Source: Mycolicibacterium mengxianglii (GTDB lineage: Bacteria > Actinomycetota > Actinomycetes > Mycobacteriales > Mycobacteriaceae). Taken from it: a stretch of 64,000 nt of DNA. Positions 1-64,000 of this stretch are shown piece by piece (position 1 is the stretch's first letter; every line of letters starts with the position of its first letter). The position numbers were made by a program, and so were the translations under genes. The notes under the pieces were generated by a model. The model was not told where the DNA came from, did no database searches, and worked only from the letters and a program-made list of their open reading frames with translations. The DNA is taken from contig NZ_CP065373.1 of the NCBI RefSeq assembly GCF_015710575.1, positions 2,728,001-2,792,000 of the forward strand, given 5' to 3'.

Positions 1-2
1 TC

Positions 3-197
3 TTCGCCGTGATCCTGTCGAGTTCCCAGACGAAGACCGTGCCGCTGACGATCGCCGAGTTCAGTGGCCAGTTCCAGACGCTCTACGGCGAGATGATCGC
101 CGCCTCCGTCATCTCCAGCATCCCGGTGGTGCTGCTGGCCATAGTCTTCCGACGGTACCTCGTCGAAGGCTTCGTAGAAGGATCGGTGAAGGGCTAA
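3..197 (+). CDS. ABC sugar-type permease, C-terminal end (partial)
   Basis: Open from the window edge, so only the last 64 or so residues are visible. It has the typical end of MalG-like permeases: a periplasmic loop, one hydrophobic segment (about IPVVLLAIVF) and the terminal basic-Gly tail FVEGSVKG. The stop overlaps the start of the next gene (TAATG), so the permease and ATPase are translationally coupled. Substrate cannot be told from this end; the MalG-like tail and MalK-like neighbour point to a carbohydrate- or polyol-class importer. Confidence 0.85.
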   Translation, partial: FAVILSSSQTKTVPLTIAEFSGQFQTLYGEMIAASVISSIPVVLLAIVFRRYLVEGFVEGSVKG

Positions 198-1306
198 TGG
201 CAGAAATCCAGCTGGTCGACGTCGTCAAGCGGTACGGTTCGGTAACTGCCTGCAACGGAATCGACCTCGAGATCCGCGACGGTGAGTTCCTTACCCTGCT
301 CGGGCCTTCGGGGTGCGGCAAGAGCACGATGCTCAACATGATCGCGGGTCTGGAGGAGATCACGTCGGGCCAGATCCTGATGGACGGACGCTGCGTCAAC
401 GAGATGACGCCGTCGGAGCGGGACGTCGCAATGGTGTTCCAGTCCTATGGGCTCTACCCGCACATGACAGTCGCACAGAACATTGGTTTCTCGCTGCGGA
501 TGAAGAAGCGCCCGAAATCCGAGATCTCGGAACGCGTCCGCAGCGTCGCCGCTGCGCTGGAGCTGACACCGCTGCTCGGCAGGTTGCCGCGCGAGCTGTC
601 CGGCGGACAGCAGCAGCGTGTGGCCCTCGGCCGCGCCGTGGTGCGAGAACCGCGGGTCTTCCTGTTCGACGAACCATTCTCCAACCTCGATGCAGCACTT
701 CGGGTCCGGATGCGCGGCGAGGTCAAGATCCTCCACGAGAGGATCGGCGTGACGTCCATCTTCGTCACGCACGACCAGGAGGAGGCCCTGTCGATGTCCG
801 ATCGCATCGTCGTCCTCAGCAACGGGTACATCGAGCAGGTGGGAACTCCGCGCGAGGTGTACAGCCGTCCCGCGTCCAAGTACGTAGCTTCCTTCGTCGG
901 TAGCCCGCAGATGTCGTTCCTCAGCGGGGAGATCGATCGAGACGGTGCTCGGCCTGGATATCGCTGCGGTACTGCGGTATTCGATCTAGATGAGAACGAC
1001 GCCGCGGCCGCGGCCGCGGGTGAGGTCGATCTCGGCGTCCGCGCCGAGCATGTGTGGCTCGATCGCGGCGGCGTGGACGCGACGGTAACGGTGTGCCAGC
1101 CTCAAGGGCCCGCGACGGACGTCACCGTCGCCTGGGAGGGCGGCACGCTGATCGCCAGGGTTCCGGGATTCGCCTCCTACGAGACGGGTACGACGGTCAC
1201 CGTCAGCATCGACCCGAACGGTAGGCACTGGTTCGACCGCAGTTCCGGCAAGCGCATCGAGTCCGGCAGGCAGGCTGATCTCCGCAAGCAGCCGGTACAT
1301 GCCTGA
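197..1306 (+). CDS. ABC transporter ATP-binding protein (MalK/UgpC class)
   Basis: 369 aa ATPase energising import by the permease just upstream. Walker A GPSGCGKST lies at residues 36-44, the LSGGQQQR signature near 134, Walker B FLFDEP near 157 and the switch His in VTHDQEE. Beyond residue 240 there is an OB/TOBE-like C-terminal regulatory domain, as in MalK, UgpC and MsmK proteins. It overlaps both neighbours (4 nt or fewer upstream, 8 nt into the DmmA-like gene), which places transporter and N-demethylase genes in one operon and suggests that the imported compound is the demethylase substrate or its precursor. That last link is inference. Confidence 0.93.
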   Translation: MAEIQLVDVVKRYGSVTACNGIDLEIRDGEFLTLLGPSGCGKSTMLNMIAGLEEITSGQILMDGRCVNEMTPSERDVAMVFQSYGLYPHMTVAQNIGFSLRMKKRPKSEISERVRSVAAALELTPLLGRLPRELSGGQQQRVALGRAVVREPRVFLFDEPFSNLDAALRVRMRGEVKILHERIGVTSIFVTHDQEEALSMSDRIVVLSNGYIEQVGTPREVYSRPASKYVASFVGSPQMSFLSGEIDRDGARPGYRCGTAVFDLDENDAAAAAAGEVDLGVRAEHVWLDRGGVDATVTVCQPQGPATDVTVAWEGGTLIARVPGFASYETGTTVTVSIDPNGRHWFDRSSGKRIESGRQADLRKQPVHA

Positions 1307-1844
1307 CGAGGGCACACACCCTGCCAAGACGTCCGTACCGCAATGGCCCTCGGCACCACCATCGCTCGATCCGTGCGCCGCGGAGTACATGCTGCTGTCA
1401 CTCGACTCCGATGCCGGTGACACCGCGCGACGCTGGTCCGCTGAGCTGACTACGGCGTCGGTTCCGCACCAGGTGGTCCGCATCGACGGGCCGGCCATGC
1501 CCGGCTGGATCGCAGGATGCGCCGACTGGTTCGCCGACGTCGCGTCGACCAAGGTCGTCGGATGGCGAGTGGCGGCCGCCGGTGACGAGGTCGGTGTGCT
1601 GGCCGCCGCGGCTGGGGCGCGCCACGCCGGGATGATCGACGCGGAGATCACCACCTTCGCCGAGTCACGACGCAGGCGCATGGTCTTCTGCGTGCGCTGC
1701 AAGGCCACGACGCTGTCCACGGCGGGCCTCGGCGACCGCATCGACTGCGCCGCCTGTCAACGCCGCCTTGTGCTACGTCCGCACGTCTCACGTGCCGGTG
1801 GGACGTATCTGGGCGTGGCCGAGCCGATGCATCAGCCCGTGTGA
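1299..1844 (+). CDS. DmmA-like subunit of dimethylamine monooxygenase-type N-demethylase
   Basis: 181 aa. The C-terminal third carries two zinc-ribbon-like CxxC knuckles (FCVRCKATTL and DCAACQRRL) and ends in a conserved-looking PHVSRAGGTYLGV segment, the pattern of DmmA-family small subunits of heme-dependent oxidative N-demethylases. The N-terminal part looks like a divergent Rossmann-like or FMN-domain-like fold without a clear catalytic motif. It overlaps the ATPase gene by 8 nt and the reductase gene by TGATG, so the gene order is transporter, DmmA-like, reductase, heme subunit. Assignment rests mainly on the Cys pattern and the two neighbours. Confidence 0.75.
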   Translation: MPDEGTHPAKTSVPQWPSAPPSLDPCAAEYMLLSLDSDAGDTARRWSAELTTASVPHQVVRIDGPAMPGWIAGCADWFADVASTKVVGWRVAAAGDEVGVLAAAAGARHAGMIDAEITTFAESRRRRMVFCVRCKATTLSTAGLGDRIDCAACQRRLVLRPHVSRAGGTYLGVAEPMHQPV

Positions 1845-2779
1845 TGCTCGAGGACTTCGCCATCGGGCGGATCACTCCGATTGGACGAGACGTCAAGCAC
1901 TTCGAGTTGATTCCGGTCGGATCCGGCGTGGCTCCGCGCCCACATGCGCCGGGTGCCCACGTCGTCGTCGAGACGCCGGTCAGGGTTAACTCCTATTCGC
2001 TCACTGGCGACGGCGTCCGTCCCGATAGCTACGCGATCAGCGTGCGCCGGGTCGGTGAGCACGGCGGGTCGGCATGGCTGCACGATGTCGCCACCGTCGG
2101 CGACCGCGTGGGCGTCTCGCCTCCCATGTCGTTTTTCGCCCCCGTGCCTACAGCGCGTCACCACCTATTGATCGCGGCTGGCATCGGTGTGACGCCGATC
2201 CTGTCGCACGCGCGTGCCGCGCGACGCTGGGGTCGGTCCTTCACCGTCATCTACGGGCACGCCAAGGACCGCTCTCCCCACCGTGACGAGCTCGCCGCGC
2301 TCACAACGGCGTTCACCGACGTCGTCGGACGTGCGGCGCTGACGGCGGCCATCAACGGCGCGCTCCGCGCCCAACCGGTCGGAACACACCTGTATGCCTG
2401 CGGGCCTGCACCGCTGCTGCACGCAATCATCGACCGAGCCGCAGCGCACGGCTGGCCCCGGGCCCGGCTCCACGTGGAGTCCTTCGGGACGCCAGACGGC
2501 GGATCGGGTTCGGCCTTCACGGTGCACGTCGCCAACCGCGGATTGCTGGTGAATGTGCCGGCGGGGGTCAGCGCATTGCACGCACTGGACGAAGTCGGCC
2601 TGCGAGTGCCCAGGCTGTGCGAACGCGGCGTGTGCGGTCAATGCCGCGTCCACGTCACCGCGGGCACCCCTGACCACCGCGACCTGATCTTATCCGCGCA
2701 CGAACGCGCGGTCGACAACCGCTTCTATCCTTGCGTCTCCCGTGCTCTGACACCGGAACTGGAGGTCACAATCCCGTGA
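1844..2779 (+). CDS. PDR/VanB-type oxidoreductase, reductase subunit of the N-demethylase
   Basis: About 311 aa reductase passing electrons from NAD(P)H through flavin and a [2Fe-2S] centre to the heme subunit encoded next. The N-terminal ferredoxin-reductase-like flavin domain has the motif NSYSLTG, the nucleotide-binding domain has AAGIGVTPILSH and YACGPAPLL, and the C-terminal plant-type ferredoxin domain has CERGVCGQC plus a later Cys in YPCVSRA, giving the four cluster ligands. ATG at 1844 overlaps the preceding stop; a GTG at 1841 is an alternative. VanB-type domain order (flavin, NAD, ferredoxin) is clear. Confidence 0.9.
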   Translation: MLEDFAIGRITPIGRDVKHFELIPVGSGVAPRPHAPGAHVVVETPVRVNSYSLTGDGVRPDSYAISVRRVGEHGGSAWLHDVATVGDRVGVSPPMSFFAPVPTARHHLLIAAGIGVTPILSHARAARRWGRSFTVIYGHAKDRSPHRDELAALTTAFTDVVGRAALTAAINGALRAQPVGTHLYACGPAPLLHAIIDRAAAHGWPRARLHVESFGTPDGGSGSAFTVHVANRGLLVNVPAGVSALHALDEVGLRVPRLCERGVCGQCRVHVTAGTPDHRDLILSAHERAVDNRFYPCVSRALTPELEVTIP

Positions 2780-3753
2780 TGGGACCTCGCACGCCCGTCG
2801 AGCGCTTCGCTTGGCCCTTCGATGACAACAACACCTACCGGCCGTCGACCAACGTCCAGCCCGCGCGGCAGCGTCGCGTCACTGCGGCCGGGTACTGGGG
2901 TGACCACATCCTCGACGTCGACGAATACTACGGCGAGACAATGGCATTGCGCCGCGCGATACTCGGCGCGGACCCGATGCGGTGCCGCTTCCTGCCGCAC
3001 ATGCGCGCCGCCGTGTGGGATGCGCTGCTCTACCTGTTGGCCGAACTTGCCGACAGTCGCCCGCATGCGATGCACCTGTTCACCGAGGGCGACGCCGTGC
3101 GGTGGCGCAACGACCTACTCGACGAAAGGCTCGAGTTCACGTTCGGGGACGAGGCGTCACTGCCCGTCGACCCGTGGACTCTGCTGTTCCGTCAGGTCCA
3201 GGAAGACGTCGTGCTGCTCGACGAGCGTGGCGGCCACCTGTACGTCGACGCGATCGCATCGACGTTCAGCGGCATGTGGTCGAACACGTTCGCGCTGGGA
3301 ATGTCGTTCGACGATGTTCACGGACCGGTGCCCCGCATTCATCTCGACGGAACGGTCTCGCGGACCGAACGATTCCTGATGAGTCTGCGTCCCGGTGACG
3401 ACTACCGACGCGTCAGCTGGGCCATCGCTGACGGCCGGTTCGACATGAGCCTCGAGGGCTACTCCGAATGGCCCGTCGACCACTGGGCGCCGATCCGGGA
3501 GCGCGGCGCGTACGGGGAGGCCGTGCTCCGGGTCGAGGTGCAGCACACCATCCGCCTGCCTGCATCCGGCGCCATCCTGTTCCTTATCCGCACGCACATG
3601 TGCCCGCTGGCCGACATCGCGGCCGTCCCAGAGTGGTTGGCACAGTTGACGTCCGTGGTGACCGAGCTTCCGCAGGATCTTGTGCACGACAAGGGGTACG
3701 CCCCGATCCGCGACGGCTTGGTCGGCTGGCTCAACGCGGCCACTGCCAAGTGA
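2779..3753 (+). CDS. Heme-dependent oxidative N-demethylase catalytic subunit (DUF3445 family)
   Basis: About 324 aa. It opens with the family-typical RFAWPFDDNNTYR-like segment, and the middle contains LFRQVQEDVVLLD and the acidic MSLRPGDDYRRVSWAI stretch that characterise DUF3445 heme N-demethylases of the dimethylamine monooxygenase group. The start is taken at the ATG overlapping the reductase stop (TGATG at 2777-2781); a longer frame reaches back to 2731 but would lie inside the reductase. Expected reaction: O2- and NAD(P)H-dependent removal of an N-methyl group as formaldehyde from a secondary or substituted amine. The exact amine is unknown. Confidence 0.85.
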   Translation: MGPRTPVERFAWPFDDNNTYRPSTNVQPARQRRVTAAGYWGDHILDVDEYYGETMALRRAILGADPMRCRFLPHMRAAVWDALLYLLAELADSRPHAMHLFTEGDAVRWRNDLLDERLEFTFGDEASLPVDPWTLLFRQVQEDVVLLDERGGHLYVDAIASTFSGMWSNTFALGMSFDDVHGPVPRIHLDGTVSRTERFLMSLRPGDDYRRVSWAIADGRFDMSLEGYSEWPVDHWAPIRERGAYGEAVLRVEVQHTIRLPASGAILFLIRTHMCPLADIAAVPEWLAQLTSVVTELPQDLVHDKGYAPIRDGLVGWLNAATAK

Positions 3754-3800
3754 TGTGAATGACAAGCCGTGGTAAGGGCGGGCCATCGGTCACGACGGGG

Positions 3801-4727
3801 TCAGACGGTAAGGACGAGCTTGCCCTGGAGGTGACCGCTGTCAAGCAACCGGTGCGCGTCGGCGACGCGATCGAACGGGAACGTCTCCTGCACGTGGACC
3901 CGGAGCCTGCCCTGTTCGACGAGTTCGACGAGCCGGCGCAGAGCGACCGGATCCGGGTCGACCGCGACCCCACTGAAGCGCATGCCGGCCGCCTCGAACT
4001 TGGCGACGAGCTCGGAATCCTCCTCGGCCACCGCCGTCACCAGGTGCCCGCCTGGGCGGAGTACTCCAAGCGACCGCGCGACGGTGTCGCCGCCGAGCGT
4101 GTCGAGCACGACGTCGATGTCGTGGACCACCTCGGCGAAGTCGACCTCCGTGTAGTCGATCACTTCGTCGGCGCCCAACTCCTCGACGAACTGCCGCTTG
4201 CTCCCACTGGCTGTGGCGATCACATACGCCCCAAGTGCTTTCGCGATCTGGACTGCGACGTGTCCGACCCCACCGCCACCGCCGTGGACCAGGACGCGGT
4301 CGCCCTCGACAACGCTGCCGAGGTCGACGAGGCCCTGCCACGCCGTCAGTCCGACGACAGGCAACGCCGAAGCCTCGACGTGCGAGAGCGATGGCGGCTT
4401 GCGCACCAGGTGCAGAGCCGGAGCAGACACGACTTCGGCGTATCCATTGGCCGCCCGGGGGAATAGCGGCATCCCGAACGCCTCGTCGCCGGGCCGGAAC
4501 CGCCATGTTTGCGCCGCTTCGACCACGCCGCTGATGTCCCAGCCGAGGATGAACGGCGGCTTGCCGATCAGCGGGAACTCGCCGGCGCGCAGCCGCGCTT
4601 CGAGCGGGTTCAGCCCGATCGCCTTGACGCGGACGAGGACCTCGGTCGGCAGGGGATCGGGCGCGGGCGCGTCCTCGATGGTGAGCACCTCGGGACCGCC
4701 GAGCTTGTGCTGGGTGATGACTCGCAT
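3801..4727 (-). CDS. NADP-dependent zinc-free alcohol dehydrogenase / quinone oxidoreductase (MDR family)
   Basis: 308 aa, the usual length. The N-terminal GroES-like fold starts MRVITQHKLGGPEVL and includes the NPLEARLRAG motif; the Rossmann domain shows VHGGGGGVGHVAVQIAKALGA. Cysteines for catalytic zinc are absent, as in zeta-crystallin-type enone or quinone reductases. It is divergent from an HxlR regulator across 74 bp, a common arrangement for redox- or aldehyde-responsive control. It converges on the N-demethylase operon with 47 bp between stops. Confidence 0.88.
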   Translation of the reverse strand: MRVITQHKLGGPEVLTIEDAPAPDPLPTEVLVRVKAIGLNPLEARLRAGEFPLIGKPPFILGWDISGVVEAAQTWRFRPGDEAFGMPLFPRAANGYAEVVSAPALHLVRKPPSLSHVEASALPVVGLTAWQGLVDLGSVVEGDRVLVHGGGGGVGHVAVQIAKALGAYVIATASGSKRQFVEELGADEVIDYTEVDFAEVVHDIDVVLDTLGGDTVARSLGVLRPGGHLVTAVAEEDSELVAKFEAAGMRFSGVAVDPDPVALRRLVELVEQGRLRVHVQETFPFDRVADAHRLLDSGHLQGKLVLTV

Positions 4728-4801
4728 GACTCTCCTGACCTCGTAAGGGGAAGAGAATCGAGACTATTTCGTCGATAGGAACCCGCAGGTACCTTGGCGC
4801 C

Positions 4802-5182
4802 ATGAGCGGTTTCGGTCCCGGTGACCCTTTTCTTGCCGACTGCCCGGCGCGTCTGGCGGTCGAGTTGATCGCCGACAAGTGGACGGTGGTCGTGCTTTAC
4901 GGCCTCAGCAAGGGCCCGGTGCGCCATGGCGAGCTGATCGATCTGATCGGCGGTATCTCCCGCAAGATGCTCACGCAGACGCTTCGACGGCTCGAGTCGC
5001 ACGGACTCGTGCACCGTCACTCATATGCCGAGGTGCCGCCGCGCGTCGAGTACGAGCTCACCCCTCTCGGAGCGACGCTGATCGATCCGATCCACACACT
5101 GACCGAATGGGCCAGGGCCAACGGCGATGCGGTCCTGGATGCGCTCGGCAACGATTCCGAGCCCGTCGCACCCCACGGCTGA
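4802..5182 (+). CDS. HxlR-family transcriptional regulator
   Basis: 126 aa winged-helix regulator. It has the family core: DCPARLAVELIADKWTVVVL, then [21 protein letters not shown] recognition helix and the wing VPPRVEYELTPLG. A single N-terminal Cys (in ADCPA) sits where redox- or electrophile-sensing members keep their sensing cysteine. The gene is divergent from the MDR oxidoreductase; the 74-bp gap contains an 8-bp palindrome AGGTACCT at 4787-4794 just before this ATG, which could be an operator. Target control of the neighbour is inferred from the arrangement. Confidence 0.9.
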   Translation: MSGFGPGDPFLADCPARLAVELIADKWTVVVLYGLSKGPVRHGELIDLIGGISRKMLTQTLRRLESHGLVHRHSYAEVPPRVEYELTPLGATLIDPIHTLTEWARANGDAVLDALGNDSEPVAPHG

Positions 5183-5275
5183 GTCGAACTCAGGGTGGTC
5201 AGGCTCGCTGGGCCGCGCCAGCACGAGACCCGAGCGGGTTGACGAGCACCGTGGTGTCCTTCCCGACCGGCATAC

Positions 5276-5872
5276 CTAAGCGGAGGCGCCCGACGAGGGC
5301 TGCTGTCTCTGAGCAGTGTCCTCGAGGACCGGCGCCCCGTCCGAACCGCCGCGCAGCCCGAATGTCATCCGGGACAGGATCCCGTCGCGCAGTGCGATGG
5401 TGTGCAGCAGTACCCCGCTGACGTGAGCGGCGATGACGATGACGAGCAGGTACGCCAGTACCGAGTGGGTTTGTCGCAACGCGAAGAACACCCCGTCGTC
5501 GAACGGCGCGATGCGCGGCAACGGGAAACCGAACACCACCGCGGACCGACCGGTCGCCGACACCATCGCCCAGCCGACCAATGGCTGGGCGACCAACAGC
5601 AGGTACATCAGCCGCTCGGAATACGAGATGATCTTGCCCTCCAGCCGCCCGATCGTCGGCGGCCAGTTCGGCGGTTTCGCGGTGAACCTGTTGACGATGC
5701 GGACGATCACAACCACGAGAATGGTGATGCCGATGGTCATGTGCACGGCCACAAGAGCGCCGTACGAGCCAACCGCATTGACCATGAAGAAGCCGGTGAG
5801 CAAGGCGGCGAAGACCAGAAGCGCAGTCAGCCAGTGCAGGATTCGCGAGCGTACGGGGAACCGTGCGGTCAT
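5276..5872 (-). CDS. Cytochrome b561-type membrane protein
   Basis: 198 aa with four hydrophobic segments and well placed histidines: RILHWLTALL near residue 13, VAVHMTIG near 44, RQTHSVLAYLL and IAAHVSGVLLHTIAL in the last two helices. This is the two-heme b561 pattern of YceJ/YodB-like proteins, which shuttle electrons from quinol to a periplasmic acceptor. The start overlaps the end of the catalase-like gene by 4 nt, and this pair (catalase-family peroxidase followed by b561) recurs as an operon in many bacteria, so b561 probably feeds the peroxidase. Confidence 0.9.
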   Translation of the reverse strand: MTARFPVRSRILHWLTALLVFAALLTGFFMVNAVGSYGALVAVHMTIGITILVVVIVRIVNRFTAKPPNWPPTIGRLEGKIISYSERLMYLLLVAQPLVGWAMVSATGRSAVVFGFPLPRIAPFDDGVFFALRQTHSVLAYLLVIVIAAHVSGVLLHTIALRDGILSRMTFGLRGGSDGAPVLEDTAQRQQPSSGASA

Positions 5873-6962
5873 GGTGCCACCTCGTCCACCTGGATGGCCG
5901 ACGGCGACTTCGGTTCTCCGGTGCGCGCCCGGTACGAGGCCGCGTAGACCGCAGAGCGAGCGCTCAAGATCGGGTCGTCGGAGGGTTCGATGCCCTCGGG
6001 AAGGACGAGCGGATCGAAGTTGACGTCTCGGGCATTGCCCGGTGCCTCGGTCTCGACGGTGTCCAGGACGAGCTCGCCTGCGTTGATCACCCTTCGGTCG
6101 GCCGGCCAGGGCAATGTCGGGTCGACGGGGTCGTCCGGGTTGCCCACCACGAGATGAAGATCCCAGCGCAACGGTCCGGCCTTCAGCTGCTCGACCAGCG
6201 CGTCGAAGAGAATGTCGTCACCTTGTTTCGCCGTGGGCAGTGCGGTCTGGCGTGGGACGAAGGACCACCGAACGGGGTTTCGGACACCTGATCCTGAGAC
6301 GAAGTAGAAGGTGTTGAGGCTCGAGAACGTGCTGTCGGCGAAGCCAGGTGTCGGCGGGTGCTGCTTGATGACTTTGGTGGCCGCCGCTGTCTCCGGGTGT
6401 GCGGCAAGAAAATTCGCCATCGCCACCGGATCGGGCTTGCCGGTTGACGGGTCCGGCTTGGAGGCGAGCAACTGGGCCAAGAAGCCTTCCGGCGAATTGA
6501 CCGGGAACACCGGCAGATTCACCATCGCTGTCCGCCACTGATGCAGGCCGGGGAAGCCGATCGCCAGGCCCAGACCGCGGGTGGCGGCGGATGTGTCAGC
6601 GACCACCGGATTGCCACCGCTGAGCGAGAAACGGCCCACGACGGGTGAGGTGCCCTCGGCGAAGACCGCCGCACCGGACAACTCGGCCCCGTCGCCGTTG
6701 CTGTCGAAGTGGCCTGTCACGGCCACCCCTTGGCGTGGTTACGCCGGAATCCGGGGTGGACGCCGGAGATCGACTGAAATCGGTCGATGAATGCCTGCCG
6801 CGTCAACCGGGTACCGATCCAATCGTTGGCGTACGCCACGGCACCCAGGTCCACGGCCAAGAAGGCGCCAACGGCTCCGATGCCGAGCAGCACAGAACGC
6901 CGGGACAGGGATACACCGTGCCACTGCGGGCTTTGGGAGGGGGGCTGGTCCACGAACCACAT
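5869..6962 (-). pseudogene. Catalase-family peroxidase with a -1 frameshift
   Basis: Two minus-strand frames together encode one catalase-family (SrpA-like) heme peroxidase of the expected length. The N-terminal piece (6962 to about 6720) has a twin-arginine/membrane anchor (SLSRRSVLLGIGAVGAFLA) and runs to RRNHAKG. The C-terminal piece resumes immediately with VTGHFDSNGDGAELS and continues through NTFYFVSGSG and the heme-side region to the b561 gene. The break is at a GGGG run around 6720-6726: one more G restores NHAKG-VAVTG in frame. It may be a real inactivating mutation, a phase-variable tract or an assembly error; the rest of the gene shows no decay. Confidence 0.85.
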
Positions 6963-7224
6963 CTAGCACAGGAACTTCGGAATTGGCTGAACTCAGGAAA
7001 AACCCGGATACAGCGAACGTTTTTGGGCCGGCAGTCGTCTCTAGATGATTGGACACCATCGACAGCGCACGCGGGGACGGCGAGCGGAGTCGGTGATGAG
7101 TCGCGATCTGTCGGCATACAAAGGGAGTCGGGTGGTTTCGATGGGGGCGTGCACAGTAGAGCCTTTGTGGTCAAGCGTCTTTCGCTCGGGAGCCTCAGCT
7201 TGTCTTCCCACAGGGCGGGAGCGA

Positions 7225-8430
7225 CTACTGCCGTCGCGGAAGCTCGGGCCGATCGGCGGTCCCAGCGAGTTCGTGTGCCACCGCATCGAATGCTGCCAGC
7301 GTATCCAACAGCATCTGCGGGTCCCCGGCGTCCGCTTGAGTGGACACCTTGGCGGCAACCATCTCAGCGGCGCGGTTGACGTAGATCATCTGACCGCACA
7401 TGCCTTGGCACAGCACGACGTTGTTGCCCGGGTAGGGAAACCACACTTGGTTGCGGTACATCCCGCCGGGCATCGAGTTTTCGCCGGGGCCGGCGTCGAA
7501 CGCCTGTCGCGAGTCGGGACCGCCCTCCAGAGTGTCGGCGATCCACGCCGCCGGCACCACTTGCCGGCCCGTCAACGAGACACCATCGTGTAAGAACAGC
7601 GATCCGAACCGGATCAAGTCGGTAAGACACGCGTTGATGCCGCCGTCGAAGAAGCCGGTGCCGTCGGTGTCCACGCCGATGGTGGCGTCAGATTGGGCAC
7701 CGATGTGACTCCAGAGCAGTTCCGACATCAGTTGGGGCATCCGCTGGCCGCCCGCGACCTCACAGATCCAGCCGAGTACGTCGGTTTCACACGAGCGGTA
7801 TTCGAACGGCCCGCCGTGAGCCGACTTCTGCCGCAAGGTGAGCAGGAAGTCACACAGCGTGGAGGGGACGTCCGGACTGCTCCGCGGTGACCAACCCATC
7901 GCCTGGTCGAGGAGGTGTATCTCCGCGGTCGGGTGGAGGTAGTTGTCCGAGAAGGCAATGCCCGACCTCATGTCCAACAGTTGGCGCACCGTCGCACCGG
8001 CGTAGCCGCAGTTCGCCAAGGCGGGAACGTATCTCGTGACCGGCCCGTCGAGCTCGATCGCACCGTCTCCGTGCAGCGCCCCTGCCACGGCGCCCACCAG
8101 CGATTTACTCACCGAGAACAGCAGATGTCGGGCGTGGGCTCCGAAGCCGCCGAGGTACTCCTCGGCGACCATCGAACCGCGGTAGGCGACGGCCCACCCG
8201 TCGGTCGCGGTGCCGGCCATTACCGCGCCAACGGTGGTGGGGGCGCCGTCACTGTTGGTCAATCCGACGTCAGCGATCGGGGCACTGGCTGCGTCCAATG
8301 CCGCGACCCGCCCGGTTCCGCGCGAGATCACAGCGGTTGGCACGAAGTCCTCTACGTGCTGGAATGACCAGTGCGCATACGGTTCCGACAGCCAGTTGGC
8401 CAGTGAGATACCGGCCGGGGCGCTGCTCAC
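7225..8430 (-). CDS. Beta-lactamase-fold serine hydrolase (class C / esterase-like)
   Basis: About 401 aa from a GTG that overlaps the ATP-grasp stop (GTGA). The serine nucleophile motif is S106-V-S-K109 (FSVSKSLVGAVAG), the second motif is Y211-R-S in PFEYRSCETDVLGW, and the C-terminal part has the usual MPGGMYRNQVWF region before the third motif area. No signal peptide is seen, so action in the cytoplasm is likely. A longer open frame upstream lies inside the ATP-grasp gene and is rejected as start. Family members are esterases, D-aminopeptidases or amide hydrolases; coupling to an ATP-grasp ligase suggests that it hydrolyses or transfers the ligase product. Confidence 0.88.
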   Translation of the reverse strand: MSSAPAGISLANWLSEPYAHWSFQHVEDFVPTAVISRGTGRVAALDAASAPIADVGLTNSDGAPTTVGAVMAGTATDGWAVAYRGSMVAEEYLGGFGAHARHLLFSVSKSLVGAVAGALHGDGAIELDGPVTRYVPALANCGYAGATVRQLLDMRSGIAFSDNYLHPTAEIHLLDQAMGWSPRSSPDVPSTLCDFLLTLRQKSAHGGPFEYRSCETDVLGWICEVAGGQRMPQLMSELLWSHIGAQSDATIGVDTDGTGFFDGGINACLTDLIRFGSLFLHDGVSLTGRQVVPAAWIADTLEGGPDSRQAFDAGPGENSMPGGMYRNQVWFPYPGNNVVLCQGMCGQMIYVNRAAEMVAAKVSTQADAGDPQMLLDTLAAFDAVAHELAGTADRPELPRRQ

Positions 8431-9998
8431 GCGCGTGCGACGAGCCGCGACACCATCGGAGTAGACGACGCCAGGGGAGTTGAGGCGAACTGCGCCTTGA
8501 TGCCTTTGATCCACCGTCGGCAGCGCTCGGTGAGTTGGTAGTCGTCGGTCTGCAGGTGCCCGCGGGTGACGAGGACACCGAGTTGAGCGCCCACACAACG
8601 TAACTCGCCGGGCGCGGCGACACGCATGTAGAAGGCCTCCGACTCGTCGAGCAGCGTCGCCGAGTCGTTGCCGGGGCGTGCAAAAGAAACGCGCCCGTCG
8701 TCGTGGAGGTGCCACACGCCTGTGCGTGGGGTTGCAGTGAAGATCTCCAGATCCGGCGAGGTCTCCGAGATGATCAGCTGACCCCAGACCTCGTTCTCGC
8801 CGTAGCCCCGCTCCCAGCGTGAGTTGATCTCGTTGATGTCCAGCTCGTACTCGACGTCCATGTACTCGAGCAGGTGAAAGAGGAACAGCGGCATGTCGGC
8901 GTAGGCCTCGGTGGTCAAGTTCGTCATCGGGCTCACGCCGCTCAGGCGCGGGTTCACCTCACCGAGGTACAGCTCGTCGGAGTCCAGGTCGTGCAGCAGG
9001 TCCACCTCGAAATATCCGCGGTACCCCTGGCGGTGCAGGACGTCGCCCAGTTTTCCGACCATCGCTCGCGCGGCGCGTGTCTGGGCCGGCGGCAGCACCT
9101 CGCGCCAGATGTCATTGCCGCACCAGCTGCCCTTGCCTGGAGTCACCTCCGGGTAACCGACCAGACTCGTCATCGGGGGGCCGATCACAGTGCCGTGACG
9201 GGTCACGGTGCCCTCGAGGCACACCTCAACGTTGCGGATGCGCTTCATGACTTTGATTTCCTGCCCACCAAGGTCACCCGCGCAACGGTCCCAATCGCGC
9301 TGGCCGTGCACAAAGAAGGTTCCGCTACCGGCGTTGCCATAAGCGATCTCGATCACGAGGTCGTCTCCCAGCCCCGCGCTTTGCGCGAGCGCTGCCAGCT
9401 CGTCGAAGGAGCCAACCCGGCCCATCACGTGCGGCACACTGGGCACACCCGACTCATCGGCCAGTCTCGTCATGAGCAGCTTGGAGTCGAGGCGATGGCG
9501 CAGATCCGCCGGGGGGTGCATGACCTCGAGTCCTGCCTCGTGCGCGAGAGCCTGGGTCTCCTCATCCAGCATCACGAAGCAGGCCTTGCCGCCGGGGCCT
9601 CGTTGCGTGACGAAGTCGAGTGTTTCGGGATCACGCAGGAGGTGGTTGCACACATCGCCCATTGAGCCGAAATCGATACGCTCGCGCCGGCGGGGCACGA
9701 ATACCCGCGAGTGTTCGCCCTCGAAAGAGTCAAAGTAGGTCAGATAGAAGAAGTTTCGTACCCAGCGGTCAATACCCAGCAGGTTGAACGGCGTCGGCGA
9801 GACGAAATACAGCGGTGTTGTGTTGGTGTGAAAGAACGCACGGATGTCCGACAGGCCGTTGAGCACGCGACGCGGTTCGGACCCAGGGCCGTCGGCGGAC
9901 ACCATCACGCCCGCCGAGCTGACATCGTCGCCTTGGCTCGGCGCAGGCACCGCGGTGGCGAAGGGACGGCGGCCAGCGCGTTGGCGGTGAGATGACAT
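8427..9998 (-). CDS. ATP-grasp ligase-like protein (carboxylate-amine ligase fold)
   Basis: About 523 aa starting at ATG 9998 (MSSHRQRAG), preceded at one base by GGAGG; the frame stays open to 10259 but the upstream part reads like noncoding sequence. Central region shows ATP-grasp features: DSKLLMTRLADESGVPSVPH, DDLVIEIAYGNAGSGTFFV, EIKVMKRIRNVEVCLEG and the Mg-binding LGEVNPRLSGVSP. The last 150 residues form an additional domain with no motif I recognise. It is the first gene of a two-gene operon with the serine hydrolase. Substrates are unknown; peptide- or amide-bond formation on a small carboxylate is what the fold suggests. Confidence 0.82.
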   Translation of the reverse strand: MSSHRQRAGRRPFATAVPAPSQGDDVSSAGVMVSADGPGSEPRRVLNGLSDIRAFFHTNTTPLYFVSPTPFNLLGIDRWVRNFFYLTYFDSFEGEHSRVFVPRRRERIDFGSMGDVCNHLLRDPETLDFVTQRGPGGKACFVMLDEETQALAHEAGLEVMHPPADLRHRLDSKLLMTRLADESGVPSVPHVMGRVGSFDELAALAQSAGLGDDLVIEIAYGNAGSGTFFVHGQRDWDRCAGDLGGQEIKVMKRIRNVEVCLEGTVTRHGTVIGPPMTSLVGYPEVTPGKGSWCGNDIWREVLPPAQTRAARAMVGKLGDVLHRQGYRGYFEVDLLHDLDSDELYLGEVNPRLSGVSPMTNLTTEAYADMPLFLFHLLEYMDVEYELDINEINSRWERGYGENEVWGQLIISETSPDLEIFTATPRTGVWHLHDDGRVSFARPGNDSATLLDESEAFYMRVAAPGELRCVGAQLGVLVTRGHLQTDDYQLTERCRRWIKGIKAQFASTPLASSTPMVSRLVARA

Positions 9999-10636
9999 AC
10001 CTCCATTGCACAAGTGTGCGCCCGACCGATGGCCGCCGTGGCGACATTCGAAGCAGTCCAATCGCCGGCCCCAGTTCGTCGGATTCAACGACGACGCCGC
10101 TTCGAATTCTTCGTTTCCCTCCGATGAGCAGTGGTTGATCGGTGAGATCAGGACGTCACGCTCAAGGCAGCGCAGCTTGAGGGTGAGCAATGGGTTGGCG
10201 GATCCTGGCTGCGACCCGCAATGCACGTCAAACGGGACTATTGGCAAACAACTAGCCAATCATCAGTCATGCGGTGCAAGCTGCTCCCCGCCAATTTCGT
10301 ACAGGGGTTTTGCCAGATCCGGGGCGTGCTACTACAGTTGTGGCAAAGCGTTAGAGCACTGTTACTCGAGGCTGAGTGGTATTAGTCACGGGGCTGCAAC
10401 CATGGTGGTAGTTGCCACAGTTGCATCTATGCGAGCCGCCGATCACCTGACGGCGCTGCAGTGGTAGCGCACACAGCAAACTAAATCCGGGTGGCACGTC
10501 TGGTTGTGTACGGCGCTTGGGCGCCACCTACCCACCGACCAGTGCAGTCCGACCTGGTTTTCTTCCGCGCCGGGAGGGTGGGGCCGTGTCCGGCGCGGAT
10601 TCACAAGTTCAAAACCCCACAGAAGAGAGCAACACC
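9999..10636. other. Long intergenic region: divergent promoters and leader of the lysozyme-like gene
   Basis: 638 bp between the ATP-grasp and lysozyme-like genes. No coding frame here has recognisable protein features. The left part contains AT-richer patches (for example around 10230-10265). The right part ends in a strong GC hairpin (separate entry) and a ribosome binding site GAAGAGAG before ATG 10637. A long structured leader before the cell-wall gene is likely. Confidence 0.5.
10565..10598 (+). promoter_or_regulatory. Hairpin in the leader of the lysozyme-like gene
   Basis: Perfect 9-bp inverted repeat CCGCGCCGG (10565-10573) and CCGGCGCGG (10590-10598) with a G-rich 16-nt loop (gagggtggggccgtgt), ending 38 nt before the ATG of the secreted lysozyme-like gene. 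In actinobacteria, cell-wall hydrolase genes of the rpf class are often preceded by c-di-AMP (ydaO-type) riboswitches, so a riboswitch is possible, but I cannot fold or match the whole motif by eye. Confidence 0.45.
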
Positions 10637-11341
10637 ATGCCGAAAGTTGGCAGACAAATGAAGATGTTCGGAGATCGGAAACACATACAGAAGGCCATCA
10701 CCGCCCTTCTCGTTGTTACTGGCCTCGGGGGTGCGACTGTGCTTTTCCCCGCAACCCAGCGGCCTGCCACGGTCGCCGTTGAGCAACGGACGGCAGACGA
10801 CGCTGCTACCGAAACTGCCGCAGTCGCCATCGATCCACCGGTGGTTGTGCCCGACGCACCGGTGGTTGTGCCCAATGCGCCGGTGGTCGTGACCAAAGAC
10901 TCCAGCGCGCAGGACATCGTCAAGGCCATCGTGAGCCAGGGCCAGGCCGCCGGGCTGAACGACGACCAGATCAAGACCGTCATCGCCACTGCGAAAATTG
11001 AGTCCGGTTTCCGTCCGACCGTGTCCGGCGGTGTGCAGGCCTATGGCGGTCGGGGGACCGCGGCTGATGAGGTCATCGGTCTGTTCCAGGAGAAAGCAAG
11101 TTTCGGCACCGTCGCCGAACGCCAAGACCCGAACAAGGCGATCGTCCGCTTTATCGCGCGGTTCACTGAGGCGTACAAGAAGCACGGCATCACCAGCGAC
11201 AGTGTTCAGGCGGCCACGCTGGCGCAGAACCCGCAACTGCGTAAGCGCAACGGCGGGGTCGGAACTGGCTACTACAACACCGTCCGGGCCGCGATGGGCT
11301 CGGCCGCAGACCTGTACAGCCAGGCCGTCGCCACCATCTGA
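10637..11341 (+). CDS. Secreted lysozyme-like (SLT/transglycosylase-type) protein
   Basis: 234 aa. An N-terminal hydrophobic segment (ITALLVVTGLGGATVLF, residues about 16-32) acts as signal or anchor, followed by a low-complexity Ala/Thr/Pro-Val linker and a C-terminal domain with the lysozyme-like sequence IATAKIESGFRPTVSGG...VIGLFQE, where the Glu of IESG is the likely catalytic acid. The end (NGGVGTGYYNTVRAAMGSAADLYSQ) resembles phage-type and mycobacterial transglycosylase domains. Start ATG 10637 has a GAAGAGAG ribosome site; an earlier in-frame start at 10517 would translate the leader. Expected role: peptidoglycan cleavage outside the membrane. Confidence 0.82.
   Translation: MPKVGRQMKMFGDRKHIQKAITALLVVTGLGGATVLFPATQRPATVAVEQRTADDAATETAAVAIDPPVVVPDAPVVVPNAPVVVTKDSSAQDIVKAIVSQGQAAGLNDDQIKTVIATAKIESGFRPTVSGGVQAYGGRGTAADEVIGLFQEKASFGTVAERQDPNKAIVRFIARFTEAYKKHGITSDSVQAATLAQNPQLRKRNGGVGTGYYNTVRAAMGSAADLYSQAVATI
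10836..10898 (+). repeat. Three 21-bp tandem repeats inside the lysozyme-like gene
   Basis: Units begin at 10836, 10857 and 10878. The first two differ at only two or three bases; the third is more diverged. They encode a PVVVP-type heptad (APVVVPD, APVVVPN, APVVVTK) in the linker between anchor and catalytic domain. Such repeats can expand or contract between strains and set the reach of the enzyme from the membrane. Confidence 0.85.
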
Positions 11342-11437
11342 TAGCCGCGCAAGTCGTACGTCCTAGTTGACTGGGCCGCTGAAAACCGTTGTGGCACGGA
11401 TGAAGCGGAGTACGTTTCGGGTGACCCTTGTGCGCGC

Positions 11438-12139
11438 TCAGGGACGGTGCAGGCCGGCTTCGTGTTCCTCGACGAGCCAACGGGCGATGTCGACGACTTT
11501 GATGTTGGTGGCCTTCGACGTCTCCACCATAAGCGTGAATGCGTCTGTACCTGAGAGGTTTTCGCGGTACATCAGGATGCCTTTGGCCTGGCCGATAATG
11601 TCGCGACTGGCGACCGCCGAGCTCAATTGGGCGGTGGCGGCCGAACCGGCCAGCGCCACGGAGGCGTGCTGCGCCAGTAATTCACCGACGACAACCGAAT
11701 CATCGCTGAAAGCTCCGGCGACCCCAGCGTAGAGGTTGAGCGCTCCCAGGTTTTCTTCCTGCACAAATAACTGGAATGACAGCAGGCTTCCCACACCGCG
11801 TGCCACCGCCGCCTGGGTGAATCGTGGCCACCGCGATTCCGCAGCCATGTCGTCGATGAGGACGGTGTGGTGATCGCGCAACGCGTCCAGGCACGGCCCA
11901 TCGTCGAACTGTGATTGAAGGGTGTCGAGTTCGGCCACCAGTGGGTCGCTGGGAACCCGCGCCTCGACGGAACGCCCGTGAATCAGCGAAATGCCGGCCC
12001 AGCGAGCACCGGGCACCACGGCGACGGCACCCTCGACGATGGCCTGCAAGGTGGACTCGGCATCCCGCTTACTCTGAAACTCGACGGCGATATCCCCAAG
12101 CCTTCGAGCCAACACATTGCGTGGGTGTTCCCCGTCCAT
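11438..12139 (-). CDS. GAF-ANTAR domain regulator
   Basis: 233 aa from ATG 12139 (MDGEHPRNVLARRLGDIAVEF). Residues about 20-165 form a GAF domain (VPGARWAGISLI, LLSFQLFVQEENLGALNLYA). The C-terminal 55 residues are an ANTAR RNA-binding domain with AVASRDIIGQAKGILMYRENLSGTDAFTLM and terminal RWLVEEHE. ANTAR proteins bind paired hairpins in nascent mRNA and prevent termination; GAF-ANTAR architecture is frequent in mycobacteria. No partner sensor kinase is adjacent. Confidence 0.92.
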   Translation of the reverse strand: MDGEHPRNVLARRLGDIAVEFQSKRDAESTLQAIVEGAVAVVPGARWAGISLIHGRSVEARVPSDPLVAELDTLQSQFDDGPCLDALRDHHTVLIDDMAAESRWPRFTQAAVARGVGSLLSFQLFVQEENLGALNLYAGVAGAFSDDSVVVGELLAQHASVALAGSAATAQLSSAVASRDIIGQAKGILMYRENLSGTDAFTLMVETSKATNIKVVDIARWLVEEHEAGLHRP

Positions 12140-12156
12140 GCGGCCATGGTAGGCCA

Positions 12157-12303
12157 CTGAACGAAGCCGACGGCCTCTCCGGGCTCTGCATCGCCGATGC
12201 TTCGATCCTGCCGCAACCCATCTCTTCCAACACGAACGCCACCGTGTACGCGATCGCCGAACGCGCCGCTGACCTACTGCGCCAAGCCTTAACGGCACGG
12301 TAG
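12157..12303 (+). pseudogene. GMC oxidoreductase, C-terminal remnant
   Basis: The last 48 codons read LSGLCIADASILPQPISSNTNA and then a helix ending in ERAADLLRQAL before a TAG at 12301. This is the C-terminal signature of GMC (glucose-methanol-choline) flavoenzymes, including the conserved active-site-side SxNTNA motif. Nothing upstream in any frame continues the protein, because the divergent GAF-ANTAR gene begins there, so it is a truncated leftover. Confidence 0.8.
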
Positions 12304-12410
12304 ATCGATGTCGTGCGTCGGCAACGCGTTCGGATGCGACTACTGGTTCAGCGTCGTATCCGTCTGGGTCGGGGAGGGAGCCGCCGTCGTACTCATGAGA
12401 GGTGACACCG

Positions 12411-12704
12411 TCAGACGTCGGTGTCGAGGTAGCGGGTCTTCACGGGCGGGGCAGCGAGCAGGGCCGGCAGTCCCTCGATCTTGCCTTCGCCGGCTCGGAA
12501 CGTGCGGTATGCCTCGTCGTGTTCGACCGACTCCCACCGCTCGTAGATTACCCAGTGCCCGGGATCGTCCTCGTCCACGATGACGTCGGTAGTGAGGTTA
12601 CCGCTGAAGGCACGAGTCGTTTGAAGCTCCCGCCCCATCAACTCCCGCGCCTCGGCGACGGACTCGGGCTTCACCTTGATCTCCAGTAACACTGTGATTG
12701 CCAT
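12411..12704 (-). CDS. Antibiotic-biosynthesis-monooxygenase (ABM) domain protein, putative quinol monooxygenase
   Basis: 97 aa single-domain dimeric alpha-beta barrel protein: AITVLLEIKVKPE at the N-terminus, then FSGNLTTDVIVDEDDPGHWVIYERWES and the AYRTFRAGEGK helix, which is the YgiN/ABM pattern. ATG 12704 is preferred because GGAGG lies 8 nt upstream; a TTG at 12719 would put that site inside the gene. It follows the Ddn-like gene by 4 nt and is the last gene of a three-gene operon that probably handles an aromatic or quinone-like compound. Confidence 0.88.
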   Translation of the reverse strand: MAITVLLEIKVKPESVAEARELMGRELQTTRAFSGNLTTDVIVDEDDPGHWVIYERWESVEHDEAYRTFRAGEGKIEGLPALLAAPPVKTRYLDTDV

Positions 12705-12708
12705 GATT

Positions 12709-13137
12709 TCAGCCTCCAACTCGTTGCAACTCGACGACCGGGATCACGCGCGCAGTCTTCCGCTGGTACTCACCGAACTGAGGCTGCACCGCAACCTGCT
12801 TGGCATAGATGTCATCCCGTTCGTCCCCGGTGAGCACCCGAGCCTTGACCTTGAACGTTTCACTGCCATGCTCCACGACGGTGTCCGGGTTGGCCACCAA
12901 ATTGTGGAACCAGTCCGGATTGGTGTCCGCGCCACCTTTACTGGCGAAGACAAAGATGCGATCGCCGTCCGCGAACGGCACCAACGGCGCGACGCGCCCG
13001 ATACCGGACTTGGCACCCGTGTGGTGTACGAGCACCAGCGGATAGCCCTCGAACATGCCACCGGCCGTGCCGCCCGTCTCGCGGAACTCTGCGATGACCT
13101 CGCGGTTCATTTGGTCGAGGTCAATGGGTTCCGACAT
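12709..13137 (-). CDS. Deazaflavin (F420)-dependent nitroreductase family protein
   Basis: 142 aa from ATG 13137 with AGGAGA upstream. It has the Ddn/FDR-A pattern: LVLVHHTGAKSGIGRVAPLVPF, the split-barrel core GDRIFVFASKGGADTNPDWFHNLVANPD and the terminal VPVVEL-like strand. Members reduce nitro groups, quinones or enones with F420H2, or are of unknown reaction. The longer frame to 13395 lies in intergenic sequence and is rejected. Middle gene of the SnoaL/Ddn/ABM operon. Confidence 0.92.
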   Translation of the reverse strand: MSEPIDLDQMNREVIAEFRETGGTAGGMFEGYPLVLVHHTGAKSGIGRVAPLVPFADGDRIFVFASKGGADTNPDWFHNLVANPDTVVEHGSETFKVKARVLTGDERDDIYAKQVAVQPQFGEYQRKTARVIPVVELQRVGG

Positions 13138-13265
13138 GGATGTCTCCTCATGGTTCATCGGCTGACTCGGTTCGTGTCGCCACGACACCAACCTCTGCGT
13201 CAGCGATCCGCACCCGGCCGTTATTCCCCGACGCCCCAAATGGAATTCGGGAACCGAAGTTGACT

Positions 13266-13796
13266 TCAGCTCGCGGTTGGCTCGCTCTTGGCGCCTGGAA
13301 GGATTTGGGGGTTCGCCACACGCGGAAATGTGTGAAAGTACATGTTCTGGACCCGACGGTAGAAGATCCTCCACCCCTCCGATGTTCGGATCCAATCGTC
13401 ATGCCAGTAACCGACGGCGAAGGTGTTACTCGACCCGTCTCGGTTGCTGTGCGTGTGAAGGTGCGGGGTAATCGAATGCGCGGTGTCGCCGTCGATCGTC
13501 ACGGTCGCATGGCCTTCGATGTGCTGCCAGGCGTCGAACGAGTGGCCCAGGCCCTGGGTGCCGCCGAGGAGATTCTCTCCGCGCATCAACGCGGCGTAGT
13601 CGTCGAGCCCGAAGACGGTGTCCAGACCGTCGGTGGCGTCGATCTTGGCATCTGCGGTGAATAGGTCTTTCCACTGGGCGAGCACGTTGCCGTCGCCGCT
13701 GTCGGCTTGATGAAGATCTTGGCCCAGTCCGTAGAGGGCAACCTTGTCCTGGATCTCGATACGGTCCAGCAGATATTGCATGCGGTCGTCTGTCAT
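13266..13796 (-). CDS. SnoaL-like (NTF2-fold) protein
   Basis: 176 aa. The N-terminal helix (MTDDRMQYLLDRIEIQDKVALYGLGQD) is followed by a cone-shaped fold with YAALMRGE, TQGLGHSFDAWQHIEGHATV and a terminal GWRIFYRRVQNMYFHTFP strand, typical of bile-acid-dehydratase-like and ring-hydroxylating-beta-like NTF2 proteins. First gene of a three-gene operon; divergent ArsR-type regulator starts 65 bp away. Catalytic role unknown; dehydratase or isomerase on a polyketide- or steroid-like compound is the family norm. Confidence 0.87.
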   Translation of the reverse strand: MTDDRMQYLLDRIEIQDKVALYGLGQDLHQADSGDGNVLAQWKDLFTADAKIDATDGLDTVFGLDDYAALMRGENLLGGTQGLGHSFDAWQHIEGHATVTIDGDTAHSITPHLHTHSNRDGSSNTFAVGYWHDDWIRTSEGWRIFYRRVQNMYFHTFPRVANPQILPGAKSEPTAS

Positions 13797-13861
13797 GACG
13801 GGTCACCTCTGTCGGTATTTCCAAAGATTTGGATGAATGGTCGTACGCTATCATCCATGTG

Positions 13862-14194
13862 ATGACGCGTGCACCTCGAACATCCACTGCGAAGCCAATT
13901 CCCGACTTGGCCGGGGTTTTCGACGTACTCAGTGACGAGACGCGGCTCGCGATCGTTCAATTGCTCCTCGACGGAGAGCTGCGTACCGCCGGTCAGATCG
14001 CCGATTTGGTTTCGATGCCAACTTCGACGTGCAGTTACCATCTCTCCAAGCTGCTCAGTTCTGGAATCACTGTGTGCAGGGTCGAAGGCACCCGGCGCTT
14101 TCCCGTGCTGCGTCGTTCGGAGCTGGAGAACGAGTTTCCTGGGCTGCTCGAACTCATTCGTATCGCCCCGTTGCCGGTGTCTCGCGCACACTAG
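13862..14194 (+). CDS. ArsR-type winged-helix regulator
   Basis: About 110 aa. HTH region: LAGVFDVLSDETRLAIVQLLLDGELRTAGQIADLV, then recognition helix PTSTCSYHLSKLLSSGITV. No metal-binding Cys pair (ELCVC type) is present, so it is of the non-metal ArsR type. ATG 13862 is chosen; a TTG frame reaches 13829. The 65-bp divergent gap to the SnoaL gene holds an inverted repeat GGATGA (13831-13836) and TCATCC (13851-13856), a possible autoregulatory site. Confidence 0.87.
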   Translation: MTRAPRTSTAKPIPDLAGVFDVLSDETRLAIVQLLLDGELRTAGQIADLVSMPTSTCSYHLSKLLSSGITVCRVEGTRRFPVLRRSELENEFPGLLELIRIAPLPVSRAH

Positions 14195-14356
14195 GGAGTG
14201 GCTCGAGGACCGTTCCTCGCTGGTGTGTACTGCGGACCGCCGTCACGCCGGTGCTCGTAGAACGCCCCGGTCGAGGTCGTTGGTGACATGGGAATGGAGA
14301 CAGAATCCTGATGTCGGCCGACGTCCCTGCACGCTGATCATGCGCGGGCGCCATCC

Positions 14357-14476
14357 CGGCGCGGCGCCGAGGGGTATGCCGTAACCGTCGGATACTTCGG
14401 CGGCAGGGACACCGCGGAGGAGACTGCACGGGCGGTCGAGGCGGCAGGTGGCCGCGCCATCGTGGTAGTCCGTTGA
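14357..14476 (+). pseudogene. Short-chain dehydrogenase, N-terminal remnant
   Basis: In one frame the strand reads AEGYAVTVGYFGGRDTAEET then ARAVEAAGGRAIVVV and stops at 14474-14476. This is the beta2-alphaC region of classical SDR proteins just after the Gly-rich motif. The Gly-rich part itself can be traced only with a frame change around 14360, and everything after beta3 is missing. It meets the truncated HTH gene on the other strand at the same point. Confidence 0.65.
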
Positions 14477-14614
14477 TGCGCCTGCGAGCTGGGCGACCTC
14501 TTCCCGTCGCAGGCCGGGTACCCGCCGCCGGTTGCCCGGTGGTAACCCGATGTCCGCGGGCCGGATGCGAGCGCGGCGCGACTTCACGAAATCGCCGAGT
14601 TCACCGAGGTTCAT
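14470..14614 (-). pseudogene. MmyB-like XRE regulator, N-terminal remnant
   Basis: Starts MNLGELGDFVKSRRARI, then GLPPGNRRRVPGLRREEVAQ and LAGASTDY, which is the diagnostic start of actinobacterial MmyB-type HTH regulators (normally followed by YYTRLEQGR and about 200 more residues). After STDY the match stops exactly where the SDR remnant of the opposite strand ends, and the remaining open frame has no similarity to the family. It is truncated after about 47 residues. Confidence 0.75.
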
Positions 14615-14744
14615 CCCACGATTCTGCCGTCAGCCGGGTGGGGCAACCAGGGGCTGGCGGCCCCACTGTGAGCGACTCAGTCGCTTGGGTCGACCTGGCC
14701 GGGGCCGTCGGTTGACGCAGATGCGACCCGTACCAGGCTGGATT

Positions 14745-15245
14745 TTATCCGTCCAACGCTGAGGTATCCTCGCGCACAACACGTTCCACGTTTTCCCGCA
14801 ACGCTTGCAAAGCCTGTAGGTCGTCGTCAGCGTAATCCCGGGCTTGATCGTCGAGCACGCAGACGGTTCCCACCACAGCGCCGTCGGGTCCATGGACGGC
14901 CAGCCCGAGGTAGTTGTGTAAACCAAACTCCACTTCGTCCTCGTTGCCGGCGAAGGTCGCGTCCTGGCGGGAATCCCGCACAAAGAGCGTGGTGTCGGTA
15001 TCGACCACCCGCTCGCAGTACAGCGGAACCCGCCCTTCGTCGTCGCCGGCTTTCTTACCGGCCGCGCCGACGGTGTAGCTCTTCGAAGCCTCGCCGGCGG
15101 TCGCCGCCACCACCATCGAATCTGGCTCGGAGCGCATCACCAGGACGGACTTGACCCCCAGCTTTTCGACCAGGGCGTCGAGATCGGCGGAGAGGCTGGA
15201 CAGTCCTGGGGTGGTGTCGGTGGCTGGGGACGTGTTGTCGGTCAT
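14745..15245 (-). CDS. GAF-domain protein
   Basis: 166 aa, essentially one GAF domain: a helix (SLSADLDALVEKLGV), core strands KSVLVMRSEPDSMVV, YCERVVDTDTTLFVRDSR and the typical LGLAVHGPDGAVVGTVCVLDD motif, ended by a coiled helix LQALQALRENVERV. No output domain. Small free-standing GAF proteins of this type are common in actinobacteria and are thought to sense redox or small ligands and act through a partner. No obvious partner adjoins it. Confidence 0.85.
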   Translation of the reverse strand: MTDNTSPATDTTPGLSSLSADLDALVEKLGVKSVLVMRSEPDSMVVAATAGEASKSYTVGAAGKKAGDDEGRVPLYCERVVDTDTTLFVRDSRQDATFAGNEDEVEFGLHNYLGLAVHGPDGAVVGTVCVLDDQARDYADDDLQALQALRENVERVVREDTSALDG

Positions 15246-15385
15246 GCCGTGATCGTCGCTGGGGTCGGCGAATCACGCAACAATTAGACTCACGCCGGGC
15301 TACATCAGGGCCTTGGCCGGCTCGCAGACGCAGCCATCGACGTGGTCGACTCGCCTCGGCCGCGTCGAAGGGGCCGTCGGGTCGT

Positions 15386-16207
<822 letters not shown>

Positions 16208-16494
16208 GCGGAAGCTCCTTGCTGCGGTGGTGACGTCGGGTCGGCGCCATGTGGACAAGTTAGCGAATCTGTTCACCAGGGATGGTCGTATCGCCGAAAC
16301 GCAAGTCACCGCATCAGGAACAGGGGATGACGCGCGGCGCATGCGACAGTCACCTAGTGGACCGTGGTTGCAATCCGATACCCAGGTCTTGACGATCCGC
16401 CACCGTTGACTCTCGCCTCCCCGCCCAGCCAAGACCTGCCGCAACGTCCGACTGCAGGTGCTGACCCGTCGACGCCGGGAGTAGAGGCCACGAC

Positions 16495-17171
16495 TCAACG
16501 GCGAAATCGCGTCGTCTCGGCCAACCCGGCCCTGGAGACCCGGAGGGTATTCACCCTCGCGGATTCATCGGCGTACCCGAATGCAATGCCCAGCAGTAGC
16601 TTTCGATCGATTACTCCGAGTTCGGCGCGCACGGTGTCGGCGTAGAAGCTGAGCAGTGCCTGCGGGCAAGACGCGATGCCGTGCGCCTCCATTGCCAGCA
16701 ACAACGTCTGGGTGTACATCCCCATGTCGGCGGCAATGCGCGCTTCGGTCTCGGCCGGGGCAAACAACATCGCCACGTGCGGCGCGCCGTAGAAACGCAG
16801 ACTCTCGGTGTTGTACCGTCGAGCAGATCCGTGTCATGGCGGGCGATGCCCAGCGCCGCGTAGAGCTGCGCGCCGAATTGAGCGCGACGCGTCGCGAGCA
16901 CCCCACGGAACTGGCCCTCTTGATAGGGGAAGTCGACAGATTGGTAACCGGCTGCGTGGGCGGCGACGAGTGCATCGGCAAGGCGATCCCTCGCGGCGCC
17001 GCTGACCACCTCGACACACCACGGCTGTGTGTTCGAGTTCGACGGCGCGTGCCCGGCCAGCTCGAAGACCGTGCGCATGGTGTCGGCCGGCACCTCGTCT
17101 GGGAGGAACGCACGAGTGGCACGCCGTCCACGGATCAGACGGTCAACGGATTGGTTCAGAGCGGTCGTCAT
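16495..17171 (-). pseudogene. Nitroreductase-family protein with a -1 frameshift
   Basis: N-terminal piece (17171 to about 16816) has SVDRLIRGRRATRAFLPDEV and HAPSNSNTQPWCVEVVSGAA, the FMN-binding start of nitroreductases, up to ARHDTDLLDG. The C-terminal piece continues in the next frame with NTESLRFYGAPHVAMLF, ADMGMYTQTLLLAMEAHGIA and LGIAFGYADESARVN. Inserting one G into the GG at 16816-16817 joins them as LLDGYNTESLRF. As with the catalase gene, the break sits in a G run in an otherwise intact gene. The divergent TetR regulator is intact. Confidence 0.85.
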
Positions 17172-17184
17172 GGCGATCCTCCAT

Positions 17185-17252
17185 GTATACGGAAACGTTT
17201 ACCACGGGAAAGCGTACGGAACGATCGAGGCTTTGTAAACGGTCGCGTATAC
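17185..17252. promoter_or_regulatory. Paired palindromic operator between nitroreductase and TetR genes
   Basis: Two 18-bp sites, GTATACGGAAACGTTTAC (17185-17202) and GTAAACGGTCGCGTATAC (17235-17252), are inverted copies of each other (14 of 18 positions) and each ends in GTA..TAC half-sites. They lie between the nitroreductase start (17171) and the TetR start (17260), the expected position for TetR autoregulation and control of the divergent gene. Confidence 0.7.
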
Positions 17253-17259
17253 TTTCGAC

Positions 17260-17823
17260 ATGAACAGTCCACGCGGGCGCGGCGGCCGGGAGCGCATCCT
17301 GGCCGCAGCCACGACATTGTTCGAAGCCCAGGGCATCAACGCGACAACAATGGAGCAGATCGCCGCGGAGGCGCCGGTGTCCAAACGCACGCTGTACGCG
17401 CACTTCCCGGCTAAGGAAGATCTCGTCGTCGCCTATTTACGACATCTTTCAGATGCCGGGCTCACGATGGAGAACATGCTCGAACGCGAGGATCTGCCTG
17501 CGCGCGAACGGATCATGGGGCTTTTCCGGGCGTACCCGTTCGACGGGCCGGTGCGCGGTTGCCCGTTCACCGCTGCCGCAATCGAGTTCCCCGATCCGAA
17601 GAGTCCGGCCCATGTCTACACCCGTGACCGCAAACAGGAGTTCACGCGTCGTATAGCCGCACTTCTGGCGGAGTTGGGCGCCGACGATCCCGAGACGCTG
17701 GCCGAGCAGCTGGCCATACTTGCCGATGGTGTGGCGGGACGGGCAATGGTGTTCAACGACCCGGGCCGCGGCGACTACGGACGCTCAGTGGCGCAAACCC
17801 TGCTTGATGCCGCACTGAGGTGA
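17260..17823 (+). CDS. TetR-family regulator
   Basis: 187 aa. N-terminal HTH: GGRERILAAATTLFEAQGINAT, TMEQIAAEAPVSKRTLYAHFPAKEDL. The C-terminal ligand domain has the RGCPFTAAAIEFPD motif seen in the subgroup whose C-terminus contains a conserved GCP..A. It is divergent from the nitroreductase gene, with strong operator candidates between them, so it most likely represses the nitroreductase and itself. Confidence 0.93.
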   Translation: MNSPRGRGGRERILAAATTLFEAQGINATTMEQIAAEAPVSKRTLYAHFPAKEDLVVAYLRHLSDAGLTMENMLEREDLPARERIMGLFRAYPFDGPVRGCPFTAAAIEFPDPKSPAHVYTRDRKQEFTRRIAALLAELGADDPETLAEQLAILADGVAGRAMVFNDPGRGDYGRSVAQTLLDAALR

Positions 17824-17864
17824 GAATCCCCGTTTTCCGACTTGATCTCGGCCGCACCGGCGGT

Positions 17865-19178
17865 TCAGAACTCCCGGAGGGTGTCACGCAGGGTCTTCTG
17901 TGTGTACTCCGTACGCACGAGACCGCGCCGCTGCAGTTCGGGCACCAGGCCATCGGTGACCTCGATGACGTGTCTGCGGCTGACTCCTTGGTTGTGCAGC
18001 GTGATGAGGAAACCGTCGCCGCCGACCTCATCCATGAGCCATTCCATCTCGTCGGCGATCGAGGACGGGGTGCCGACCAACGGATACGACGAGGAGAAGT
18101 CGGCCGACTCGTAGATCAGCTCACGCAAGGTCTTGCCCGATCCGGGTTGCTGGAACTTGTCGAGTGAGCCCTGCTCGCCGTTGGTGGTCAGATGCGGCAG
18201 CGGTGTGTCGAGGTCGAACTGGGCGAAGTCGATATCGGTGATCGACGAGATCAGCGACATCGTCTGTTCAGCGAACGCCTGCGAGGCCGTCATCCGCGCG
18301 CGTCGCGCCAGTGCCTCTTCGGCGGTCTCACCCAGGTTCGGAACCACGAGGTACATGACTTTGACGTCGTCGGGATTGCGGCCCTGGGCAGCCGCTCTGC
18401 CCCGGATGTCCTCGCGGTAGGCCCGCATGCCGTCGACGCCGTCGGCGAGCGTGATGATCGCGTCGGCGTGCTTGGCGGCGAAGTCACGTCCGCGCGGGGA
18501 CCCGCCTGCCTGCAGGAAGGTCGGTCGGCCCTGCGGGGATGGCGCAGTGTTGAGCGGTCCGCGGCACTTGTAGTACTTGCCGTGGAAGTTGATCTCGTGG
18601 ACCTTGGTGAAGTCGGTGTGCACACCGCGGTTGCGGTCGACGACGACGGCGTCCGGCTCCCACGAATCCCACAGCTGGTAGACCAGATCCATGTACTCGT
18701 CGGCCATGGCGTAGCGGTCCTCACGCGGCGGCAGCTCGTCCAGACCGAAGTTCTGCGCGGCCGCGTTCTCGGCGCTGGTCACGATGTTCCAGCCGAACCG
18801 GCCGTGCGAGATGTGGTCGATGGTCGAGCACATCCGAGCCAGCAGGAACGGCGGATAACCCAGTGTCGACAGCGTCGCCACCACGCCGAGATGCTGTGTC
18901 GAGGCACTGATCAGCGTGGCCAGGTGCGCCGGATCGTGCTTGGGCACCATGCCGACCGCATGCTTGAGCACGGCCTCTTTGGTGCCGCCGAAAGCTTCTG
19001 AGACGGCCAGCTTGTCTTCCATCATGATGAAGTCGAAGCCCGCCCGCTCCAGGTTCTTGGCCATCTCGACGTAGAACTGACCGTCCCACGGTGTACCGCC
19101 GCTCTGCTCGAACGGCCCGGTCCACATGTCGGAAGTGAAGTTCATGAACCAGCCGAGATGAAACTTTTTGTCTGTCAC
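17865..19178 (-). CDS. NtaA/SnaA/DszA-type flavin-dependent monooxygenase (luciferase-like)
   Basis: About 437 aa from a GTG at 19178 (VTDKKFHLGWFMNF). Family marks: FHLGWFMNFTSDMW, GFDFIMMEDKLAVSEAFGGT, PKHDPAHLATLISASTQHLG, GRFGWNIVTSAENAAAQNFG and the C-terminal GTPSSIADEMEWLMDE. These two-component enzymes use FMNH2 from a separate reductase to oxidise aminopolycarboxylates, thioethers or similar. It follows the APC permease by 57 bp on the same strand, and LacI-type control lies upstream, so it probably degrades the compound brought in by the permease. Confidence 0.92.
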   Translation of the reverse strand: MTDKKFHLGWFMNFTSDMWTGPFEQSGGTPWDGQFYVEMAKNLERAGFDFIMMEDKLAVSEAFGGTKEAVLKHAVGMVPKHDPAHLATLISASTQHLGVVATLSTLGYPPFLLARMCSTIDHISHGRFGWNIVTSAENAAAQNFGLDELPPREDRYAMADEYMDLVYQLWDSWEPDAVVVDRNRGVHTDFTKVHEINFHGKYYKCRGPLNTAPSPQGRPTFLQAGGSPRGRDFAAKHADAIITLADGVDGMRAYREDIRGRAAAQGRNPDDVKVMYLVVPNLGETAEEALARRARMTASQAFAEQTMSLISSITDIDFAQFDLDTPLPHLTTNGEQGSLDKFQQPGSGKTLRELIYESADFSSSYPLVGTPSSIADEMEWLMDEVGGDGFLITLHNQGVSRRHVIEVTDGLVPELQRRGLVRTEYTQKTLRDTLREF

Positions 19179-19234
19179 GTGAGAATCACTGCTTTCTCGA
19201 TAAATGTTGGGTGTCTCGCGGTTTCGATCAAGGG

Positions 19235-20674
19235 TCAGGGCTGCGGTTCGAGCTCGGCACTCGTGACGGTGGGAAGTGCGTTGAGCCGCAACCGCGCACG
19301 AACGATGAGGCCGACAACGAACAAGACTGCTGTGACGATGAAAGGTGCCCAGTCGACCAACGGTTCGCCGGTGCGTGGCCACAGCACGTTGACGGTCTCG
19401 GCGATCACCCACGCCAGCGCGAGCCATCCCGCGACGTGGCCGGCGCGGCCCAGGAAGGTCGGTTCGGAGCGGTCCCAGGTGCCGCGCACCTTGCTGATCG
19501 CCAACCCGACGATGGGGAAGGCGAACGACAAGAAGAATCCGGCGGTGACGAATGTGACCAGCAGCGTGTAGATCTGCTCACTTTGGAAGGGCAGGTACAA
19601 GGCGATCCCGATTGCTCCGGTGACGACGGTGGCGATCGTGGGGGTGTTGGTGCGCCGATGAAGTCGGCTGAGGTAGCGGCTTCCGGGCAGCTCGCCGTTG
19701 CGTCCATAGGACCACACGATGCGCGAGACCGCGGAGCTGACCGCAACGACCGTGGCGAAGTAGGCGATGACGAACAGCACCATCATCGCCTTGAAGGCGG
19801 GCATCGGGAGGTATGCGGTCAGCGTGGCCGCAACGGGGTCGGCGTCGGTCACGGCACTCTCCGGCATGGCCATCAAGAATGCGAAACACGTGAACAGGAC
19901 AACGATTCCGACTCCGACGAGGGAACCGACGATCGCCTTGGGGATGTCACGCTTAGGCTGTGCAACCTCTTCGGCCAGGGTGCTCGCACTCTCGAAGCCC
20001 AGGAACGACCAGCCGGCGAACATGACCGCCAGCACGAACGGCGTGGCCATGAAGGCGGTATCCGACGGCCACGTGACAGCGCTGCCGAGGGATGCCACGC
20101 TGTTGACCCGGTGGAAGCACAACAGCCAGACCGCGATCCCCACCGAGCCCACGACTTCGGCGACGAGGCACAGGAAGCCCACCACGCGAACCGCCGCGCG
20201 GCCGAACACATTGATGAGCACCGCGCCGGCGAGGATGACCACTCCGACGAGGCTCATGAGCTTCTGGTTGCCCGCATCGAGGTCGAAAACGGACGCGGCG
20301 AACAACGCGCCCCCGTACGACACCGCTGTCATGGTCACGATCAGCGTCCACATGTAGGCCCATCCGGCGAACCACCCGTACACCGAACCGAGCAGACGTC
20401 GCGACCACTGGTAGACACCGCCGGCCATCGGCCACCGCGACGCCAGCACACCGAAGGTCACCGCGATGAGCACCTGGCCGATGAGCACGACGACCAGGGC
20501 CCACCAGAAGCCTGGACCGGCAGCGGCCAGGCCCAGCCCGAACACCATGTACATCGCCACGATCGGAGATACGAAGACGAAGCCCAGCATCGCCGCCGAC
20601 CACGTCGTGAATTCCCGCCGCATCGGACTGGCGGTGGGCGTGTCCGATACCGAACGGGTCCCGAGATCCTCCAC
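19235..20674 (-). CDS. APC-family amino acid/amine permease
   Basis: 479 aa with 12 hydrophobic segments. The first helix region has MLGFVFVSPIVAMYMVFG and the consensus FGVLASRWPMAGGVYQWSRR, typical of the AAT/GABA-permease branch of the APC superfamily (GabP/choline- or ethanolamine-like). It is first in an operon with the flavin monooxygenase. Two near-identical 16-bp palindromes lie directly upstream. Substrate likely an amine or amino acid derivative; not determinable. Confidence 0.92.
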   Translation of the reverse strand: MEDLGTRSVSDTPTASPMRREFTTWSAAMLGFVFVSPIVAMYMVFGLGLAAAGPGFWWALVVVLIGQVLIAVTFGVLASRWPMAGGVYQWSRRLLGSVYGWFAGWAYMWTLIVTMTAVSYGGALFAASVFDLDAGNQKLMSLVGVVILAGAVLINVFGRAAVRVVGFLCLVAEVVGSVGIAVWLLCFHRVNSVASLGSAVTWPSDTAFMATPFVLAVMFAGWSFLGFESASTLAEEVAQPKRDIPKAIVGSLVGVGIVVLFTCFAFLMAMPESAVTDADPVAATLTAYLPMPAFKAMMVLFVIAYFATVVAVSSAVSRIVWSYGRNGELPGSRYLSRLHRRTNTPTIATVVTGAIGIALYLPFQSEQIYTLLVTFVTAGFFLSFAFPIVGLAISKVRGTWDRSEPTFLGRAGHVAGWLALAWVIAETVNVLWPRTGEPLVDWAPFIVTAVLFVVGLIVRARLRLNALPTVTSAELEPQP

Positions 20675-20704
20675 AAGCGCTCCTTCAGGGATGCTTCTGC
20701 TCGT

Positions 20705-20783
20705 ACAGGAACGTTCCTGTCGCTACCGGGAGAAGTTAGGCACGTCCTGTGTCGTGGAATGGCCGCCACAGTAACGTTCCTGT
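20705..20783. promoter_or_regulatory. Two LacI-type operators upstream of the permease operon
   Basis: ACAGGAACGTTCCTGT (20705-20720) is a perfect 16-bp palindrome; ACAGTAACGTTCCTGT (20768-20783) is the same with one mismatch. Centre-to-centre distance is 63 bp, six helical turns, as needed for loop formation. The central AACGTT core with a CpG at the dyad is the classical LacI/GalR operator form. The lacI-type gene ends 28 bp away and the permease starts 31 bp on the other side. Confidence 0.8.
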
Positions 20784-20810
20784 TACCGCTCGCTACCGCC
20801 TGATGACGCG

Positions 20811-21848
20811 CTACTGGACATCGCGTCGAGAGCTGGCCCGGACGACCAGATTTCCGGTCACCACCTCGTGACGCGGGTCGGCGTCCCGTTCGATCTGGTC
20901 GACCAGCATCCGGACCGCTGCGCGCCCCATCTCTTCGGCGTGCAGTTCAACCACCGAGATCGGCACGGGCGCAAGCGCAATCGCCGTGCCATCGCCGATG
21001 TTGACCAGCATGAGATCCTCCGGGACCCGCAGCCCCAGGTCTGTCGCGGCCAGCTCGGCGGCCAGCGCGAGCTGATCCAGGCCGACGAACAGCGCGTCCG
21101 GGGGTTCGGGACTGTCGAGGATGTCGCGCACGGCGGCGCGGGCCACCGCCGGATCGAAGGCGCCCGGAATGCGCGCTCTGCGGGCCGCAAGTCCTCGCTG
21201 GGCGCACGACGAGGTGAACTCACGCTCGACGGAATGGATGTACGACGCAGGTGAATCCGGGGTGATGAGCATCGGCTGACGTGACCCGCCGTGTTCGAGA
21301 TGATCCAGGACGTTGGCGACGACGCCCGCCCAGTCGTTGTCGACCCAACTCGCCGCGTTGGAGTCGGTGCGCCCCACCGTGCTCGCCGGGGTACCGCGGC
21401 GGCGAGCGGACTCCAGCAGCTCATCACCCTTGGCCGGGTCGACGGCGATGAGCCCGTCGTGCGCGACATCCAACTGCATGTGTGAGGGCGCTACCGCCAG
21501 GAAGAACCCGCGTTGGTTCGCTTCGATTGCCGCTCCGGCCATGACCCGCATGAAATAGTCGACATGCCAGAGTGATTCGGCGTCCACGTCACTGGGCAGC
21601 ATCGTGATCACCAGGATTCCGGTGCGTCCGTTGCGCAACGACCGCGCGGCAACGCTGGGGCGGTAGCCCAGCTCGAGAGCGATCTTACGCACCCGCCGCC
21701 GGGTCTTCTCCGGCAGCGAACCACTGCCGTTCAGTGAATCCGACACCGTCGTCGTCGAAACGTTCGCCGCCAGTGCCACCTCACGCAACGTAACCCTGCC
21801 TCTGCCGCGTTCACCCCCCATGTGCGCCCAATCTAGGCCGTTCGTCAC
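20811..21848 (-). CDS. LacI-family transcriptional regulator
   Basis: 345 aa. HTH: VTLREVALAANVSTTTVSDSLNGSGSLPEKTRRRV with hinge helix ELGYRPSVAARSLRNGRTG, then a periplasmic-binding-protein-like effector domain (VDPAKGDELLESARRRG, DSPEPPDALFVGLDQLALAAELAATDLGLRVPEDL). Start 21848 (GTG) or ATG 21821 are both possible. It is immediately upstream, same strand, of the permease/monooxygenase operon and very likely binds the two 16-bp palindromes in between. Confidence 0.92.
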   Translation of the reverse strand: MTNGLDWAHMGGERGRGRVTLREVALAANVSTTTVSDSLNGSGSLPEKTRRRVRKIALELGYRPSVAARSLRNGRTGILVITMLPSDVDAESLWHVDYFMRVMAGAAIEANQRGFFLAVAPSHMQLDVAHDGLIAVDPAKGDELLESARRRGTPASTVGRTDSNAASWVDNDWAGVVANVLDHLEHGGSRQPMLITPDSPASYIHSVEREFTSSCAQRGLAARRARIPGAFDPAVARAAVRDILDSPEPPDALFVGLDQLALAAELAATDLGLRVPEDLMLVNIGDGTAIALAPVPISVVELHAEEMGRAAVRMLVDQIERDADPRHEVVTGNLVVRASSRRDVQ

Positions 21849-22037
21849 GAATTCTCAGCCGCAACGGCCGTCTCTGCCGAACCCGGATTGCGTCGCACAC
21901 CGACGAGGACGGGCTCGGGGAGGCCAGTAGGGAGCCGCACCGCAGTGGAGGTCCGTGACGCTCGGGCTACCGTGTGCGGGTGCAGGCGCGTGGGTCGTCG
22001 AGGTTGCTGCCCTACGTATCAGTGTATCTTCAAATGT

Positions 22038-22979
22038 GTGACCAGTGATAATCGAGTGCAGAACATCGTGCTGGGTGACGTCGAGGTGATCCGTGCCATT
22101 GAATGGCATGAGCCGTTCTTGCCGACAACGGAGTTTCTCCCTGAGGTCGCCGCCGAAGTGTGGACGCGCAACGGGAACTGGCTGGCTCCAGACCACTGGC
22201 AGCCCGAAGCTGACCGGATGGTCATCGCGCTCCAGACGTGGGTACTGCGAAGCGGCGGCCGGACCATCCTGGTCGACACGGGTGCAGGCAGTAGGCGCGA
22301 GCGACCAGGAATGGCACCCTGGTTTCACCAGCGAGACAGCGATCTGCTCGCGCTTCTCACGGAAGCCGGTGTTCAACCGCAAGACGTCGACGTAGTTGTC
22401 AACACTCATCTGCACGTCGATCACGTAGGCGGGAACACCGTCGACGCGGGCGGTCAGTGGGTGCCCGCGTTCCCCAATGCCCAGTACCTGATTCCCGCGG
22501 CCGACGACTCCCACTATGGTCCAGACAATGCGAGCGGAGAAGGGTTGGGAGAGGTCGATCACCTGGTCTACGAGGACAGTATCGCCCCGATCCACGAGGC
22601 GGGACAGGCGGTGCTGTGGGAAGGGCTCTACACCATCGACGAACACCTCACCTTGGAATCGGCACCCGGCCATACTCCCGGTGCATCGGTTCTGAGGCTT
22701 GCGTCGGGGAGTGATCGCGCTGTCTTCGCCGGAGATGTATTGCATAGCCCGGTGCAGATTCTCGATTCCTGTTGCAACAGCGCTTATTGCTATATGCCGC
22801 AACAAGCAGTTGCCAGTCGCCGCCGCATACTGGAGCGGGCCGCCGATGAACACGAGCTTCTCATCCCCGGGCACTTCGGTGGTGCGGGCGCATTGGAAGT
22901 TCGGCGGGACAATGGCGATTTTGCCCTCGGCCAGTGGGCTACCTTCAGTCCGGGGTCGGCGAAGAGCATAACCGACTGA
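22038..22979 (+). CDS. MBL-fold metallo-hydrolase
   Basis: About 313 aa from GTG 22038. Zinc motif H124-x-H126-x-D128-H129 (NTHLHVDHVGGN), later ligands in ESAPGHTPGASV (His) and VFAGDVLHSP (Asp), and ELLIPGHFG (His). The N-terminal strands WVLRSGGRTILVDTG are typical of lactonase/AHL-lactonase-like and related MBL hydrolases. TATCTT at about 22025 could be a -10 box, giving an almost leaderless transcript. It stands alone, divergent from the LacI gene. Substrate unknown. Confidence 0.9.
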   Translation: MTSDNRVQNIVLGDVEVIRAIEWHEPFLPTTEFLPEVAAEVWTRNGNWLAPDHWQPEADRMVIALQTWVLRSGGRTILVDTGAGSRRERPGMAPWFHQRDSDLLALLTEAGVQPQDVDVVVNTHLHVDHVGGNTVDAGGQWVPAFPNAQYLIPAADDSHYGPDNASGEGLGEVDHLVYEDSIAPIHEAGQAVLWEGLYTIDEHLTLESAPGHTPGASVLRLASGSDRAVFAGDVLHSPVQILDSCCNSAYCYMPQQAVASRRRILERAADEHELLIPGHFGGAGALEVRRDNGDFALGQWATFSPGSAKSITD

Positions 22980-23266
22980 GCGGCCACGACCGAGATCGAG
23001 CGAACCTGGCGCAACTCGTCACAAACCGTTGGCGTCGAGCAACTTTGGCTATCCACCCGATGCAAAGGTCGAGACGCCGTGGGGTGAATCCGTCTCATCT
23101 CGACTGGCGGGATCCGGTCTGCGTGGCATTGCCGCTCACCCAGGGCGTTCCCGCCTCCTAGGTCGTGACGGGGGCCTGATTGTCGCGGTTCTTCAGGATC
23201 GACGAAGGTGTCGGTGAGCGAGGCGAGTGGAAGCGTCTACGTGCACTGGCGTGCTCGTCACATAGC

Positions 23267-23764
23267 TCAATCTCTAGGGAGGTGGGGCAGCTCCGACTCG
23301 AGGCGTTGACGGAGTTCGTCCAGGGTGTGGCGGGCGAGGTCGAGGTGTTCGGGTTCCAGACCTGCGCTGGTGCGCTGCGCGAGTTGATTGAACAATGCCT
23401 GCAGGCGGTGCAGTGCTGTTAGTCCGGCGGCATTGATCTCGAGAATCTTGGCCCTTTTATGCGCCGGATTGGGGCGGTATATGGCTAGTTCGTCATCAAC
23501 AAGCAAGTCGGCAATGCGCTGAACGCTTTGCCTGGTGTGTCCGAGCTGTGCGGCGATAGCCGAGACGGGAGCTGGCTGGTTCTGGACGGCCGCGAGAACC
23601 TGCCAGCGGGCCAAGCTCTGACCACTGGGCCGCGCAAGACCATTGCCAATTGCCTCGATGACGGTCGCCAACCTGCCGATTTGATCGATGAGTTCGGCGA
23701 AGGCTACGCATGCGGGGTCATCAGACTTGACAGCATACTGTCGTATCGCGGTAGAGTCTGTCAT
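23267..23764 (-). CDS. MarR-family regulator
   Basis: 165 aa. Winged helix: LARWQVLAAVQNQPAPVSAIAAQLGHTRQSVQRIADLLVDDELAIYRPNPAHKRAKILEI, with helical dimerisation ends. Divergent from a luciferase-like monooxygenase gene. One operator-like palindrome is inside its first codons (23729-23742) and one directly over its start (23764-23779), so autorepression is likely. Confidence 0.92.
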   Translation of the reverse strand: MTDSTAIRQYAVKSDDPACVAFAELIDQIGRLATVIEAIGNGLARPSGQSLARWQVLAAVQNQPAPVSAIAAQLGHTRQSVQRIADLLVDDELAIYRPNPAHKRAKILEINAAGLTALHRLQALFNQLAQRTSAGLEPEHLDLARHTLDELRQRLESELPHLPRD

Positions 23765-23779
23765 GACAACATGCTGTCA
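23729..23779. promoter_or_regulatory. Two MarR operator candidates
   Basis: GACAGCATACTGTC (23729-23742) and GACAACATGCTGTC (23765-23778) are both near-perfect palindromes of the consensus GACAGCATGCTGTC, 36 bp apart centre to centre. The second starts at the marR start codon; the first lies within marR codons 8-12. They occupy the promoter area shared by marR and the divergent luciferase-like gene. Confidence 0.72.
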
Positions 23780-23887
23780 TATGCTGCCGCAACTGTGAAG
23801 CGTCGCTCATGCCTGGTGTATCTAGGCAACCGGAGCGCAGGTACCGACCGACGTTGCGCAATCCGCCGACCGAACGATGAACAGGAC

Positions 23888-24739
23888 ATGCTCGTGCACA
23901 TCGGCATTGGACTCCCGAACCAGGTTCGCAACGTCGCCGCGTCCGTCATTCCACGCTGGGCCGCGGACGCCGAATGTGCAGGGTTCGCGACCCTTGCCAC
24001 CATTGGGCGGTACGCGTATCCCGGGGTGATGGATACGGTCGCGCTTGCGGCTGCCGCGGGGGCGACGACGAAGATCAATCTTCTGAGTGCGGTTCTGCTC
24101 GCCCCGGCCTGGCCCGCGGCATTACTGGCTAAAGAGATCGCCGGCATCAATGGTGTTTCGGGCGGCAGACTTACCCTCGGCGTGGGCGTGGGCTCCCGCG
24201 AAGAAGAGTTCGTTACGCCCGGACTGGGGCTTGCTGGGCGCGGCAAACGATTGGAATCAGACCTTGAAACCTACCGCGAGCTGTGGAGGGGAGAGGGATT
24301 GAATCCCGTTGTGCCCATTGGCACGCGACAGGTCCCCGTGCTGCTCGGTGGATATTCCGCGCGCACCATGTCTCGCATGGTGCGCTGGGGTGACGGCTAT
24401 ATCGGCGGTGCGCTACCACCGAGCGTGACAGCACCCGCCTTTACGGAAGCCAAGCGAGCCTGGCAGGAAGCGGGGCGCTCTGGTAAGCCAAAACTGGTTG
24501 TGCTGGCGTACTTTGCCCTGGGTGACACCGAGCTCGCTTGGGCAAACGTCAGACACTTCTATCAGCAGGCGCCCGCCCACATCGCCAGCAGTGTTGTCGT
24601 CTGCACGTCGCGCTCTGCAGTCAGAGAGCTGATTGATCAGTACACGCAGTTCGATGTGGATGAGATCATCTTCGTCCCCGGCAATGACAACATTGACGAG
24701 GTCTCTCGCCTGGCCGATGCCGTTGGAAGCGACCGCTAA
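23888..24739 (+). CDS. Luciferase-like (LLM) flavin-dependent oxidoreductase
   Basis: 283 aa from ATG 23888 (MLVHIGIGLPNQVRNV). Motifs: ADAECAGFATLATIGRYAYPGVMD, KINLLSAVLLAPAWPAALLAKE, GGRLTLGVGVGSREEEF and VPVLLGGYSARTMSRMVRWGDGYIGG. This is the F420- or FMN-dependent LLM class with a TIM barrel. The open frame continues upstream to 23528 only through marR antisense sequence. Paired with the divergent MarR regulator; substrate is probably a small toxic organic that also serves as MarR ligand. Confidence 0.9.
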   Translation: MLVHIGIGLPNQVRNVAASVIPRWAADAECAGFATLATIGRYAYPGVMDTVALAAAAGATTKINLLSAVLLAPAWPAALLAKEIAGINGVSGGRLTLGVGVGSREEEFVTPGLGLAGRGKRLESDLETYRELWRGEGLNPVVPIGTRQVPVLLGGYSARTMSRMVRWGDGYIGGALPPSVTAPAFTEAKRAWQEAGRSGKPKLVVLAYFALGDTELAWANVRHFYQQAPAHIASSVVVCTSRSAVRELIDQYTQFDVDEIIFVPGNDNIDEVSRLADAVGSDR

Positions 24740-24784
24740 TCGGTCCCTTGGCATACCCCCACCGCTTGACGAGCTCCGCCGGGA

Positions 24785-24815
24785 GGCCCAGGTCAGGGGT
24801 TACCTCACCTGGGCC
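24785..24815. terminator. Hairpin between convergent genes
   Basis: Perfect 9-bp inverted repeat GGCCCAGGT (24785-24793) and ACCTGGGCC (24807-24815), 13-nt loop, 46 bp after the luciferase-like stop and 47 bp before the end of the convergent coiled-coil gene. No U-tract follows, as is usual in mycobacteria, so it is a candidate bidirectional terminator. Confidence 0.6.
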
Positions 24816-24861
24816 GTCGTCCAGCCAACGCCACCGCCCCGCAGGCGCCGGAGGCCGGAAG

Positions 24862-25386
24862 TTAGGCGCCCGCGTTGCGAGCCGTCACGGCTGCGGCTGT
24901 CGTCTGAGCAGTGGACTCTGCGACGGGTGCTGCCACGGCATCGGCTTCCTCATCGACTGCCTGTGCCTGGCCACCGGAGGCAGACAAATCCTTACTCTTC
25001 TGCGCGGCCAGCACCTCAACGAGTAAGGCCTCGTCGTACTTGGCCTCAGCGGCTTGGGCTCGCTTGCGCGCCTCTTCCATTTCGCGTTGAGCCTTGCTTC
25101 GCGCCTTGCGTAGCGTTTCCCGCTGGTCGGCCAACGTCTTGATCGCACGCTTGAGTTCGGCCTGCTGTTCGACCGCGGCTTGCAGCGCGGCCTCGTCGGC
25201 GGTGCGCCGTTCGGCGTTGGTCTCGAGCCGCTCCAACACGAGGGAGAGCTGGTTTTCGGCGTGGGCCGCCGCTTCTTGTGCGGCCTGCCACTCGCCGCGT
25301 GGCTGGTCTAAGGCCGCGTGATCGACCTCCAACTCGGCGTTGGTCGTCGTGGAGTCGGGCTGTTCCCGTGCGTCTGCGGTCGCCAT
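24862..25386 (-). CDS. Hypothetical coiled-coil protein
   Basis: 174 aa from ATG 25386 (AGAGAG upstream). The centre (about residues 35-125) is a continuous charged heptad helix, for example ENQLSLVLERLETNAERRTA, KRAIKTLADQRETLRKARSK and REMEEARKRAQAAEAKYDEA; the C-terminus is a flexible Ala/Gln/Val-rich tail. No membrane segment or known domain. Similar short coiled-coil proteins of unknown function occur across mycobacteria. Not visibly in an operon. Confidence 0.75.
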   Translation of the reverse strand: MATADAREQPDSTTTNAELEVDHAALDQPRGEWQAAQEAAAHAENQLSLVLERLETNAERRTADEAALQAAVEQQAELKRAIKTLADQRETLRKARSKAQREMEEARKRAQAAEAKYDEALLVEVLAAQKSKDLSASGGQAQAVDEEADAVAAPVAESTAQTTAAAVTARNAGA

Positions 25387-25699
25387 GATTTCGCTCTCTT
25401 CGTCGTAGGAGTTGTCGCGCACCGGGCGCGCAATGTCCGTCAGCTGAGTCGTCGATTGACGGGGCTGGTGCTAGAGGGGTTCCCGATAATCGCTATCGCA
25501 ACCGAAATCGTGCAACTTGATCGCAGTCAGAGCGAAGGAGCGTCGCATAAGGTCAATTACGTTGATTTACAACCGTTGCCATTCCCGCTGGTCAGCCTTT
25601 GCTCGAAGACGTGGAAGTGGGTGAAGGTGACTTCAGAGAGTGCGTACCACCGGCCCAGCGATCGTATGGAGGAACGCTGCCACATGAGGGGGGGTCGGT

Positions 25700-25825
25700 G
25701 GTCAGGTTTCGCGATCGCACGGGCGGTGCGCCCCTTGTTGTGCGCCTCGGTGATCTCACCGTTCCAGCTCGACGTGTCGGCCCAGGTTCCGTGGACCATG
25801 ACGACCGTGATCGCACCGGGGCTAC
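25700..25825 (-). pseudogene. Alpha/beta hydrolase, short remnant
   Basis: Minus-strand translation gives AITVVMVHGTWADTSSWNGE followed by a helix and TARAIAKP, which matches the oxyanion-strand start of esterase/EstC-like alpha/beta hydrolases (consensus TVVLVHGAWADGSSWNGVI). The match ends after about 40 residues and no catalytic Ser motif follows. The rest of the 520-bp gap between 25387 and 25906 shows no recognisable gene. Confidence 0.65.
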
Positions 25826-25906
25826 GTCGACGCCTACGCCCCGGGCCCGACAATCTGATTGCTAATGGCACGGAAAGCGACAGCGCGGGAACATTCCTGC
25901 GGCGGC

Positions 25907-26845
25907 TTACACTTTCTCGCCGTCGTTGACGAAGTTGGACAGAGCGGCAACGACGGCGTCGGGCTGCTCGTCCGGTATGTAGTGCCCTGCATCAGGCACG
26001 ACGATACCGGTCACGTTGTCGGCCCAGGGCCTGATGGACGCTGCCATGTCGCGAATGGTGCCGTAGCGGCTGGAGATTCCCAGAATCGGCACCGTGAGGT
26101 GTCGCCGCTCCAGGATTTCGTGGTTCATACGCGCGGATTCAGAGGCTTCTCGGTAATAGGCCAGGCAGGCGTGGAGTCCGCCATCAGCGGCGAGCGCCGC
26201 GGCATAGTGGTCGATGTCGGATTCGTCGAAGGTGTTGGGGGAGTGGGCCTTGGCTTTCAGGAACCAACCCACGTACTCGCGTTCGCGGCCCGCGAGCAGT
26301 ATCTCGGGCAGATCGGGCACGAGATGGAATGCGAAATGCCACGTCTTCCAGGCGAGCGCGGGGTCGGTCGAAATGGTGGCGGGCAGTGTGATGCCCGGAA
26401 TTCCGGCGTCCAGCAGTGCCACGCCGCTCAGTCGGTCTTCGTGCTTCAAGGCGAGAGAGAAAGCGACCCAAGCGCCGAGGTCGTGGCCGACCAGCCAATA
26501 CTTGGAAACCCCAAGGGCTTTCACAGCGGAATGCACGTAGTCGGCGACAGTGTGCGTGTCGTAGCTCAGGTCAGGACGTTCGGAGTGACCCTGACCGGGC
26601 AAGTCGAGTGCGATCACGTGATGCCGAGCGGCGAGGCCGGGCATCACCTCTCGCCATTCCCACCAGGTCTGGGGAAATCCGGCGAGCAACACGACAGCCG
26701 AGCCATTGGATTTACCGCCCTCGACGGCATGAACGCAGACACCGTCTGCGTCGACCCAACGGTGGTTGAATGCCGCCAGCTCTTGTAGTGGCAGTCCGCT
26801 GACCGGGTTGTCACAGAAGTGTGCGGCGGTAGCAGGGTCGGTCAT
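25907..26845 (-). CDS. Alpha/beta-fold epoxide hydrolase-like enzyme
   Basis: 312 aa from ATG 26845. Oxyanion loop LLAGFPQTWWEWR (residues about 53-65), nucleophile motif GHDLGAW with Asp122, and the catalytic His near the end in VPDAGHYIPDEQPDAV. An Asp rather than Ser nucleophile, together with the HGxP-like GFPQTWWEW loop, places it with epoxide hydrolases, haloalkane or fluoroacetate dehalogenases. The cap domain contains two Tyr-rich helices (HYAAALAADGGLHACLAYYRE), the Tyr of which could activate an epoxide. Divergent TetR gene with a perfect operator between. Confidence 0.9.
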   Translation of the reverse strand: MTDPATAAHFCDNPVSGLPLQELAAFNHRWVDADGVCVHAVEGGKSNGSAVVLLAGFPQTWWEWREVMPGLAARHHVIALDLPGQGHSERPDLSYDTHTVADYVHSAVKALGVSKYWLVGHDLGAWVAFSLALKHEDRLSGVALLDAGIPGITLPATISTDPALAWKTWHFAFHLVPDLPEILLAGREREYVGWFLKAKAHSPNTFDESDIDHYAAALAADGGLHACLAYYREASESARMNHEILERRHLTVPILGISSRYGTIRDMAASIRPWADNVTGIVVPDAGHYIPDEQPDAVVAALSNFVNDGEKV

Positions 26846-26948
26846 GAATGTCCTCCATCGGTGTCGACACAAACGACAAAAGCAAGGGCGTGGCGTTGCG
26901 TCGACGCAAGTCGTGCGGGCGCAGGAACGGGAATGTGATCAGCATACG

Positions 26949-26974
26949 CATCTTGAACTAAACAGTTCAAGATG
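26949..26974. promoter_or_regulatory. Perfect inverted repeat, TetR operator candidate
   Basis: CATCTTGAACT (26949-26959), AAAC spacer, AGTTCAAGATG (26964-26974): 11-bp perfect arms, located between the epoxide-hydrolase-like gene (start 26845) and the TetR start region (26977 onward). Core TTGAACT..AGTTCAA is like many TetR operators. Confidence 0.78.
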
Positions 26975-26976
26975 AG

Positions 26977-27618
26977 ATGATGGCGATGCGTTCAGGACTC
27001 GTAGTTAGGTGTGGTGTGGCAGGCAAGAAGCAGTTTGACGTCGACACGGTGCTCGATGCGGCGATGATCCAGTTCTGGCGGGCCGGACACGCCGCGACGT
27101 CGGTTGACGACCTGTCCCGTGCGACCGGGCTCAACCGAAGCTCCCTCTACTCGTCCTTCGGTGACAAGGACGAACTGTTCCTACAGTGCTTGCAGCGCTA
27201 TGTCACGCGCTACGGAGGCAAGTACGACACCGCGCTGTCCTGCGCCGCCGATCAACCATTGCGAGCCGTGGAGGCGTTCTTCGAGGTGACTCTGGAACGC
27301 ATCGCGGACCCTGAGCTACCCGATGGGTGCCTGGTGGCCCAAACGGTCATGGCGTCGACGGTGCTTAGACCCAGCGTCGCCCAGCGCGCGCAGGTGGCGA
27401 TCGGCTTGCAGCGCACCAGATTACGCGCCGCGCTGACAGCGGGCGGATTGCCTGAATTACGCGCCGATGCTTTGGCGCTTCACCTGGCGGCGGTGAATCA
27501 GTCGTTAGCTGTCATGAGCAGAAGTGAGGCGGGCCACGGGCAGCTGCGTGTCATCGTCGACGTGACCCTTGACGCGCTTGCGCAGACTCTCCCCGTGAAC
27601 GGTCGGGTCTGTCGGTAG
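26977..27618 (+). CDS. TetR-family regulator
   Basis: Up to 213 aa; the family alignment starts at VAGKKQFDVDTVLDAAMIQF, so GTG 27016 is the likelier start, while ATG codons at 26977, 26980 and 26986 lie too close to the operator. HTH: WRAGHAATSVDDLSRATGLNRSSLYSSFGDKDELF. C-terminal domain contains DPELPDGCLVAQTVMAS, the GC-L motif of the TetR subfamily that often controls oxidoreductases or hydrolases next door. Divergent from the epoxide-hydrolase-like gene. Confidence 0.9.
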   Translation: MMAMRSGLVVRCGVAGKKQFDVDTVLDAAMIQFWRAGHAATSVDDLSRATGLNRSSLYSSFGDKDELFLQCLQRYVTRYGGKYDTALSCAADQPLRAVEAFFEVTLERIADPELPDGCLVAQTVMASTVLRPSVAQRAQVAIGLQRTRLRAALTAGGLPELRADALALHLAAVNQSLAVMSRSEAGHGQLRVIVDVTLDALAQTLPVNGRVCR

Positions 27619-27753
27619 GTGTCCGATTGATCGGATGAACCTATGGGAGCAGTAGTTGGGATGTTCGGGTTTCATCAGATTCAGCGAGAGCTGTTGGGCC
27701 GCAGTGTGACATGCCATGGAAACGGGGCCAGGTCGGATTGTCGGTACATCGCG

Positions 27754-28005
27754 TCAAGTGATCGTGAAGAGTTGTTGCGCGTTTCCAGAAGCAAAGGCGA
27801 TTCTGGACTCGTCGTCCGCAAAGTTGGTCAGGAATGTTACGAGCTCTTCCCGGGTCGGCGACTGGAAGGGGTAGTCGGTGGAGAACAAGATTCGATCTGG
27901 TGTGGTGACGGCGAGGGCGTGATGGAGCAGGGCCGGGTCGAGCATGCCGGACGCGGTGACCCATACATTCTGCTGCAGGTATTCGGTGATGGATCGATCG
28001 AGGCC
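27754..28005 (-). pseudogene. Amidohydrolase (Amidohydro_2 type), C-terminal remnant
   Basis: Reads SITEYLQQNVWVTASGMLDP, PDRILFSTDYPFQSPTREELVTFL and ends SRIAFASGNAQQLFTIT-stop. The DYPF(Q/E) segment and the terminal GNAQ/A-LF motif are the C-terminus of 2-amino-3-carboxymuconate- or resorcylate-decarboxylase-like amidohydrolases. The N-terminal two thirds, including the metal-binding HxH, are missing; the frame meets the TetR fragment of the other strand near 28010. Confidence 0.78.
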
Positions 28006-28014
28006 TGCGATCGG

Positions 28015-28333
28015 GGAGAGCGTTCCTGCACATCTCGCCGAGGTCCTCAGCATCAGACTGCGCGAGCTGCCCCCTGCGACACGGGCACTGATGCGCTCGA
28101 TGCTCACCTCACCGGAAGCCGCCATAGCGATGCGGGACTATTTACAGGAACGGACGTCGAACTTGGCCCGTGCGATGTCCGGAGACGACACGGAGCTTCG
28201 AGCGGCAGTGATGGTCTCGAGCATTCTCGGTATCACCATCGCGCGGCACTTCCTCGACCTTGCTCCACTGTCAGACCTCGACGACGCCCGAATCACGGCC
28301 CTGACCGACGCGTGGCTGGCCCCACTCGCGTGA
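28015..28333 (+). pseudogene. TetR regulator, C-terminal remnant
   Basis: Reads PPATRALMRSMLTSPEAAIAM, RAAVMVSSILGITIARHFLD and ends DARITALTDAWLAPLA-stop. The MRSMLTSPEAA segment and the helix GITIARHFL are typical of the TetR ligand-binding domain; the DNA-binding N-terminus is absent. Upstream in frame is antisense of the amidohydrolase fragment, so two unrelated truncated genes abut here. Confidence 0.7.
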
Positions 28334-28371
28334 TGTGATCGCGCGGCGGCGCCGTGGGGTCAGTGTCGTGC

Positions 28372-29271
28372 TCATCGCCCCACCATCGCGTCTGTCAGGC
28401 CGGCGGCCCCGCTGCCCGACCCCGCCGGATCCCGGCGCAGTACCAGGGCGGCGATGCCCAGCACGATCAGTGTGAGCACCAGCATCAACGTGGACATCGC
28501 TGCGATCTCCGGCCGCAGCGATGCCTTGAGCGACGCGAAAATGTACACCGGCCACGGCGTCGAGCCGGCCACGGAGACGAACGACGAGACAACCGTGTTG
28601 TCGAGGCTGAGGGTGAAGGCAAGGAGCGCACCCGAGATGACCGCGGGTCGGATGAGCGGCAGCGTGATGTCGGTGAACCGACGGAAGGGCGGAGCGTACA
28701 GGTCGGCGGCGGCCTCTTCGAGGGTCTCGTTCATCCCGGACATCCGGGCCCGCACGATGAAAGTGACTACCGCGCTTGCGAAGAGGGAGTTGGCGATGAT
28801 GAGGCGCACCTGACCGATGTTGAAGCCGGTGAAACCCCAGTCGACTCCCAGCGTGACAAACCAGGGGAGCAGCGAGATTGCACTGACGATCTCCGGAGTC
28901 ACCATCACCAGCCCCAGCAACACGAGCAGGCCGGGTGCCCACCGGCCGGGTCGTCGGGTCAGCGCAATTCCGGCGAAGGTGCCGAGCAGGGTGGCGACCA
29001 CAGCGGTGCCGGCGGCGGTGACCAACGAGACGGCGATCGAGTTGGTGATCGCCGGATTGGTCAGGGCCGCGAGGTAGGGCTGGATGCTGAATCCCTCGAA
29101 CGTCTGCAGGGACCGCCCGGAGTTGAACGAGAAGACGACGATGACGGCGATCGGGAAGAAGAGGAACAGCAGGCCAAGCATTCCCCAGACGTTCAGGAAG
29201 GCGTCGGCGGGACGGATCTTGCGGCGACTGCGCCGCCGGGGGGGACCTGCGACCTGCGCCGTAACCGTCAT
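28372..29271 (-). CDS. ABC transporter permease, PotC-like (polyamine class)
   Basis: 299 aa, six hydrophobic segments. N-terminal cytoplasmic basic stretch then MLGLLFLFFPIAVIVVFSFN. The EAA-loop equivalent is NETLEEAAADLYAPPFRRFTDITLPLIRPA, with the unusual DLYAPPF in place of the common DLGA. It overlaps the partner permease by ATGA. Part of a four-component importer (permeases, binding lipoprotein, ATPase) followed by an amidohydrolase. Confidence 0.92.
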   Translation of the reverse strand: MTVTAQVAGPPRRRSRRKIRPADAFLNVWGMLGLLFLFFPIAVIVVFSFNSGRSLQTFEGFSIQPYLAALTNPAITNSIAVSLVTAAGTAVVATLLGTFAGIALTRRPGRWAPGLLVLLGLVMVTPEIVSAISLLPWFVTLGVDWGFTGFNIGQVRLIIANSLFASAVVTFIVRARMSGMNETLEEAAADLYAPPFRRFTDITLPLIRPAVISGALLAFTLSLDNTVVSSFVSVAGSTPWPVYIFASLKASLRPEIAAMSTLMLVLTLIVLGIAALVLRRDPAGSGSGAAGLTDAMVGR

Positions 29272-30191
29272 GAGGGTTCCTTCGCCGGGAGTTTCAGGGA
29301 TGTCATCGCGGTGGCGATACGACCGATCACTTTGAGGAGCGCGCCGACCACGGCACTCGTTCCGAAGATGGCCAGCATGAGCAACACTGCCATCGCCGCG
29401 CCAAGCGCCCAGTTTTGTGCGCTCTGGAACTGGGCGGCCACCATCTGACCGACCATGCTGCCGCTGGCACCACCGAGAACGGTTGGGGTGATGTAGTCAC
29501 CCATCAGCGGGACGAACACCAGCAGCAACCCGGCGGTCACCCCAGGTGCGGCCAGCGGAACGGTGATGCGCCAGAGGGTGTCCCACGCCGTGGCACCGAG
29601 GTCGCGGCTGGCCTCGAGCAGCTTGGGGTCCAGCCGCTCCAGCGCCACGTACAGGGGCAGGATCATCAGCGGCAGATAGTTGTAGACCACGCCGAGCTGC
29701 ACCGCGGCCGAGGTGTACAGCACGTGCATGGGTCCGTCGGTCAGATGGGCCCATTGCAGGATCTTCGAGACGAAACCCTCTGGGCTCAGCGAGATCTGCC
29801 ACCCGATGGTGCGAACCAGGAAGTTGGTCCAGTACGGGATCAGCACCAGGGCCAAGACCACACCGCGCCATTTCGGGGCCAGCTTCACCGCCATCCAGTA
29901 GGCCATCGGAAACGCGATGACCAAACAGAGCACGGTCCCCGTCATGGCGATCTTCAGGGTGCGAATGAAGATCGCGAAGAACGTGGGCGAGGCGGCCTCG
30001 CCGTAGCGGTCCAGGGACAGGATGTCGTTGGCGTGGGTGATGTAGAGGCCGGGTTTGTAGCCGAAGCTGTACCAGACCACCAGGCCGAACGGCAGGATGA
30101 AGAACAGCAGTATCCACACGCTGATCGGCAGGGCTCCGAGGCCTCCTGGCAGCCTTCTTGACGACCGAAGTTGTCGCCCCGAGGCGGTCAC
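29268..30191 (-). CDS. ABC transporter permease, PotB-like (polyamine class)
   Basis: 307 aa, six hydrophobic segments. Typical PotB features: ISVWILLFFILPFGLVVWYSF at the start, PYWTNFLVRTIGWQ, and the EAA loop LLEASRDLGATAWDTLWRIT followed by VPLMGDYITPTVLGG. It overlaps both the binding-protein gene (4 nt) and the PotC-like gene (4 nt), so the operon is tightly coupled. Confidence 0.94.
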   Translation of the reverse strand: MTASGRQLRSSRRLPGGLGALPISVWILLFFILPFGLVVWYSFGYKPGLYITHANDILSLDRYGEAASPTFFAIFIRTLKIAMTGTVLCLVIAFPMAYWMAVKLAPKWRGVVLALVLIPYWTNFLVRTIGWQISLSPEGFVSKILQWAHLTDGPMHVLYTSAAVQLGVVYNYLPLMILPLYVALERLDPKLLEASRDLGATAWDTLWRITVPLAAPGVTAGLLLVFVPLMGDYITPTVLGGASGSMVGQMVAAQFQSAQNWALGAAMAVLLMLAIFGTSAVVGALLKVIGRIATAMTSLKLPAKEPS

Positions 30192-31333
30192 TGGCCCGCC
30201 GCCGCCTTGAGCTCGTCGTAGATCGCGATGATTTCGCCGTCGGCGGAGGTCATCTCGCTGTACACCAGCTTTTTCATGATGTCATCGCTGATGAAGACGA
30301 GATCGCGGCGCTCGACATCGGCCTCTTTGGCCGCTTCTTCGATGCCGTCGATGCCGGTGTTGTAGCCGATGTAGGTGAGCTCCTTGAGGGAGACGGCCGG
30401 GTCCAGCACGTAGTTGATGAACTTGTACGCGGCTTCTTCGTTGGGTGCACCGTTGACGATGGCCCAGTTGTCCTGCCAGAGGTTCGCGCCCTCCGACGGC
30501 CAGACCCACTTGTACCGGTCGGGCTCGGCGTTGCCGAGGATGCCGAGGCGGGCATCGCCGTTCCAGCAGTGAATCAGGGCGCGGGCGGACGACGAGATGG
30601 AGGCGTTGGTGGACGACTCGAAGGCCTGCACGTGCGGCGCGATCTTCTCCACGATGAAGGTGCGATAGGCCGCGATGTCGGCGGGGTCGGTGGTGTTGGG
30701 GGTGATCCCGTTGGCGTAGAAGTAGGCGAACGCCACCTCGGCCTGGTCTTCGAGCAGTGACAGGCTTCCGGATGCCTCGTTCTGCGCGGCGTCGAGAAAG
30801 TCGACCCACGAGGTCAGATCGCGTTTGATGATGGTGGTGTCGTAGACGTAGCCGGTGGACCCCCAGTCCTTGCAGACGCTGTACTTGTTGCCGGGGTCGA
30901 ACGGGGTATCGACGACATTGGGGTTGAGGTTCTTCATGTTCGGCAGTTTGGCGAGGTCGAGTTCGGTGAGCAGTCCGCCGGTGGCCATCTGCTGAACGGA
31001 CGAATGGGTGGGGACGCAGATGTCGTAGCCGGAGGTGCCTTTGGCGGCACTGAGTTTGGCGATCATCTCCGGGTTGGAACCGTAGGAGTCGAGGGTGATC
31101 TTGGGCCCGTTGGCCGAGGTGAACTCGGCCAGCACGTCGGGGTCGTCGTATTCACCCCAGGTGTAGATGTTCAAACTGTCGGATGACGACCCGCCACCGC
31201 CCGACGAACTGGAGCAGGCGGCGAGAAAGGCGCCCACCCCGAGCGCAGCGGTCCCGCCCAGGAAGGTCCGGCGGTTGAGCGACTTCTTCAGCGCTTCGGG
31301 AACGAGAATGCGAACGGGCTGTTGCTGATTCAT
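30188..31333 (-). CDS. Spermidine/putrescine-type solute-binding lipoprotein
   Basis: 381 aa PotD-class binding protein. Its export signal combines a twin-arginine-like NRRTFLGG and a lipobox FLAAC, followed by a Ser/Gly linker; the Cys becomes lipidated. The mature part starts DSLNIYTWGEYDDPDVLAEF, the conserved polyamine-binding opening, with VWPSEGANLWQDNWAIVNGA near the end. Known relatives bind polyamines, but also other cationic or amine compounds; the ligand here could be the amide handled by the neighbouring amidohydrolase. Confidence 0.93.
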   Translation of the reverse strand: MNQQQPVRILVPEALKKSLNRRTFLGGTAALGVGAFLAACSSSSGGGGSSSDSLNIYTWGEYDDPDVLAEFTSANGPKITLDSYGSNPEMIAKLSAAKGTSGYDICVPTHSSVQQMATGGLLTELDLAKLPNMKNLNPNVVDTPFDPGNKYSVCKDWGSTGYVYDTTIIKRDLTSWVDFLDAAQNEASGSLSLLEDQAEVAFAYFYANGITPNTTDPADIAAYRTFIVEKIAPHVQAFESSTNASISSSARALIHCWNGDARLGILGNAEPDRYKWVWPSEGANLWQDNWAIVNGAPNEEAAYKFINYVLDPAVSLKELTYIGYNTGIDGIEEAAKEADVERRDLVFISDDIMKKLVYSEMTSADGEIIAIYDELKAAAGQ

Positions 31334-31381
31334 GGCGTGGCTTCCGGGTCGAGGGGAGACGGTGGGCGGGGGAGCGAGCGG

Positions 31382-32539
31382 CTACGACGTGAAGATGCGC
31401 ACAGCGTCAGCCGACCACGAACACGTCACGGTTGATCCGAGTTCGGTGGGTGGATTGGCGGCGCGGGGAAGACGGGCCAGGATTTGGTCGTCGTTGGGCG
31501 TGTGGATGACCAACTGCAGGCTGTGGCCGAGTTCTGAGACCCCGAGCAGCGTGCCGGTGACAGCGTTGACCGGGGCGTCTGGCACAGGGGCGGTGGCACC
31601 GGGCAGCGCCGCAGCGGTGACCGTCACCGACTCCGGCCTGATGGCCGCGGTGACCTCGGCGCCACCCGAGGCCGGCACGCTGCCCTTCGTCGGGCGTGAC
31701 GAGTGCAGCGAAAGGCCCGCGGTGCGCACGCTCACCCCCGCGCTGTCGAACGACGAGATGGTGCCCGGGAAGGAGTTCTGCCGGCCGATGAACCCCGCTA
31801 CAAAGGCCGATTCCGGTGAATCGTAAACGGTTGAGGCTGTGCCGATCTGCTCGATCCGGCCGTCTTTCATCACCGCGACCCGATCACTCATCGACAGCGC
31901 TTCCTCCTGGTCGTGCGTGACGAAGATGAACGTCGTTCCGAGTTCGCGCTGCAGCAGTTTCAGTTCGACCTGCATCTCCTCGCGCAGTTTGCGGTCCAGG
32001 GCGCTCATCGGCTCATCCAGCAGCAGAACAGCCGGTCGGTTCACCAATGCCCTGGCCAGGGCGATCCGTTGCTGCTGGCCACCCGAGAGCTGCGCAGGCT
32101 TGCGGGCCGCGAAAGCGGTCATCCTCACCATGTCGAGGGCAAGGCTCACGCGGTCGGCTATCTCTGCCTTCGGCACGCCGGACAGACGCAGTCCGTAGGC
32201 AACGTTGTCGGCGACTTTCATGTGCGGGAACAGCGCGTAGGCCTGGAACACGGTGTTGACCGGGCGTTTGTGCGGCGGAAGGTTCTCGACGTTGCGGCCG
32301 GAGATTTGGATGGAGCCGTCGTCGGGAAATTCGAATCCGCCGATCAAGCGAAGCGTCGTCGTCTTGCCACACCCGCTCGGCCCCAGCAGGCTGAGGAACT
32401 CACCGGCCTGCACGGTGAGACTGACGTTGTCCACAGCAACGGCCGTACCGTAAGCCTTGGTCAGCGAACGTAATTGAAGCGAGCCGGGTGCGGAGGCCAG
32501 CGGTGCGTCGGCGTCGGCGCGCAGGTCGATGATGCTCAT
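31382..32539 (-). CDS. ABC transporter ATP-binding protein, PotA-like
   Basis: 385 aa. Walker [10 protein letters not shown], signature [15 protein letters not shown], Walker [13 protein letters not shown], switch [13 protein letters not shown], and a C-terminal TOBE domain from about residue 280 ([12 protein letters not shown]). It follows the amidohydrolase (4-nt overlap) and precedes the binding-protein gene by 48 bp, giving the order amidohydrolase, ATPase, binding protein, permease, permease. Confidence 0.95.
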
Positions 32540-34188
32540 GCCGATACCAAGGTTGCGGTTGCGTCGTAGACGATCTCGCCGCCAATTATTGTGTAAATTA
32601 CGCTGGCGGAGCCGATCTCGGAAACCGGAGCGGCGAAGATGTCGCGGTCGAGAATCACGATGTCGGCCGCCTTGCCGACCTCGATGCTTCCCGAGCGCTG
32701 CTCGTCGTGGTTGAGGTAGGCCGTGCCGAGGCTGTGCGCTATCAGCGCGTCGGCCAGTGAAAGCGCCTGTTCGCCGAGGAAAGGCAGAGCTGCCGGGCCG
32801 GTCGCTCCCGCGGGGGCACGGTTGACGGCGGTGTGGATGATCTCCAGCGGATTCGCCGTGCTCACCGGCCAGTCGCTTCCAGAAGCCAACAGCGCCCCGG
32901 CCCGCTGCAGGGAACCGAACGGGTACTGCCAGGCGGCTCGGCGGGTGCCGAGGAACGGGATGGTCAGAACGTCCATCTGGGCCTCATGCCTGGCCCAGAG
33001 CGGTTGCATGTTGGCGACCACTCCGAGTTCGGCGAACCGGGGGATATCGTCGGGGTGGATCACTTGAATGTGGGCCAGCGTGTGCCGAAGATCGCTGTCG
33101 CCGTTGGCCGCGCGGGCCGCCTCGACCGCATCGAGGGACTCGCGCACGGCGCGGTCACCCAAGGCGTGATAGTGCAGCTGGAAGCCCAGGGCGTCGAGTT
33201 GGATCGAGATCTCTTTGAGCGTGGTCGGGTCGACGAAACTTTTGCCCATGTTTTCACCGGGGCAGCCGCACGTATCAAGATAGGGCTCGAGCATTCCGGC
33301 GGTGAAGTTTTCGGCAACGCCGTCCTGCATGATCTTGACCGTGGTGGCGGCGAACCCACCGGCCAGCGCGCGCTCGCGCTTTGCGACGAGCTCGGGAATC
33401 TGCTCGAGCCCACGGTTGCGGTCCCACCACAGTGCGCCGACGACGTGTGCCTTCAGCACGCCGGATGCTGTGGCACGCAGGTACGAGTCGAGCGGGTCCG
33501 GGGTGTCGTTCGTGGCGCCGACGATGGCGTCCTGCCAGGCAGTCACCCCCCAGGAAAACAGTTGTTGCTGCGCAATTTTGAGCGCCTCATCCAAGTCGTG
33601 CTGGGTTGGCAGCGGAATGTGCCGGGCGACGAGGCCCATGGCGCCTTCCTGCAACGTCCCGATCGCGTGGCCGTCGGCGTCGCGTTCGATGCGACCGTCG
33701 AACGGGTCGGGCGTGGTGTCGTCGATTCCGCCGATTTCAAGGGCTTTCGTGTTGACCCAGGCGCCGTGCCCGTCGCGGTTGGGAAAGAACGCAGGCCGGT
33801 CAGCAACGATGGCGTCGAGCGCCGCTGCGGTCGGCAGCCCGCCGGGAAATGAGTCCATCGACCAGCCGCCGCCGCTGATCCACGGCAGCTCAGGATTGGC
33901 CGCCGCGTACTCGGCGATGCGCGTGAGGTAGCCCTCAGCGGTGACGTACGGCGTCAGGTCGCACGCGATCATGTCCAGACCGGCGTGGTACGGGTGGATG
34001 TGGCTGTCTTGAAAGCCGGGGGAGACCAGGCCGCCGGCCGCATCGATCTCGACGGCACCGGATGCGGTGAGTGCGTCCACACCGATAACGGTGATGACGC
34101 CGTTTTCGATCAGGACGGGTTCTTCGACGATTCCGGCCGGGGTGAAGACGTGCCCTCCGGTGATCAACATTCGTTCGCCATTAGCCAT
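32536..34188 (-). CDS. YtcJ-like metal-dependent amidohydrolase
   Basis: 550 aa from ATG 34188 ([19 protein letters not shown]). It has the Amidohydro_3 plan: dihedral small-domain strands, the metal motif [15 protein letters not shown] (HxH), a middle region [19 protein letters not shown] with metal His, THxQ-like [11 protein letters not shown] and the C-terminal [19 protein letters not shown]sp. Members hydrolyse cyclic or N-acyl amides such as N-substituted formamides and hydantoin-like compounds. Position between a cupin regulator and the polyamine-type importer suggests the importer supplies an amide or the released amine. Confidence 0.92.
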
Positions 34189-34192
34189 GGTG

Positions 34193-34846
34193 TCATTCCT
34201 TAATCTGGTGTCCGGATGGCGCATTCAGCGGGTTCGTGTCGATCGGCGGGGTGAAATGCGATGTGATCCACATGGCCTGCGCCGAGGTTGCACCGATGTT
34301 GACGGCCCGATGCGGAACCGACGAGAGGTACTCGACGCTGTCGCGTGGCCCGAGGATGAATCTCTCAGCCGCGACCGAGATTTCGATGTGTCCGCTGAGC
34401 ACGTAGAACAGCTCCTGCGCATCGTCGTGGGCGTACGCCTCGGGCCCGGTCGAGCCGCCCACCTCGAACGTGCCTTCATACACTTCGAGCTGGTGGATCG
34501 GTGGCCGCGAGAGCAGCAGCTTCCGCAGTCCGACGTCGCTGGTGAAAACGGGTCGCTCGTCCGCCCGCAGCACGGGCCGAGCGACGGGCGCCTCGTCGGC
34601 GAGCAGGTCGGCCACCGAGACGCCGACGGCCGCAGAGATGCGTTTCAGCACTCCTACGGATACTCCGCACTTGCCGTTCTCCAGCTGGCTGATGAAGCCT
34701 GCGCTCACCCCGGCCCGAGCCGCAGCATCCCGTGTGGACAGTCGGGCACGTTCGCGGGCCGCCCGGAGCCGAGCGCCGAGCATGGCTCGAGCCGGCCTGT
34801 CGATATCGGTCACGGCAATCGTGGGCTCAGGAAGCACGTGCCTCAT
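34193..34846 (-). CDS. XRE-family regulator with C-terminal cupin domain
   Basis: 217 aa. HTH at residues about 25-80 (ARERARLSTRDAAARAGVSAGFISQLENGKCGVSVGVLKRI), cupin at about 135-205 (EAYAHDDAQELFYVLSGHIEISVAAERF, DSVEYLSSVPHRAVNIG). This is the PuuR/EhuR architecture, often regulating polyamine or amino-compound catabolism. It starts the operon that includes the amidohydrolase (4-bp gap) and importer. Direct repeats lie just upstream of its start. Confidence 0.92.
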   Translation of the reverse strand: MRHVLPEPTIAVTDIDRPARAMLGARLRAARERARLSTRDAAARAGVSAGFISQLENGKCGVSVGVLKRISAAVGVSVADLLADEAPVARPVLRADERPVFTSDVGLRKLLLSRPPIHQLEVYEGTFEVGGSTGPEAYAHDDAQELFYVLSGHIEISVAAERFILGPRDSVEYLSSVPHRAVNIGATSAQAMWITSHFTPPIDTNPLNAPSGHQIKE

Positions 34847-34847
34847 T

Positions 34848-34876
34848 TCGCTAAGAGCTACTTAACAGATCGCTAA
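34848..34876. promoter_or_regulatory. Direct repeat TCGCTAA at the XRE-cupin promoter
   Basis: TCGCTAA at 34848-34854 and again at 34870-34876, start-to-start 22 bp (two helical turns), 2 bp upstream of the regulator's ATG. The intervening bases include CTTAACAG, and GTTAAC appears at about 34937 closer to the divergent flavoenzyme. They may be XRE-type operators. Confidence 0.35.
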
Positions 34877-35043
34877 CTGCGAAGGTATGGCCAGGGACGT
34901 CACGGTGCAAGAGGTGGCGCACCGGAACGCAAACTGTTAACACCCCGGAAATGCAGATTCGGTCACGCGGTAGCTCCTCGGAAATCCGTTGTGACATCGA
35001 ATATTCGAAGCTCGTGGACGTTGCTTCGCGCATAATCAAGGTC

Positions 35044-36192
35044 ATGAAGTGCATAGTGATCGGCGCAGGCGCCTGGGGTTTGCCGACTGCGGCCGAAATG
35101 GCGCGCCGTGGTCACCAGGTCACTCTCGTGGACCGGCACGGTCCGCTCAACACGCTGTCGTCGTCCAGTGGGCCGACGAGGATGTGGCGGCTGGCCGATC
35201 CTGACCCGCGGACGGTGCGACTGTCCATCCGCGCGTTGGAGGCCATGCGAAGACTGCAGAGCCGCACAGCAACCCCGGTGTTCCTGCAGCGGGGATTGCT
35301 CTGGCGTGATGGCGTATCGCTGCCCGCCGTGGGTTCGGCGCTGCGAGAGGCTGGTGTTTCACACACCGTTGTGCCCGCGGAGCACGTTGGCGCCTATTTT
35401 CCCGGTCTTCGCCCCGACGGGCGCGACGCGGTATGGCAGCCCGAAGCGGGAGTGGTACTGGCCCAAGCCTCACTGCAGGCACAACTCCACTCGTTCATGG
35501 CCCTCGGCGGGTCCACCGATTTCGGCACCGCAGTCCTCGGGCTGGACATCGACGGTGTCGGAGTGCGAGTCGATTTCGCCGATGGCCGACGCGTATCTGC
35601 TGATGTGGTGGTCGTCGCCGCAGGCACGGGTGCAGCGCGCCTGCTCGAAGCGTCCGACATCAGGCTGGGATTGCGTCCAGTTCTAGAACAGGTGGTGCAC
35701 TTCGGAGATCCCGCGCGCCCCAACCTCACCGACAATCACCCGTGCCTGTTCGACGGCCCGGTCGACGATGCACCCGGCATCTATGCCATGCCAACGCCGG
35801 GCGTCGGCTTCAAGGTGGGGCTCGACAAGCCGTTGCGAGACCTGGTTGAGAACGACCACAACCGCGAACCCGATGCCGAACGCACGAAGATCATCCTCGA
35901 GCGGGTGGGTCGAGACATGAGCTCGGTAACGCCTACCGTCTTGGATGCCCAGGTCTGCTCGTGGACAGATTCACCGGACGGAAAATTCATCATCGATGCG
36001 GCTCATGACGGAATCGTCTGGGCTACCGGTGATTCTGGCGCAGGCTTCAAGTACTCCGCCCTGATGGGAGATGTTCTCGCCGACCTGGCGGAAGGCCTGC
36101 CTCCGGATCCCGACATCGCGGCGCTGGGTTTGTCCCGCTTCTCCAGCGGGATCCCGTCAACTAACTCAGGGGTTCACGTCATGGGCCGGTAA
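35044..36192 (+). CDS. FAD-dependent oxidoreductase of the DAO family (sarcosine-oxidase-like)
   Basis: 382 aa from ATG 35044. FAD dinucleotide motif CIVIGAGAWGLPTAAEMARRG, then VTLVDRHGPLN and STSS-like SSSSGPTRMWRLAD region as in monomeric sarcosine or N-methyltryptophan oxidases; C-terminal FAD pocket FIIDAAHDGIVWATGDSGAGFKYS with GxGFK (Lys in MSOX-like O2 activation neighbourhood). Usual MSOX length is 370-390. Expected reaction: oxidative deamination or demethylation of a secondary amine giving an imine/aldehyde and H2O2. Divergent from the XRE-cupin operon. Confidence 0.9.
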   Translation: MKCIVIGAGAWGLPTAAEMARRGHQVTLVDRHGPLNTLSSSSGPTRMWRLADPDPRTVRLSIRALEAMRRLQSRTATPVFLQRGLLWRDGVSLPAVGSALREAGVSHTVVPAEHVGAYFPGLRPDGRDAVWQPEAGVVLAQASLQAQLHSFMALGGSTDFGTAVLGLDIDGVGVRVDFADGRRVSADVVVVAAGTGAARLLEASDIRLGLRPVLEQVVHFGDPARPNLTDNHPCLFDGPVDDAPGIYAMPTPGVGFKVGLDKPLRDLVENDHNREPDAERTKIILERVGRDMSSVTPTVLDAQVCSWTDSPDGKFIIDAAHDGIVWATGDSGAGFKYSALMGDVLADLAEGLPPDPDIAALGLSRFSSGIPSTNSGVHVMGR

Positions 36193-36209
36193 GCGCTGTT
36201 GCGTTCGAG

Positions 36210-36779
36210 TCACGGCGTGACGCTCCACGGTTCGTTGGCGAAGATCTGCTCGACCATCGGACGGAAGAACTCAAGCGGGCGGTGCTCGAAGTCCGCATCG
36301 AAACAGTTCTGGTCGTACTTCTCGCAGAACTCGACGCAATCGTCGAACCACTGATGGCCGCGATACTTTTCCCGCGCGTCCCGGACGCCGCCCATGTGAG
36401 GGGCGTAGTAGTACTGCTGAAATTCGGGGTGGACTTTGACGATCCAGGCCACTCGTTCTGATACGTAGGGCGCGATGACTGCTGACGCGAACGCGCCGTG
36501 TGCATGTGGCGCGTAGGTGTCCCCGATGTCATGCAGGAGTGCCGCGACGACGTACTCAGTCGACCGTTCGTCGTCGAAGGCCCGGGTTGCCGACTGCAGT
36601 GAGTGGTCAAGCCGGCTGATCGGGTACGCCTGCTGCCCCTCGTCGAGCGCTTCCACCAACGTGAGGACGCGAGGGACCAGGCCGGCGTTGTTCTCGTCTT
36701 CCGCGCGAGCGATGAGGGCGTAGTCTTCCGCGGTGCCCTGATCCATCGTGCGGTAGGTGGCACGTGTTGGCGTACTCAT
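36210..36779 (-). CDS. HD-domain protein of the PhnZ-like (mixed-valent diiron oxygenase) type
   Basis: 189 aa from ATG 36779. Metal ligands: His59 in RLDHSLQSA, H83-D84 in AALLHDIGDTYAPHAHGAF (with His92/His94) and an Asp further on. The pattern (R/Q)L(D/E)HSLQ.A...LLHDIGD and length of about 190 match PhnZ/TmpB-like HD oxygenases, which cleave C-X bonds of hydroxylated phosphonates using O2, rather than the longer nucleotide phosphohydrolases. Convergent with the DAO-type flavoenzyme (17 bp between stops). Both oxygenase and plain phosphohydrolase remain possible. Confidence 0.72.
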   Translation of the reverse strand: MSTPTRATYRTMDQGTAEDYALIARAEDENNAGLVPRVLTLVEALDEGQQAYPISRLDHSLQSATRAFDDERSTEYVVAALLHDIGDTYAPHAHGAFASAVIAPYVSERVAWIVKVHPEFQQYYYAPHMGGVRDAREKYRGHQWFDDCVEFCEKYDQNCFDADFEHRPLEFFRPMVEQIFANEPWSVTP

Positions 36780-36862
36780 GTTCGGGTCCTCTCGAGACGT
36801 TGCCGTCAAACGTAGTTGTGGCTTGTCTCGGCCGCATGTCGATGCGCTGTTGGTGCCGCAAA

Positions 36863-37411
36863 CTAGCGGCGGGGTGCTATCCCGGCGTTGGTGATTCGGT
36901 CGACCACCTCGAGTAGTCCCTCGTCTGCGTCCGCCGGCGTCGGGTGGCCGCCGAGCGCACAGTTGAGCGCGTTGTAGTACAAGCCGTCGCCGATCAACTT
37001 CACCGCGCGGGCGACGTCCAAGTCGCCGAGCACGTCGTGCAGAACGGTCAGCCACCCACTGGAGGCGGCCTCGATGGCCGCCCGTGCTCGACCGTCGCCG
37101 GACTGGCGCAACCTGGAGACAGCGATCAGGGCGCGGTCCAGGGGAGTGTCCGCGTACTGAGAAGACCGGACGTAGTAGCGCGCTGGTCCCTCCTCTGCCG
37201 CGCGCATCGCTTGCGCGTCCTTCGTGGCGAGCATCGACAGGCGATCGCAGAGCCCAACGGCCAGTTGATCTTTGGAGGGGAAGTGGTAAAGCACACCGCC
37301 CTTGGAGACGTCTGCGCGCGCAGCGACTGCTTCCAAGGTGGCATGGCGCTCGCCCTCGGTGATGAGTAGGTCTGCGTAAGCGTCCAGAATGCGGTCTCGC
37401 GAAGAGGTCAC
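36863..37411 (-). CDS. TetR-family regulator
   Basis: 182 aa. HTH: RDRILDAYADLLITEGERHA, TLEAVAARADVSKGGVLYHFPSKDQLAVGL; the KGGVLYHFPSK variant of the recognition helix is shared with efflux-linked regulators. It is divergent from an MFS transporter with a perfect 14-bp palindrome in the gap, so it probably represses that exporter. The HD gene lies 83 bp downstream on the same strand. Confidence 0.93.
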   Translation of the reverse strand: MTSSRDRILDAYADLLITEGERHATLEAVAARADVSKGGVLYHFPSKDQLAVGLCDRLSMLATKDAQAMRAAEEGPARYYVRSSQYADTPLDRALIAVSRLRQSGDGRARAAIEAASSGWLTVLHDVLGDLDVARAVKLIGDGLYYNALNCALGGHPTPADADEGLLEVVDRITNAGIAPRR

Positions 37412-37445
37412 CGGCCCAGCTTACGACGACCCCAAGGAAGAGTTA

Positions 37446-37459
37446 ACCGTCCGGACGGT
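37446..37459. promoter_or_regulatory. Perfect palindrome, TetR operator candidate
   Basis: ACCGTCCGGACGGT, a perfect 14-bp palindrome, within taACCGTCCGGACGGTaca and centred in the 85-bp gap between the TetR start (37411) and the MFS start. This GTCCGGAC-type core resembles operators of many actinobacterial TetR proteins that control MFS exporters. Confidence 0.78.
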
Positions 37460-37496
37460 ACAGTGACCCATGCCGGCGTAATGAGTAGTGAGGGCG

Positions 37497-38690
37497 ATGA
37501 CGATGGGGACCTACGTGCGCCTACTGCGCATGCCCGGCGTACTGAACGTGACCGCCGCACAACTATTTGCGCGACTGCCCTTGGGGATCTTGTCGCTGGC
37601 GATCTTGCTACACGTCCGAGATTTGACTCATTCCTACGCACTGGCGGGGACCGTGGTCGCCAGTGTCGGGGTTGGGCAGGCTATCGCCATGCCGCTGACA
37701 GCGCGGCTCGCCGGACGCGTCGGCGTAACGCGGACGTTGATGACCGGGGCCGTCATCAACGCGGTGGGTACGATCGGGCTAGTTTTTGCCGGCCCGCAGG
37801 CGTTGCTGCTGACAGGGTTGGGGTTGCTCACCGGAGCCTCCATGCCGCCACTCATGCCGATCGTCCGAGCCCTGTATCCGCGCATGGTCGGCAGTGACGA
37901 GGTTCGCGCGCTCTTCGCCCTCGACACCACGGCGCAGGAATTGATCTGGGTCATCGGTCCGGTCGCGGCCACTTTCCTTGCGTCGGCCGTAACGACTGCC
38001 TGCCCGTTGATCCTCTGCGCGGCAGTCACCCTTCTGGGAACGGGATGGTTCCTTCTGGGCTCCCGGCGGCTTCACCCGGCAAAGTCACTGAGCAACGTGC
38101 GCTTTGGTCGCGTATTACTGCACCGATCCTTGCTGCTGGCCATGATGGCCAGTCTTGCCTTGGTGGCGTCGTTCACCGCGTTGGAGGTCGGCATCATCGC
38201 CGCACTGGGCAAAGACGGCGTTCTAGCGGGAGCAGCGATCGCATCGGCAAGTGTCGGTTCGCTCATCGGCGGCCTGCTGTTCGGGCATCGACGACTCGGC
38301 ATGGCCGGGGTCGTCGCAGCACTGGGTACTGCCGCGTTCGGCATCGTCCTTTACGGCGCTGCAGACGGCCTCGTCCTGCAGTTCGCAGCACTGTTCGTTT
38401 CGGGCGTCGGGTTCGCTCCCGCGATGTCCGCCCTGTACCTGATGGTCTCGCGCGAGATCGTTCAGGAAGTCGCCACAGAGGCGTTCGGATGGCTCAGCAG
38501 CGCAGCAATCGTGGGCGGCGCCGCCGGCACCGCTATCGCCGGGGTCGCCACCGACGCGCATGGTCCCCGCGGAGCGATTGTGGTCTCAGTCGTGCTGGCC
38601 GTGCTCGCGGCGCTCAGCCCGGTCTTCGCCCGGGTGCTCGGCCCACTGCGCGGCCTGGAAAAGGAACCAGCGTCCGCTGCTCACCGATGA
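37497..38690 (+). CDS. MFS transporter
   Basis: About 397 aa with 12 hydrophobic segments. Start could be GTG 37488, ATG 37497 or ATG 37503; GAGG at 37490-37493 best suits 37503. Typical first helix AAQLFARLPLGILSLAILLHVRDL and loop 2-3 motif AMPLTARLAGRVGVTRTLM. The architecture is that of small drug/solute exporters of the type controlled by the adjacent TetR. Substrate unknown. Confidence 0.92.
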   Translation: MTMGTYVRLLRMPGVLNVTAAQLFARLPLGILSLAILLHVRDLTHSYALAGTVVASVGVGQAIAMPLTARLAGRVGVTRTLMTGAVINAVGTIGLVFAGPQALLLTGLGLLTGASMPPLMPIVRALYPRMVGSDEVRALFALDTTAQELIWVIGPVAATFLASAVTTACPLILCAAVTLLGTGWFLLGSRRLHPAKSLSNVRFGRVLLHRSLLLAMMASLALVASFTALEVGIIAALGKDGVLAGAAIASASVGSLIGGLLFGHRRLGMAGVVAALGTAAFGIVLYGAADGLVLQFAALFVSGVGFAPAMSALYLMVSREIVQEVATEAFGWLSSAAIVGGAAGTAIAGVATDAHGPRGAIVVSVVLAVLAALSPVFARVLGPLRGLEKEPASAAHR

Positions 38691-39015
38691 CGAGCGTGGG
38701 GTTCGCGTCACGCCAGCAGTGCAACTGGTGAGTCACATTGCATCCCTGCGGCTTCCGCCGAGGCGGCCGCGCTGCGCGCCGGCTCACCTGGAAGGAGACT
38801 GCTAGGGTGAGTCGTGTTGCGCCACCGCAGACTTCGCTCCCGCGCTGTCCCGCAGGGTTTTTGTCGGCGGAGGGTGGCTTTCACCGGCAGAGTGATGCTC
38901 GTCGTACATTCGTACTTCTCTTGAATCGTTGATAGGTCATCAGAGATAAGGTGGCCCAACGCGAAACGTGGTGGACACCAGTCCGTGGGCACAACTTCTC
39001 AAAGGAAACCGCACA
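38691..39015. other. Intergenic region without recognisable gene
   Basis: 325 bp between the MFS and amine-oxidase genes. It contains purine-rich patches such as GGAAGGAGACTGC at about 38794 and a ribosome site AAAGGAAA just before ATG 39016. No reading frame or obvious structured RNA was recognised. Confidence 0.4.
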
Positions 39016-40275
39016 ATGCGACACGCCACATCGGTTGACAACCCGGCAGAGGTCATCGACGTCGTTGTCATCGGCGCAGGCCTTGCCGGGCTTGTCGCTG
39101 CCCGTGACCTCACCGACAAGGGATTCCAGGTCGCCGTCCTGGAGGGAAGGAACCGGGTCGGCGGGCGGACCTTTGCGCGGGAAATAGTCAGCACCACCGT
39201 GAAAGTGGACTTCGGTGGAACTTGGGTCATTCCAGCCGAACACACCGCAGTGATGGCCGAGTTGCAGCGCTACGCAATCCGGAGCGTACCGACGCCATTG
39301 CCAACACATTTCCTCACCGAACTGGACGGAATACTGTCTGACAAGGGCTTTCTGTCCGAGAGCGAAATCGGTGAGATGACACACGCATTCGACGTCGTCG
39401 CGAGGCACGCTGAGCCTGACGCAACTGCGGACGATGCACTCCGCTCCATCGGACTCGACGCAGGTTTGCTCGCCTGGGTACAGGCCACCCAGCGCTATCT
39501 CTCCGGAGCGCCCCTGACGGACCTCTCCGGAGTCGACTGCTCGGGTATGTCGCCGAGCGATCTCGCCGACCCCGACCATTACACGCACACCATCGACGGC
39601 ACCTCGCAGAGACTCGTCGACGCCATCGCCGGCAGCTCGCAGGCCACCTTGCTGCTCAACACCGAAGTCGCTGCCGTCCACACGACCGTCGATGGCTTCG
39701 CCGTGCTCGACAGGGCGCGAAACAGATTGGTGGCACGAAACGTCGTGATTGCGGTGCCGCTCAATACGCTGGCCGACATCGATTTCAGGCCTCGCATCCC
39801 GGCGGCGACGGCGCTCGGAGAGTCACGACATGCAGGCCATTCAGTGAAGCTATGGATGACCGTCCGAAATGTCGTCGGCTGGCCCAGGCTCTTCAGCGCG
39901 TCCGGTCCCATCGCCTATGCGCGATTGGAGCGACAACTCGACTCCGGGGACGCGTTCCTCGTGGGCTTCTCCGACGATCCCGCGATGGCCAAGGCATCAG
40001 CGAGCGAGGTGCAAACGGCGTTGCAGTCCTTTCTGCCAGACATCGAAGTACTGGCTGTCGACGCACACGATTGGAACGCCGATCACTTCGCCAGAGGTAC
40101 GTGGATGGCACCGCGGCCCGGTCAGCTTCAGCAGGTCGGCGCACTCGCTGATCCCAGTTACACAAATGGCATCCACTTCGCCGGTGCAGACCTGTGCGTC
40201 GGTAATTACGGCACCATCGAAGGTGCCATTGTCTCCGGTAGGCAAGCCGCAGCCCGGATCAGTGACCAACCGTAG
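39016..40275 (+). CDS. Flavin-containing monoamine oxidase family protein
   Basis: 419 aa from ATG 39016, chosen because AAAGGAAA lies 8-10 nt upstream; the frame stays open to 38968. N-terminal FAD motif VVIGAGLAGLVAARDL with VAVLEGRNRVGGRTFARE, C-terminal FAD segment GIHFAGADLCVGNYGTIEGAIVSGRQAAARI. This is the MAO/putrescine-oxidase/tryptophan-2-monooxygenase fold. The motif FGGTWVIPAEHTAVMAEL is the usual entry-loop region. It would oxidise a primary amine to an aldehyde with H2O2; near the polyamine-type importer, a polyamine or aromatic amine is a reasonable guess. Confidence 0.92.
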   Translation: MRHATSVDNPAEVIDVVVIGAGLAGLVAARDLTDKGFQVAVLEGRNRVGGRTFAREIVSTTVKVDFGGTWVIPAEHTAVMAELQRYAIRSVPTPLPTHFLTELDGILSDKGFLSESEIGEMTHAFDVVARHAEPDATADDALRSIGLDAGLLAWVQATQRYLSGAPLTDLSGVDCSGMSPSDLADPDHYTHTIDGTSQRLVDAIAGSSQATLLLNTEVAAVHTTVDGFAVLDRARNRLVARNVVIAVPLNTLADIDFRPRIPAATALGESRHAGHSVKLWMTVRNVVGWPRLFSASGPIAYARLERQLDSGDAFLVGFSDDPAMAKASASEVQTALQSFLPDIEVLAVDAHDWNADHFARGTWMAPRPGQLQQVGALADPSYTNGIHFAGADLCVGNYGTIEGAIVSGRQAAARISDQP

Positions 40276-40296
40276 CGCCCTGGCTTCCATGATGAC

Positions 40297-40770
40297 GTGC
40301 AGTCGCTAATGGAGGCGGTGGCCGGTGAGGACAGATATATGGAGAGAAACTGTGACGCATGCGCTCGCATCGTTGCATTGGCGAAAAGGGAAGGAGCGCA
40401 ACATAGTGACCCGCGCGCCTTCTTGATGGCCTTCGGGCGCCAAGGCGCAGGCATCCGCGGCGGAGTACTCGGTGTCTGGGACCTTGCCCGCGGCGGACGC
40501 GATGTGCTGTCAGGGGGCGGGTTCAGCGGCGAGTTCGATGATGGCTCTGGCGGGCAGGCACGCCACTTTTGCGGCATCATCGTGTCGGCATGTTGGTTCG
40601 GGCGGCACTTGACACGCTTCGTCTCGGTGCTCATTCGTCGCGACCGGCACGATTCTGCCGACGGGCGCCTGTCCGATGCCGCCTTAGATTTCGTCCGACT
40701 AGTTCGGGCAGGAGAAGTGTCGGTGGATGCGGCACATGTCTGGATCGCGGCACAGCTCTGTAAGGATTAA
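40297..40770 (+). CDS. Hypothetical protein
   Basis: Up to 157 aa, 21 bp after the amine oxidase on the same strand; start may be 40297, 40309 or 40339. The C-terminal half (RHFCGIIVSACWFGRHLTRF, LSDAALDFVRLVRAGEVSVD and AAHVWIAAQLC) reads as a well-behaved helical domain, the N-terminal half is Gly-rich and less convincing. Codon positions are GC-rich as expected for coding, but no family is recognised. Could be a real small protein or a decayed gene end. Confidence 0.4.
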   Translation: MQSLMEAVAGEDRYMERNCDACARIVALAKREGAQHSDPRAFLMAFGRQGAGIRGGVLGVWDLARGGRDVLSGGGFSGEFDDGSGGQARHFCGIIVSACWFGRHLTRFVSVLIRRDRHDSADGRLSDAALDFVRLVRAGEVSVDAAHVWIAAQLCKD

Positions 40771-41087
40771 CAGCCCTGGCGATTGCAGTCAGGCCCGGCA
40801 AACTGCTCTTGGGGAGCCGGTGGCACCTGCTGGATACCGAATATTGCTATCAGGCGTCCTGGGGGAGGTCGCCTCAGGCCGGTACGGCTCCCGCCAGTGA
40901 GGCCATTGAGGCGGGCGGCCACCCGATCCTGTGGCGCACCTGTTCCCACCACGATCTCGTTGAATGTCCTGGCGCCCAAGCGCAATTCGCGCACGACGAG
41001 CAAAGACCACCGTTCCCCGATCACTTCGATGGCAGCGGCAATCGGACGCGGACGCCCAGGGAGTTCGGCCAGGTGAGTACTCGTCAT
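40767..41087 (-). pseudogene. HxlR-family regulator, truncated
   Basis: From ATG 41087 the first 70 residues are a good HxlR winged helix start: AAAIEVIGERWSLLVVRELRLGARTFNEIV and TGAPQDRVAARLNGLT. After about residue 65 the expected recognition-wing (Y-RPPRYEY-LT) is missing in frame and only loosely visible in another frame, so the gene seems broken near 40880. It ends overlapping the hypothetical gene at 40767. Confidence 0.6.
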
Positions 41088-41203
41088 GCCACTAGATCGA
41101 CACAGATGAGTGTGGAATTCCAACTCACTGAGGAATGGTCGGTCGCGCTTCGGGCAGATGAGTGTTCACAACGATGTCGACCACTGCTCCTGCGCCGCGG
41201 AGG

Positions 41204-41782
41204 TTAGGGCCTGCTGCTCTGGGTGGGCGTAGGCCGAGGGCCCGGCCAGTTGGTCAGGGCCAGGTCGGCGACCGCATGGAGCTCGGCGCGGCTGGCCCCG
41301 CTGCGGGCCTGGATCGAGATCCCTTGGCCTACGGCAAGGACCCAACGCGCCACCAAAAGCGTGTCGACACCCTCCAATTCGCCGTCGGCGACCGCAGTAT
41401 CGAAACGCTCGGCCAGCCGCTGCACCGTCTCATCGCGCAGCTCGGCCAAGCCGGGGGCATTTCCGACAGTAAGACAACCGCGGATTTCGCCGCTGACTGT
41501 GTCAGCTGCGCCGTGGACCATCGCCTCGGCGACCTCGTGGGCCGTCGGCCGGGTCAGAGCCTCGGTCATATAGTCGCCGGGGCCGGCGAGATAGCGCCGC
41601 ATGGCGCGTTCGAAGAGGGCCTGCTTGGATCCGAACTCCGCGTAGATGCCTCGACGGTTGACCCCAGTCGCGACCGACACGTCCGAAATGGACACCGCGT
41701 CGAAGCCTCGCTCCCAGAAGAGCTTCATCGCGACCTCCTCGACCTCGCCGAGGTCGAACTCCCGGGGTCGCCCGACCGTCAT
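41204..41782 (-). CDS. TetR-family regulator
   Basis: 192 aa from ATG 41782 (MTVGRPREFDLGEVEEVAMK). HTH: FWERGFDAVSISDVSVATGVNRRGIYAEFGSKQALF. The C-terminal domain has the IRGCLTVGNAPG motif of the GC-L subgroup. Divergent from an SDR gene at 41896, with two inverted repeats in the 113-bp gap. Probably controls the SDR and SnoaL-like genes that follow. Confidence 0.92.
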   Translation of the reverse strand: MTVGRPREFDLGEVEEVAMKLFWERGFDAVSISDVSVATGVNRRGIYAEFGSKQALFERAMRRYLAGPGDYMTEALTRPTAHEVAEAMVHGAADTVSGEIRGCLTVGNAPGLAELRDETVQRLAERFDTAVADGELEGVDTLLVARWVLAVGQGISIQARSGASRAELHAVADLALTNWPGPRPTPTQSSRP

Positions 41783-41796
41783 CGCGGATCTCCCTT

Positions 41797-41875
41797 CGGT
41801 GTGAGGCCCGTCACACCGGGAATGTCTCGGTGTCGCATGGTCTTGACCCCATCGTACTAAGGAACAGACGTGTTC
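41797..41875. promoter_or_regulatory. Inverted repeats between TetR and SDR genes
   Basis: CGGTGTGA (41797-41804) with TCACACCG (41811-41818), spacer 6; and GAACA (41862-41866) with TGTTC (41871-41875), spacer GACG, flanked by further symmetrical bases (tac..gta). The second, at the SDR side, has the size of a TetR operator; the first could be an additional site or a 5'-end hairpin of the tetR mRNA. Confidence 0.55.
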
Positions 41876-41895
41876 GTAATGAGAGAGGCCGTTGA

Positions 41896-42642
41896 ATGAG
41901 CATTGCACCCCTGACCGGACGTCGCGCCCTAGTGACCGGAGGGTCGCGCGGAATAGGCGCCGAGATCGTCCGGCGCCTGGCTGCTGAAGGCGCCGCGGTG
42001 GCGTTCACGTACGCCGCGTCAAAGACCGACGCAGACAACCTCGTCGCCGAGGTGACTGCGACTGGGGCCAAAGCGGTAGCGATTCAGGCTGATGCCGCCG
42101 ACCCCACTCAGAGCGCGGCCGCGGTCGACCAGGCCGTCGCCGAACTTGGCGGCTTGGACATCGTGGTGAACAACGCTGCGGCCGCCCACCTGGCGCCAGT
42201 CGAGGAGTTCCCAGCGGACATCTTCAACCGCCTGGTGGCGATCAACATCGGTGGCACGTACTGGACGACCCGCAGTGCGATCAAGCACCTCGCTGCCGGT
42301 TCGCGCATCATCAACATCGGCAGCGTCAACGCCGACCGGATTCCAGGGCCCGGGGTGTCGGTGTATGGCATGACCAAAGGTGCAGTGTCCTCGTTCTCCC
42401 GTGGGCTGGCCCGCGAACTCGGTCCCCGCGGCATCACCGTGAACAACGTGCAGCCAGGTCCCGTCAATACCGAAATGAACCCCGACGAGGGTGAATTCGC
42501 CGATAGTCTCAAGCTGGTGACCACGCTGGGGCGCTACGGGCACACCCGCGAAGTCGCCGCCCTGGTGAGCTTTCTGGCCGGCCCAGAGTCTGGCTACATC
42601 ACCGGTGCGCACCTGAACGTCGACGGCGGCTTCACCGTCTGA
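41896..42642 (+). CDS. SDR-family oxidoreductase (FabG-like)
   Basis: 248 aa. Cofactor motif ALVTGGSRGIGAEIVRRLA, NNAAAAHLAPVEEF, catalytic Ser region INIGSVNAD, active-site YGMTKGAVSSFSRGLARELG, PGPVNTEMNPD and C-terminal SGYITGAHLNVDGGF. Classical 250-residue SDR with likely NADP preference (SRG in the Gly-rich loop, Ser/Lys at beta2). Substrate unknown. Divergent from its TetR regulator. Confidence 0.93.
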   Translation: MSIAPLTGRRALVTGGSRGIGAEIVRRLAAEGAAVAFTYAASKTDADNLVAEVTATGAKAVAIQADAADPTQSAAAVDQAVAELGGLDIVVNNAAAAHLAPVEEFPADIFNRLVAINIGGTYWTTRSAIKHLAAGSRIINIGSVNADRIPGPGVSVYGMTKGAVSSFSRGLARELGPRGITVNNVQPGPVNTEMNPDEGEFADSLKLVTTLGRYGHTREVAALVSFLAGPESGYITGAHLNVDGGFTV

Positions 42643-42761
42643 CCGTTGCGTCGTGATAGCCGCTCGCGCAGTACGCATTTCGACACGACTGTCGGGCGGC
42701 GAACGCGTTCCATTCAACATCTGCGATTGCATCCCAACAGTTTTCGGCAGGAAAGGACATC

Positions 42762-43157
42762 ATGTCTGACATTGATCTGCGCAAGTTCTACGAACGATAT
42801 ATCGCGGCGCTCAACGCTCACGAGTTCGACCGGATGGACGAGTTCATCAGCGATCGCGTCACTCACCATGGTGAGGCGGGCACGCGCGACGCCGTCGTTG
42901 CGGACCTCAAGGGGATCGTCGAGGCCGTCCCCGACTTTCAATGGGAGGTTCGGGAACTGCTCGTGAACGGCGACCGTCTGGCCGTACGGGCTATTAATAC
43001 CGGCACCCCTGTCAAAGAATGGCAAGGCGTGGCACCCAACGGCGGTCGGTTCGAGATCGTCGAGTACGCCCTTTACCAAGTCCGGGACGGGCGCTTCGTG
43101 CAGATGTCCAACCTGCACGACGCCGAGGCGCTAACGACTCAGCTTGGCGGCGCGTGA
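42762..43157 (+). CDS. SnoaL-like ester cyclase
   Basis: 131 aa with AGGAAAGGA upstream. [55 protein letters not shown] and [35 protein letters not shown] are the ester-cyclase/SnoaL pattern (His and Asp in the pocket). Such proteins catalyse ring closures or retro-aldol steps in polyketides, or are of unknown use in actinobacteria. It stands between the SDR and the Gfo/Idh gene on the same strand and starts 120 bp after the former. Confidence 0.9.
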
Positions 43158-43171
43158 GACAAAGGCACGCT

Positions 43172-44284
43172 ATGAGCACCACGGGGATCGTGGGTAGGAA
43201 CAGCGGAACCCGCTCGCTCGGCATAGGCATTGTGGGCCTCAGCGCCGCGGGCGGCTGGGCGGCCGCCGGTCACGTGCCTGCGTTGCAGGCCGTCGATGGA
43301 GTAGAGCTGCGGGGGTTGGCAGCGAGTTCAGCTGCATCGGGTCACGCGGCGGGCATGGCCTACGGGGTGCCCGCTTACACATCAGTCGAGCAGCTGGCCG
43401 CGGCCGACGACATCGACATGGTCGTCATCGCCGTCAAAGTACCCGCGCATCGCGAACTGGTGCTGTCGGCACTGAACGCCGAGGTCCCGGTGCTGTGCGA
43501 ATGGCCATTCGCCAAGAATCTCCCCGAAGCCGAGGAGATGGCCGGCGCCGCTGTAGGCATTCGAACGTTCGTCGGCCTGCAAGGGCGCACCCTGCCTACC
43601 GTTCGGTGGGTCGCGGACCTGGTCGCAGGTGGATACGTCGGCGAGGTGCTGTCGACAACGATTGTGATGGCATCGGACGAGTGGGGCAATCCCATCTCGG
43701 AGCGTGAGCGGTACACGCTCGATCGAAAGCTCGGGGCGACGATGTTGGCTATTGCGTTTGGACACGCGATTGACCTGGTCTCGTCGGTCGTGGGGGAGCT
43801 TCGGGAAGTAGTCGCCACCACCGCGACCCGGCACCCCCGAGTTGCCCTCGGCCGCACCGGCCAGACCGTTTCAATGACCGCCTTCGACCAGATCGCGGTC
43901 TCCGGCACCCTGCCAGGAGGTGCGGTCCTGTCCGTCCACCACCGAGGGGGAGTGGCCTCCGGCGCCGCCTTCACCTGGGCGATCGACGGCACAGAAGGGA
44001 CCCTTGAGATTTCCGCTCCGGGCCACCCGCACCTGAGCCCACTAACGGTGCGCGGCGCAAAGAGGGGGGCTCGGCCAGCCGAGATGGCTCTACCTGACGG
44101 CTATGACGACTATGCAAGCCTGGGCGGGCCAATTCACAGCCTGGCTCATGCGTACGACGCGATTCGAGACGACCTGAGCCGCGGAGATGCCGTCGTTCCG
44201 GACTTCGACCATGCTGTGAGGCGTCACCGACTGCTGGACGCGATCGTCCGAGCGGCCACCACCGGTCGACGGGTTAGCCTCTGA
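43172..44284 (+). CDS. Gfo/Idh/MocA-family oxidoreductase
   Basis: 370 aa from ATG 43172, 14 bp after the SnoaL gene. Rossmann start LGIGIVGLSAAGGWAAAGHVPALQ, IDMVVIAVKVPAHRELVLSALNAEVPVLCEWPFAKNL (the EKP motif appears as CEWPFA), then IVMASDEWGNPISE and GGVASGAAFTWAIDGTEGTLEI. Family enzymes oxidise sugars or related polyols with NAD(P). The CEWP variant instead of CEKP loses the usual catalytic Lys, so a deviant reaction or a non-catalytic role is possible. Confidence 0.9.
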   Translation: MSTTGIVGRNSGTRSLGIGIVGLSAAGGWAAAGHVPALQAVDGVELRGLAASSAASGHAAGMAYGVPAYTSVEQLAAADDIDMVVIAVKVPAHRELVLSALNAEVPVLCEWPFAKNLPEAEEMAGAAVGIRTFVGLQGRTLPTVRWVADLVAGGYVGEVLSTTIVMASDEWGNPISERERYTLDRKLGATMLAIAFGHAIDLVSSVVGELREVVATTATRHPRVALGRTGQTVSMTAFDQIAVSGTLPGGAVLSVHHRGGVASGAAFTWAIDGTEGTLEISAPGHPHLSPLTVRGAKRGARPAEMALPDGYDDYASLGGPIHSLAHAYDAIRDDLSRGDAVVPDFDHAVRRHRLLDAIVRAATTGRRVSL

Positions 44285-44676
44285 TCGGGGGCGACGGCAT
44301 CAGGCAGAACGAGGGCCAGCTGGCGGAAAGAATTTGCCTTTGCGCTGGCGCATAACGCTCTTCATGTGCTGAAAGTCCAAGTGGTAAAGGGACTAGCACT
44401 GCAACGAGCTCTAAAGCCTCGATCCACTTATGAGTCGACGTAGTCGTCGCAGTGCTTATTGTTGGGTCGTGTCTGGCTGTGAGCAGTAGGTATCTGCTGG
44501 TCTGCCAGCTTTTCCTTTTGCTCCGGTTGGGCCCGTTGGGGCGAGAGGTCAGGGTGTCGTTGTCAGTGGTGCAACGGCGATGTGTTCGGCAAAGTGGTGA
44601 TCACTCCCTGAGTCGCCGATTGTCCCGAACTCGAGTCGCGCCGAGTCTGATCGGTCGATCTCTCCCCTGCGACAGG
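44285..44676. other. Intergenic region without recognisable gene
   Basis: 392 bp between the Gfo/Idh gene and the convergent MarR gene. It is less GC-rich than its surroundings (for example 44440-44530, with runs such as CTTTTCCTTTTG), and contains no frame with protein features. It could hold an old mobile element or a decayed gene; nothing is recognised. Confidence 0.4.
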
Positions 44677-45159
44677 TCAAAGTCCGTGGCGGCGGTCTTT
44701 TCCCGGCGCTTCCAAGAAACGTGTGTGACTGTGTTGTGCAAATTTCGTGAGCAGGCTCGCGAAGGTCTGACGTTCCTCACGTGTCCAGTCTGAGCACATC
44801 CGTTTGATGCGTTGCCGGTTCTTTGCTCGCATGGAGTCGAGGTGGGTGGCAGCCTCTTCGGTGAGGCTTATGCGCATGGCTCGCCGATCGAGTTCGTCTG
44901 GCCGGCGGTCTATGAGCCCTCGACGCTGTAACTCATCGAGGTGTCGCGTAACGGTCGTGCGGTCCAGGCCGAGAGCGTCAGCGAGTTCGGACACGCGGAC
45001 GGGACCGATGCGGTGCAAAACCGTGAGGGGGATCACGGTTCCGCGGTGTAAGCCAACGGCAAAGGAGGCGGCGAGGTCGTCGAGATAGCTTTCGGACGTG
45101 CGCATCAGCGTCCCCATTGCCTCGATGATGCGGTCTTCGAGCTGCACGCCTCGCGCCAT
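44677..45159 (-). CDS. MarR-family regulator
   Basis: 160 aa. VIPLTVLHRIGPVRVSELADALGLDRTTVTRHLDELQRRGLIDRRPDELDRRAMRISLTEEA is the winged-helix core, followed by a dimerisation helix SDWTREERQTFASLLTKFAQH. No enzyme gene is immediately coupled; DUF3159 gene lies 146 bp away on the same strand. Regulated target unclear. Confidence 0.92.
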   Translation of the reverse strand: MARGVQLEDRIIEAMGTLMRTSESYLDDLAASFAVGLHRGTVIPLTVLHRIGPVRVSELADALGLDRTTVTRHLDELQRRGLIDRRPDELDRRAMRISLTEEAATHLDSMRAKNRQRIKRMCSDWTREERQTFASLLTKFAQHSHTRFLEAPGKDRRHGL

Positions 45160-45305
45160 TGCTTCTCGACTTTCTCCGTCTCAACTGCAAACCAGATTGT
45201 AGTCGCGTCCAACACGATAGGTGTATCAGACCGCGCATTACCTGGTTAAACGGGGTTTGCGACGACGCGTAATCTCAGCGCCGCCGTGGTAACAGCGCTG
45301 GGCGG

Positions 45306-45938
45306 TCAGTGTTCGATGACGAGGTGATGGCGGCTACGGCGGAAGGCCCAGACAACGATAACGATGACGAGGACCGAGAGCGGCATCCCCATCGCGACCC
45401 GGGCCATTCCCAGTGCGCTGGTGTGGTCAGCAAGGTAGAGCCATTGCTGGACGACGAAGCGGGAGCCGAGCACCGTGGCTGCGGCCAGTGTCGCGAGGGT
45501 GTGGGCCCGCAGGACGGCGCGGTTGGTGCGCCAGCGATATTTGCCGCCGTGCAGGAAACTCCAGATGATGCCGGTGACCGGCCAGCGGGCCAGCACAGAG
45601 GCGAGGGTGAGGATGAAACCGGCGAAGGACGCCCAGATACCGACGAGGAAGTAGTTTTTCGCCGAACCGGTGAGCATAACGACGGCCGCGGCCACGGCAA
45701 CGCCGATCAAACCTCCGGCCGCAGAAGTGTAGCGTTCGCCGGCTAGCAGCCGGAGCACGGTCAGTGCGACGGCGACGGTGACAGCAGCGGCTATGGTCGC
45801 GGTGAGTGGGAGAAAGAGGTTGGCGGTGACGAAAACGACGATCGGAATCGTGGAGTACACAAAGCCTTTCGGCCCACCTATGCGGTCAAGAATCAGCTGT
45901 TCGCTGGTGGCTGGATCGCCGGCGGCGGTGGGTCTCAT
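45306..45938 (-). CDS. DUF3159 membrane protein
   Basis: 210 aa from ATG 45938 (MRPTAAGDPATSEQLILDRIGG). The GGPKGFVYSTIPIVVFVTANLF start, the SAAGGLIGVAVAAAVVMLTGSAKNYFLVGIW segment and the WSFLHGGKYRWRTN loop identify the DUF3159 family; six hydrophobic helices. Actinobacterium-specific; often near tRNA-modification or phytoene genes elsewhere, function unknown. Confidence 0.88.
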   Translation of the reverse strand: MRPTAAGDPATSEQLILDRIGGPKGFVYSTIPIVVFVTANLFLPLTATIAAAVTVAVALTVLRLLAGERYTSAAGGLIGVAVAAAVVMLTGSAKNYFLVGIWASFAGFILTLASVLARWPVTGIIWSFLHGGKYRWRTNRAVLRAHTLATLAAATVLGSRFVVQQWLYLADHTSALGMARVAMGMPLSVLVIVIVVWAFRRSRHHLVIEH

Positions 45939-46427
45939 ACGCGAATCCCTCTCATCGCCGAAGTCTGGACGATTGCCCCGGGGGCCTCGAAGCGGACCCC
46001 TTTGCATTACGTTGCATGTTACACCTAAGTGTGCTCTGGAGCGGCTGGCTCAGCGACCTGGCCTGTCGAACTCCGAGCTGGCACGGGGGGCCTCATCGTT
46101 GCGCTGTGCAGGCAACGACGGCGAATAGCTCGCGACGCGCGGCAGGCCAATCCCCGTTGCTCTACCCAGAAGTACTCGGATGGTGGTCAGTGCCAGCTGG
46201 TTTTTCGGCCGGGGCCGCGTCGACATCGAGGCGGCCATGCCGGCGCAGGGCAACGTCGCGGCGATGCCGGGAGCACGAGTGGCGGACGGTTCTTACGAAA
46301 TTGCCTGCTCTTGCACATCACGAGTGTCGTGGCCGCAGCAGTAGTACGGGTCCGCAGCGGTGACTGCCTCCCACTGGTCACTGGTCTAGGCGGAATAAAG
46401 CAGGCGCGCAATGTGCTTCGATCTTCG
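45939..46427. other. Intergenic region with a possible MarR trace
   Basis: 489 bp between the DUF3159 gene and the OYE gene. On the plus strand, 46024-46098 encodes PKCALERLAQRPGLSNSELA, which resembles the start of a MarR wing (LAxRPGLSNAELARRA) but is cut off after about 25 residues. No complete gene is seen in the rest. Confidence 0.35.
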
Positions 46428-47522
46428 ATGGCAATCGATGACTTCTTCACCCCGTTCTCCGTTGGTTCACTGACCATGCCGAACCGGTTCGCCATGGCGC
46501 CGATGACTCGCGAAGCGTCACCTGGTGGCATCCCCGGCGCCGACGTCGCTGAGTACTATCGGCGCCGCGCAGCAGGTGGGGTGGGGCTGATCATCACCGA
46601 AGGCGTTCGGTTGCCCGACCCGGCCGCAGGTTACCCAACCACTATCCCGACGCTGGCGGGCGACGACGTGCTCGCCGGCTGGGGCCGTGTCATCGACGCC
46701 GTTCACACAGAGGGTGGCACCGTCGCCGTGCAACTGTGGCATCAGGGCGTGCAACGCGATGAAGCCGACGGGGTGGTGCCGGTCGGCCCGTCCGGAGTCG
46801 ACGCGTTTGGCGCACCCAAGGGCCGGGCGCTGGCGACCGACGAGCTTCCGCAGCTGGCCCAGCTCTACGCCGATAGCGCTGCCACAGCACGCGAGATCGG
46901 TTTCGACGCTGTGGAATTGAACAGTTGCCATGGGTACCTGTTGGATCAGTTCCTTTGGGAGAGAACCAACCTGCGCAGCGATGGGTATGGGGGATCACTG
47001 GCCGCCCGGACGCGTTTCCCGGCCGAGGTGGTGGCGGCGGTGCGCGGCGCAGTCGGCCCGGACTATCCGATCATCTTCCGATTCTCACAGTGGAAGATCA
47101 CCGATTACACGGGGTCGATCGCCGACGACCCGACACAACTGCAGGAGCTTCTGGCTCCGTTCGTCGAGGCAGGCGTCGATGTCCTACACCCCTCGATGCG
47201 CCGGCACTACACGCCCGCGTTCCCTGACGCGGACCCCGAGCGCAGCCTCGCGGGATGGACGAAGAAAGTCACCGGTCTACCGGTCATCGCGGTGGGCTCC
47301 GTCGGGCTGGAGACGAGTTTTCGCAGTGAGGAGCACGGTCAGGTGATCCAGCCCGCCCCGCTCGACCGCTTGGTGAAGCAGTTCGAGGCGGGAGAGTTCG
47401 ACGTCGTAGCAGTCGGGCGGGCACTGCTCGCCGACCCAGGTTGGGTGCACCGGCTTCGTAATGGCGAGTTGGACGCCTTCACCGGCTACGACCCGGAAGT
47501 GGCGTTGTCGGCCCTGCGCTAA
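46428..47522 (+). CDS. Old-yellow-enzyme family NADH:flavin oxidoreductase
   Basis: 364 aa from ATG 46428 (MAIDDFFTPFSVGSLTMPNRF). FMN barrel features: NRFAMAPMTREAS, GGVGLIITEGVRL, VQLWHQGVQR, then FDAVELNSCHGYLLDQFLWERTNLRSD, which contains the HGYLLDQF motif, and the phosphate-binding PVIAVGSVGLE with VAVGRALLADPGW. The frame runs further upstream, but that part has no family similarity. Enone/nitro-olefin reductases of this type are common in xenobiotic metabolism. Confidence 0.92.
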   Translation: MAIDDFFTPFSVGSLTMPNRFAMAPMTREASPGGIPGADVAEYYRRRAAGGVGLIITEGVRLPDPAAGYPTTIPTLAGDDVLAGWGRVIDAVHTEGGTVAVQLWHQGVQRDEADGVVPVGPSGVDAFGAPKGRALATDELPQLAQLYADSAATAREIGFDAVELNSCHGYLLDQFLWERTNLRSDGYGGSLAARTRFPAEVVAAVRGAVGPDYPIIFRFSQWKITDYTGSIADDPTQLQELLAPFVEAGVDVLHPSMRRHYTPAFPDADPERSLAGWTKKVTGLPVIAVGSVGLETSFRSEEHGQVIQPAPLDRLVKQFEAGEFDVVAVGRALLADPGWVHRLRNGELDAFTGYDPEVALSALR

Positions 47523-47620
47523 CGGAACCGAACCCTTCGGCCGCTGGGGCGAAGTGTTCGGTGACGACGAGCAGGTAAAAAGTGTTCGATCACCCGCCGA
47601 GAACAGGAGATCCGACTGCT

Positions 47621-48430
47621 ATGTCCACTGAATCCAACCCCGCTGTCGCACAAGAAAACCCATGGGCTGACCCGGCCTTTGTGGCGACCTACGAACGCTG
47701 GGCAGACCCCACTACCGCAAAGCTGGCGCGCATCGCCCTCGACCGCACAGGCATCGGAACCGGATCAACGATTTTGGATGTCGGAACTGGAGTGGGCGCC
47801 CTCGCCGTGCCGGCGGCCAAGCGCGGGTGCTCGGTGCTGGCCTTCGACAGCTCGGCTCTCATGGTGGAACGTGCCAACCGCCGCCTGGTCGGCTTCTCCG
47901 ATGCTCGCGCGGTGCGGATGGACGCACGCGCCTTCGACCTTGACGACGACAGCTTCGACGCTGCCTTTGCCATCTTCAGTGTCACCCTCACGCCGCACCG
48001 GGACGCATCGCTACGGGAGATGGTGCGCGTCGTCCGTCCCGGTGGGATCGTCTGCGTGGTGAATTGGGCGACGCGGTACGGCAGTCCGGTTTTCGAGATC
48101 GTGGCCCAGGCTATGGAGCAGCTCGACCTGCTTCCCGCCGGTGGGATGGGTCATCAGATTGCCCGGCTTGACGAAGGCCAGCTGTCACGAGCGGGGTGCG
48201 TCGATGTGTCCGTCGAGCCGATCGGGTCTCCTGGAGAGCCTGGAGATATGCCCGCTCCGACCGAGTTTCTCAAGGAGTTGAGTCCACTCTTCCGGGTGGT
48301 ACCAGGCTTCTCGAATCTCCAGCCGGCTCAGCTTGGTGAGCTACGGTCGCTCATCGCCGACAAGGTGACCCACGGCGGACCTTGGAATCTCGAAGCCACC
48401 CTCGGAATTGGCCACGTTCCAGGAAACTAA
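47621..48430 (+). CDS. Class I SAM-dependent methyltransferase
   Basis: 269 aa from ATG 47621. Motif I ILDVGTGVGALAVPAAKRG, motif II VLAFDSSALMVERANRRL, motif III DDDSFDAAFAIFSVTLTPHRDA and motif IV VRVVRPGGIVCVVNWA define the UbiE-like fold. No substrate-specific domain. The gene follows the OYE by 98 bp and may share a promoter; product unknown. Confidence 0.9.
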   Translation: MSTESNPAVAQENPWADPAFVATYERWADPTTAKLARIALDRTGIGTGSTILDVGTGVGALAVPAAKRGCSVLAFDSSALMVERANRRLVGFSDARAVRMDARAFDLDDDSFDAAFAIFSVTLTPHRDASLREMVRVVRPGGIVCVVNWATRYGSPVFEIVAQAMEQLDLLPAGGMGHQIARLDEGQLSRAGCVDVSVEPIGSPGEPGDMPAPTEFLKELSPLFRVVPGFSNLQPAQLGELRSLIADKVTHGGPWNLEATLGIGHVPGN

Positions 48431-48514
48431 GGTTCACAGTTCAACGGACGATCCCTTGGCGGCATCCAGCAAGCGAAGACGTACGGGCGTTCTTCGCATC
48501 CGTGCGCTAGACAT

Positions 48515-48740
48515 GGCGTGGTGAGCTGCGCAACCCACTGCGCGACAAAGTGGGGGGTTATCCCCCACCAAAATGGGGGGGTTACTCCCGGCGACACTGG
48601 CACTTTTGAGCGGCATGCTGGTGGACATGACACTGGTTGGCGTGGTGAGCCGCGCAACCACTGCGCGACAAAACTGGGGGTTATCCCCTGTGACACTAAC
48701 GCTTTTGAGCAGCATGCTGGTGGTCATGACACTGGTTGGT
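48515..48740 (+). repeat. Tandemly duplicated leader with G-tract/C-tract hairpins
   Basis: Two imperfect copies, about 48515-48640 and 48639-48740, each start GGCGTGGTGAGC, run through ACTGCGCGACAAA, a G-tract/C-tract hairpin and a leader-peptide-like stretch ending ATGACACTGGTTGG. The first copy contains an extra ~25 bp with a second G-tract/C-tract. Hairpins are TGGGGG-gttat-CCCCCA (48552-48567 region), TGGGGGGG-TTAC-TCCC (48574-48589) and GGGGG-TTAT-CCCC (48676-48688). The second copy runs into the secretion signal of the next gene. Confidence 0.75.
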
Positions 48741-50063
48741 GCGCCTGCGGCGCGGGCCGACGGCATCGGATCGGACGCAGACGTGCACGTCGCCCAGTCG
48801 CTCGGCGGTCGCGAGTTGACGGTCACGATCCGGCGAGTCGGCCCGGTCCTCGGGCCTCTGCACGTCGACGTCGTCACACATCGCGGCGACGCTCCAGGCG
48901 CACTGCAACTCACTGCGTCGGCACCGGGAGCCACTACCAGCAGCGGTCAGGTGAAGCTCGGCGCGCCCGGCATGTATTCGGCGACACTGAACGTCGACAG
49001 GGCCGGGCCGTGGGAACTGGTTGTCGACGACGGCCACACCGCGGCGCGGATCCCCTTTCTGGTTCCCGCGCAGGTGATTCCGCCGTGGAAGAAAGCCAGT
49101 GACTACGGCTTCTTCACGGCGGGCGCGCTGCTGATCGTCTCGCTGGCAGCGACGTTGCGCGCGCGCCGCAACTGGATGGCGCTAGTCCCGGCGACCGGCA
49201 TGATCGTCGCGCTGACGGTGGCCGTCACCGGCGCGACGCTGTCGGCGCACTCCCCGCCGCCCCCGCAGCCCGGCCAGGACCTTGACCCCACCCTCGAGAA
49301 CATCCGTGATCCCTACGCGCGCGTTGCGGCCAATTCGCTCAATCCGGTGGACTATTCGCGGCCGCCGGTGAACATGGCGGTGTCCGCTGGCCAGTCCACG
49401 CTGCGTTTGAACCTCACCGACTCCTCCACCGGGCGACCCGCCGACGACCTGCTGATCCACCACGGCGCGCTGATCCATCTCATCGTCGTCTCACCTGCGG
49501 GCACCATGTCACACGTGCATCCTGTCCGTGTCGCGCCGGGACGGTACGAGGCGAAGTTCGACACCACCGAACGCGGGACTTACGCGATGACCGCCGAAAT
49601 CGCCAGGCGCGGAGGCGGATTACAACTGCTACGTGGCTCGGTCGACGGGCAATCCTTCGCCGTACCGCCGACCGCGGCGCCACCCTCGCAGGGCGAAATC
49701 ACCGCGACAGTCGCGCCGGCGGGCAGCCCGAGCACCATCCGGGCCAGGTTCGGCGACACCCCCGACCTGCAGCCGTGGCTCGGGATGGTCGGACACATGA
49801 TGGTCGTCGGACCACTACCCGACGGCCCCGACGTCGGCAAACACGCACTGACAGCACCGGTGTGGTCGCATGCGCATGCCATGGTGCCGCCCACAGTTGG
49901 CGCCGCAGGCGGGCAACCCGACGAATCGGTTGCCCGGTACGGCCCCGAGATCGATTTCACCTACTCGTTCGCACTGCCGGGCCGCTACAAGGTATGGGTG
50001 CAGACCGAACGCGACTACGCCATCCTCACCGCACCAACCGAAGTCGAGGTCCGCCAACCATGA
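48690..50063 (+). CDS. Secreted/anchored His-rich two-beta-domain protein, possibly copper-related
   Basis: 457 aa from GTG 48690, whose signal sequence LTLLSSMLVVMTLVGAPAARA fits; the frame stays open through the first leader copy to ATG 48573. After the signal come a CopC-like beta domain (residues about 25-130), two membrane segments (about 137-185, TAGALLIVSLAATLRARRN and ALVPATGMIVALTVAVTGA), and a C-terminal periplasmic domain with two His-rich motifs, IHHGALIHLIVVSP with MSHVHPVRV, and LGMVGHMMVVGP with WSHAHAMVP. Such H..H/HxHP repeats occur in YtkA-like and copper-linked periplasmic proteins. First gene of a four-gene overlapping unit. Confidence 0.72.
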   Translation: MTLTLLSSMLVVMTLVGAPAARADGIGSDADVHVAQSLGGRELTVTIRRVGPVLGPLHVDVVTHRGDAPGALQLTASAPGATTSSGQVKLGAPGMYSATLNVDRAGPWELVVDDGHTAARIPFLVPAQVIPPWKKASDYGFFTAGALLIVSLAATLRARRNWMALVPATGMIVALTVAVTGATLSAHSPPPPQPGQDLDPTLENIRDPYARVAANSLNPVDYSRPPVNMAVSAGQSTLRLNLTDSSTGRPADDLLIHHGALIHLIVVSPAGTMSHVHPVRVAPGRYEAKFDTTERGTYAMTAEIARRGGGLQLLRGSVDGQSFAVPPTAAPPSQGEITATVAPAGSPSTIRARFGDTPDLQPWLGMVGHMMVVGPLPDGPDVGKHALTAPVWSHAHAMVPPTVGAAGGQPDESVARYGPEIDFTYSFALPGRYKVWVQTERDYAILTAPTEVEVRQP

Positions 50064-50467
50064 GTCGCCAGCGCCTCGTCGTCATCGCCTCGATCGCCGC
50101 CGCCGTCGTCGGCGCCGGAATCTGGTTGCTGTGGCCGAAATCGATAGACGATAGCGCGGCCGCCGCGACGGCAGGACCGTACCGTGTGCAGCTGATCGGC
50201 GAGTCGCCGAAGGTCGGAATCAGCCCTGTCACCGTCGAGATAACCGGCAACGGGGGCCAGCCACCCACACCGGACTCGGTCACCTTCGAACCCGCGATGA
50301 CCCAAATGGGCCATGCCACAACACCTGCGGCCGCCGTGGCCCAAGGCGGCGGTCGGTACCGCGCCGACGTCGATCTGTCCATGGCCGGGCAATGGGACAT
50401 CACGGTCCGCATCGCCGCGAGCGGCCAAGTACAAGAAGCAGTTCTGAGCGTCACCACCAACGGCTAG
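50060..50467 (+). CDS. Small anchored FixH/YtkA-like domain protein
   Basis: 135 aa; start overlaps the preceding stop (ATGA). N-terminal anchor LVVIASIAAAVVGAGIWLLW, then one beta-sandwich domain: YRVQLIGESPKVGISPVTVEIT, TFEPAMTQMGHATTPAAAVA and YRADVDLSMAGQWDITVRIA. The Met/His pattern (MTQMGH) is that of FixH/YtkA-like and some copper-binding domains, where Met and His supply the metal site. Likely a periplasmic partner of the neighbouring membrane protein. Confidence 0.75.
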   Translation: MSRQRLVVIASIAAAVVGAGIWLLWPKSIDDSAAAATAGPYRVQLIGESPKVGISPVTVEITGNGGQPPTPDSVTFEPAMTQMGHATTPAAAVAQGGGRYRADVDLSMAGQWDITVRIAASGQVQEAVLSVTTNG

Positions 50468-50481
50468 AAAGGCACACCGAC

Positions 50482-51594
50482 ATGACGAGTGCGGATTCGC
50501 GCGGCAAGTTACCGGCGTTTGTCATGCTCGCAGGCACCCTGATCTCGCTGTCGGGGTTGACCTGGGACATCGACTGGCACCTTGACGTCGGGCCGGACAG
50601 CTTCTTCACGCTGCCGCACCTGTTCATCTACGCCGGCGGCGCGATCGCCGGGTTGACCAGCTTGGTGATGGTGGTGCGGGCCACCGCCGCACAGCGCAAT
50701 GGCCACGATCCCGATCCGACCATCGGCGGTCGCGCGTTCAAGGTGCTCGGCGTATTCGCGGCGCCGATCGGCTATCTGGCCAGCGGCATCGGCGCGGCCA
50801 CGTTCCTGCTGTATGGGCTATGGGACGAATGGTGGCACGGCCTGTACGGATTCGACGTGACCGTCGCGTCGCCGCCACACCAAGGTTGGCTGACGTCGAT
50901 CTGCGTCACCATGATCGGCACCGCGATCGTCTTCGCCGCGGCCCGCGAACACCGTTGGGGCCGTTGGGGATTCATGGGCGCGATCGCGGCTTTCGGGCAA
51001 TACGCCTCGATCCAGAGCGGCGCGCTGGCAGACCTCAACCTGAGCGCGACCATCGATTGGCCCACCCTGACCTGGCTGGCCATTCCGCTCGTCTGCGTGC
51101 TGCTCGGATCTCAAGTCGTGCCGCGCGGCGGAGCCATCGGCACCGGCCTTCTCACACTGGTGCTGAGCCTGGCGACCTGGTCGTTCGCCAGCTGGGCGGT
51201 CGGCTGGTATGCCGACCTGCAGCACTTGGCGCTCCGCGACTTCGTCGAGTTGGGCTTCCCCATCGACATGGTGCTGATCCCAGCAATCGTTTTCGTGTTC
51301 GGCGTCGTCGTCGAGCTCCTGCTGCGATGGAGAGGCGCGAGCGCCTGGCTGCTGGCCGGTTCCGGCGCGGCAGGTGTGATCGCGATCACCTGGCTGCTCA
51401 GCTCAATGGGATCCGAGGGCGTCGACCTGGGTGATGAGGCCGGCGGCGGACACGTGGGCAGCATCCTGCTGACGTGCGTCGTCGGGGGGCTGCTCGCGGG
51501 GGTGCTCGGCGGCGCGACGTGGCGACTCGGCCAGGCACTGCGTGCATCGAACGTAACACCTGCCGTCAGTGTGACCGTCGGTGGCACGGCATGA
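50482..51594 (+). CDS. Polytopic membrane protein with paired conserved-looking histidines
   Basis: 370 aa from ATG 50482 with GAAAGG upstream; about nine hydrophobic segments. Near the N-terminus there is W32-H33-x-D-x-G-x-D-S-F-F-x-x-P-H46-x-x-I-Y, later W117-W118-H119-G-L-Y-G and P-P-H133-Q-G, plus DLQHLALRDF. Histidines at membrane edges spaced like metal or heme ligands suggest a membrane-bound redox or metal protein rather than a simple transporter. I recognise no named family. The gene follows the FixH/YtkA-like gene by 14 bp and overlaps the next gene by ATGA. Confidence 0.72.
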   Translation: MTSADSRGKLPAFVMLAGTLISLSGLTWDIDWHLDVGPDSFFTLPHLFIYAGGAIAGLTSLVMVVRATAAQRNGHDPDPTIGGRAFKVLGVFAAPIGYLASGIGAATFLLYGLWDEWWHGLYGFDVTVASPPHQGWLTSICVTMIGTAIVFAAAREHRWGRWGFMGAIAAFGQYASIQSGALADLNLSATIDWPTLTWLAIPLVCVLLGSQVVPRGGAIGTGLLTLVLSLATWSFASWAVGWYADLQHLALRDFVELGFPIDMVLIPAIVFVFGVVVELLLRWRGASAWLLAGSGAAGVIAITWLLSSMGSEGVDLGDEAGGGHVGSILLTCVVGGLLAGVLGGATWRLGQALRASNVTPAVSVTVGGTA

Positions 51595-52139
51595 CCATCC
51601 ACAACAGGTTGCGGGCGATGATCGCGATGCTGTGCGCCGTTGCCACGCTGTCGATCGGCGTGGCACCGGCCGCGGTCGCCGATCCGCTGGACTACGTGGT
51701 GCACACCGAGCACGTCCAGGTGGGCCCCTACCCGGTGACGGTCGGGTTCACCGTGTGGCCGCTGCGTGCCATGCAGTCGTTGGATTTCACGTTCGAACCG
51801 GACGGCGGAATCACAGGCAAGTCCGGCACCATCACCGCGATCGCTCCCGATGGCCGGGAGGAGGCGGATCTACTGTCCCGGCATCCCCGCAACCGCGAAG
51901 TGTGGGGCCTCGACGTCGAGTCGCTCAACTCCTCGGGGACGTGGACGCTGCGGTTCACGATCGACGGTCCGCAGGGCGAAGGCACCGGCGACCTGGCCGT
52001 CGACGTGCTCAAACAGCCAGGACCCCCGCTGGCGCTGAGCTGGCTCCTCGGACTCACCCCGCTGGCGCTGACTTTGGTGTTCTTCGCAGTGGTCTGGATA
52101 CGCACCGGCCCGCGCAGGAACGTCGACACGAGTTCCTAG
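51591..52139 (+). CDS. Secreted beta-domain protein with C-terminal anchor
   Basis: 182 aa. Signal peptide AMIAMLCAVATLSIGVAPAAVA, a single beta domain (DPLDYVVHTEHVQVGPYPVTVGFTVWPLRAMQSLDFTFEPD then GTWTLRFTIDGPQGEGTGDLAVDV) and a C-terminal membrane helix LLGLTPLALTLVFFAVVWIRT. Fold resembles FixH/CopC-like beta sandwiches, but His and Met are few here. Last gene of the four-gene unit; start overlaps the membrane-protein stop. Confidence 0.72.
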   Translation: MTIHNRLRAMIAMLCAVATLSIGVAPAAVADPLDYVVHTEHVQVGPYPVTVGFTVWPLRAMQSLDFTFEPDGGITGKSGTITAIAPDGREEADLLSRHPRNREVWGLDVESLNSSGTWTLRFTIDGPQGEGTGDLAVDVLKQPGPPLALSWLLGLTPLALTLVFFAVVWIRTGPRRNVDTSS

Positions 52140-52306
52140 TGGCTCGTCTCAGCTTGGCACGCCTTTCAGCACATTAGTGTGACATGAATCGTATGGAGCA
52201 CCAGCATTATTCGCGGTGCGAGTGGTGTATCCACAGATCCGGATCGGCGGGCTGGTCGATCTGTCAGTTCCAGTCGAAAACTGAGCAGGTAGTTCCGGGG
52301 TGGTTT

Positions 52307-52579
52307 CTAGGGTTGTCGCAACACCGACGGACCCGGTGAGGCTAGCGGGACGGCGAATAGATCGGCGGGACAACGGTCTTGTAGGACCATGCGGCGACGG
52401 TTGTTGAGTTCGCGCTCGACCGCCCTCAAGTGCCTCAGCGAATGATTGGCGAGGGTGACGCCCTTGGGGAAATAGTCGCGTAGCAGCCCGTTGGTGTTCT
52501 CGTTGCTGCCGCGTTGCCAGGGTGATCGGGAGTGCAGCGATTCCAGTAGCGCGAGCACGCGCGCGGTGGGCCGCACCAT
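52307..52579 (-). mobile_element. IS30-family transposase remnant fused to a regulator N-terminus
   Basis: The minus strand from about 52525 encodes SPWQRGSNENTNGLLRDYFP, HLRAVERELNNRRRMVLQDR and CPADLFAVPLASPG, the C-terminal end of IS30 transposases; downstream sequence (GTGTTGCGACAACCC) looks like the usual end of such an element. The preceding residues MVRPTARVLALLESLHSR match the first residues of WYL/YafY-type regulators (RPTARVLALLELLQ). So an IS30 copy inserted into, or recombined with, a WYL regulator gene, leaving only both ends. Confidence 0.78.
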
Positions 52580-52654
52580 CAGTCACCGCTAGACCAGAAT
52601 CCGGGCGGAAACTGCCCGGTATTGGGTTTATCGTCGCGGCCATGACCATGACGC

Positions 52655-53044
52655 TCAGGCTTTCAGGGTCGGGGTCAGCGCCGCAGCGAGGATCTTCGCG
52701 TCGCGGGTGGCGAGGGTGAGGTTGCGGCGCAGCGCTTGGGCAACGATCACCCGGTCGAACGGATCCCCGTGTTCCCAGGGCAATCGCCCGGCAAGGATGG
52801 CGTCGCCGGAGTCGATCGGTAGGTCATCGACGCGCATGGATTCCAGCTGGCTGGGCCAGATCGCCAACAGCGTTGCGCCGTCGAATCGGCCGAGCCGCGT
52901 TTTGACGGCGATCTCCCAGGCTGACGCGGCGCTGACCCAAACAGATGTTGTGGGATCGGCCAGGTGTGCGAGCGCTTCGGGATCGAGGGTGGTCGGCTCC
53001 CTGAGCAGCCACAGCAGGGTGTGGGTGTCCAAGAGAATGTTCAC
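52655..53044 (-). CDS. PIN-domain toxin (VapC-like)
   Basis: 129 aa ribonuclease-type toxin. PIN motif: first Asp in ILLDTHTLLWLL, Glu in SAASAWEIAVK, Asp in GDPFDRVIVAQAL and the final TRDAKI. This is the VapC group with N-terminal MxxLLDTHxxLW that pairs with Phd-type antitoxins. The gene starts inside the antitoxin stop (4-nt overlap), the usual order antitoxin-toxin. Confidence 0.93.
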   Translation of the reverse strand: MNILLDTHTLLWLLREPTTLDPEALAHLADPTTSVWVSAASAWEIAVKTRLGRFDGATLLAIWPSQLESMRVDDLPIDSGDAILAGRLPWEHGDPFDRVIVAQALRRNLTLATRDAKILAAALTPTLKA

Positions 53045-53286
53045 GACGACTCGTCGCCCTCCCAGCGTGCCAGCTCGGTATCTGGTAGCGGCTCGTCGAA
53101 GTCCTTGGGAATGGACAGGTTCGGCATTTGGCCAAACTGCCGAGGGGTTGGGTTCGCGGGCACCAGGCGTGCGACATCGCGACCGTGGTTGGTAATGATC
53201 ACCGTCTTTCCGGTGCGCTCGACGTCGGCGAGCAGCGCGTTGAGTCGGTTCTTGGCGTCGGTGCTGGAAACCTTCTCCACGGTCAT
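53041..53286 (-). CDS. Phd/YefM-type antitoxin (VapB-like)
   Basis: 81 aa from ATG 53286. MTVEKVSSTDAKNRLNALLADVERTGKTVIITNHGRDVARLVP is the Phd/YefM DNA-binding dimer; the C-terminal tail DFDEPLPDTELARWEGD would bind the PIN toxin. It overlaps vapC by 4 nt. The frame open to 53445 upstream lacks protein similarity and is rejected. Expected to repress its own operon. Confidence 0.92.
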   Translation of the reverse strand: MTVEKVSSTDAKNRLNALLADVERTGKTVIITNHGRDVARLVPANPTPRQFGQMPNLSIPKDFDEPLPDTELARWEGDESS

Positions 53287-53735
53287 ACGGACCAACGTAC
53301 CGCCATTCGCGCTGTTCGCGCTAGCTGCAATAGCTCGATTCGGGGTTTGCGGGCAGTTGTGCGGGTTGTCGGTGGTCGCAGCGGCAAGGACCCAACGAGT
53401 GACGATGAGACGACGCCGCCGCGGTTTGTCTCGATGAAGTTGCACTTCGGTAGTGGCGGCATGGCCCGAGTGGGACGGATACGGGGGAGGAGCCGAACCA
53501 CGCGAAGCACGTCGCGACAGTCAGTGCGGCGACGAAGGTTCCTCGATCTGCCTGGTCGCCGCGGCGCGCGTGCATCAGCGGCCCGAGAGAATGCCGCCTT
53601 ACGGGCTACCCGCCGACTGCACCCGGCCGACAACTCAGGGCCCGGGGCGGGAGGTGATGAGCGTTGGGGTGCACGGGCAGCATACGGCGTGCTCCGGTGG
53701 GGAATTCATCCTTGCCGCAGCTGGTTGCTGCGCAC
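53287..53735. other. Intergenic region without recognisable gene
   Basis: 449 bp between the vapBC promoter side and the luciferase-like gene. Some frames are open, but all translations are Arg/Ala-rich without family features. Probably promoter region plus decayed sequence. Confidence 0.4.
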
Positions 53736-54758
53736 GTGAAGAACATCGGCTTCCTGTCGTTCGGGCACTGGTCGGACAGTCCGCACTCGCGCGTGCGGTC
53801 CGCGGCGGACGCCCTGCTGCAGTCGGTCGAACTCGCCGTCGCCGCGGAGGAGATCGGTGCTGACGGTGCGTACTTTCGTGTACACCACTTCGCCCAGCAG
53901 CTCGGCTCGCCGTTTCCGCTGCTGTCCGCGGCGGCTGCCCGCACCCACCGCATCGAGCTCGGAACCGGCATCATCGACATGCGCTATGAGAACCCGCTCT
54001 ACATGGCGGAAGACGCGGGTGCGGCGGACCTGATCTCGGGTGGCCGGCTCCAGCTGGGCATCAGCCGCGGATCGCCCGAGCAGGTGATAGAGGGATACCG
54101 CTACTTCGGTTACGCGCCCAGCGCGGACGACGTCGATGGCGGGGCGATGGCACGCGAACACACGCGGCTGTTTCTTGATGTGCTGAAGGGGCAGGGCTTT
54201 GCACAGCCCAACCCGCGCCCGATGTTTCCCAACCCGCCGGGCTTGCTGAGGATCGAGCCGCACTCTCCGGGGCTGCGCGAGCGGATCTGGTGGGGCGCGG
54301 GCAGCCGCGCCACCGCCGAGTGGGCGGCGCAGCAGGGCATGAACCTGATGAGTTCGACGCTGCTGAGCGAAGACACGGGCGTGCCTTTCCATCAATTGCA
54401 GGCTGAGCAGATCCAGCGCTTCCGCGATGTCTGGAAGGCCGCCGGTCACGAACGCAAGCCGCGAGTCTCGGTGAGCCGCAGCATCTTTCCAATCGTCAAC
54501 GACCTGGACAAGCAGCTGTTCTGGCACAACCGGGACAGCACCGACCAAGTCGGCTTTCTCGACGGCGGTGTTGCGCGGTTCGGCAAGACCTACGCGGGGG
54601 AGCCTGACAAGCTCATTGCGCAGCTCGCGGAGGACGAATCCGTCGCCGCGGCCGACACCCTGCTGATCACAGTCCCCAACCAGCTCGGCGTCGACTACAA
54701 CGCGCACGTGATCGAGAGCCTGCTGACGCATGTCGCGCCGGAGTTGGCTTGGCGGTGA
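53736..54758 (+). CDS. Luciferase-like (LLM) flavin-dependent monooxygenase
   Basis: 340 aa from GTG 53736 (VKNIGFLSFGHWSDSPHSRVRS). Motifs: EEIGADGAYFRVHHFAQQLGSPFPLL, IELGTGIIDMRYENPLYMAEDAGAADLIS, GGRLQLGISRGSPEQVIEGYRYFG and IWWGAGSRATAEWAAQQGMNLMSST. The VHHFA motif puts the catalytic His-like residue in the luciferase-type active site. It stands alone, so its flavin reductase must be encoded elsewhere. Substrate unknown. Confidence 0.92.
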   Translation: MKNIGFLSFGHWSDSPHSRVRSAADALLQSVELAVAAEEIGADGAYFRVHHFAQQLGSPFPLLSAAAARTHRIELGTGIIDMRYENPLYMAEDAGAADLISGGRLQLGISRGSPEQVIEGYRYFGYAPSADDVDGGAMAREHTRLFLDVLKGQGFAQPNPRPMFPNPPGLLRIEPHSPGLRERIWWGAGSRATAEWAAQQGMNLMSSTLLSEDTGVPFHQLQAEQIQRFRDVWKAAGHERKPRVSVSRSIFPIVNDLDKQLFWHNRDSTDQVGFLDGGVARFGKTYAGEPDKLIAQLAEDESVAAADTLLITVPNQLGVDYNAHVIESLLTHVAPELAWR

Positions 54759-55169
54759 CGCGTGCGGCCGCCGCGCACGTCGTATCGGGTGATGGCGCGC
54801 CCGCACCGCGCTTCCGTCGAGATGGAATCGGTCCGCCGCGGTTCGCCGTTACGACTGGTATGGAAATCATGGTGCGGTGGCGCGAAGCTCTGCGAACGGG
54901 TCGGCATCCGGTTCGACGCGGGTGGAGAACCAACGATGTGGGAAACATTGCGCGACACAAGCGAATAGCGACGAGCAGGCCTACGAAGCTGGTTGTCGAC
55001 AGCGCTGACTTGATCGGTTGACCCGCATCTACGGTCGACTACCTGCGATGCAGGAGCGTCGGTTCCTGGCGTTACCAGAAGCCAGTGCTGGAACCCGCTC
55101 AATCAAGAAATCCGCAACCGTCGCTACTACGACTAACGCCACCGTCGCACCAGTGAAAGGAATAAGACC
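54759..55169. other. Intergenic region without recognisable gene
   Basis: 411 bp after the LLM gene. A 68-codon plus-strand frame ends at 54968 (with PLRLVWKSWCGGAKLCERVG inside) but is not recognised. The right end carries the ribosome site GAAAGGAA before a TTG start at 55170. Confidence 0.4.
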
Positions 55170-55616
55170 TTGAGTCCCAATGGAGAAGGTGCCACGGCGA
55201 CCGCGCACAGGCCCGTAGCGCTCAACGTCGGCCTCGACCCCGCCATCGTTGGTGCGCCCAAAACCCCCAGCTCGTCGTTTCCCGATGTCGACGCCGAAAC
55301 CGTCGAGCGAGGAATCGAACAAACCCGGCGCGACGCAAATGAATTGGGCCTCGACCTCGATGTCTTCCTCATCGACCGCACCGAAGGCGTCGAGGGCCGA
55401 TTCCGCGATAAATTGGAGAGTGGTGACTACGCGATCATCGTGATCGGCGGCGGCGTCCGCTTGGAGCCGTCACTGACCCATCTGTTCGAGGCGCTCGTCA
55501 ACAGCGTGCTCGCATACGCTCCCAACGCCACGGTCTGCTTCAACACCGGGCCAGACACCACTATCGACGCGATCCGTCGCTGGTGGCCCACATCCACACC
55601 AGTTCCAGCGCTGTAA
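55170..55616 (+). CDS. Hypothetical protein
   Basis: 148 aa from TTG 55170, supported by GAAAGGAA 6 nt upstream. Shows an alpha/beta pattern: ALNVGLDPAIVG, AETVERGIEQTRRDANELGL, FLIDRTEGVEGRFRDKLESGDYAIIVIGGGVRL and LTHLFEALVNSVLAYAPNA. No signal peptide, no known motif. It resembles mycobacterial conserved hypotheticals of about 130-150 residues. The start and coding status are convincing, the role is not known. Confidence 0.75.
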   Translation: MSPNGEGATATAHRPVALNVGLDPAIVGAPKTPSSSFPDVDAETVERGIEQTRRDANELGLDLDVFLIDRTEGVEGRFRDKLESGDYAIIVIGGGVRLEPSLTHLFEALVNSVLAYAPNATVCFNTGPDTTIDAIRRWWPTSTPVPAL

Positions 55617-55767
55617 GGATCGCCGCGAGTACCTCCGAGCAACTCTTCGGTTGGTACGCCGGGACAGGGGAGTTGGAGGTCTGGTGATGGTGGCGGGCGC
55701 GGTGAGTACCGTCAATCGGCTGCGGCCCGCCGATGACCGGGCCGCTCGCAGGAGGCGCCCGACGCGC

Positions 55768-55947
55768 TCAGACACCACTGCCCTGCCCGGCCGAGGCGAT
55801 CTTCGGCGAGCGAAGTTCCTCGGCCAGTTCTGGCGGCAAGTAGCCCTGGTCGGCCAGCCGGGGCAGGACGCCACCCGCGGCGAGGATCTCCAGGATGATG
55901 TCGGGCGGCACGGGTACCGTGCCGGCCGCTCCGGTGGTGTCATTGCG
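55768..55947 (-). pseudogene. LeuD-like (isopropylmalate dehydratase small subunit family), C-terminal remnant
   Basis: Reads [39 protein letters not shown] and a Gly/Ser/Gln tail to the stop at 55768-55770. The [16 protein letters not shown] segment is the C-terminal end of LeuD/aconitase-C-type swivelling domain proteins (the usual GGLLPYL motif). The frame is blocked by a stop just upstream and no dehydratase large subunit is nearby. Confidence 0.65.
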
Positions 55948-56089
55948 TCAACTGCCCGCCAGATTCAATGAGAAGCGGCCAACATTCGAAGTCCGCCAGC
56001 TTTTCTGCGAACACCGCCGGATAAAACGAGACGGGCCAATGCCGTTGACCCAAACTTCAGTCGAGAACTTCCTCAGCGCTCAGCGAAAT

Positions 56090-56290
56090 CTAACCTTCGG
56101 CGTCGAGTTCTAGTACGAGGGCGCTGGTCTCGCACACACACGGCGCTTGAGTGGCGATCTGCACGCACTCGTCGACCAGCGCGCGGGGCAGCGGCCGGTC
56201 TAGATCTAGCCGTCTGCGCACTGAACGCGTGGTGGTCGGCACCGCGTCGGCGTCCAAACCGAGATGGTGTTGTGTGTGATGGTGTGTCAT
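56090..56290 (-). pseudogene. Nitroreductase, N-terminal remnant
   Basis: From ATG 56290, AVPTTTRSVRRRLDLDRPLP then RALVDECVQIATQAP is a good start of a nitroreductase (consensus TTRSVRRRLD...ECVRLALQAPTGSN). After QAP the expected TGSN-W FMN loop is missing; the frame ends after 15 unrelated residues. The rest of the gene is gone. It lies divergent to an intact TetR gene, as in the nitroreductase/TetR pair at 17 kb. Confidence 0.75.
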
Positions 56291-56326
56291 GGTCTCCTCT
56301 CGAGGGTTCCACACTCACAGTGCGCG

Positions 56327-56350
56327 ATTCTAGACTGAGTGATCTAGAAT
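56327..56350. promoter_or_regulatory. Perfect inverted repeat, TetR operator candidate
   Basis: ATTCTAGA (56327-56334), spacer CTGAGTGA, TCTAGAAT (56343-56350). It lies between the nitroreductase remnant (start 56290) and the TetR gene (start 56401), the right place for a TetR site controlling both. Confidence 0.72.
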
Positions 56351-56400
56351 GAGGTTCGTGAACTCAATTTCGCAAGCGTTGACGGATTGACCTCGAGGCC

Positions 56401-57003
56401 ATGGCGCGGTCTAAAGAATTTGATCCGGGGGTGGTGCTCGACGACGCCATGCGGCTGTTTTGGCGGAACGGCTACGCGCGCACGTCAACTCAACAGTTGG
56501 TGGCCGAACTGGGCATCGCGCGGGCTAGCCTGTACGGCACTTTCGGGTCCAAACGCGGGCTGTACTTGGCAGCGCTGGACCGCTACCTCGCCGGAGCTGG
56601 AGGACAGGCGCCAGAGCATGTGGCACAGCGGGCAGAGTCCGGCCTGGCCGCGGTGCGGGCGCTGCTGGAGGCTGCCACAGCGCTGCCCGAGCAGGGGCTT
56701 CCGCCGGGGTGCTTCTCGGTGAACGCCACTGTCGAGCACGGCGATAGTGACTCGGAGGTCTCACCGCGCCTGGACCACAATCGCGATCGTATGGAGTCTG
56801 TGTTCAAAGATGCGCTCGCGCGGGCAAGAGCAGAAGAGACGCTTCGTGCCGACGTCGACCTCGATATGGCTGCCGCCTTGCTGTCCACGGTGCTTAATGG
56901 TCTGCAGGTTTTGTCGCGCGCCGGCGACAGCCAGTCGCAACGCATCGCTCGAACCATCGACGCGACCCTGAACGCCCTGTTCGCGTCGCACTGCCTCGAT
57001 TGA
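56401..57003 (+). CDS. TetR-family regulator
   Basis: 200 aa. MARSKEFDPGVVLDDAMRLFWRNGYARTSTQQLVAELGIARASLYGTFGSKRGLYLAAL is the HTH (the AcrR-like ...SLYGTFGSK subgroup), and LPPGCFSVNATVEHGDSD is the GC motif. The divergent partner gene is truncated, so this regulator may now have no local target. The next gene downstream (57065) begins 62 bp later. Confidence 0.92.
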   Translation: MARSKEFDPGVVLDDAMRLFWRNGYARTSTQQLVAELGIARASLYGTFGSKRGLYLAALDRYLAGAGGQAPEHVAQRAESGLAAVRALLEAATALPEQGLPPGCFSVNATVEHGDSDSEVSPRLDHNRDRMESVFKDALARARAEETLRADVDLDMAAALLSTVLNGLQVLSRAGDSQSQRIARTIDATLNALFASHCLD

Positions 57004-57064
57004 TTGGTCCGAATACCCCTATGGCTGTGGCTGGTCTATCTCGCATTCGAGTAAAGGAATCGTC

Positions 57065-58132
57065 GTGATAACTGGAAGAGTCAACGATCGTGACCCGCTG
57101 GTCGCCGAGCAAGTTCGAGACAGGCCTTCATGGATGATCCGGTCTCGACGACATGCCGGACGGGTTGTCCCAGTGACGCTCATCGGCGTCGTGTTCGCTT
57201 TTACTGGGTGTGGCTCAGCATCCGCAGACGCGCCCAGCGGTGGCATCGAATCACCCTCTGCACCACAGCAGATCGTGATCCAGAGCCCTGGCCTGTATCC
57301 CGAGGGGATCGAATGGGATGCGAAGCGGGACCGTTTCTTGGTCAGCTCGGCCGCTCACGGATCGGTGACTGCCGTCCACGACGACGGAACGATCGACACG
57401 ATCGACGCCGGTGACGGACTCACCAGCACTCTGGGCACTGTTATCGACGAGCAACGGGACCGGTTGCTCGTCACCGTCGCGGACTTTGCAGCCGTCGACG
57501 ATCCGAACCGGCCCGGTGAGGCGAAGCTCGCTATCTACGATCTGGCAAGCGGGCGGCGCACACTCCTGGTGGATCTCGCTGGCCTTCGACCAGGGGAACG
57601 ACACCTCGCCAACGACGTGACCGTCGATCCGGCTGGCAACGCCTATGTCACCGACAGCTTTTCTCCTGTGATCTACAAGGTGACCCCGGACGGCCAGCCC
57701 AGTGTGGTGGCGACCGATCCCCGGTTCGGAAGCCCAAAAGGGCTCGGTCTCAATGGCATTGAATACGACCCGCGCGGGTCTCTTCTCGCTGCCGTCGCAG
57801 GTACCGAAAAGCTATTCCGAGTCCCACTCAATGAGCCCGATTACCCGACCGAGGTTCGGCTTTCCGAACCTATCAGCATTGACGGAATTACCCGTCGCTC
57901 GGACGGAAACATCGTCGTCGCAGCACCATTCGTACCAGCCGTCATTTCGCTATCCAGCCAGGACGGTTGGCAGTCGGCCACAGTTGTCGGCAGGGTGCCC
58001 GTCGCCGCTACCGACTCCACCACCAACACCACGATCCGCGATGGGGCTTTATACGCGATCAACGCTCACTTCGCGCAGATGAATGGACCGGTACCGGTCC
58101 AGATGTTTGAGATATTCCGGGTGAGTTCATAG
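57065..58132 (+). CDS. SMP-30/gluconolactonase-like secreted lipoprotein
   Basis: 355 aa. The long N-terminus leads to a lipobox VFAFTGC (Cys about residue 49), then a Ser/Ala linker. The rest is a six-bladed beta-propeller with repeated strands ending in Asp-rich turns: PGLYPEGIEWDAKRDRFLVSS, LANDVTVDPAGNAYVTDSFSPVIYKV, GLGLNGIEYDPRGSLLAAVAGTEKLFRV and ISIDGITRRSDGNIVVAAP. These are the metal-binding SMP-30/strictosidine-synthase-like motifs. Likely exported lactonase or solute-binding propeller. Downstream of a TetR gene, co-directional. Confidence 0.85.
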   Translation: MITGRVNDRDPLVAEQVRDRPSWMIRSRRHAGRVVPVTLIGVVFAFTGCGSASADAPSGGIESPSAPQQIVIQSPGLYPEGIEWDAKRDRFLVSSAAHGSVTAVHDDGTIDTIDAGDGLTSTLGTVIDEQRDRLLVTVADFAAVDDPNRPGEAKLAIYDLASGRRTLLVDLAGLRPGERHLANDVTVDPAGNAYVTDSFSPVIYKVTPDGQPSVVATDPRFGSPKGLGLNGIEYDPRGSLLAAVAGTEKLFRVPLNEPDYPTEVRLSEPISIDGITRRSDGNIVVAAPFVPAVISLSSQDGWQSATVVGRVPVAATDSTTNTTIRDGALYAINAHFAQMNGPVPVQMFEIFRVSS

Positions 58133-58134
58133 CG

Positions 58135-58445
58135 TCAAGAGCGACTCGCGTACGCGGTGACTAGTACGGCGGCGACCGCGAAAATTCCGATCGGCCACCA
58201 CGCGGCGGGGTGATCGACCAAGCTGAAGACGTATTGTTCCTTCGAATCCGAGATCACTATCTCTTCGTCTCCCGACAACGTGATGTAGGTAGCGCGGCCA
58301 GTAGCACGCCGGCGATGTATCCGGCGGCTACGGGAATCCAGAAGAGCGACACCAGCGACGCCAGGAGGTTCTTGGGGCGTAGCCAGCATTGCGGCCGCGT
58401 GAGTCGGCACCGCATGGGCTCCGAGCGGAAAGCTTTGCAACCCAA
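58135..58445 (-). pseudogene. Membrane-protein remnant, frameshifted
   Basis: One frame encodes RPKNLLASLVSLFWIPVAAG, YIAGVLLAALPT and then stops; the adjacent frame continues YITLSGDEEIVISDSKEQYV, FSLVDHPAAWWPIGIFAVAAV. Joined, they look like one small two-helix membrane protein of about 80-100 residues (ending TAYASRS) with a frameshift near 58270-58290. Family not recognised. The 49-bp repeat begins just upstream at 58426. Confidence 0.55.
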
Positions 58446-58474
58446 TCGAAAACGTCGCGAGAAGCGGTGGCCGG
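58426..58474 (+). repeat. 49-bp repeat, copy 1
   Basis: Starts CGGAAAG, ends GGTGGCCGG, and matches 61669-61717 at 45 of 49 positions in direct orientation. The copy sits at the broken end of the membrane-protein remnant. The neighbouring sequence on both sides differs between copies. Origin unknown: an element end, recombination scar or fragment of a dispersed repeat. Confidence 0.85.
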
Positions 58475-58612
58475 CAGGAGGTCAGGCAATGCAGTGCTTT
58501 ACTGGTAACCCTGCATATTCGATTCCTGCATATTCTCCTGGATCCACAACGGAATACAGATCGGAACCATCGCGAGTCCCGTCCAAATGGATACTTAATG
58601 GGCTGCGGCGCG

Positions 58613-58756
58613 GCAACCTCGGTTCGCCGTCTGGCTGAAGCGTCCATCGATCATCTGGTCGATGCCACAGGTGTCCACAGGGGGAGTCTCTACGGCGTCT
58701 TCGGAAGCAAGCGCGGCCTGTTCCTGCGCGTCGGCAGGGTTGAGCAAGGGGCCTGA
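58613..58756 (+). pseudogene. TetR regulator, HTH remnant
   Basis: Encodes AEASIDHLVDATGVHRGSLY then GVFGSKRGLFLRVG and stops at 58754-58756. This is the recognition-helix segment of a TetR HTH (SLYGVFGSKRGLF) and agrees with intact TetR genes in this window, such as the one at 56401. No start codon or ligand domain follows; it abuts the FAD oxidoreductase gene end. Confidence 0.75.
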
Positions 58757-58759
58757 TGG

Positions 58760-60049
58760 CTAGAGATGTAGGACCGCGCCTTGGCGGTCGAGTTCGTGGC
58801 GTGTACGAACGGTCAGTTCGGAACCCGGACCAATCGACAGTGCGGCGGCAACACCAGCAGCGTGGCCGGTGGCGAGAGCCGTTCCCATGACGCGAACGGC
58901 GGCCCCGGCGATTCGGTCGCCGGTGAGCACACGGCCCGCCGCAAAGAGATTGGTAGTGTCTGCGCTTCGCAGGTTGTCGATGCTGACACCGAACGCGTGA
59001 TTGCCGCCGATAGTGACCCATTCCGTGGGCTGTCCTGACCCGCCGTGGTACTCACTGGGCCAGGCTGCCAATGCGACCGTGTCACCGTCAACGGTGCCGT
59101 TGCGTAGGGCTTTCTCTGACAGTGGGATTCGCGAGACGACGTGCCGCGATTGGCGTACTCCGAGTTCCGGGCCGGTGGAGACGATGTATGCGGAGCCGCA
59201 CCCCGGAATCGTGCGGAGTATCTGGAGATAGGCCCAGGCCTGGACTCGACCGTGTTGGGTGGCTGCGGTGTAAGACGAGGCATCCAGCGGGTCGAGATCT
59301 TCATCGGCGAGGTAGGCAACGACGTCGCCGGAAACCGGTAACCGCATGACGAAGCCAGTCGAGGACGTCAAGTCGGCAAGTCCGTCCTGCTGCGCCCGCG
59401 TGACCGCGGCACCGAAGGATTGCGGAGTCACACTGGCTGCCTTGTCGATCCCGCCATAACGGACTGCCATGGTGGCAGTTTGGGTACGTCCGGCGGCGCC
59501 GATGACCACGGCCGCGCCGCCTAAGGCCGCGACCGTGGTGTCGCCCGTGGCGTCCACCACGGCCTCCGACGTGATGGTCGTGGTTGAACCGGCGTAATCG
59601 TTGTAGCGAAGTGCGCGTAGCTGATCGTCGCGACGGCCCACCCCGGTGAGGGTAGCGCCCAGCCTCACCTCCACGCCCTTCTCCCTGCACAGCCGGTCGA
59701 GGGCATGTTTGAGACCTTCGGGGTCAAGGAACACGACCGCCCAATGACCCTCTCCGACTACGGTCATCTCGCTCACGGCACCCAGCGAGTGCAGCGTCGA
59801 CAGCAGATCGTCCGCCACGCCTCCCACGGCCTTTCTGGGCACCGGTTCGCACGTCCAAAGACCGCAGTAGCCCAGGACATTACGTAGCGTTGCAGCGCCA
59901 CCCAGCGCCGTCGTTCGCTCCAGTAGCAGGGTGCGCGCACCGGCGCTAGCGGCGCCGCTGGCGGCCGCGACGCCAGCAGCACCCCCACCAACGACGACGA
60001 CGTCGAAGTGGTCGTCTGAGTTCGGCTCGTCGGGCCGATACGGCGGCAT
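58760..60049 (-). CDS. FAD-dependent oxidoreductase (FAD_oxidored type)
   Basis: 429 aa from ATG 60049 that overlaps the NmrA-like stop (TGATG). FAD motif FDVVVVGGGAAGVAAASGAASAGARTLLLER with TALGGAATLRNVLGYCG, second FAD element EAVVDATGDTTVAALGG, and NLFAAGRVLTGDRIAGAAVRVMGTALATGHAAG at the C-terminus. The architecture is that of FAD-dependent thiazole/succinate-like and ring-hydroxyketosteroid-like oxidoreductases of the FAD_oxidored family (PF12831 type). Second gene of an operon with the NmrA-like SDR and a divergent HxlR. Confidence 0.9.
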   Translation of the reverse strand: MPPYRPDEPNSDDHFDVVVVGGGAAGVAAASGAASAGARTLLLERTTALGGAATLRNVLGYCGLWTCEPVPRKAVGGVADDLLSTLHSLGAVSEMTVVGEGHWAVVFLDPEGLKHALDRLCREKGVEVRLGATLTGVGRRDDQLRALRYNDYAGSTTTITSEAVVDATGDTTVAALGGAAVVIGAAGRTQTATMAVRYGGIDKAASVTPQSFGAAVTRAQQDGLADLTSSTGFVMRLPVSGDVVAYLADEDLDPLDASSYTAATQHGRVQAWAYLQILRTIPGCGSAYIVSTGPELGVRQSRHVVSRIPLSEKALRNGTVDGDTVALAAWPSEYHGGSGQPTEWVTIGGNHAFGVSIDNLRSADTTNLFAAGRVLTGDRIAGAAVRVMGTALATGHAAGVAAALSIGPGSELTVRTRHELDRQGAVLHL

Positions 60050-60915
60050 CACGCATCGCTCTTGGCGACGGCGTCGCCGACCGCTTCCCACCGCGTGGTC
60101 GCGGGCCGCCCGATGAGGGTCTGAAGATCAGCGCTATCGGTGTACAACTCACCACGTGCCAGGCCGTCATCCGCGTCGGCCAAGACGGCGGCCAGTTCTG
60201 CCGGCAGCCCCACGCTGATCAATAGCTCAGTGTATTTGCGGACCGGCAGGTCCAGGTACGACACTTCGGTCCCAAGTACCTCGCTGAACGTGGCGGCAAG
60301 TTCGGTGAGGGTGAAGGCTGGTCCGCCGAGTTCGTAGGTAGCTCCGGCGTGGTCACCGCCTGTCAGCGCCGCGACGGCCGCAGCGGCGTAGTCTCGTCGG
60401 CTGGCCGCGCTTACCAGACCGTCTCGTGCGCTTCCGGGCAGCATGTGCTGCTGACGGATCGTCGCGAGCTGGTCGGTGTAGTTCTCCAAGTACCAACCAT
60501 TGCGGAGGATTACGAACGGCAGTCCGCTGGCGCGCAGGTATTCCTCGGTGCGCCGGTGTTCATCGGCCAGCCGCATTCGTGCGGTCGCGGCATTGAGCGT
60601 GCTGGTGTAGACGATCAGCGATACGCCCGCTTCGCGGGCCGCGTCGATGGCGTTGCGGTGGTTGTCGAATCGTTGGCCCACGTCCGTCGTCGAGACGAGC
60701 AGCAATGTGTCGGCGCCGGTGAACGCGTCACTCAGGGTGTGCGGATCGGCGAAGTCGGCGCGGCGCACCGCGATGCCATTGCTCGATAGGTCGGTGAGCT
60801 TATCGGTATCACGACCGGTGGCCACGATCTGCCCGGCGGGTACGCCGGCGGCGACGAGCTGTTCGACGACGAGACGGCCTAGATGCCCGCTGGCCCCGGT
60901 GATCACGATGGACAT
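60049..60915 (-). CDS. NmrA-like NAD(P)-binding SDR (QOR2/TMR-like)
   Basis: 288 aa. Rossmann start MSIVITGASGHLGRLVVEQLVAAG, TGRDTDKLTDLSSNGIAVRRADFAD, STLNAATARMRLADEHRRTEEYLRASGLPFVILRNGWYLENY (atypical SDR active site) and C-terminal TRWEAVGDAV. NmrA/QOR2-like reductases act on quinones or small carbonyls and are frequently regulated by an adjacent HxlR. The gene is divergent from the HxlR at 61025 and coupled by TGATG to the flavoprotein. Confidence 0.92.
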   Translation of the reverse strand: MSIVITGASGHLGRLVVEQLVAAGVPAGQIVATGRDTDKLTDLSSNGIAVRRADFADPHTLSDAFTGADTLLLVSTTDVGQRFDNHRNAIDAAREAGVSLIVYTSTLNAATARMRLADEHRRTEEYLRASGLPFVILRNGWYLENYTDQLATIRQQHMLPGSARDGLVSAASRRDYAAAAVAALTGGDHAGATYELGGPAFTLTELAATFSEVLGTEVSYLDLPVRKYTELLISVGLPAELAAVLADADDGLARGELYTDSADLQTLIGRPATTRWEAVGDAVAKSDA

Positions 60916-61024
60916 GTTCCTGCCTTTCGTTGGCTTTAGTACTCGCCACTAACTCAACATCAGTCACTCCCTTATGGGAAGTACCCACTCGAAGGTAAGC
61001 TCCTCACTGCGCTAAAGTGTGATC

Positions 61025-61453
61025 ATGACCGCCGCCAAGGAGAGATGGGACCCTTACGCGCGAGGATGTCCGTCACGCGACCTGCTGGACCGGATCGGGG
61101 ACAAGTGGAGCGTGCTCGTCCTCGGCGAGCTGGCCGACGAATTTCCGCATCGCTTCTCGGCGATCCGTGACCGCGTGGAGGGCGTCAGCGAGAAGATGCT
61201 CACTCAGACCCTGCGCCACCTCGAAGAAGATGGTCTGATCTCGCGGCACGCGTTCCCCGAAGTACCGCCCCGGGTGCAATACCGTCTGACCCCGCTTGGC
61301 ACATCCTTACGGAAACCGCTTGCGGCGCTGCGTCAATGGTCGATCACCCATGCCGCAGAGGTCCTCGCGGCCCGGGAGCACTACGCCAGAACGACCCGGA
61401 TCAATGGGGGATCCTTCGTCGCGACAACAGGTGCCGCAGACGACAGTCCATGA
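61025..61453 (+). CDS. HxlR-family regulator
   Basis: 142 aa from ATG 61025. [69 protein letters not shown] and the wing [13 protein letters not shown] are the HxlR core; a single N-terminal Cys (GCPSR) can sense electrophiles. Divergent from the NmrA-like SDR/flavoprotein operon (109-bp gap), the same arrangement as the HxlR/MDR pair at 4.8 kb, so it most likely induces that operon on quinone or aldehyde stress. Confidence 0.93.
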
Positions 61454-61668
61454 CGCTGAGCAAGTGGCCACGTGGTGCTGCAGCGGCGACTGGTCGATCT
61501 ATAACCTCGAAGCCGCCCAGCCGCTGATCGACGAGCTAGACAGCTAATACTCGATTGTGATCGGCGAAGAGCTAATCGGGTTCTGCTGCATCGGCCAAGA
61601 GGCGCGCGTCCCCGGTACGACCGAAGAGCCAGCGATCCCTGCTCTTGGGTGCAATGAATCCGGGTGGG
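61446..61668 (+). pseudogene. GNAT acetyltransferase, N-terminal remnant with a stop codon
   Basis: One frame reads [20 protein letters not shown] then AAQPLIDELDS, a TAA at 61545-61547, and continues YSIVIGEELIGFCCIGQEAR and VPGTTEEPAI. That is the start of RimI/GNAT-type enzymes in which the TAA replaces a Tyr codon. The acetyl-CoA motif (G-x-G-x-A) is never reached because the gene is cut by the 49-bp repeat at 61669. Confidence 0.75.
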
Positions 61669-61717
61669 CGGAAAGTTTTGCAACGCAGCCGAAAACGTCG
61701 CGAGAAGCGGTGGCCGG
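61669..61717 (+). repeat. 49-bp repeat, copy 2
   Basis: Second copy of the sequence at 58426-58474 (45 of 49 identical, direct orientation, 3,243 bp apart). It sits directly at the break point of the GNAT remnant. Flanks differ from copy 1. Confidence 0.85.
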
Positions 61718-61839
61718 TGTTCGTTCTCGATTTAGATGGCGGCCTGATGCAGGAAACCGCCAGCTTAAGTGAGACGCAATCGAGCGTGTCCGGCCGCCGG
61801 TTCGGTGGCGCCGTTACCTGCAGGCGCAGCTCGACTGCG

Positions 61840-62220
61840 AATACTCCCGCCCTTTATCGGCAGCTTCCGCGGGAAACCGCTCGCCAACGTCGAGTTGTAC
61901 CGTGCGGCGAAGGATTCGATCGCCCCGCGCTACGCCGCCGACCCGTACGAGATGGGTCTGCACGCCGCGGTCGCCGCCGCACGCTTCGTCAACCGTGGCT
62001 TCGCTCCGCTGCTCCTCCCGCGCTTGGTGGCCAACGTGTTCGAGGCCGAGCCGCAGTGCCGGACGAATCATGTTCGACCCCGACTACCGAAACGACGGCG
62101 CCCGCCGGGTGTGCGAATACGCGGGGTGTGTCGTTCTCGGCGAGCACGACATGGCCAACCGGCGGATGGCGCTCTACGCGTTGGCGCGCACCGCTGACGA
62201 CGCCCCCAAGCCGGTCGGCG
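61840..62220 (+). pseudogene. IucB-like acetyltransferase, remnant with frameshift
   Basis: First frame: [56 protein letters not shown]. After a +1 shift near 62057, [20 protein letters not shown] and [20 protein letters not shown] follow. This is the end part of the GNAT-like N-acyltransferases of siderophore type (IucB/MbtK-like). No start, and the C-terminus runs into the antisense of the membrane gene at 62068-62709. Confidence 0.7.
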
Positions 62221-62709
62221 CGCAGCCGTCGCACCGGCGGCCCATCCAGCGGCCATCGCGGACAGGACATGCCATACGCCGTGGTACTGCCAGAGACTGT
62301 CGGGCCGGCACATCGGTGAGCCGGAACGTCCCGCGGCGTAGGCGATCAGGCCCACCGCGAACAACCCGGCCGCCGGCGCCCAGACCGAACGCCACTGCCG
62401 ACGCCGGCTGCGGGCGAGAAGAGCGACATAAACGACGCCCGCCGCGATGATCGGCAGGTCGTGCGCCAGCTTGGCCCACGACGGCGCAGGCCCGTGGTAG
62501 GCGAAGCTGCCGATCCCGATGGCCACGAGCACCACGGCGGCACCCCATGCGAGCGGCGACCTGCCCCACACGGCCCAGCAGAGCACGACCAACCCGGCGG
62601 CGACGTAGGCCAGACTGGTGACGGCCAGGACGGGCTGCGCCAGCGCTTCATCGACGATGCGCTCGCAGTCCGACTGGCCGAAACCTGCGGGAGCGGTGAG
62701 GAACCGCAT
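62068..62709 (-). CDS. Membrane protein, seven-helix (CREST-like) type
   Basis: 213 aa as read, about six or seven hydrophobic helices: [63 protein letters not shown] and [22 protein letters not shown]. His and Asp in YHGP, HDLP and YHGVWH resemble the metal-hydrolase pattern of the alkaline ceramidase/CREST superfamily. The Arg/Pro-rich C-terminus after AGATAARRP overlaps a pseudogene and is probably not native. Its ATG is on the same CATG as the opposite-strand gene's ATG. Confidence 0.7.
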
Positions 62710-64000
62710 GGTCGATCACCGTAGCGTGGGTGGCATCGCAGCTTGGGCGATTGGTGGTGTGAGCGCATTGTCGTGGAGGTGGGCCTGGCCAGCCCTTGGG
62801 GCGGCGTTCGTCGCGGGCGCACTGCCGGCGCTGTCGTTCCCCGCTCCCTCGTGGTGGTGGCTGGCCTGGGTCAGCATCGCCCCGCTCCTGGCGGTGGTGC
62901 GCACGGCGCCGCGCGCCGGGGCCGCCGCCCTGAGGGCGTGGTGCGGGATGGCAGGCTACATCCTCGCCACCCAGTATTGGCTGCTGCCCAGCGCCGGACC
63001 GCTGGTGATCGTGCTGGCCATCGGACTGGGCGCGCTGTGGGTGCCGTGGGGTGTGGCCGCGTACCTGCTTCTGGGCGAACCGGTCACGGTCCGCAGGACC
63101 TTCGCCGCCATCGCGGTGTTGCCGAGTGCCTGGGTCCTGGCCGAAGCGTTGCGCTCCCTGCCCAGTCTGGGCGGCCCGTGGGCACCGCTCGGCGCGACGC
63201 AGTGGAACGAACCGGCCACCCTGGCCTCCGCCTCCCTCGGCGGCGTGTGGCTGACCAGCTTCGTAATCGTCGCCACGAACACCGCGATCGTGGGGACCCT
63301 CCTGCATCGGCATGTCGCTGTCCGCGTCGCCGCAGCCGCCGTGGCGCTGGTCTGCGCTGCGCTCGGCCCGGCCTGGTTCTGGCTCGCACCGGTGCCACCG
63401 GCCGGGCAGACCGTCCGGGTGGCGCTCGTGCAGCCGGGCGACATCGACGACGCCGGGGCCCGTCAGGCGGCCAGCGAAGCGCTGACCCGCGACATGCGGG
63501 GCCGGCGCCTCGATCTGGTCGTCTGGGGTGAGAGCAGCGTCGGAGTGGATATCACGGGCCGGCCGGAGGAAATGAGGCGCCTGGTGGACCTGTCGCGGCA
63601 GGTCGGTGCGGACCTGCTGGTCAACGTCGACGCGCGCGATCGCACAGGCGCCATCAGCAAGTCGTCGGTCCTGATCGGACGCGACGGCCCGCGCGGTACG
63701 TATTCCAAGATGCGGCTGGTGCCGTTCGGCGAGTATGTGCCGCTGCGGCCGGTGTTCGGCTGGGCCACCCGGCACACGAAGGCCGCAGCGGAGGACCGGC
63801 AGCGCGGCAGCGGACTCGAAGTGCTGCATACCGGTCGGGGTATGGCCATCGGGCCGCTGATCAGCTTCGAGACCACGTTCTCCGATCTTCCACGCGAGCT
63901 GGTCCGGCGCGGCGCCCAGCTAATGGTGTTCCAGAGCTCCACCTCGACGTATCAGGGGAGTTGGGCCCAGCCCCAGTTGGCCAGCAAGGTCGCGGTACAC
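62708..64000 (+). CDS. lnt: Apolipoprotein N-acyltransferase (partial, runs off the window)
   Basis: At least 431 codons without stop to the window end. Start may be ATG 62708, GTG 62726 or GTG 62759. N-terminal membrane helices (LGAAFVAGALPALSFPAPSWWWLAW, YILATQYWLLPSAGPLVIVLAIG, and so on) and the nitrilase-like domain from about residue 240: VRVALVQPGDID, DLVVWGESSVGVD (catalytic Glu), YSKMRLVPFGEYVPLRP (catalytic Lys) and ISFETTFSDLPRELVRRGAQ. The last segment normally has the catalytic Cys (ICFE or ICYE), but here reads ISFE. The family transfers the third acyl chain to lipoproteins; this copy may be inactive or a paralogue. Confidence 0.88.
   Translation, partial: MVDHRSVGGIAAWAIGGVSALSWRWAWPALGAAFVAGALPALSFPAPSWWWLAWVSIAPLLAVVRTAPRAGAAALRAWCGMAGYILATQYWLLPSAGPLVIVLAIGLGALWVPWGVAAYLLLGEPVTVRRTFAAIAVLPSAWVLAEALRSLPSLGGPWAPLGATQWNEPATLASASLGGVWLTSFVIVATNTAIVGTLLHRHVAVRVAAAAVALVCAALGPAWFWLAPVPPAGQTVRVALVQPGDIDDAGARQAASEALTRDMRGRRLDLVVWGESSVGVDITGRPEEMRRLVDLSRQVGADLLVNVDARDRTGAISKSSVLIGRDGPRGTYSKMRLVPFGEYVPLRPVFGWATRHTKAAAEDRQRGSGLEVLHTGRGMAIGPLISFETTFSDLPRELVRRGAQLMVFQSSTSTYQGSWAQPQLASKVAVH

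Follow-up and report, generated by a model that had tools for sequence, protein, structure and literature searches.

A conserved four-gene unit

The window analysed here is a 64,000-nucleotide stretch of the Mycolicibacterium mengxianglii chromosome. A coupled unit of four genes, g1-g2-g3-g4, can be read directly from the sequence at positions 48690-52139 of the plus strand, where it is preceded by a duplicated leader. The features of the locus are as follows.

48514..48640, plus strand: first copy of the directly repeated leader (direct-repeat search), containing the palindrome GTGGGGGGTTATCCCCCAC (48550-48568)
48638..48739, plus strand: second leader copy, containing GGGGGTTATCCCC (48676-48688) and the beginning of the signal-peptide-like stretch of g1
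48690..50063, plus strand: g1; begins with a signal-peptide-like stretch, followed by a beta domain, a pair of membrane helices and two further beta domains
50060..50467, plus strand: g2; membrane-anchored YtkA-like domain, Pfam YtkA (PF13115)
50482..51594, plus strand: g3; PmoC-like membrane protein of 370 aa (AF2 model)
50566..50619, plus strand: g3 triad 1, D29-x3-H33-x12-H46, CuC-like, from the end of helix 1 to the start of helix 2
50824..50880, plus strand: g3 triad 2, D115-x3-H119-x13-H133, CuD-like with Asp for Asn, from the end of helix 3 to the start of helix 4
51591..52139, plus strand: g4; looks exported and has a hydrophobic stretch at its C-terminal end

A sequence-only reading of this DNA had described the four genes as coupled by overlaps or 14-bp gaps. 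This description holds: g1 ends at 50063 and g2 starts at 50060 (4-bp overlap), g2 ends at 50467 and g3 starts at 50482 (14-bp gap), and g3 ends at 51594 and g4 starts at 51591 (4-bp overlap), the last gene ending at 52139. Elsewhere, 199 related loci were confirmed, and the best 80 of these were kept for comparison. All four genes are present, in the same order and on the same strand, in 79 of these 80 loci. The g1 gene is missing from locus L070, because the contig begins there, and is cut in locus L018. Conservation was scored on 81 rows, one per locus plus the window, many of them closely related; homologue listings comprise the best 120 of 353, of 615 and of 5,281 proteins, each drawn from about 8,000 scored. 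The four-gene set is a conserved unit in soil actinobacteria.

Three other identities were discarded. Chance open reading frames were rejected on the 353 homologous proteins together with the 79/80 loci carrying all four genes. A transporter was rejected, there being no such family match for any of the four, and so was a plain CopC/CopD set: neither family is among the Pfam matches at E≤10 for any of the genes, under filters that drop most matches above about 0.1. Among open-licence papers, searched by title and start of abstract, no description of the four-gene unit was found, nor were any open-licence papers combining PmoC and YtkA.

The g3 protein carries two PmoC-spaced triads

The AF2 model of g3 contains ten helices (pLDDT 82, pTM 0.84), and the ligands of both triads, with their exact spacing, are found in 81/81 rows. 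These ligands include His33, His46, His119 and His133, whose conservation in homologues the earlier reading had named as support for a metal or heme site. The double triad motif is rare, occurring in 2 of 13,011 six-frame ORFs other than g3 and in 1 of 16,200 shuffles. The positive-inside rule (mean K+R of 1.7 versus 8.1, or 5.2 without the termini) places the triads outside in 19/19 rows.

The two spacings are those of the CuC and CuD sites, in the same order, of PmoC, which is the copper-bearing subunit of the monooxygenases for methane and ammonia. CuC is formed by D156, H160 and H173 (PMC12576850) and CuD by N227, H231 and H245 (PMC12576850, PMC11194816), the letters of both sites having been checked in PDB 1yew_C. 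The likeness to PmoC/AmoC (PF04896) thus consists of D-x3-H-x12-H followed by N/D-x3-H-x13-H, and extends to a W directly before the first His and to the stretch D-x2-F-T-x2-H leading up to the last His of triad 1. Differences are also apparent. The Asn ligand of CuD is absent from g3, which has Asp115 in its place in 81/81 rows. Phe177, Phe240 and Phe248 are reported to surround CuD in PmoC (PMC11194816), whereas g3, read by hand, has Tyr50, Val128 and Trp136 at these offsets. The g3 protein has 370 aa and about ten modelled helices, compared with 236-289 residues in the PDB chains; g3-type members have no Pfam AmoC match (0/19 at E≤10); and the neighbour of g3 is a YtkA-like gene, with no pmoA or pmoB beside it. 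Judged by its sequence, g3 carries PmoC-type copper-binding patterns with none of the other subunits of the monooxygenase beside it.

The search for PmoA (PF02461) and PmoB (PF04744) gave no match in the strain's own genome, and none in control genomes either; no match to either family was seen among the four genes of the unit. Since PmoA and PmoB were not found, the unit was not filed as a methane-monooxygenase-type enzyme. Extended pmo operons are described as holding CopC, CopD, PCuAC and PmoD (PMC6189053). They resemble the present unit in that a PmoC-type gene adjoins those for periplasmic copper proteins, but the operons described there include pmoA and pmoB, and the partner families are different ones.

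Relationship of g3 to PmoC and AmoC

Profiles were built from sequences hand-chosen for spread (A1, n=19; A2, n=21; A4, n=21; A5 and A6, n=18; A8, n=21). A2 holds 21 P0124-type sequences, A8 holds 21 cores of which four are g3-type, and a further profile, A3, was made from 5 of 77 PmoC ORFs. When A8, representing g3 and its actinobacterial relatives, was compared with 177,635 PDB sequences, 14 matches were obtained at E≤10, all of them AmoC or PmoC (best E 0.0057). A PmoC query recovers exactly these 14 sequences, and ligands fall on ligands in the three alignments shown. The A2 profile gave four PDB matches, again all AmoC/PmoC. Pfam AmoC matches 15/21 A2 members at E≤1 (best 2e-4) and 3/21 A8 cores (best 1.2e-5); P0124 scores 18 bits against it, the cut-off being 26.7 bits. 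The g3 family aligns with A2 in hhalign at 97.9% (E 3.8e-13, 144 columns), triads on triads. A8 aligns with PmoC at a probability of 45.7% (P 2.1e-4, 94 columns), and its hairpin 1 with the CuC stretch of PmoC at 86% (E 5.1e-6). Hairpin 2 alone gave no match to the CuD stretch (0.24%). With g3-type rows alone, PmoC was not reached in the PDB search and a local search returned E 2.7; direct hhalign of the g3 family against PmoC gave 3.1%, with the alignment off the sites. Foldseek with the g3 model found no significant match, and chain C of PmoC/AmoC is absent among the rows shown of the fold comparisons.

Masking experiments identified the positions on which the signal depends. With all six ligand columns of A8 masked, the PmoC signal was lost (best PmoC E 5.2, rank 23), and with triad 1 alone masked it was nearly lost (E 0.97, rank 5). 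PmoC still ranked first when triad 2 (E 0.0035) or 11 conserved non-ligand positions (E 0.0025) were masked. When the A8 profile was reversed, some PmoC sequences were again retrieved, at weak scores (best E 2.4, 33 of the top 79). Because the signal disappears once the ligand columns are masked, it is chiefly the ligand positions that speak for shared ancestry. We consider it likely that g3 is related to PmoC.

A large superfamily with a possibly repeated hairpin

The core of g3, with both triads, recurs in actinobacterial PmoC-like fusions about 480-650 aa long (families P0124 and P0125). Unlike g3, the full-length members that were read have a beta-type domain following the membrane part. 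The x13 spacing of the second triad is present in 25/25 pattern-tested proteins, 13 of them g3-type; that of the first is 12, 13 or 14 in the fusion-protein families. In the flanks of the fusion genes (mostly 1.5 kb), relatives of g1 and g4 were not found and g2 gave one weak match. Relatives of P0125 number 5,281 at E≤0.001 among 8,000 scored, and the names given among the best 120 of these are hypothetical, uncharacterized or transmembrane protein. A PmoC-like reading would give this very large unnamed set its first label.

Aligned with one another by hhalign, the first and second half of the superfamily core give a score of 59.7 (E 1.4e-13); the highest score among 100 column shuffles is 15.5. 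Within the g3-type rows by themselves this internal repeat falls short of significance, 6/100 shuffles reaching it, and in PmoC by itself it cannot be seen.

Proteins encoded beside g3

The earlier reading saw three beta-domain proteins with FixH/YtkA/CopC-like His and Met motifs around the membrane protein. Of these, g2 alone exceeds the Pfam YtkA cut-off of 25.9 bits, scoring 49.9; g1 falls short (22.1 bits), g4 has no Pfam family match, and CopC was not among the matches listed at E≤10 for any of the four. In a profile search g2 hits PDB 9ll2, "Copper resistance protein" (E 8.2e-8), and it conserves M80, M83 (80/81), H85, M108 and W112 (81/81). By family and Met/His motif g2 is a YtkA-like copper-type protein, the family having a copper-protein structure; it differs from YtkA-like proteins such as 9ll2 in adjoining a PmoC-like membrane protein in the examined loci.

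His residues are retained in both g1 and g4. In g4, H38, E40, H98 and D108 are conserved in 81/81 rows; in g1, H263, H275, H277, H369, H394 and H396 are (80/80), as is M398 (79/80). Candidate starts of g1 are 48573 (ATG), 48690 (GTG) or slightly further in, and the alignment of its homologues begins at the short signal-peptide-like stretch. The AF2 model (457 residues, pLDDT 76, pTM 0.71) places membrane helices at residues 132-157 and 162-186, so that g1 is modelled with the order reported for PmoB, namely beta domain, two membrane helices, beta domain (PMC12576850). Unlike PmoB/AmoB, g1 has a third beta domain; it has no sequence match to these proteins, and the fold matches listed for it are generic Ig-like sandwiches.

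Possible roles of the unit

The earlier proposal of a periplasmic metal set, probably for copper, around one membrane metallo-enzyme or heme protein is supported. Copper is the likely metal of the unit, and the partner proteins probably serve g3. The reading that we consider most likely, at about even chances, is that the four genes specify an extracytoplasmic set of copper proteins with the PmoC-like membrane protein g3 at its centre. Both triads would lie at the outer face of the membrane, each binding one copper; g2, through its Met/His site, and g1 and g4 would deliver copper and/or electrons to g3, which may use copper to activate oxygen on a small or lipid-like substrate, as is thought for CuD of PmoC. 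Oxygen chemistry rather than copper handling has slightly less than an even chance.

It is possible, short of probable, that the unit handles copper and catalyses nothing. The products of g1, g2 and g4 would then bind copper outside the membrane and g3 would be an acceptor, a store or a conduit for uptake or for a cuproenzyme, as is thought for CopC/CopD or YtkA-like proteins. Two strictly kept PmoC-spaced triads would seem to exceed the needs of a conduit, and no match to a CopC/CopD or transporter family was listed for any of the four. An unlikely alternative is that g3 is not homologous to PmoC and that its two D-x3-H...H helix hairpins evolved independently, perhaps to bind zinc or some other metal. 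Such convergence would agree with the loss of the signal under ligand masking, the lack of a match between hairpin 2 alone and CuD, and the absence of chain C from the fold comparisons shown. It fits poorly with PDB matches that are AmoC/PmoC in 14/14 cases, with the first rank kept by PmoC when triad 2 or the non-ligand positions are masked, with the agreement of both spacings and of triad order, and with the copper-type g2. The four invariant histidines at g3 helix ends would also suit a heme protein with paired axial histidines, a reading that we regard as very improbable.

We tentatively propose, as one possibility, that ordinary soil actinobacteria have in this unit a copper membrane oxygenase of a new class. 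Its catalytic core would be PmoC-like, separate copper-loading proteins would replace PmoA and PmoB, and it would belong to a large actinobacterial superfamily in which a single copper-binding helix hairpin had been duplicated. If so, both copper sites of the methane and ammonia monooxygenases, CuC and CuD, would descend from that duplication. Which copper site of methane monooxygenase is the active one has been disputed for roughly three decades (PMC12576850), and some now put it at CuD in PmoC (PMC11194816). In cultivable bacteria (Amycolatopsis, Lentzea, Mycolicibacterium), a PmoC-like protein that has both triads but no PmoA/PmoB would be a simpler system in which to test the two sites. 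It would also serve as an outgroup for tracing how an enzyme that is central to both the carbon and the nitrogen cycle originated.

Leader and operator-like sequences

The duplicated leader noticed earlier is real. It is made up of direct repeats spaced 99-124 apart, with lengths of 64 nt (86%), 31 nt (90%) and 22 nt (95%), and aligns in four of five near relatives compared (L012, L014, L016 and L017; not L013). In mycobacterial loci the operator-like palindrome was found in 0/15 (1/15 with the inverted form). The same palindrome, a pattern picked after the sequences were seen, lies upstream of the unit in 57/63 non-mycobacterial loci versus 6/3,159 background windows, 78 of the 80 loci having enough upstream DNA. 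In four Lentzea genomes its strict form occurs only at the unit. A two-component system is encoded near the unit in 36/64 non-mycobacterial loci, and in each of the 36 the regulator frame ends ahead of the g1 stop. The non-mycobacterial unit is probably switched through one operator and, often, a two-component system.

A conserved four-gene unit

Four coupled genes were read as ORFs from the sequence of a 5.96-Mb chromosome:

48690-50063, + strand: g1, partner protein
50060-50467, + strand: g2, YtkA-like partner protein
50482-51594, + strand: g3, PmoC-like membrane protein
51591-52139, + strand: g4, partner protein

They are joined by 4-bp overlaps at two junctions and a 14-bp gap at the third, and a repeat search showed the leader ahead of g1 to be a tandem repeat, confirming both the overlapping unit and the duplicated leader described in the sequence-only reading. 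Scanning a single genome from each species confirmed 199 stretches. Among the best 80 of these, iterated profiles found g1-g2-g3-g4 complete, in the same order and strand, at 79 loci, the exception (L070) being a locus where the contig start falls inside the unit. The best 80 of 199 include Mycolicibacterium, Amycolatopsis, Lentzea, Kibdelosporangium, Actinokineospora, Allokutzneria, Crossiella, Umezawaea, Sphaerisporangium and Nonomuraea, with Mycobacterium neglectum supplying the closest named g3 relative (95%). Distribution of the g3 type is patchy: strong matches (E<1e-129) occur in 12 of 200 genomes sampled from the order, weak ones in 5 more, and close ones in 2 of 41 genomes of the genus. 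Among the open-licence papers listed by the literature searches, none was seen to describe the four-gene unit. One record titled Rhodococcus rhodnii (L033) has the Kibdelosporangium layout and is possibly a mislabelled assembly.

Comparison of the neighbourhoods found no flanking ORF cluster common to most loci. In the window, an FMN oxidoreductase and a methyltransferase lie upstream (46404-48430, + strand). Downstream, a short ORF (52307-52579, − strand) resembles by eye the C-terminus of an IS30-type transposase (no match in a Pfam search), so this flank looks rearranged; a PIN-domain protein with a Phd/YefM antitoxin (52655-53445, − strand) and a luciferase-like monooxygenase (53697-54758, + strand) are also found there.

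The g3 triads resemble the copper sites of PmoC

No Pfam or NCBIfam name applies to g3. Residues D29, H33, D39, H46, D115, H119, D125 and H133 are invariant in 81/81 rows, among them all four histidines singled out beforehand for a conservation check, and every row carries the exact double motif D-x3-H-x12-H plus D-x3-H-x13-H. Both spacings are those of PmoC, subunit C of copper membrane monooxygenases (CuMMO): 1yew_C reads D156-x3-H160-x12-H173 at CuC and N227-x3-H231-x13-H245 at CuD, residues that PMC12576850 and PMC11194816 name as the ligands of these two sites. The double motif seldom occurs elsewhere: 2 of 13,011 other ORFs and 1 of 16,200 shuffles carry it. The account of CuD in PMC11194816 gives an Asn ligand and a Phe cage, whereas g3 has Asp for Asn and Tyr50, Val128 and Trp136 at the offsets of the cage; its chemistry may therefore differ.

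In the AF2 model (pLDDT 82), each triad places D-x3-H at a helix end and the last H at the start of the next helix. With loops assigned by hand from this model, positive residues averaged 8.1 opposite the triads (5.2 without termini) versus 1.7 on the triad side, in 19/19 rows; hence both triads should face outside.

Tests of homology to PmoC

We aligned g3 with P0124, a PmoC-like fusion protein from another genome of the genus (hhalign, 97.9%, E 3.8e-13). P0124 itself scores 18 bits against Pfam AmoC (cut-off 26.7); 15/21 members of its family match at E<=1 (best 2e-4), and the family profile retrieved four PDB sequences at E<=10, AmoC/PmoC without exception. The family has matches in 30 of 296 genomes of the phylum; the present genome has two. 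One is g3 (8.6e-9); the other, encoded elsewhere in the genome (G000:C1:232308-232748, locus L202 with surroundings L203), is a further PmoC-like protein in a frame of 622 aa (5.6e-11). A profile of 81 g3 orthologues recovered 19 PmoC-like relative ORFs at E<=0.01 (best 4.4e-15).

When 21 cores, 4 of them g3-type, were combined into a profile, it matched 14 sequences in the PDB at E<=10; every one is AmoC/PmoC, and a PmoC query finds these same 14. In a local database (6,694 ORFs, 79 PmoC) those PmoC made up 78 of its top 79 matches, and the best remaining match was a PmoC overlooked by the identifying pattern. Masking the six ligand columns abolished the PmoC match and masking triad 1 nearly did so; PmoC still came first with triad 2, or 11 conserved non-ligand positions, masked. 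The g3-type rows alone gave no link to PmoC in the PDB, Pfam AmoC, hhalign or the local database, and the reversed profile placed 33 PmoC in the top 79, none better than E 2.4. Hairpin 1 alone matched the CuC stretch (86%, E 5.1e-6); hairpin 2 alone did not match the CuD stretch (0.24%). Given the masking, g3-only, reversed-profile and single-hairpin results, homology of g3 to PmoC is likely, not proven.

Hairpins 1 and 2 of the superfamily core scored 59.7 against each other (best of 100 shuffles, 15.5); the repeat fell short of significance when g3-type rows were taken by themselves and was not visible in PmoC on its own. If it stands, one duplicated hairpin may be the source of both PmoC copper sites.

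In the P0124 family (L007:1444-2901), A-x-A-H-D-P-G-x-G (residues 329-337) precedes the beta domain, invariant in 21/21 aligned members. If cleavage took place here as in a signal peptide, His would be the first residue of the mature domain, as in mature PmoB and CopC.

Partner proteins and possible function

The YtkA-like g2 exceeds its family cut-off, keeps M80, M83, H85 and M108, and gives a profile that hits PDB 9ll2, 'Copper resistance protein', at 8.2e-8. The g1 model (beta, two membrane helices, beta, beta) resembles the PmoB layout as outlined in PMC12576850; neither sequence search nor fold comparison supported g1-PmoB kinship. Family and profile searches gave no useful match for g4, which keeps H38, E40, H98 and D108.

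These findings support a dedicated periplasmic metal, probably copper, delivery set around a membrane protein, now sharpened to a PmoC-like g3. The partners g1, g2 and g4, expected outside the membrane, would bind copper there and pass it to both g3 triads, and g3 might then activate oxygen. Almost as likely, the whole unit serves copper handling. We do not claim assignment of the unit to the CuMMO.

Putative regulation

The pattern TCCCC-N4-8-GGGGA, selected after the sequences had been inspected, is present in the 330 bp preceding g1 at 57/63 non-mycobacterial loci, against 6/3,159 background windows from the same loci. It was found in 0/15 mycobacterial loci (1/15 counting the inverted form); some of these have GGGG-TTA-CCCC palindromes upstream of g1, in the window within both leader copies. 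The strict palindrome has five occurrences across four Lentzea genomes, a single one at each unit, and one of these genomes carries the unit twice; in Lentzea sp. NEAU-D7 both copies (L048, L050) carry it. A histidine kinase and response regulator, in our reading of NarL/LuxR type, lie nearby in 36/64 non-mycobacterial loci.
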